DNA of 18,228 nucleotides from JALSIF01 sp026981635 [NCBI: bacterium] (GTDB lineage: Bacteria > 4484-113 > JALSIF01). The translations under genes were made by a program, and so were the position numbers. The DNA lies in contig JALSIF010000158.1 of assembly GCA_026981635.1 (NCBI GenBank), forward strand, positions 1 through 18,228. The letters run 5' to 3'. The notes beneath the pieces were generated by a model. That model made no database searches. It saw nothing but the letters and a program-made list of their open reading frames with translations, and was not told the DNA's origin. Each line of letters opens with the position of its first letter. Position 1 is the stretch's first letter. Of this stretch, positions 1-18,228 are shown one piece after another.

Positions 1-60
1 CCCTGCCTGCGGGGAGGGGGCTGGGGGGTGGGGTCAGCCTCGGGGAGGGCTCCTTGGGTT

Positions 61-66
61 ATACTC
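61..66 (+). promoter_or_regulatory. Possible -10 element (TATACT)
   Basis: TATACT lies nine bases before the ATG at 75, so a transcript starting at the usual distance would begin almost on that ATG and be nearly leaderless. No convincing -35 hexamer is visible at the expected spacing. The same hexamer occurs on the minus strand before the aldehyde dehydrogenase gene (16632-16627), which gives some support. Inference only. Confidence 0.3.
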
Positions 67-74
67 CCCTTGAG

Positions 75-470
75 ATGACCCCGGGACCCAAGAAGCCCTA
101 CCAGCCCCTTGAGCCACCGCCCCCTGGTCCCCTGCTGGGGCACCCCGGGGATCCTCTGCGCCAGCGGGTTCCCCTCACCCCCCGCGAGGCCATTGAGCGG
201 GGACGGGAGCTCCTCTCCCGGCTGGGCGGCCTTCAGTTTCCCGAGGAGCCTGCCCTGGGCGACTACCCCGCCTGGCAGCGGGGCCCCACCTCCCCCGCCG
301 GAGAGTGGGACCGCTGGCTGAGGGAGACCCTCAGGCGAATTGAAAAGCTGAACAGTGAGCTAAACAGTGCGGGAGTGCCCTACCGGCTAGTCCCGCAAAG
401 GGTGGAGCTTTCTCCCCGCCTGGAGGAGAGCCGCTTGCTGGTGGAAGTTAAACCCCGTGAGACGCCCTGA
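75..470 (+). CDS. Small hypothetical protein, proline-rich N-terminus
   Basis: I do not recognise this protein of about 131 residues (138 if translation starts at TTG 54). The first third is rich in proline and glycine. The middle and end contain charged helical segments such as REAIERGRELLSRLGG and a tryptophan-containing helix with WDRWLRETLRRIEKLN. There is no signal peptide or membrane segment. Two starts are possible. TTG 54 has GGGGAGGG four bases upstream. ATG 75 has no ribosome site but sits nine bases after TATACT, which fits a near-leaderless message, so I chose it. The gene runs toward the pseudo-nucleotidase gene on the other strand; the two stop codons are 3 bases apart. It may belong to an operon that begins left of the window. 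The reading frame looks genuine because of its amino acid balance, but no function can be given. Confidence 0.6.
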   Translation: MTPGPKKPYQPLEPPPPGPLLGHPGDPLRQRVPLTPREAIERGRELLSRLGGLQFPEEPALGDYPAWQRGPTSPAGEWDRWLRETLRRIEKLNSELNSAGVPYRLVPQRVELSPRLEESRLLVEVKPRETP

Positions 471-473
471 CGG

Positions 474-2804
474 TCAGCTTCGCCAGTAGGCAAACATCTC
501 CTCCCGTAAGAGGGCGTCAAAGCCCACCGTAATGGGACCGTCCACCGTGGTAAGGCTTGCCTCAAAGCGGTAGAGCTTGCCGCCGGCAACCGGCTTGGCG
601 TCGTTAGCAAGCCCCCACCACTGGGCGCGGTACTCCACCCCGGTCCCCGCCGGAAGCTGCACCTCCCGCTCCCGCTCCACATAGACGGTGTGGAAGGCGT
701 AGTTCCAGATCAGCTTGCCACTGCGGGGATCGCGCACCGCAAAGTCGGTCTCCTGCAGGGTGGGGAAGCGAAGGATTTTAAGCTCGTCGGTCTGGTTGAT
801 GACCTGGAAGATGAACCTCACCCAGGGCCTGCCCTTGTCGGGCTTTACGTAGTCCACCTTGAGCCGCAGGGTAAGCCCCCCCTTGCCCTCCTGCTCGGTC
901 TCCCCCAAAGGATAGACCTCCGCCCCCAGGGGCACCGTAGCGGGAGCCTGCCCAACCTGTCCGGTGGCAGTTTCGGTCTCAGTCCCAGTCGGCTTGGCCG
1001 GCTTGCCTCCACCTGGGCTGCCCCCCGCTCCCACCACCGGGACGGTCACCTCACCCGGACTGGGCATTTGGCCCTCCCCCTCCCGCTGAACCTCTACCTC
1101 AACCTCCTCTTCGCCCGCCGCTGGCTTCTCCTCTCCCTCCGGGGCGGGGGTCTCCAGCCCCTCGTAGGGCCTAAGCTCAACCTCCTCCACCTCGGCCACC
1201 TGCTCCTCAGCCTTGGGGGCCTGCGGTGGGGCGCTCACGAAGCGCACCGTCCCCTCCACCGGCGGCGTCAGGGGGGAGTTTCGCCGCACCCAGGCGATGA
1301 CCACATCCCGCAGGGTCTTGCCGCTGTTTTTGAGCACCTCCCCGTCGGAGAGGGGACGCTTGGTGGCCGGGTCGGTTCGTACCAGCTCGGCCAGCTCCAC
1401 ATAGCCATAGGCCCCGCCCACCAGGCTGTCCACCGTGGCCACCGCATAGAGCTCATCGGCCCTCACCGGCTCCCCGGCCACCTTCAGGTTATAGACCTCG
1501 TCGCCGAACACCTCGTAGCTCATCCCCGACACCTGCAGAAAGCCGGGACCGCCGATGTTTCGCACCGAGCGGGCGATCACCCTGCTCAGCACATCCCCCC
1601 TTAGGGTCAGCTTCACCACCCGGTCGCCCCCCGGGATCAGCCGATATAGGGTGCCCAGGGTGACCGGCCCGGCCTCAATCTGCCCCCGGATGAGGCCGGC
1701 GGGGATCATCCCCGCCTGGGCGTCCACATAGTCCCGCGCCGCCCTTGCCGCCATCACTCCGAGGGGGTTCTCCGCATTCATCAGGTTGGTAGCGGGGACC
1801 GCCCGGGGGGCCTCGGCGATCACCTGGGAGAGCTTGAGCTCCACCGACCGCTTGATCTGGGTGACCCGCTCCCTGACCTGGGGAGTCTCCTGCTGGGGGT
1901 GCTTGCCGTCCAGGGTGATGAGGCGAAAGTCAAAGTAGCGCAGGCCCACCCCCCCTTCATCCTTATTCTGGTAGGTGAGCTTGAGCTGCCCCACCGCCAT
2001 GCCGTCCTTGTAGGCCTCAACGATCAAGGTATCGCCCACCTGGTAGGGCTGACTGAGCAGCGCCCCCGATCCTCCCCCCACGATCACATTGATCTCCGGA
2101 TAGCGGGAGGCAAGCTTCAGGTTCTCGGTCACCCCCAGCTGACTGAGCAGCACGATGATGTCCGTCTTCTCCTTAAGTTCACCGAGCACCCGCCCCAGAG
2201 TCTCCTCGGGGTTCTCAAAGGTCACCCCCGAGGTGAGGGCTGGATTGAGGATCTCCGGGGTCATGGGATTTGAAAGGCCAAAGATGCCCACCCGAAGCCC
2301 CGCCTTCTTAAGCACCACGTAGGGCCTTCCGATGGGCTGGTTGGTGGTGGTGTCAATCACGTTTGCAGCCACCACGGCGAACTTGGCCCGGGCGATGCGT
2401 TCCTTTAGGACCTTTACCCCATAGCGGAACTCCTCCGGGCCCAGGCCCACCGCCTCATAGCCCATCAGGTTCATCAGCTCCACCTCGTAGTAGCCCTGCC
2501 CCAGGGTGGAGCTGGCGGTGGGGCCGAAGAAGCCCCCCGCGTCCACCAGCAGCCAGTCAAGGTCCTTGTGGCGGCGCCGCTCGGCGATGAGCCGCGCCCG
2601 GGCGTATGCCCCGCCCAGCACCCGCCCGTCAGCGGTGCGCAGGGAAAAGAGCTTCCCGCCGGTGTCGTTGGTGTGAAGGATGACCAGGTTGTGCAGCCCC
2701 CCCTCCTGCTGGGCCCCGACGGGGGCAGACCCACCCGGCACGGAGAGGAGCACCACCGCCCAAAGAAGCGATGCGATCCACCAAGGCCGAACCCTGCTCG
2801 TCAC
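474..2804 (-). CDS. Secreted UshA-like 5'-nucleotidase homologue, probable pseudoenzyme, with C-terminal BsuPI-like domain
   Basis: A 776-residue exported protein. The GTG at 2804 is chosen because AAGGGG lies seven bases upstream; the TTG at 2822 has no ribosome site. Residues 1-31 form a signal peptide ending near VGA/QQ. Residues 40-330 match the metallophosphatase domain of the 5'-nucleotidase/UshA family, residues about 342-520 the family's C-terminal domain, about 525-625 is a Glu/Pro/Gly-rich linker, and about 645-765 resembles the BsuPI (proteinase inhibitor, Ig-like) domain. The family normally needs Asp, His, Asn and Gln ligands. Here only the first Asp (D47 in HTNDTGG) remains. The other sites read DAGG, GPEEFRYG, LSQLG and GGGSG where the family has GD, GNHEFD, LSHLG and GGHxH/Q. 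The C-terminal domain has also lost its usual NGGGIR and FNxxGGDGY residues. I infer a non-catalytic binding protein. It lies 164 bases downstream of an NHL lipoprotein gene on the same strand. Confidence 0.85.
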   Translation of the reverse strand: MTSRVRPWWIASLLWAVVLLSVPGGSAPVGAQQEGGLHNLVILHTNDTGGKLFSLRTADGRVLGGAYARARLIAERRRHKDLDWLLVDAGGFFGPTASSTLGQGYYEVELMNLMGYEAVGLGPEEFRYGVKVLKERIARAKFAVVAANVIDTTTNQPIGRPYVVLKKAGLRVGIFGLSNPMTPEILNPALTSGVTFENPEETLGRVLGELKEKTDIIVLLSQLGVTENLKLASRYPEINVIVGGGSGALLSQPYQVGDTLIVEAYKDGMAVGQLKLTYQNKDEGGVGLRYFDFRLITLDGKHPQQETPQVRERVTQIKRSVELKLSQVIAEAPRAVPATNLMNAENPLGVMAARAARDYVDAQAGMIPAGLIRGQIEAGPVTLGTLYRLIPGGDRVVKLTLRGDVLSRVIARSVRNIGGPGFLQVSGMSYEVFGDEVYNLKVAGEPVRADELYAVATVDSLVGGAYGYVELAELVRTDPATKRPLSDGEVLKNSGKTLRDVVIAWVRRNSPLTPPVEGTVRFVSAPPQAPKAEEQVAEVEEVELRPYEGLETPAPEGEEKPAAGEEEVEVEVQREGEGQMPSPGEVTVPVVGAGGSPGGGKPAKPTGTETETATGQVGQAPATVPLGAEVYPLGETEQEGKGGLTLRLKVDYVKPDKGRPWVRFIFQVINQTDELKILRFPTLQETDFAVRDPRSGKLIWNYAFHTVYVEREREVQLPAGTGVEYRAQWWGLANDAKPVAGGKLYRFEASLTTVDGPITVGFDALLREEMFAYWRS

Positions 2805-2968
2805 TCCCTTACCCCTTGCCAAAGGATGTCAGGGGCAAGTCTAACACAGCCCCGCCCCACGGCCGCCCGCACTACAGGCTTCGCCAGAGGGCCTATCTGC
2901 CCTGTGGGCGGTAGGACGCACCACCGGGGAAGGAGAACAGATCGGTTGCTGCTTGACCGGCCTGATGC

Positions 2969-4915
2969 CTAGCCGGAGGGGAGGGGTACCAGGGTGAAGT
3001 TCATGATCTGGACGGTGCGCTCGCTGATGAAGAGGTCGCGCACCACCGTCTGGTAGCCCTCCTTGCTCACCGCAATCTGATACTGGCCCTCCTGGATGTC
3101 GTTGAGCTTGTAGCTCCCGTCAAGGCCGGTGGTGGTGCTCAGCGAGGTGCCCAGGATCTCCACCCTGGCCTGGTTGATGGGCAGGTTGGTGCCAAACTCG
3201 CGCACCACCCCCTGCACCCCGCCGGTGGTCACCCCAACAATGGGCTCCAGCACCAGGTCGCGGATGACCAGCTCGTCAGGGATCAGGTTTACCTCCCCCT
3301 GATCGGGCCTGAAACCCGCCTTGCTGCCGGTGACCACGTAGGTCCCCACCGGCAGGTTGTCCACCCGATAGATGCCCTCCGAATCGGACAGCACCGCCGC
3401 CACCAGGCCCAGGTTGTCGCTGATGGTGACGGTGGCCTCGGCCAGCGGGGAGGGCGGCTCGGTGGCGGAGCTGAACACGCGCCCGCCCAGGCTTCCAAAC
3501 AGCCGGTTGGGGGCTACCCGCTCAAACACCCTGACCCGGTCAAGGTCGGCGATGTAGACGGTGCCGGTGAACTCGTCTATGGCCACATCAATGGGGGCGA
3601 TCAGATTGTTGCCGGTAGTTCCAGGCAGGCCCGAGCCGATGTCGCGCAGGTGGAAGCCGTTTCGGTCAAACACCTGCACTCGCCGGTTGCCTGGATCGGC
3701 CACATAGATCTCGCCGGTGCGGTGGTCCACCGCCAGCCCGGCCGGCCCTCCCCCGGCCAGCCGCGGGTCCTCGGGCGGTCCCTGGCCGGCAAACTGGCCG
3801 GGAAGCGACCCGATGCCGGTACCGATGATGCTCTGGTAGCCGGTGGGGTTGGAGAAGACCGGAGGGGCCACACTGTACTCAAAGGGAACCGAGGAGATGT
3901 CGGTGACGATGCGCGAGCGACCATAGAAATCAAAGCTCAGGTTGAAGTCCTCATAGAAGCTCTCTGTCTCCAGGAACTGCCCCTTGGGGATAGATTCTCC
4001 TAGGGCGAAGCGAGAAGCCACCTCTTCGTTGGCTGCTCCCGTCTGGTCCCCAAAGACTCGGTCAAACAATGGTGCAGGGATGGAACCGGGAAACTCATCT
4101 CCCGCCTGTGGGCAGGTTACATCGTGTCCGCCACTGGGGACATAGGCTTGATAGAAAGAGTCGCCCCTGAGAAAATCAAAAATGATGATGGCACTCGGCA
4201 TTACCGGGGGGCTTGCCTGAGTACAGAGGGCTGAGACTCTAGCCCTTGCCACTATCTCTCCATTAGGCATAACTTCAAGCCCATTGAAGGAATTTATTTG
4301 GAACCATGCTTGCGCATCAGGTGGACGGGTCGTATTGGGAACCAGCCGACTCTCTCGGAAGAAGTTCCGGGGCAACCTCACAAACTTACCCGCACCCTGA
4401 TCAGGTCCAATGTTGATGTCGTCGTCCAAGTTGGGAGCAAAGATGGTAATTCCCGGGTTGTCGTCCGGACCCGGCTGTCCCATCACTACTGGATACTCAG
4501 GGAAGGGGAAGAAACTACCGTCGGCCAGGGGACTGACCAGGTTGGGCAGCACCTCCACATCCACCAAGGGGGTAATCGGGAGGGCACCCGCCTGCCCCAC
4601 CAGCACGCCGTCCTTGGTGAAGGCAAAGAGGTTGTTTTCAGTGGCCACATAGACATAGCCCGAGGATACCGCCACCGCCACCACCGGCGACTGGAAGGGG
4701 CCAAATTCCCCCGCCGCCCGGAAAATGGCCGGGTCGCTGGGGTCTCCCCCCGGTGGGTTCCTACGCGGGGTCTCCCCCTCCCCTCCGGTTCCACCAGCTC
4801 CTCCACCCACCTGGCCAGAGTCGCGGTTATCACCGCCACCCCCGCCACAGCTTGCCATCAGAAGCACACCTAGAAGTAGCGCCAGTCCAAGAAACCAAAC
4901 CGAGCGTAGTCTCAT
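2969..4915 (-). CDS. Lipoprotein with NHL-type repeats and two carboxypeptidase-regulatory-like domains
   Basis: A 648-residue lipoprotein. The signal peptide ends in LLMASC with the lipid-bearing Cys at 23, followed by GGGGG and a Gly-rich linker. Residues about 65-110 contain a beta-propeller-like strand pattern (VVAVAVSSGYVYVATENN). Clear NHL-like blades are at about 395-425 (GLAVDHRTGEIYVADPGNRR) and 440-468 (VAIDEFTGTVYIADLDRVRV). Two carboxypeptidase-regulatory-like beta sandwiches follow at about 475-545 and 565-645, each with the pattern G-x-V, then SDSEGIYRVDNLPVGTYVV or TGLDGSYKLNDIQEGQYQI. Such folds bind proteins or sugars and have no catalytic residues. The ATG at 4915 has a GTAGGG ribosome site five bases upstream. 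The gene is 67 bases behind the phospholipase-D-like gene and probably shares its transcript. Its middle third has much lower GC than the rest. The specific role is unknown. Confidence 0.85.
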   Translation of the reverse strand: MRLRSVWFLGLALLLGVLLMASCGGGGGDNRDSGQVGGGAGGTGGEGETPRRNPPGGDPSDPAIFRAAGEFGPFQSPVVAVAVSSGYVYVATENNLFAFTKDGVLVGQAGALPITPLVDVEVLPNLVSPLADGSFFPFPEYPVVMGQPGPDDNPGITIFAPNLDDDINIGPDQGAGKFVRLPRNFFRESRLVPNTTRPPDAQAWFQINSFNGLEVMPNGEIVARARVSALCTQASPPVMPSAIIIFDFLRGDSFYQAYVPSGGHDVTCPQAGDEFPGSIPAPLFDRVFGDQTGAANEEVASRFALGESIPKGQFLETESFYEDFNLSFDFYGRSRIVTDISSVPFEYSVAPPVFSNPTGYQSIIGTGIGSLPGQFAGQGPPEDPRLAGGGPAGLAVDHRTGEIYVADPGNRRVQVFDRNGFHLRDIGSGLPGTTGNNLIAPIDVAIDEFTGTVYIADLDRVRVFERVAPNRLFGSLGGRVFSSATEPPSPLAEATVTISDNLGLVAAVLSDSEGIYRVDNLPVGTYVVTGSKAGFRPDQGEVNLIPDELVIRDLVLEPIVGVTTGGVQGVVREFGTNLPINQARVEILGTSLSTTTGLDGSYKLNDIQEGQYQIAVSKEGYQTVVRDLFISERTVQIMNFTLVPLPSG

Positions 4916-4982
4916 TTTTACCCTACCCCTGCTCTTCTACTTGCTTCATCTCCCAAGTCTGACAGGTTCTCCTGCCCCAGGG

Positions 4983-6875
4983 TCATAGGAGGCCGCCACC
5001 TCCCCCACCGCCGGGGAAGCCGCCGCCTCCACCACCGCCGGGGAGACCGCCCCCGCCACCACCACCGCCCAGGCCGCCGCCCTGCTCGGGCTGCTGTGGG
5101 CGGGTGTTAATGGACAGATTGATCTCCCTCACCGCTCCCGGCCCCAGCAGGAACTCAAAGTCGGTGGGCTGGAACTCACCGCTCACCAGCGCTCCTCCCC
5201 CCACCGTCTGGGCAGTAATGGTAATGGTGACCCGCCCAGCAGGTACCACCTGCAGGTAGGTAAAGTCGGGGTTGGTCACCTCACTTCTCTCAAAGCCCAT
5301 CACCGGCGGAGCACCACCGAAGATGGTGTTGAAGTCCTGCCCGCTGAACCAGTCAGTGCCTGTCACTTCAAAGCTCACCGAGATGGGCACCTCCTCGGTC
5401 TGACCACCGCCGAGGGCTCCCCCATCCTGCTGGTCCCCCTGCTGAACGGTGATGGTGGGGGTAAAGCCGATTACCTTGCCAAACACCACTCCCATGGGCA
5501 CCGGGTGGCCCGCAACCCCCGCCACCACGTCGGTGGGGTAGGCGTAGAAGGTGGACCAGATCTGGCCGTAGTCCCGCATGGGGACCGAGTTGTCGTCCAG
5601 GTTGATGCCCTGGGGGATCACGTTGCGGCTGGGGTTGATGAAGCCCACATACTTGGAAACCACCGCATCCCCCCGAAAGACCAGCATCACCTCGTCGTTG
5701 AGGTCCATCCCGTTGGGGGTGAAGTTGGCGGTGGTGATGATGAGCGAGTCGCCGAAGTGGCGGAAGGAGCCGTCGGCGATGGTGGGCGGGGCATCAATGT
5801 AGATGTATTTGAGGTTGAGGGTGTTGTCCGGGTAGCTCACCAGCTGCCCATCCAGTACGTTTACCGCACCGCTCTCTAAGTTTGCCTGGGTTTGCTGAGC
5901 GCCTCCGATCTGTCCTTGGATATCCTGCACAATCTGGGCCAAAATTCCGCTGGTTATCACATCCGGATCATTTACCGTGATAAAGAAGCCCTTTGGATCC
6001 TCCGGGTCGGAATACCACTCCTGGAAAGTCCTAAACAGGGCCTGGTCGTTGAACTGCTTGACCGCAATCCACAGGTGGCTGCCGCGCTGGATGGCGCTGG
6101 CGATCTGGTCGCGCAGGTTGTCCACCGGGCCGAAGAAGACGTCCACCGTACCGATGGGGTTGCCATTGATGTCGCGGGCGATGACAAAGGTCTGCTGGGT
6201 GGCCCGCCGCTTTTCAATGCCGAAGTTGCCCTCGGCAAACATCTGGTTGAACTCGGTGGCAAAGGCCTGGGCCACCTGGGTGTTTCGGATGATCACCACG
6301 TCGCCGATGTGGCGGTCCACCCCCTCGGTGGAAAAGTCGTAGTTGCCAGTGATCACTACCGCGTTGTCAATCACCACGAAGCGGCTGTGCATCAGCCGGG
6401 GAAAGCCGTCCTTATCGGTATGGACGTTGATGCCCGCATTGATCAGCTGGAGGTAGAAGGGTCGGTAGGCGGGGTCCTCAAAATAGGCTTTCTCCGTCAC
6501 CACCCTGACCCTCACCCGGCCCGCCAGCGAGACCAGCAGGTCCACCAGCTCCTGCCGGTTGATGCGCATCACCGCAAGGTCAATGCTTGACTGGGCGGTG
6601 GAGAGCTCGGCCAGCACCGGGTCTATATCCAGCCGGTTGTCGGAGAAGTTGCGGTTGCGAAACTGGACGTCCACCATGGCAAACTCCACGTTGGGTGCCT
6701 GGTCGTCACCGGGCACCTGCGGAGCCGCACTGCCAGTCTGCTCCCCCGGCGGGATATTGGGCAGGTCATCACTCACCTGACCAGCCCCGCCCCCGCCGCC
6801 GCCACATGAGAGGAGCAGCAACGAAAGGACGATCCCCATGAGGACTAGAAGGAAAGTTGACCTAGGGGTTCGCAT
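4983..6875 (-). CDS. Phospholipase-D-like lipoprotein with altered HKD motifs and glycine-rich tail
   Basis: A 630-residue lipoprotein with lipobox LLLLSC (Cys 24) followed by six glycines. ATG 6875 is preferred because GGGAGA lies seven bases upstream and the signal peptide begins directly; longer reading starts lack this. Residues about 68-205 form the first phospholipase D fold half (family PLDc_2), with MHSRFVVIDNAVVITGNYDF around 162-181. The second half, about 240-405, has NLKYIYIDAPP at 354-364 and TTANFTPNGMDLNDE near 381-395. The family motif is HxKx4D in both halves. Here the first is H163-x-R165-x4-D170 and the second N354-x-K356-x4-D361, so one Lys and one His are replaced and catalysis is doubtful. 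A beta-rich region (about 440-600) and a C-terminal run of glycine clusters follow. The gene starts a probable unit with the NHL lipoprotein 67 bases downstream. Confidence 0.87.
   Translation of the reverse strand: MRTPRSTFLLVLMGIVLSLLLLSCGGGGGGAGQVSDDLPNIPPGEQTGSAAPQVPGDDQAPNVEFAMVDVQFRNRNFSDNRLDIDPVLAELSTAQSSIDLAVMRINRQELVDLLVSLAGRVRVRVVTEKAYFEDPAYRPFYLQLINAGINVHTDKDGFPRLMHSRFVVIDNAVVITGNYDFSTEGVDRHIGDVVIIRNTQVAQAFATEFNQMFAEGNFGIEKRRATQQTFVIARDINGNPIGTVDVFFGPVDNLRDQIASAIQRGSHLWIAVKQFNDQALFRTFQEWYSDPEDPKGFFITVNDPDVITSGILAQIVQDIQGQIGGAQQTQANLESGAVNVLDGQLVSYPDNTLNLKYIYIDAPPTIADGSFRHFGDSLIITTANFTPNGMDLNDEVMLVFRGDAVVSKYVGFINPSRNVIPQGINLDDNSVPMRDYGQIWSTFYAYPTDVVAGVAGHPVPMGVVFGKVIGFTPTITVQQGDQQDGGALGGGQTEEVPISVSFEVTGTDWFSGQDFNTIFGGAPPVMGFERSEVTNPDFTYLQVVPAGRVTITITAQTVGGGALVSGEFQPTDFEFLLGPGAVREINLSINTRPQQPEQGGGLGGGGGGGGLPGGGGGGGFPGGGGGGGLL
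4986..5093 (-). repeat. Low-complexity glycine-codon repeat at the 3' end of the PLD-like gene
   Basis: The last 36 or so codons are mostly glycine, arranged as clusters of seven or eight Gly separated by LP, FP or LL. At DNA level these are imperfect direct repeats of about 27 bases made of CCGCC and CACC blocks on the plus strand. Such tracts are prone to slippage in length. The frame stays open to a TGA at 4983-4985. Confidence 0.6.
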
Positions 6876-6896
6876 CTCACATTCTCCCATCAGTTT

Positions 6897-6910
6897 CCTA
6901 CCCGGGTAGG
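6897..6910. promoter_or_regulatory. 14-base perfect palindrome in the leader of the PLD-like lipoprotein gene
   Basis: CCTACCCGGGTAGG reads the same on both strands. It lies 22 bases upstream of the chosen start and 9 bases before the GGGAGA ribosome site, where a bound dimer or a folded leader could affect expression. One such palindrome is expected by chance in a sequence of this length, so only the position makes it suggestive. Confidence 0.25.
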
Positions 6911-6983
6911 CGTCCTGCCCCCTTCCAGCCGGACCGCGTGCAAGCACTCCGTTTCCCCTATACTCCCAGTGAGGCATGCACCA

Positions 6984-7014
6984 TTCCCCCGGCGGGGGAA
7001 AGCTGCCCTTTTCC
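6984..7014 (-). promoter_or_regulatory. Possible alternative hairpins in the leader of the PLD-like gene
   Basis: TTCCCCC (6984-6990) can pair with GGGGGAA (6994-7000). The overlapping GGAAA (6997-7001) can pair instead with TTTCC (7010-7014). The two helices exclude each other and lie within the roughly 155-base leader predicted from the promoter at 7037-7064. No known riboswitch consensus was recognised. Confidence 0.2.
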
Positions 7015-7036
7015 AGCCTGGATGGGGAGCCGTGGC

Positions 7037-7064
7037 ATTATACCCCTTCCGCTCGCCAGCCCAA
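7037..7064 (-). promoter_or_regulatory. Promoter for the PLD-like lipoprotein gene
   Basis: On the minus strand, a perfect TATAAT occupies 7042-7037, with TTGGGC (7064-7059) sixteen bases upstream as a weak -35. Transcription would start near 7030, giving a leader of about 155 bases before the ATG at 6875. It sits just behind the end of rfbD (stop at 7073-7075), so the lipoprotein genes need not depend on rfbD transcription. Confidence 0.5.
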
Positions 7065-7072
7065 ACCAAATC

Positions 7073-7933
7073 CTAGCCTGTCGCCCCACTCTCCAGCTCC
7101 CTCAGGTAGGCCCCGACCTCATCCTCCACCCGGGGGAAGGGCCCAAGCTCTACCTCCGTCCGGCTGATGTCCAGGACCGAATAGTTTGGACGCTCGGCGG
7201 GCCGGTTTAGTTCCCGGCTGGTGATGGGGACCACCAGCTCCGGGTCGGCGCCGGAAAGCCCAGCAATCAGCCTGCCGTAGCCAAACCAGCTCCGCTCCCC
7301 CCGAAGTCCCACCTGCCAGACTCCACGCCTCCCCCGCCAGGCCAGCTCCACGCTCGCCCAGGCCGCCACCCGCGCGCTGGTCAGCCGGGTGGTCTGGTCG
7401 TCCACGATCCTCACCACCTCCCCCGCCCTGAGCCGCTCCCAGACGGTGCGCACAAAGTTTTTCCCCGCCCCAAACAGTCCGCTCAGGCGGATGATTAGGC
7501 AGCCCGGGTCAGCCGCTTTAGCCGCCAGCTCGCCGATGAGCTTGCTGAGCCCATAGACCGACAGGGGGCTGGGGTCGACCTCGGGGGGAATGGGCTCGCG
7601 GTGGCCGTGGCCAAAGACATAGTCGGTGGAGAAGAAGACCAGCCGTCCCCCCGCCTGCGCCACCGCTTGGGCCACCACCCCGGGTGCCACCCCGTTTACC
7701 CGCACCGCCAGCCGCTGCTCCCCTTCGGCCCGGTCAACGTTGGTGAATGCGGCGGTGAGAAAGACCACCGTCCCCGGCCCCACCAGACCGGCCAGCCGCT
7801 CCGGTATCCGCTCAGGTTCGGCGAGCTCCAGGGCCGAGCGCTCCACCACCAGACAGGAGATCCGGCGCCCCATCAGCTCCCCCTCCAGCGCCCGGCCAAG
7901 CTGCCCGTAGCCGATTACCAGCGCCCGCTCCAT
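7073..7933 (-). CDS. rfbD: dTDP-4-dehydrorhamnose reductase
   Basis: A 286-residue protein of the RmlD branch of the extended short-chain dehydrogenase family. It reduces dTDP-4-dehydro-L-rhamnose to dTDP-L-rhamnose with NAD(P)H, the last step in making this cell-surface sugar donor. Visible features are the nucleotide-binding IGYGQLG at residues 7-13, LTAAFTNVDRAE at 59-70, STDYVFGHG at 102-110 (family form STDYVFDG), the catalytic pair Y127-x3-K131 in VYGLSK, KNFVRT at 158-163 and a C-terminal RPNYSVLD. I chose ATG 7933 because the frame upstream runs through the SRP RNA gene and does not look like protein. No ribosome site is evident; TAGGCT lies seven bases before the ATG, so a leaderless message is possible. 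The other rml genes are not in the window. Confidence 0.9.
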   Translation of the reverse strand: MERALVIGYGQLGRALEGELMGRRISCLVVERSALELAEPERIPERLAGLVGPGTVVFLTAAFTNVDRAEGEQRLAVRVNGVAPGVVAQAVAQAGGRLVFFSTDYVFGHGHREPIPPEVDPSPLSVYGLSKLIGELAAKAADPGCLIIRLSGLFGAGKNFVRTVWERLRAGEVVRIVDDQTTRLTSARVAAWASVELAWRGRRGVWQVGLRGERSWFGYGRLIAGLSGADPELVVPITSRELNRPAERPNYSVLDISRTEVELGPFPRVEDEVGAYLRELESGATG

Positions 7934-7964
7934 CGGCCCTAGCCTATCAGCCTCCCTCGCCAGG

Positions 7965-7970
7965 TAGAAT
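7965..7970 (+). promoter_or_regulatory. Possible -10 element for the SRP RNA gene
   Basis: TAGAAT is placed so that transcription would start around 7977, just before the outer stem of the SRP RNA. No good -35 is visible 16-18 bases upstream. The gap between rfbD and ffs is about 50 bases, so the two divergent promoters must overlap. Confidence 0.4.
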
Positions 7971-7985
7971 GGAATCCCCCCCGTG

Positions 7986-8083
7986 GGGAGCCCGGCACCT
8001 GCGAGGCGGACGCCCCGAACCCCGCCAGGCCCGGAAGGGAGCAACGGTAAGGGGAGGGTCGCCTGCCAGGAGCGCCGGGCTTT
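7986..8083 (+). ncRNA. ffs: Signal recognition particle RNA, small bacterial (4.5S) type
   Basis: The RNA partner of Ffh in co-translational targeting of membrane and secreted proteins. The conserved core CAGGCCCGGAAGGGAGCA, with a GGAA tetraloop, is at about 8026-8043 and is followed by ACGGTAAG. Compared with the common GTCCGGAAGGAAGC, one U-A pair has become C-G on both sides, which shows that pairing is kept. The outer stem AGCCCGGC (7989-7996) pairs exactly with GCCGGGCT (8074-8081), and inner segments AGGC and GAC pair with GCCT and GTC. The closing stem runs into TTTTTT (8081-8086), which serves as the terminator. At about 100 bases it is the short form and lacks the Alu domain found in Bacillus. 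Its ends are approximate. Confidence 0.93.
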
Positions 8084-8090
8084 TTTGATG

Positions 8091-8124
8091 AAAAAAGCGG
8101 GGGCGGGGAGAACCCCCGCCCCCG
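8091..8124 (-). terminator. Rho-independent terminator of the 970-residue lipoprotein gene
   Basis: On the plus strand, CGGGGGCGGGG (8098-8108) is followed after a five-base loop by its exact complement (8114-8124). Read on the minus strand, the 11-base-pair hairpin ends in TTTTTT (8096-8091). It lies about 30 bases past the stop at 8153. Its T-run is four bases from the T-run ending the oppositely oriented ffs gene, so the two terminators stand end to end. Confidence 0.88.
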
Positions 8125-8152
8125 GGAGAGGGCTAGCCCCGCCGGGACGGCC

Positions 8153-11065
8153 TCACATGGGCATGTCGCCCTCCCGCGGCTCAAGGGGGATTTCCTTGAT
8201 CAGGTCTGCCCCCTGGACGCTCACCATCTCGTGGAAGGGAACGAAGCCAAACTTGGCTCCGTTGAGCATCCACTGGCCCTCGGTCACATAGACCACGTAG
8301 CGGCCGTCCCGGAGGGAGCGGTAGACGTGTAGCGGGTCGTCAAAGAAGGGCACGCCGGGACCGGCACTGCCACCTCCGCCACCGCCGCCAAAGTCCCCCC
8401 CCACGGAGGGGTCAGGGTCACCGATCCACACGTTGGCCTCAGCGATGGGCTGGTCGGTGCCTGCCACCACCACCCTTCCGGTGATGGCGAAGAAGACCGG
8501 TCCATTCTCCAACCGCGGCTCAAGCTCCACCGCCAGGTCGGTGTCCTCGGAGACCTCCACCTGCTGGTGGTAGGGCTGGTAGTTGGGGTGAAACACGGTC
8601 AGGTTCCAGACGCCGGGGAAGACCTTGAGGTCAAAGGTGCCGTCCTCCCGGGTGATGTCCCTGACCAGGGCGGCGATCTCCGGGCAGGGCTGATCGGGCA
8701 GGCAGTTGGGACTACCCACCGCCCGCACCCTAGCAAAGGACACCGGCTCACCGGTGGTGCTGTCCACCACCCGGCCGGTCAGGTGGAGGGGCTCGGGGGG
8801 CTGGATGGTGCGCGGCTCCATCTCAAAGTCAAACTGAGTCTCGCCGCGGATCACCAGCTGGTGCCGGAAGCGCTGATAGCGGGGGTGGACCGCATTGAGC
8901 ACCCACTCGCCGGGGTGGATCACCCGCATCTCATAAAAGCCCTCCCGGTCGGTGATGGCCTCGCCCCCTACCACCGCCGGGTGGGCCAGGCCGTCGTCGG
9001 GATAGGTGAGCCACAGCTCGGCCCCGGCGATGGGCTCACCGGTCTCGCTGTCACGCACCTGCCCCTTGAGCACGGTGGGCTCGGGCTCCACCTCGCGAGG
9101 CTCCAGCACCACCCGGAAGAACTTGCTCTCCCCCGCCTCAAGCAGGAAGGTCTCCTCGTGGGGCCTGAATCCCCGGTGGGTCACCACCAGTGCCCAGCGC
9201 CCCGCCGGCACCCGGGGGAAGAGGAAGTGGCCGTCAGGTCCCGTCTCGGTGGAGAGGCCGGGGATGTCGGGGGGCAGCGGACCACCCGGTATGCCCGGCG
9301 CACTGTCGCCGGCACCACCGGAGCCGCCCGCGCCGGGAGGCGGTGCCGCCTGGGCCACCTGGCGCCGCACCGGCATGTCGTCCCGCCCCAGCGGGATCAG
9401 GTGGACGCTGGCTCCCTCCAGCGGCTGGGGCTCGGCGCTGTCCGGCGTGCGAGCAAGCACGACGCCCGCCACCTGGCCCACCTGGGGCTCAAACATCTTG
9501 AGCAGGACCTCGTTGAGCCCCACCTCCACCTTGACCAGTTCGGGCACCCCGATCAGGCCCGGCTTGTGGGCCATGGCCAGGTAGATGCCCACCGGCAGGC
9601 GCAGGTGGAAGTTGCCGTTCTCGTCGCTTTGGGTCTCAAAGATGAAGTCCGCCCACGGCTTGGGCCTGCCCTGCTCGTCCCAGGGGTCCTCCCCACCGGG
9701 GAAGGCGGTTCCGCCCTCGTCGGAGGGCCCCATGGGGAAGCCCTCGCCGCCACCGCCCGGGCTTGAACCGCTCTCCGGCGGCAGACTGGGTCCGCTAGGG
9801 CCTCCTGGTCTAGGGGTCAGAAGTACAAAGAAAACGCGGGCACGGGCAACACCGTTGCCGTCGTTTACCCTAACAACCTTGCCCCTCACAAAGCCGAGAT
9901 CTACCGGTTCCAGAGAGAAGTTTTGCTCTACCCTTTCCCTGTCTAGACGGATGGTAGCTCGGGCCGGTCGGTAGCCCTCTTTAGTCACATAAAGGTCCGC
10001 CGCTACCCCTTCAACGTTCTCAAACCGGTAGTTGCCTTGGGCGTCGGTACGCGTAATACGGTAGAAGCGTGGATGGGAAGGACGGGAAGGCAAACTGCTG
10101 CCCTCCCCATCGTTTGCACCGCTATAACCCCTTACGGGAGCTTCCGGACTGACTGCTCCCTTTCCACGGGCGTCTGGACGACCATAGCGGGGATCATCGG
10201 GCCGGCGCTCAAACTCCCCAGCACCTGCGACATCCTCAGTCATCTGACCATTGGCTGCTGCCATTGGTTCAGGAGCCTTGCGGAAGATGAATAGCTCAAC
10301 CAAAGCGCCTGCCACCGGCTCGCCGGTAGCCCGGTCGGTGACCTTCCCCACTATGGTGGTACCGATATCAGGCGGACCACCCGATCCCACCGGCCGCAGG
10401 ATGAAGTCCTTGGTAAGAACCCCCTCCTCAGGCACCGTCACATTGGCCAGAGCCGGACGGTAGCCCCGCTTGGAAGCAATCATCAGGGCCTTACCAGCGG
10501 GAGGGTTGAGGAATGAATAGCTACCATCTTCTTCCGTGATTTCCAGGAAAACTGCCCCCGTACCACTAACCAGGATTACCTTAGCACCGGCTAGGGGGAT
10601 CACCATGTCACCCTCCTCAAGGGCAAATACGGTTCCCCTCACTTCCCTTACGGGAGGTTGAGGAACCGGATCATCTCCAGGAAGTCCAGCCCCAAAGCTA
10701 AAGCCGGTCTGACCACCTTGGCCTGCCCCGGCCGAGATCTCCCGCTCGGCCAGGGGAATGAGACTGCCGCTCTCGTCGCGCAGGGCCACTCCGATGCGCT
10801 GGGCCTGGGTGAGACGGTTCCTTTCTATCTCAAAGAAGCCGTTCTCGTCGGTGACGATGCCGGTGTCCTCCCCATCCAGCAGAACCACCATCCCGGCCAA
10901 GGGCTGACCGCTGGCGTCGGTGAGGCTGGCGGTGAGGCGCTCACCCCCTGTTCCCGGCGAACCTCCGGTGGGGCCCGCCACTCCTCCGCCCCCGCCGCAG
11001 GCGGCCAGGGCAAGCATGAGGACCAGCACAAGGACCCCGCTTGCTAGCCTTGTCCTTCCTCTCAT
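8153..11065 (-). CDS. Large lipoprotein of eight tandem carboxypeptidase-regulatory-like domains
   Basis: A 970-residue lipoprotein. ATG 11065 has AGGAGGTG about six bases upstream and opens a signal peptide ending LALAAC (Cys 23), followed by five glycines. Eight beta-sandwich repeats of the CarboxypepD_reg type lie at about 44-112, 141-226, 237-388, 392-527, 531-657, 664-753, 760-851 and 859-965. Typical pieces are G-x-V-x-D-x-x-TGEPVAGA, DAQGNYRFENV and VTKEGYRPA. Domains 3, 4, 5 and 8 each carry a Gly/Pro-rich insertion (about 15-70 residues) in the equivalent loop after the second or third strand. No enzyme motif is present, so a stalk, scaffold or ligand-binding surface protein is inferred. 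Domains 2 and 3 lie in a block of lower GC. A promoter and a set of AATTGG repeats precede it; a strong terminator follows. It shares its architecture with the gene upstream. Confidence 0.88.
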   Translation of the reverse strand: MRGRTRLASGVLVLVLMLALAACGGGGGVAGPTGGSPGTGGERLTASLTDASGQPLAGMVVLLDGEDTGIVTDENGFFEIERNRLTQAQRIGVALRDESGSLIPLAEREISAGAGQGGQTGFSFGAGLPGDDPVPQPPVREVRGTVFALEEGDMVIPLAGAKVILVSGTGAVFLEITEEDGSYSFLNPPAGKALMIASKRGYRPALANVTVPEEGVLTKDFILRPVGSGGPPDIGTTIVGKVTDRATGEPVAGALVELFIFRKAPEPMAAANGQMTEDVAGAGEFERRPDDPRYGRPDARGKGAVSPEAPVRGYSGANDGEGSSLPSRPSHPRFYRITRTDAQGNYRFENVEGVAADLYVTKEGYRPARATIRLDRERVEQNFSLEPVDLGFVRGKVVRVNDGNGVARARVFFVLLTPRPGGPSGPSLPPESGSSPGGGGEGFPMGPSDEGGTAFPGGEDPWDEQGRPKPWADFIFETQSDENGNFHLRLPVGIYLAMAHKPGLIGVPELVKVEVGLNEVLLKMFEPQVGQVAGVVLARTPDSAEPQPLEGASVHLIPLGRDDMPVRRQVAQAAPPPGAGGSGGAGDSAPGIPGGPLPPDIPGLSTETGPDGHFLFPRVPAGRWALVVTHRGFRPHEETFLLEAGESKFFRVVLEPREVEPEPTVLKGQVRDSETGEPIAGAELWLTYPDDGLAHPAVVGGEAITDREGFYEMRVIHPGEWVLNAVHPRYQRFRHQLVIRGETQFDFEMEPRTIQPPEPLHLTGRVVDSTTGEPVSFARVRAVGSPNCLPDQPCPEIAALVRDITREDGTFDLKVFPGVWNLTVFHPNYQPYHQQVEVSEDTDLAVELEPRLENGPVFFAITGRVVVAGTDQPIAEANVWIGDPDPSVGGDFGGGGGGGSAGPGVPFFDDPLHVYRSLRDGRYVVYVTEGQWMLNGAKFGFVPFHEMVSVQGADLIKEIPLEPREGDMPM

Positions 11066-11123
11066 CGCTGACACCTCCTTATTTCTCTCCTTGGCAAGCC
11101 AGGCCTGCCCGCTTACCAGGGGC

Positions 11124-11152
11124 AACATACCCCCGCCCTCTGCGGATGACCA
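11124..11152 (-). promoter_or_regulatory. Promoter for the 970-residue lipoprotein gene
   Basis: On the minus strand, TGGTCA (11152-11147) and TATGTT (11129-11124) are separated by 17 bases, each matching four of six consensus positions. The start would be near 11117, giving a leader of about 50 bases with the AGGAGGTG ribosome site. The AATTGG repeats begin just upstream of the -35. Confidence 0.5.
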
Positions 11153-11154
11153 GT

Positions 11155-11213
11155 CCCAATTGGGGCCGATTTTGAGTGAGCCAATTGGAGCTGCGGGGAG
11201 GCGGAAAAATTGG
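11155..11213. promoter_or_regulatory. Three AATTGG sites at exact 25-base steps (possible operator array)
   Basis: AATTGG occurs at 11158-11163, 11183-11188 and 11208-11213, each 25 bases from the next. The first is inside the palindrome CCCAATTGGG (11155-11164) and the second inside CCAATTGG (11181-11188). GAGCCAATT (11178-11186) and AATTGGCTC (11208-11216) also form a 9-base inverted repeat. The array lies directly upstream of the -35 of the large lipoprotein gene, a usual place for regulator binding. The MocR promoter has related half-sites (15012-15045). Confidence 0.5.
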
Positions 11214-11234
11214 CTCCCCCCTTCCATACCCCCC

Positions 11235-13388
11235 CTAGGGGGCGAGGGGAAAGCGCACCAGCACCGGAAGCTCAGGCAGAAGTGGGTTGAACTCGCCGCG
11301 CTTTATCAGGGTGGGAAGACCCGGCCCGGAGACCTCCACCAGGAATAGCTCGGGCAGCCCCTCAACCGGCAGCCGCGCGATGCCCAGCTGGTTGGTCTCG
11401 CCCTGGGCAAGCTGGTTCCTCTCCAGGTCCATCACCCTGACCGTTGCCCCCACCACCTTCTGGTTGCCCTGCTCGGTCACCCTAAACACCTCAACCTCCA
11501 CCACCGGCGTGGTGGCGGGGGTGCCGAAGCTGAGGGTGAGCTCAAGCTCCCGGCTCTCCCCCGGTGCCAGTCGCAGGGTGGTAAGCAGGGTCTGGTGGAA
11601 GAGGGAGCGCACCCTAATGAGCAGCTCCCGGCCGGTGGGCACCTGGGAGAAGCGGAAGGTACCCCCTTCGCCGGCTAGGGTCTCCGCCACCACATCAAAT
11701 AGCCCCCCTGGTTTGCGCCGAGCAAACAGGCTCACCTGGGCGGAGGGGAGGGTCCCGATGGCATCCCGCACCACCCCCGAAACGGTGCCGTCCCTAGGCA
11801 TGGGCGGAAAGATTCTCTCCGGCTCCAGGAGAAAGCTGACCTCGCTGATGGCCGCCTCTCCCAGTTCCACCACCTGGGCCTGGGAACGAAAGCCGGGCAT
11901 AAATGCCACCACCTCCACCTGGTCCGGTTGCCCCGCCCCCACCGGCAGGAAGACCTGGTAGCCCCCGTCCGCCCCGGTCTGGGCCACCGAGAGTACTTGC
12001 CCTGCCAGGCTCCTCACCTGCACCACTACATTGACCCCCGGCCTGACCCCTCCCCCCTCCACTACGTTTACCGCACCGTGGATCAGCGCCAGGGCCGAGC
12101 CGCCGGCCAGGTTGAGGGTGATCAGCGGGTTGAGCCGCGCCCTCACCACCACCGGACGCATCACCTCCTGCCCGCCGGCGCTCACCCGGAGCAGAAAGAC
12201 CCCCGCCGGTGGCTCCGGGATGACGAAGGTGCCATCAGCTCCGCTCTGGACCGTGGCCACCACCTCCTCCCCCCGGAGCAGCTCCACCAGGGCCCCCGCC
12301 ACCGGCTGGCCCGCTCCGTCCACCACCACGCCGCGAAGCTCCCCCACCGCTACCGGCCCCAGGGCCAGGCTGAACTGGACCGTCTGCCCCTCCCCCACCG
12401 TCACCGGCAGGCTCGCCCCCAGGGTGCCCTGGTCAGTCTCCACCAGCGCCTCCAACACCCCCAGGCCGCTGGGGACGGTGAGGCTGAATGTACCATCGGC
12501 GGAAAGCTCCTCTTCCAGGTTGGGCAGGGTCTCCTCTTCGCTAAGCCTTGCGATGAAGCGCACCCTGCCCCCCCTAAACTGGCCGGCAAAGCTGAGCTCG
12601 CCCGCCACCTCCCCTTGGGCCAGGCGGGTGAGCATAAAGTCGTGCTGGATCTCCTCGGTGATCACCGAGACCTCCCTCACCTCGGGCAGGTACCCGGCCA
12701 TAAATGCCCCCAGCATCAGGGTGTCGGAGCGGATGTCGCCCACCATCTTGTAGTTCCCCTGTTGGTCGGTGAAGGCCCGCTGGAAGAAGCCCCGCTGGTC
12801 AAAGAGGACCACCTCGGCCCCCGCCAGGGGCGAGCCCTCCTGGTCCATCACCCGGCCGGTGAAGCGGTGGACCTCAAAGAAGCGCGGGTCGCTGCGGTCT
12901 ATCCCCTCCGGCTCGCCGATCTCGCAAAGGTTGCTGACCAGGGTGGTGTTCTCCGGCTCCCCGCTCACCTCCACCGGGAAGCTTGCGATGGACACCCCGT
13001 CCCTTACCAGCTCAATCAGGTGGGAGCCAGGGGGAAGGTCGGGGATGAAAAAGACCCCCTCCTCGTCGGTCTTCGCCACGATGGGCTCGCCGTCCACCAC
13101 GATCTCGTAGTCGGCCACCGGCTCCCCCTCCCGGGAGACCACCACGGCAGCAAATTCCCCTGGCTCGTCGGCCAAACTGGGAGGCGTAGCACTGGGGTGG
13201 GGTGGAACATCCAGAGCACCTTCGGGCAGGGGAGGCGGGACCACCACTTGGCCCGGCGGCCCCTCCGGCTTGCCCCGGCCACTGCCCCCACAGGAGGTAA
13301 CTACCAGCCCTATGAGGGCAACAAGCACGAACCATAAATACAAAAGGCATGGTTTTTCCCAGACTTTCATCTTTACTCTCGCCATCAT
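11235..13388 (-). CDS. Lipoprotein of about seven carboxypeptidase-regulatory-like domains
   Basis: A 717-residue lipoprotein. The signal peptide ends LVVTSC (Cys 33), followed by GGSGRG and a Pro-rich linker. Seven beta-sandwich units can be traced at about 79-142, 175-255, 260-345, 349-430, 434-523, 534-622 and 627-717. Clear examples are GRVMDQEGSPLAGAEVVLFD with DQQGNYKMVGD, and GVVVDGAGQPVAGALVELL with GADGTFVIPEPPAG. No catalytic motif is visible; a surface scaffold or adhesive role is inferred. Tandem ATGs at 13388 and 13385 follow GGGGGTG by five bases; the ATG at 13370 is an alternative with a weaker ribosome site. It starts 23 bases after the MocR gene stops, so the two are probably one operon. 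A CCCCCTAGGGGG sequence spans the stop codon, but no clear terminator follows. Unlike its neighbours it shows no internal GC drop. Confidence 0.86.
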   Translation of the reverse strand: MMARVKMKVWEKPCLLYLWFVLVALIGLVVTSCGGSGRGKPEGPPGQVVVPPPLPEGALDVPPHPSATPPSLADEPGEFAAVVVSREGEPVADYEIVVDGEPIVAKTDEEGVFFIPDLPPGSHLIELVRDGVSIASFPVEVSGEPENTTLVSNLCEIGEPEGIDRSDPRFFEVHRFTGRVMDQEGSPLAGAEVVLFDQRGFFQRAFTDQQGNYKMVGDIRSDTLMLGAFMAGYLPEVREVSVITEEIQHDFMLTRLAQGEVAGELSFAGQFRGGRVRFIARLSEEETLPNLEEELSADGTFSLTVPSGLGVLEALVETDQGTLGASLPVTVGEGQTVQFSLALGPVAVGELRGVVVDGAGQPVAGALVELLRGEEVVATVQSGADGTFVIPEPPAGVFLLRVSAGGQEVMRPVVVRARLNPLITLNLAGGSALALIHGAVNVVEGGGVRPGVNVVVQVRSLAGQVLSVAQTGADGGYQVFLPVGAGQPDQVEVVAFMPGFRSQAQVVELGEAAISEVSFLLEPERIFPPMPRDGTVSGVVRDAIGTLPSAQVSLFARRKPGGLFDVVAETLAGEGGTFRFSQVPTGRELLIRVRSLFHQTLLTTLRLAPGESRELELTLSFGTPATTPVVEVEVFRVTEQGNQKVVGATVRVMDLERNQLAQGETNQLGIARLPVEGLPELFLVEVSGPGLPTLIKRGEFNPLLPELPVLVRFPLAP

Positions 13389-13411
13389 TTTTGCACCCCC
13401 ACATCTATGGA

Positions 13412-14932
13412 CTAGGCACTCACCTCCCTCACCAGCCTCCTGAGCACCTTGCCCAGCCGCCTGGTCCCCTCGGCCAGCTCATCCATGGGCAGGCGGCCGA
13501 AGCTCAGTCTGAACCCCCCGATGGGCCGGTAGCCCGGGGTGAAGAAGCTGGAGGGAGGCACCACCACCCGTTCGGCCCGCGCCGTCATGATCACCTCCTC
13601 CTCCTTGAGGCTCTCCGGCAGCCTCACCCAAACGGTAAGCCCTCCCTCCGGGTAGCTCACCTCCACCTCAGGGGGGAAATGCTTCTCCACCATCTCCAGG
13701 AAGGCGTCCCGCCGCCTCTTGTACTCCCGGTGCATCTTCCTGAGGTGCTTCTCCAGATAGCCCCGGCGCACAAACTCCCAGAAGCTGGCCTGGATGAGCA
13801 GGCTGGGCCCCGGCTCCAGACAGCGCTTCACCCTAAGCACCGCGTCGGTGAGCGCCTTGGGAAAGACCAGGTAGCCCACATTAAACCCAACCGAGAGCAC
13901 CTTGCTGAAGCTCCCCGCCAGAAAGATGTAGCCCCCGGTATCGTCGGCCTTTAAGGGGTAGAAGTGGCGCCCGTTCAGCTTCACCATCCTCAGGGTGTCG
14001 TCCTCCAGCAGGGGGACCCGGTAGCGGGAGAGTAGCTCCAAAAGCCCTGCCCGCCGCTTGCCGCTCAGGCACCCCCCGGTGGGGTTGTGGAAGTTGGGCT
14101 GAAGATATAGGTAGCTCACCTCACGGCGGCGAAGGATCTCTTCCAGCCTCTCCAGCACCACCCCGTCCCCGTCCACCGGGCAGGTGTAGACCGGAACCCC
14201 ACTTACGGTGATGAAGTTGACAAACTGCTGGTAGGTGGGGACCTCACACACCACCCCCCCGGGCCTAAGCATGGTCATCAGGAAGTGGACCAGCTCCAGG
14301 GCGTGCTGGAAGCGGGTCACGATGCATAGGTCGTTTTGGGAAAAGTCCACCCCCTCCCTCTCCAGCTCCCTTCTCAACCACTCCAGGAGGGGCTCGTGTC
14401 CCTGCAGGGGGTTTAGCCTGAGCACCGCGGGCCCAAAGTTTGACAGCTGATAGCGCACCACCTCCAGCACCCGCTCCACCGGGACGGTGGAGGAGTCCAC
14501 CAGGGCGGAGGTGAAGTTGACCATCCCGCGAAACCTGTCCGGTCTGGCAAGCTCCACCAGGGTGAGGTAGGCAGAGTGGTCCTGCTCGTAGCGTTCCCAG
14601 TCCATCGGGGTGAGAGAAACCTGGCCAGCGGGAAAGTAAGCCCGCAGCTTCTTCGGTCGATCGGGCCGCCTGACCTCAGCCCTCCGGCGGGAAAACTCGG
14701 GGTTGACGAAGCTCCCCCGCCCCACGTGGGAGACCAGCACCCCCTCCTCCCTCAGCAGCTCGTAGGCCCGCTTGACCACCAGGCGGCTCACCCCCAGCCA
14801 CTCGGCCAGCTCCCGGGTGGAGGGAAGCCGCTCCCCCGGCTCCAGGATGCCCGCCTCCACCTGCAGCCGGATCTGCTCGGCAATCTGCCGGTAGAGGGGC
14901 TCGTGGCTCTCCCGGTTTATCTCAATGCGCAC
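13412..14932 (-). CDS. MocR-family transcriptional regulator (GntR winged helix fused to aminotransferase-like domain)
   Basis: A 506-residue protein. Residues 9-75 form a GntR-type winged helix (LYRQIAEQIRLQVEAGIL, then GERLPSTRELAEWLGVSR). Residues about 130-500 are a fold-type I aminotransferase domain that binds pyridoxal phosphate. The likely cofactor lysine is K344 in GSFSK; NPTG, an EDD motif and a C-terminal FRLSFG are also present. Two family positions differ: the segment after GSFSK reads SVGFNVGY where PGLRxGY is usual, so the phosphate-contacting Arg is Asn, and TRFQ replaces the common SGxQ. Known members such as GabR and PdxR sense amino compounds or vitamin B6 and bind spaced half-site repeats. 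The start is GTG 14932. Neighbours are an aldehyde dehydrogenase gene upstream and a lipoprotein gene 23 bases downstream. Whether it regulates GABA-like metabolism, B6 or the lipoproteins cannot be decided from sequence. Confidence 0.93.
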   Translation of the reverse strand: MRIEINRESHEPLYRQIAEQIRLQVEAGILEPGERLPSTRELAEWLGVSRLVVKRAYELLREEGVLVSHVGRGSFVNPEFSRRRAEVRRPDRPKKLRAYFPAGQVSLTPMDWERYEQDHSAYLTLVELARPDRFRGMVNFTSALVDSSTVPVERVLEVVRYQLSNFGPAVLRLNPLQGHEPLLEWLRRELEREGVDFSQNDLCIVTRFQHALELVHFLMTMLRPGGVVCEVPTYQQFVNFITVSGVPVYTCPVDGDGVVLERLEEILRRREVSYLYLQPNFHNPTGGCLSGKRRAGLLELLSRYRVPLLEDDTLRMVKLNGRHFYPLKADDTGGYIFLAGSFSKVLSVGFNVGYLVFPKALTDAVLRVKRCLEPGPSLLIQASFWEFVRRGYLEKHLRKMHREYKRRRDAFLEMVEKHFPPEVEVSYPEGGLTVWVRLPESLKEEEVIMTARAERVVVPPSSFFTPGYRPIGGFRLSFGRLPMDELAEGTRRLGKVLRRLVREVSA

Positions 14933-15005
14933 CGGCTCTCACCGCCAGGGTAGGTGTGGGCTCTCCGCTCAAGCCTAACCGGGCCCGCTCCCCCCATCGC
15001 CACCC

Positions 15006-15045
15006 ATCATACCCAATTCTGAAGCTCCATTACTCAGAAATTGGG
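15006..15045 (-). promoter_or_regulatory. MocR gene promoter overlapped by an inverted repeat
   Basis: A minus-strand TATGAT (15011-15006) could be the -10 of the MocR gene; no good -35 is visible. Directly upstream, CCCAATTCTGA (15012-15022) and TCAGAAATTGGG (15034-15045) form an inverted repeat with one extra base in the right arm. Its position over the -10/-35 spacer suggests an autoregulatory operator. The arms resemble the AATTGG sites at 11155-11213. Confidence 0.45.
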
Positions 15046-15052
15046 CTAGGTG

Positions 15053-15086
15053 AAAAAGGTTAGGGGGCGGGAAGGGAACCGCCCCC
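15053..15086 (-). terminator. Rho-independent terminator of the aldehyde dehydrogenase gene
   Basis: GGGGGCGG (15063-15070) pairs exactly with CCGCCCCC (15079-15086) around an eight-base loop. On the minus strand it is followed by TAACC and a TTTTT run (15057-15053). It lies 27 bases past the stop at 15113 and separates the dehydrogenase transcript from the MocR promoter. Confidence 0.85.
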
Positions 15087-15112
15087 CGAGCTAGTCCCAG
15101 TGCCGGCCTCCT

Positions 15113-16609
15113 CTACTCGGTCACCACATCAATCTGGGCGCGCTGGAAGCTGCCCGAGTAGTCAATGTTTATCGCCTTCCACTCGGTGAAGATCTCAAGC
15201 ACGGTGAGGCTTGCCTCCCGGTGGCCGTTACCGGTGTCCTTTACCCCGCCGAAGGGCATGTGGCTCTCGGCCCCGATGGTGGGAGCGTTGACGTAGACCA
15301 GCCCGGTCTCCACCTCGTTCAGGAAGACGAAGGCCTTGCGCAGGTCGCGGGTGTAGATGGAGGCGGAAAGGCCATAGGTGGTCCGGTTGGCCAGGGCGAT
15401 GGCCTCCTCCAGGTCAGCAAAGCTTGCCACCGCCAGCACCGGCCCAAACACCTCCTCCCGCCAGATGGTGTGCTCGGGGGTCACCCCCACAAAGACGGTG
15501 GGCTCAATGAAGTAGCCCTTGGCATACTCCCCCTCGGTGAGCTGGCGGCCGCCGATTACCGGCTCAAGGCCCTCCTCCCGCGCCTTCTCAAGGTATCCCA
15601 GGATGCGCTCAAGCTGCCTTTGGTTGATGATGGGCCCGACGTTTATGTCCTCTTCCCCAAGCCCGTTTCCCACCTTGAGCTCCCTCACCCGGCCAAGGAA
15701 GCGCTCCATGAAGGCGTCCATGATCCCCTCCTGGAGCAAAAGCCGGCTGGTTGCGGTGCAGCGCTGGCCGCTGGTGCCGAAGGCCCCCCACAGGGCCCCG
15801 TCCACCGCAAGCTCCAGGTCGGCGTCCTCCATCACCACCTGCACGTTCTTCCCCCCCATCTCCAGGGAGTGCTTCTTCAGGTGGCGGCCGCACTTCTCGC
15901 TGATGATTCGGCCCACCTCACAGCTTCCGGTAAAGCTCACCAGCCTCACCCGGGGATCGGTGATCAGCGCATCGGAGATGGGGGCACCGTCCCCGTGGAC
16001 CAGGTTGATCACCCCCGGCGGCACCCCCGCCTCAGTAAAGATCCTCACCAGCCGGTCGGCCGACAGGGGAACGTCCTCGGCTGGCTTGAAGACCACCGCA
16101 TTGCCGCAGATCAGGGCGGGGAAGATCTTCCAGGCAGGTATGGCGGTGGGGAAGTTCCACGGGGTGATCAGGGTGCACACCCCCACCGGCGCCCGGTAGG
16201 TCATGTTCCACTTGTCCCGAAGCTCGCTCGGGGTGGTAAAGCCGTAGAGCCGCCGCCCCTCCCCCGCCATCCAGTAGCCGGTATCTATCGCCTCCTGCAC
16301 GTCCCCCCGGGTCTCCACCAGGGGCTTGCCCATCTCCCGGGTCTGGATGCGGGCCAGCTCCTCCTTCTGCTCCTCAATCATCCGGCAGGCCCGCCGAAGG
16401 ATGTTTCCCCGGATGGGGGCGGGGACCCTGCGCCACTCATGGAAGGCCCGCTCGGCCGCCTCCACCGCTTTGGCCACGTCCTCCGGGGTGGACTGGCGGA
16501 AGGTGCAGATCAGGTCCTCGGTGTCGGCCGGGTTGCGGTTCTCCAGCACCTCCCCCGAACCTTCCACCCACTGGCCGCCGATGTAGTTTTTAAGCATCTC
16601 CACTGCCAT
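15113..16609 (-). CDS. NAD(P)-dependent aldehyde dehydrogenase, semialdehyde type
   Basis: A 498-residue, full-length member of the aldehyde dehydrogenase superfamily that oxidises an aldehyde to the acid with NAD(P)+ in the cytoplasm. Family residues are all present: N152 in TPWNFP, K175 in FKPAED, the FTGS segment at 226-229, general base E250 in LEMGGKN and catalytic C284 in GQRCTATSR. The C-terminus (YVNAPTIGAE, PFGGVKDTGNGHREA) resembles bacterial enzymes annotated as alpha-aminoadipic or ketoglutaric semialdehyde dehydrogenases; the substrate is inferred, not shown. ATG 16609 has GGGTGA six bases upstream; ATG 16597 is an alternative with a poorer site. It has its own promoter and terminator, so it is a single-gene transcript. 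The neighbouring MocR gene recalls GabR-type regulator and semialdehyde dehydrogenase pairs, a possible but unproven link. Confidence 0.93.
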   Translation of the reverse strand: MAVEMLKNYIGGQWVEGSGEVLENRNPADTEDLICTFRQSTPEDVAKAVEAAERAFHEWRRVPAPIRGNILRRACRMIEEQKEELARIQTREMGKPLVETRGDVQEAIDTGYWMAGEGRRLYGFTTPSELRDKWNMTYRAPVGVCTLITPWNFPTAIPAWKIFPALICGNAVVFKPAEDVPLSADRLVRIFTEAGVPPGVINLVHGDGAPISDALITDPRVRLVSFTGSCEVGRIISEKCGRHLKKHSLEMGGKNVQVVMEDADLELAVDGALWGAFGTSGQRCTATSRLLLQEGIMDAFMERFLGRVRELKVGNGLGEEDINVGPIINQRQLERILGYLEKAREEGLEPVIGGRQLTEGEYAKGYFIEPTVFVGVTPEHTIWREEVFGPVLAVASFADLEEAIALANRTTYGLSASIYTRDLRKAFVFLNEVETGLVYVNAPTIGAESHMPFGGVKDTGNGHREASLTVLEIFTEWKAINIDYSGSFQRAQIDVVTE

Positions 16610-16626
16610 CTTCCATCACCCGTCTG

Positions 16627-16632
16627 AGTATA
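16627..16632 (-). promoter_or_regulatory. -10 element for the aldehyde dehydrogenase gene
   Basis: TATACT on the minus strand (16632-16627) would start transcription near 16620, giving a leader of about 11 bases that just contains the GGGTGA ribosome site (16621-16616). No clear -35 is present at 17 bases. A degenerate CCAATCGG (16667-16674), one base from the AATTGG-type palindrome, lies upstream. Confidence 0.45.
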
Positions 16633-16702
16633 GGAGCTTGCCCCACTGGCTCCCCCAAAAAGAGAACCAATCGGCCGGGGGAGAGTCTCACCCTCAAGGG
16701 GG

Positions 16703-16708
16703 CATAAT
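16703..16708 (+). promoter_or_regulatory. Possible -10 element for the TPR-like gene
   Basis: CATAAT lies 26 bases before the ATG at 16735. A transcript would begin near 16715, just ahead of GGAGGT (16718-16723), which is eleven bases from the start codon. No recognisable -35 is seen. The site is divergent from the aldehyde dehydrogenase promoter within the same 125-base gap. Confidence 0.35.
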
Positions 16709-16734
16709 CTATCCGCTGGAGGTAGAGCGGGAGA

Positions 16735-18153
16735 ATGGAGGCGAGAGGATTTCTAGCCCAGGTTGAGAAGGTCAGGGAACTTCTCCTTCAGGGGAAGTAC
16801 GACGACGCCAGGGACAGCTGCTCCCAACTGAACCGCGAGCTGGGCGACACCTGCGGAAGCTCCTGCCGGCTGGTGGAGATCCTCACCCTGCGCCACCAGT
16901 TCACCCCTCCCCTCACCCCCGACGCGGCCATGAGGGAGCTAGCCCTGGTGGACTCCCTCACCGGGGGACCGGAGGGCTGGTCCACCCTCACCGGTACCCC
17001 CGCCGCCGGTCGCCTCCACCTGCTCCGGGCCAGCCTGCTCACCTCCATGGGACGGCTGGAGGAGGCTGAGGAGGAGCTCCACCGGGCCACCGACGAGAGC
17101 CTGGCCGCCGACGACCTGCCCACCTACGTCGCCACCCAGCTCAAGCTGGCCCACCTCCAGTTTGCCGCTCACCGGCAGACCAGCGCCCTGAACCTGCTCC
17201 ACACCGCCCGCAGCCAACTTCCCAGGCTGACCACCAGCCGCCGCCTGCCCCTCCACGCAACCCTCCTCCTCATCCACTCCCAGGCCATTGACCCCTTCCA
17301 GGGGGAGGAGGAGCTTGAGAAGCTGACCCTCCAAGTGCGGGCTCGGAAATACAATGGCCTCCTGCCCTACCTGCGCCTGGTCCGGGCCACCCTGGCCCTC
17401 ACCCGGTTTGACTTCCAGCTGGCGGCCGAGCACTCCGACCCCGACCGCCTCCACCTCACCGAACACCCCGACCGTGCCCACCTGGCCCAGATCTCCGCCG
17501 CCATGGGCGCCTTTCTGGCCTTCCACCGCTGCGAGCCCGAGGAGTCCGACCGCCTCCTCGCCGAGGCCCAGCGGCTCTCCCGCCTCAGCCCACCCCTGCC
17601 CGGCACCCGGATGCTGCTCCTCTACACCCGCGCCATGGGGCTGGTGGAGCAGGGCCGCCCCGACCAGGCCCGCCAGCTCGTACTCCAGCACCTGAGGCCC
17701 CGCTGGCATGACGCCACCCACGTGCTTAACACCCTCCTCCTGATCATCGCCGCCCGGGTGGAGCTGGCCAGCCAGAACGACCCCTCCGCCCACCGCTACC
17801 TGGACCTGGCCAGCTACCAGGTGCGCCTCTCCCGCCACCCGGTGCTCATGGCCAGCATTGAGCTGATCAGGGCCGAGCTGGAGCTGCGCCGCAACTACCA
17901 CCTGAGCGCCAAGCAGCACCTCATCGCCTGCCGCCGCCTCTGCCGGGAGGCCGGCATCCGCTACCACCTCCCCGCCCGGGCCAGCCTGGTGGAGGCGGAG
18001 ATCGCCCGGCGTAACGAACACTCCCTCAACCTCAGCCGCTGCCTCAGCCTGGCCGAGGCCCACCTCCAGCCCGAGGCCGACCGGCGCACCGCCGAGGAGT
18101 TTGAGCGCCTGGCGGCAGAGCTTGCCCGCCTGACCCAGCCCAAGATCGTCTAG
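16735..18153 (+). CDS. TPR-like helical-repeat protein
   Basis: A 472-residue, all-helical protein without signal peptide or membrane segment. Repeated helix pairs with the tetratricopeptide pattern are visible: LLLQGKYDDARDSCSQL near 16-32, LLTSMGRLEEAEEELHRA near 101-118, and MGLVEQGRPDQARQLVLQ in the second half, with leucine-rich helices between. Such solenoids bind partner proteins. The whole resembles the TPR region of large MalT/LuxR-type regulators, but no ATPase or DNA-binding domain is attached, so the partner is unknown. ATG 16735 is supported by GGAGGT eleven bases upstream and GGGAG closer in. Third codon positions are nearly all C or G, like the neighbouring dehydrogenase gene. 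It is the only large plus-strand gene and diverges from the dehydrogenase. A small hairpin follows the stop. Confidence 0.85.
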   Translation: MEARGFLAQVEKVRELLLQGKYDDARDSCSQLNRELGDTCGSSCRLVEILTLRHQFTPPLTPDAAMRELALVDSLTGGPEGWSTLTGTPAAGRLHLLRASLLTSMGRLEEAEEELHRATDESLAADDLPTYVATQLKLAHLQFAAHRQTSALNLLHTARSQLPRLTTSRRLPLHATLLLIHSQAIDPFQGEEELEKLTLQVRARKYNGLLPYLRLVRATLALTRFDFQLAAEHSDPDRLHLTEHPDRAHLAQISAAMGAFLAFHRCEPEESDRLLAEAQRLSRLSPPLPGTRMLLLYTRAMGLVEQGRPDQARQLVLQHLRPRWHDATHVLNTLLLIIAARVELASQNDPSAHRYLDLASYQVRLSRHPVLMASIELIRAELELRRNYHLSAKQHLIACRRLCREAGIRYHLPARASLVEAEIARRNEHSLNLSRCLSLAEAHLQPEADRRTAEEFERLAAELARLTQPKIV

Positions 18154-18200
18154 CCTTCCCCCCCGCCTTCGTCCCCTTCCCCTTCCCCCCGCCTGCTTTC

Positions 18201-18221
18201 AGCCTCTCCGGGAAAGAGGCT
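18201..18221 (+). terminator. Weak hairpin downstream of the TPR-like gene
   Basis: AGCCTCT (18201-18207) pairs exactly with AGAGGCT (18215-18221) around a seven-base loop, about 50 bases past the stop. It is followed by CTCCTCC rather than a T-run, and the window ends there, so it is only a possible terminator. Confidence 0.25.
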
Positions 18222-18228
18222 CTCCTCC

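Follow-up and report, generated by a model that had tools for sequence, protein, structure and literature searches.

The gene at positions 474..2804 of the minus strand, in the 18,228-nucleotide stretch of DNA analyzed here (the window), raises the question of what a 5'-nucleotidase homologue does once nearly all of its active site has been replaced. The window comes from a genome of GTDB 4484-113, a phylum that is paired with Candidatus Niteriota in a table of a review (PMC11382960). The first-pass annotation, made from the letters alone, had read the gene as an intact frame of 776 residues encoding a pseudoenzyme kept for binding. We recover the same frame (GTG start, stop codon at 474-476) and the same family affiliation, and find an orthologue in each of the ten genomes of the phylum that were searched, all of them open and without an internal stop. 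A scan of the genome contigs with the single protein returned no relatives; those discussed below come from an alignment-based scan of the contigs, which confirmed 162 loci, the 80 best of them being retained.

The protein, all of whose parts lie on the minus strand, begins with a signal-peptide-like N terminus recognized by eye (residues 1-31, 2712..2804), in which a hydrophobic stretch is followed by PVGA-QQ. In the predicted structure, which has a mean pLDDT of 85.9 over residues 34-776, a UshA-like two-domain fold spans residues 34-523, and its top solved match is Escherichia coli UshA (1oi8; VIA-align Z 40.1, rmsd 2.5, 467 aligned residues), in keeping with the earlier claim of an intact fold. 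The alignment supplied for modeling contained the window protein and 46 of 63 listed references, with L078, L093, L110 and lower-scoring rows already excluded. The first of the two domains has the metallophosphoesterase fold (residues 37-300, 1905..2696, borders approximate); it is recognized from the model and its alignment to UshA, and a Pfam search found no Metallophos domain (PF00149) within an E-value of 0.01. The second is a 5_nucleotid_C domain (PF02872; residues 337-468, 1401..1796; 70.7 bits against a cut-off of 23.6). Beyond it lie a Pro/Glu-rich linker (residues 543-621, 942..1178), which is the single disordered stretch of the model (pLDDT below 50), and a BsuPI/IPI immunoglobulin-like domain (PF12690; residues 661-753, 546..824; 34 bits against a cut-off of 22.9). 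Across the ten orthologues, Pfam finds PF02872 and BsuPI in every one, Metallophos in one (E 0.0023) and PGA_cap in two.

Within this framework the active site has been dismantled. In what we take to be UshA numbering, D41 and H43 correspond to D47 and G49 of the segment D47-T48-G49 (2658..2666), where T48 stands for H42; D84 corresponds to G91 (2532..2534); the stretch N116-H117-E-F-D120 has become P123-E124-E-F-R127 (2424..2438); H217 corresponds to Q222 (2139..2141); and H252 and Q254 correspond to G245 and G247 of the segment G245-S-G247 (2064..2072). These assignments rest on sequence alignments with UshA, the Thermus thermophilus 5'-nucleotidase and relatives rather than on structural superposition; the phmmer match to UshA stops before H252, and the H252 and Q254 equivalents were taken from 3ivd/2z1a and the family alignment. 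They agree residue for residue with the map of the first-pass annotation. Only one of the seven ligands of the dinuclear metal center (D41, H43, D84, N116, H217, H252, Q254) remains and both members of the catalytic dyad H117/D120 are replaced, leaving D41 as the sole survivor of the eight metal or catalytic positions scored, of which Q254 was counted as retained if His or Gln. By comparison, 83 of the 100 other rows of our 110-row alignment retain all eight. The nucleotide pocket of the C-terminal domain, which we take to consist of two arginines and two asparagines in UshA and CD73, reads M342, P368 and D394 in the window protein, with R373 alone retained.

The loss is concentrated at the active site. 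The comparison covered 52 columns in which 88 homologues show at least 80% conservation; following the UshA/CD73 literature, we assign 12 of them to the active site. The window protein deviates at 10 of these 12 and at 6 of the 40 other conserved columns (p 2.5e-5 by a Fisher test that treats columns as independent), while the homologues deviate on average at 0.5 of 12 (at most 6) and 3.3 of 40 (at most 12). Its nine orthologous relatives deviate at 5-10 of the 12 and 4-7 of the 40 (p 0.022 to 2.5e-5). The test set aside 12 of the 100 non-orthologue rows as ligand-poor or fragmentary; truncated stretches of the G004 orthologue (L146) and of a G005 paralogue (L145_26) were among them. Against the UshA/CD73 family (COG0737; PF00149 plus PF02872), then, the likeness lies in the two-domain fold and the structural core columns, and the difference in the absence of seven of eight metal or catalytic positions, of both pocket asparagines and of a PF00149 match, and in the additional linker and BsuPI domain. 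We consider the window protein almost certainly a pseudoenzyme, and presumably an exported one. A literature search on pseudoenzyme nucleotidases and catalytically inactive UshA returned nothing on this subject, as judged by title.

Other departures from the canonical site were seen in proteins of this fold. In the UshA-like rows L079, L028, L032, L019, L030, L075 and L114, all from outside the phylum, most readable metal ligands are replaced, with L032 reading D-N-N-N-N-N-N-K across the eight positions; from these alignments, ligand loss looks recurrent in the UshA-like fold. Six further proteins (L045:220-1635, L046:3630-5042, L047:3997-5559 and 5663-7210, L048:4661-6232, L049:4325-5932) combine UshA-like N domains with four following CxxCH haem motifs; three of the six were run through Pfam. 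Most of their metal ligands are replaced, and all six have a CxC motif, which is CGC in the five whose start is printed. They are reminiscent of the UshA-like selenoprotein family with a CxU motif; the models NF041198 and NF049981 are described as UshA-like (seleno)proteins with CxU or CxxU motifs (PMC13188914). Among NCBIfam models the window protein itself scores highest against NF041198, though its 145 bits stay under the cut-off of 275, and it contains no cysteine at all.

The loss had been described as uniform, a description that the orthologues do not bear out, because four relatives keep five or six of the eight positions. The window copy and the three copies of family f4 retain one each, the two of f3 retain two and one, and the four of f2 retain six, five, five and five; the canonical ligands thus persist in part, in that the f2 proteins share D84, H117, H217 and H254, and no orthologue has all eight. 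Two ligands of the metal site, N116 and H252 (columns 123 and 245), are gone from all ten. The intermediates bear on whether the protein might still be an enzyme, working with one metal or none on an altered substrate. The f2 relatives, in which D41, D84, H117, D120, H217 and H254 are found and five to six of the eight positions are kept, could on this pattern have weak activity. For the window copy, however, we consider such an enzyme unlikely: it and five relatives retain only one or two of the eight positions, there is no cysteine, and the pocket asparagines are missing throughout. Moreover, the replaced positions, whose conservation the annotation had proposed to examine, show no conserved replacement residue at 49, 91, 124, 127 or 247 when the six copies with the heaviest losses are compared.

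The pocket likewise bears on the idea that the protein is a sensor, binding a nucleotide or UDP-sugar without cutting it. The UshA-like two-domain body and R373, retained in nine of the ten orthologues, would suit such a role. However, the asparagines at columns 368 and 394 are gone in all ten, the phosphate-binding arginine at column 342 is gone in eight (with lysine in two of these), and glycine replaces the stacking aromatic of the PFGN motif in the window and f4 copies, though an aromatic persists in f2 and one f3 copy. Given these losses of asparagines and arginine, nucleotide binding by this family is unlikely, and we regard a sensor as quite improbable. The statement that the protein was kept for binding was therefore too broad: its nucleotide-binding sense is not favored, while a protein- or envelope-binding role would fit better because of the BsuPI domain and the amj gene that adjoins it in the relatives (see below).

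A tree was built, with the nine ligand columns omitted, from 39 rows that we selected among the 110; in it the ten orthologues form a single clade (support 100/98). Its sister rows, under a root that we placed rather than computed, are five proteins from four of the ten genomes, G001, G005, G007 and G008 (joint support 98/96), four of which carry all eight positions while the fifth, L149, is without H117. In that fifth protein (L149:1477-3024, from G005) the metal ligands are retained and the catalytic His and Asp are gone, NHEFD having become NGEFS. The window copy groups with f4 (87/92) on a branch of length 1.26. In the simplest history, the gene was duplicated before the families diverged, a single initial loss followed, and erosion then proceeded separately in each lineage. 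No intact full-length paralogue was found in the window genome, f3 or f4 at an E-value of 1e-10; hence, within the limits of incomplete genomes, the dead copy appears to have outlasted the live one there.

Five stand-alone 5_nucleotid_C proteins of about 210-230 residues, each with a signal-peptide-like start, occur in the window genome and its f3/f4 relatives: L169:2017-2643, L170:84-731 and L171:260-901 on the minus strand, and L173:6523-7149 and L174:2041-2730 on the plus strand. PF02872 is the sole Pfam domain of the two examined (L169 and L173), and three of the five genes adjoin a release-factor-2-like gene, as identified by eye.

The relatives show that the gene is under selection. Between the congeners G006 and G003 its dN/dS is 0.113 over the whole gene (N domain 0.097, C domain 0.123, linker 0.168, BsuPI 0.062), within the range of eight comparison genes, namely Amj (0.086) and seven others (0.065-0.207); the gene names miaA, BamA-like and LpxD-like were given by eye from sequence. 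Between G007 and G008 it is 0.239, near Amj (0.223) and the intact nucleotidase (0.235). The ratios were computed with our own Nei-Gojobori (NG86) script at dS values of 0.56 to 1.48 and are rough; they cover the relatives. The long branch of the window gene would suit a functionless gene in decay. Nevertheless, frames open in ten of ten genomes, the value of 0.11 between the congeners, which bears on the relatives, the conserved fusion and the confident UshA-like model make decay highly improbable, and on this point the first-pass annotation was right.

The slowest-evolving part of the protein is the BsuPI domain, which might itself be the working part, an exported binder or inhibitor of a peptidase, with the dead nucleotidase merely its carrier. 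The C-terminal 150 residues, folded separately at a pLDDT of 94.1, match Bacillus subtilis IPI (3isy) at Z 13.7 (rmsd 2.1, 114 aligned residues; next match Z 9.2), so that the domain resembles IPI in both Pfam score and fold. One paper reports inhibition of Isp1 by IPI and describes docking compatible with it, yet also raises doubt that IPI is a true inhibitor and suggests protein-protein contact (PMC3901451). Unlike IPI, the window domain is fused to a dead nucleotidase, and inhibition by it is only putative. Further, the nucleotidase body is strongly constrained (0.097 and 0.123), beyond what a passive carrier would need, and this reading leaves amj unexplained, so we hold it to be doubtful. 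The domain occurs in one copy per genome, always within the pseudonucleotidase gene, in all ten genomes, and its fusion was not found outside the orthologues of this gene among 168 loci examined.

The neighborhood supplies a different lead. All nine relatives have amj (PF10997, "alternate to MurJ") as the gene that follows downstream in the same orientation; in G001 and G005 it was located by tblastn. The gap is -50 to +3 nucleotides in seven relatives, the -50 being computed on the longest open frame, and 53 and 196 nucleotides in the two f3 genomes. Over the 9-19 kb compared, only the pseudonucleotidase and amj are common to the f2, f3 and f4 loci. PF10997 matches occur in nine of the ten phylum genomes versus nine of 279 genomes outside. 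The flanks of 72 further UshA-like loci (L060-L131), followed for up to 8 kb or to the contig end where that came sooner, gave no amj; nor did any nucleotidase lie in the 1.5 kb, or as much of it as the contig covered, around the Amj matches of the nine genomes outside the phylum. The window locus shares the pseudonucleotidase alone with those of its relatives. Its contig continues for no more than 473 bases beyond the gene, and this stretch, amj's place in the relatives, is occupied by a convergent open frame (3..473, plus strand) that runs off the contig end. As the window genome, 85% complete, also gave no match to Amj (PF10997), either the pair is broken there or amj is unassembled. On the other side of the gene, three frames of the minus strand (2969-4915, 8153-11227 and 11235-13388) have lipobox-like starts, judged by eye, and carboxypeptidase-regulatory repeats, and a fourth (4983-6977, minus strand) encodes a PLD-domain protein whose C-terminal tail is rich in glycine and whose start, likewise judged by eye, is lipobox-like.

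Amj is an alternate flippase in Bacillus. SEDS proteins are present in all ten phylum genomes, and hence a peptidoglycan wall is likely in the phylum. MurJ gave a match in five of the ten, above the cut-off in three and there at 30-35 bits, as against 12 of 14 control genomes. A literature search on Amj, flippases and nucleotidases found no partner protein for Amj. Adjacency may mean shared expression only. In B. subtilis, furthermore, MurJ and Amj are reportedly not essential for growth, and the inviability of cells lacking both is said to be relieved by more of the lipid-carrier enzyme (PMC12096821); this would make the weight of an Amj partner less certain.

Taking sequence and model together, we propose, with a probability of roughly 0.6, that the protein serves Amj as a scaffold in the envelope without catalysis of its own, and that it derives from a duplicated UshA-like nucleotidase. 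An UshA-like nucleotidase would have been duplicated in the ancestor of the phylum, one copy remaining an ordinary nucleotidase that is retained in one family. The other would have acquired the C-terminal BsuPI domain on its flexible linker, come to adjoin amj, and shed both metal site 2 and the asparagines of the nucleotide pocket, after which the remaining ligands would have eroded lineage by lineage, nearly completely in the window's branch. The protein would then partner Amj in a non-catalytic role, outside the inner membrane, its two-domain body serving as a scaffold and its BsuPI domain perhaps holding a protein partner where lipid-linked precursors emerge. The loss, the single clade, the fold, the fusion, the selection on the relatives and the amj adjacency in nine of them are read from sequence or model; the order of events, the export and the role outside the inner membrane are what we infer from them. 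For the relatives we see a partnership with Amj as roughly an even prospect; for the window copy it is less probable and would have to be inferred twice over, since its genome gave no amj. More tentatively still, the protein may throughout the phylum be a dedicated exported subunit that is made with Amj and docks either on Amj itself or on the lipid-linked precursor delivered by it; the two would then form a main two-protein flipping system here, with MurJ weak or missing. The retromer protein VPS29 is a metallophosphoesterase fold reused as a scaffold; the likeness would extend to that idea, and the pathways are unrelated.

Thus, we describe a pseudoenzyme family whose fusion architecture is seen here only in this phylum and which has a strong gene-neighbor link. 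The need for Amj and MurJ in flipping is currently disputed, and the adjacency to amj offers a genomic lead to a partner of a poorly understood candidate lipid II flippase. With its shared losses, living intermediates and intact sister copy, the family also preserves a stepwise record of the passage from enzyme to non-enzyme.
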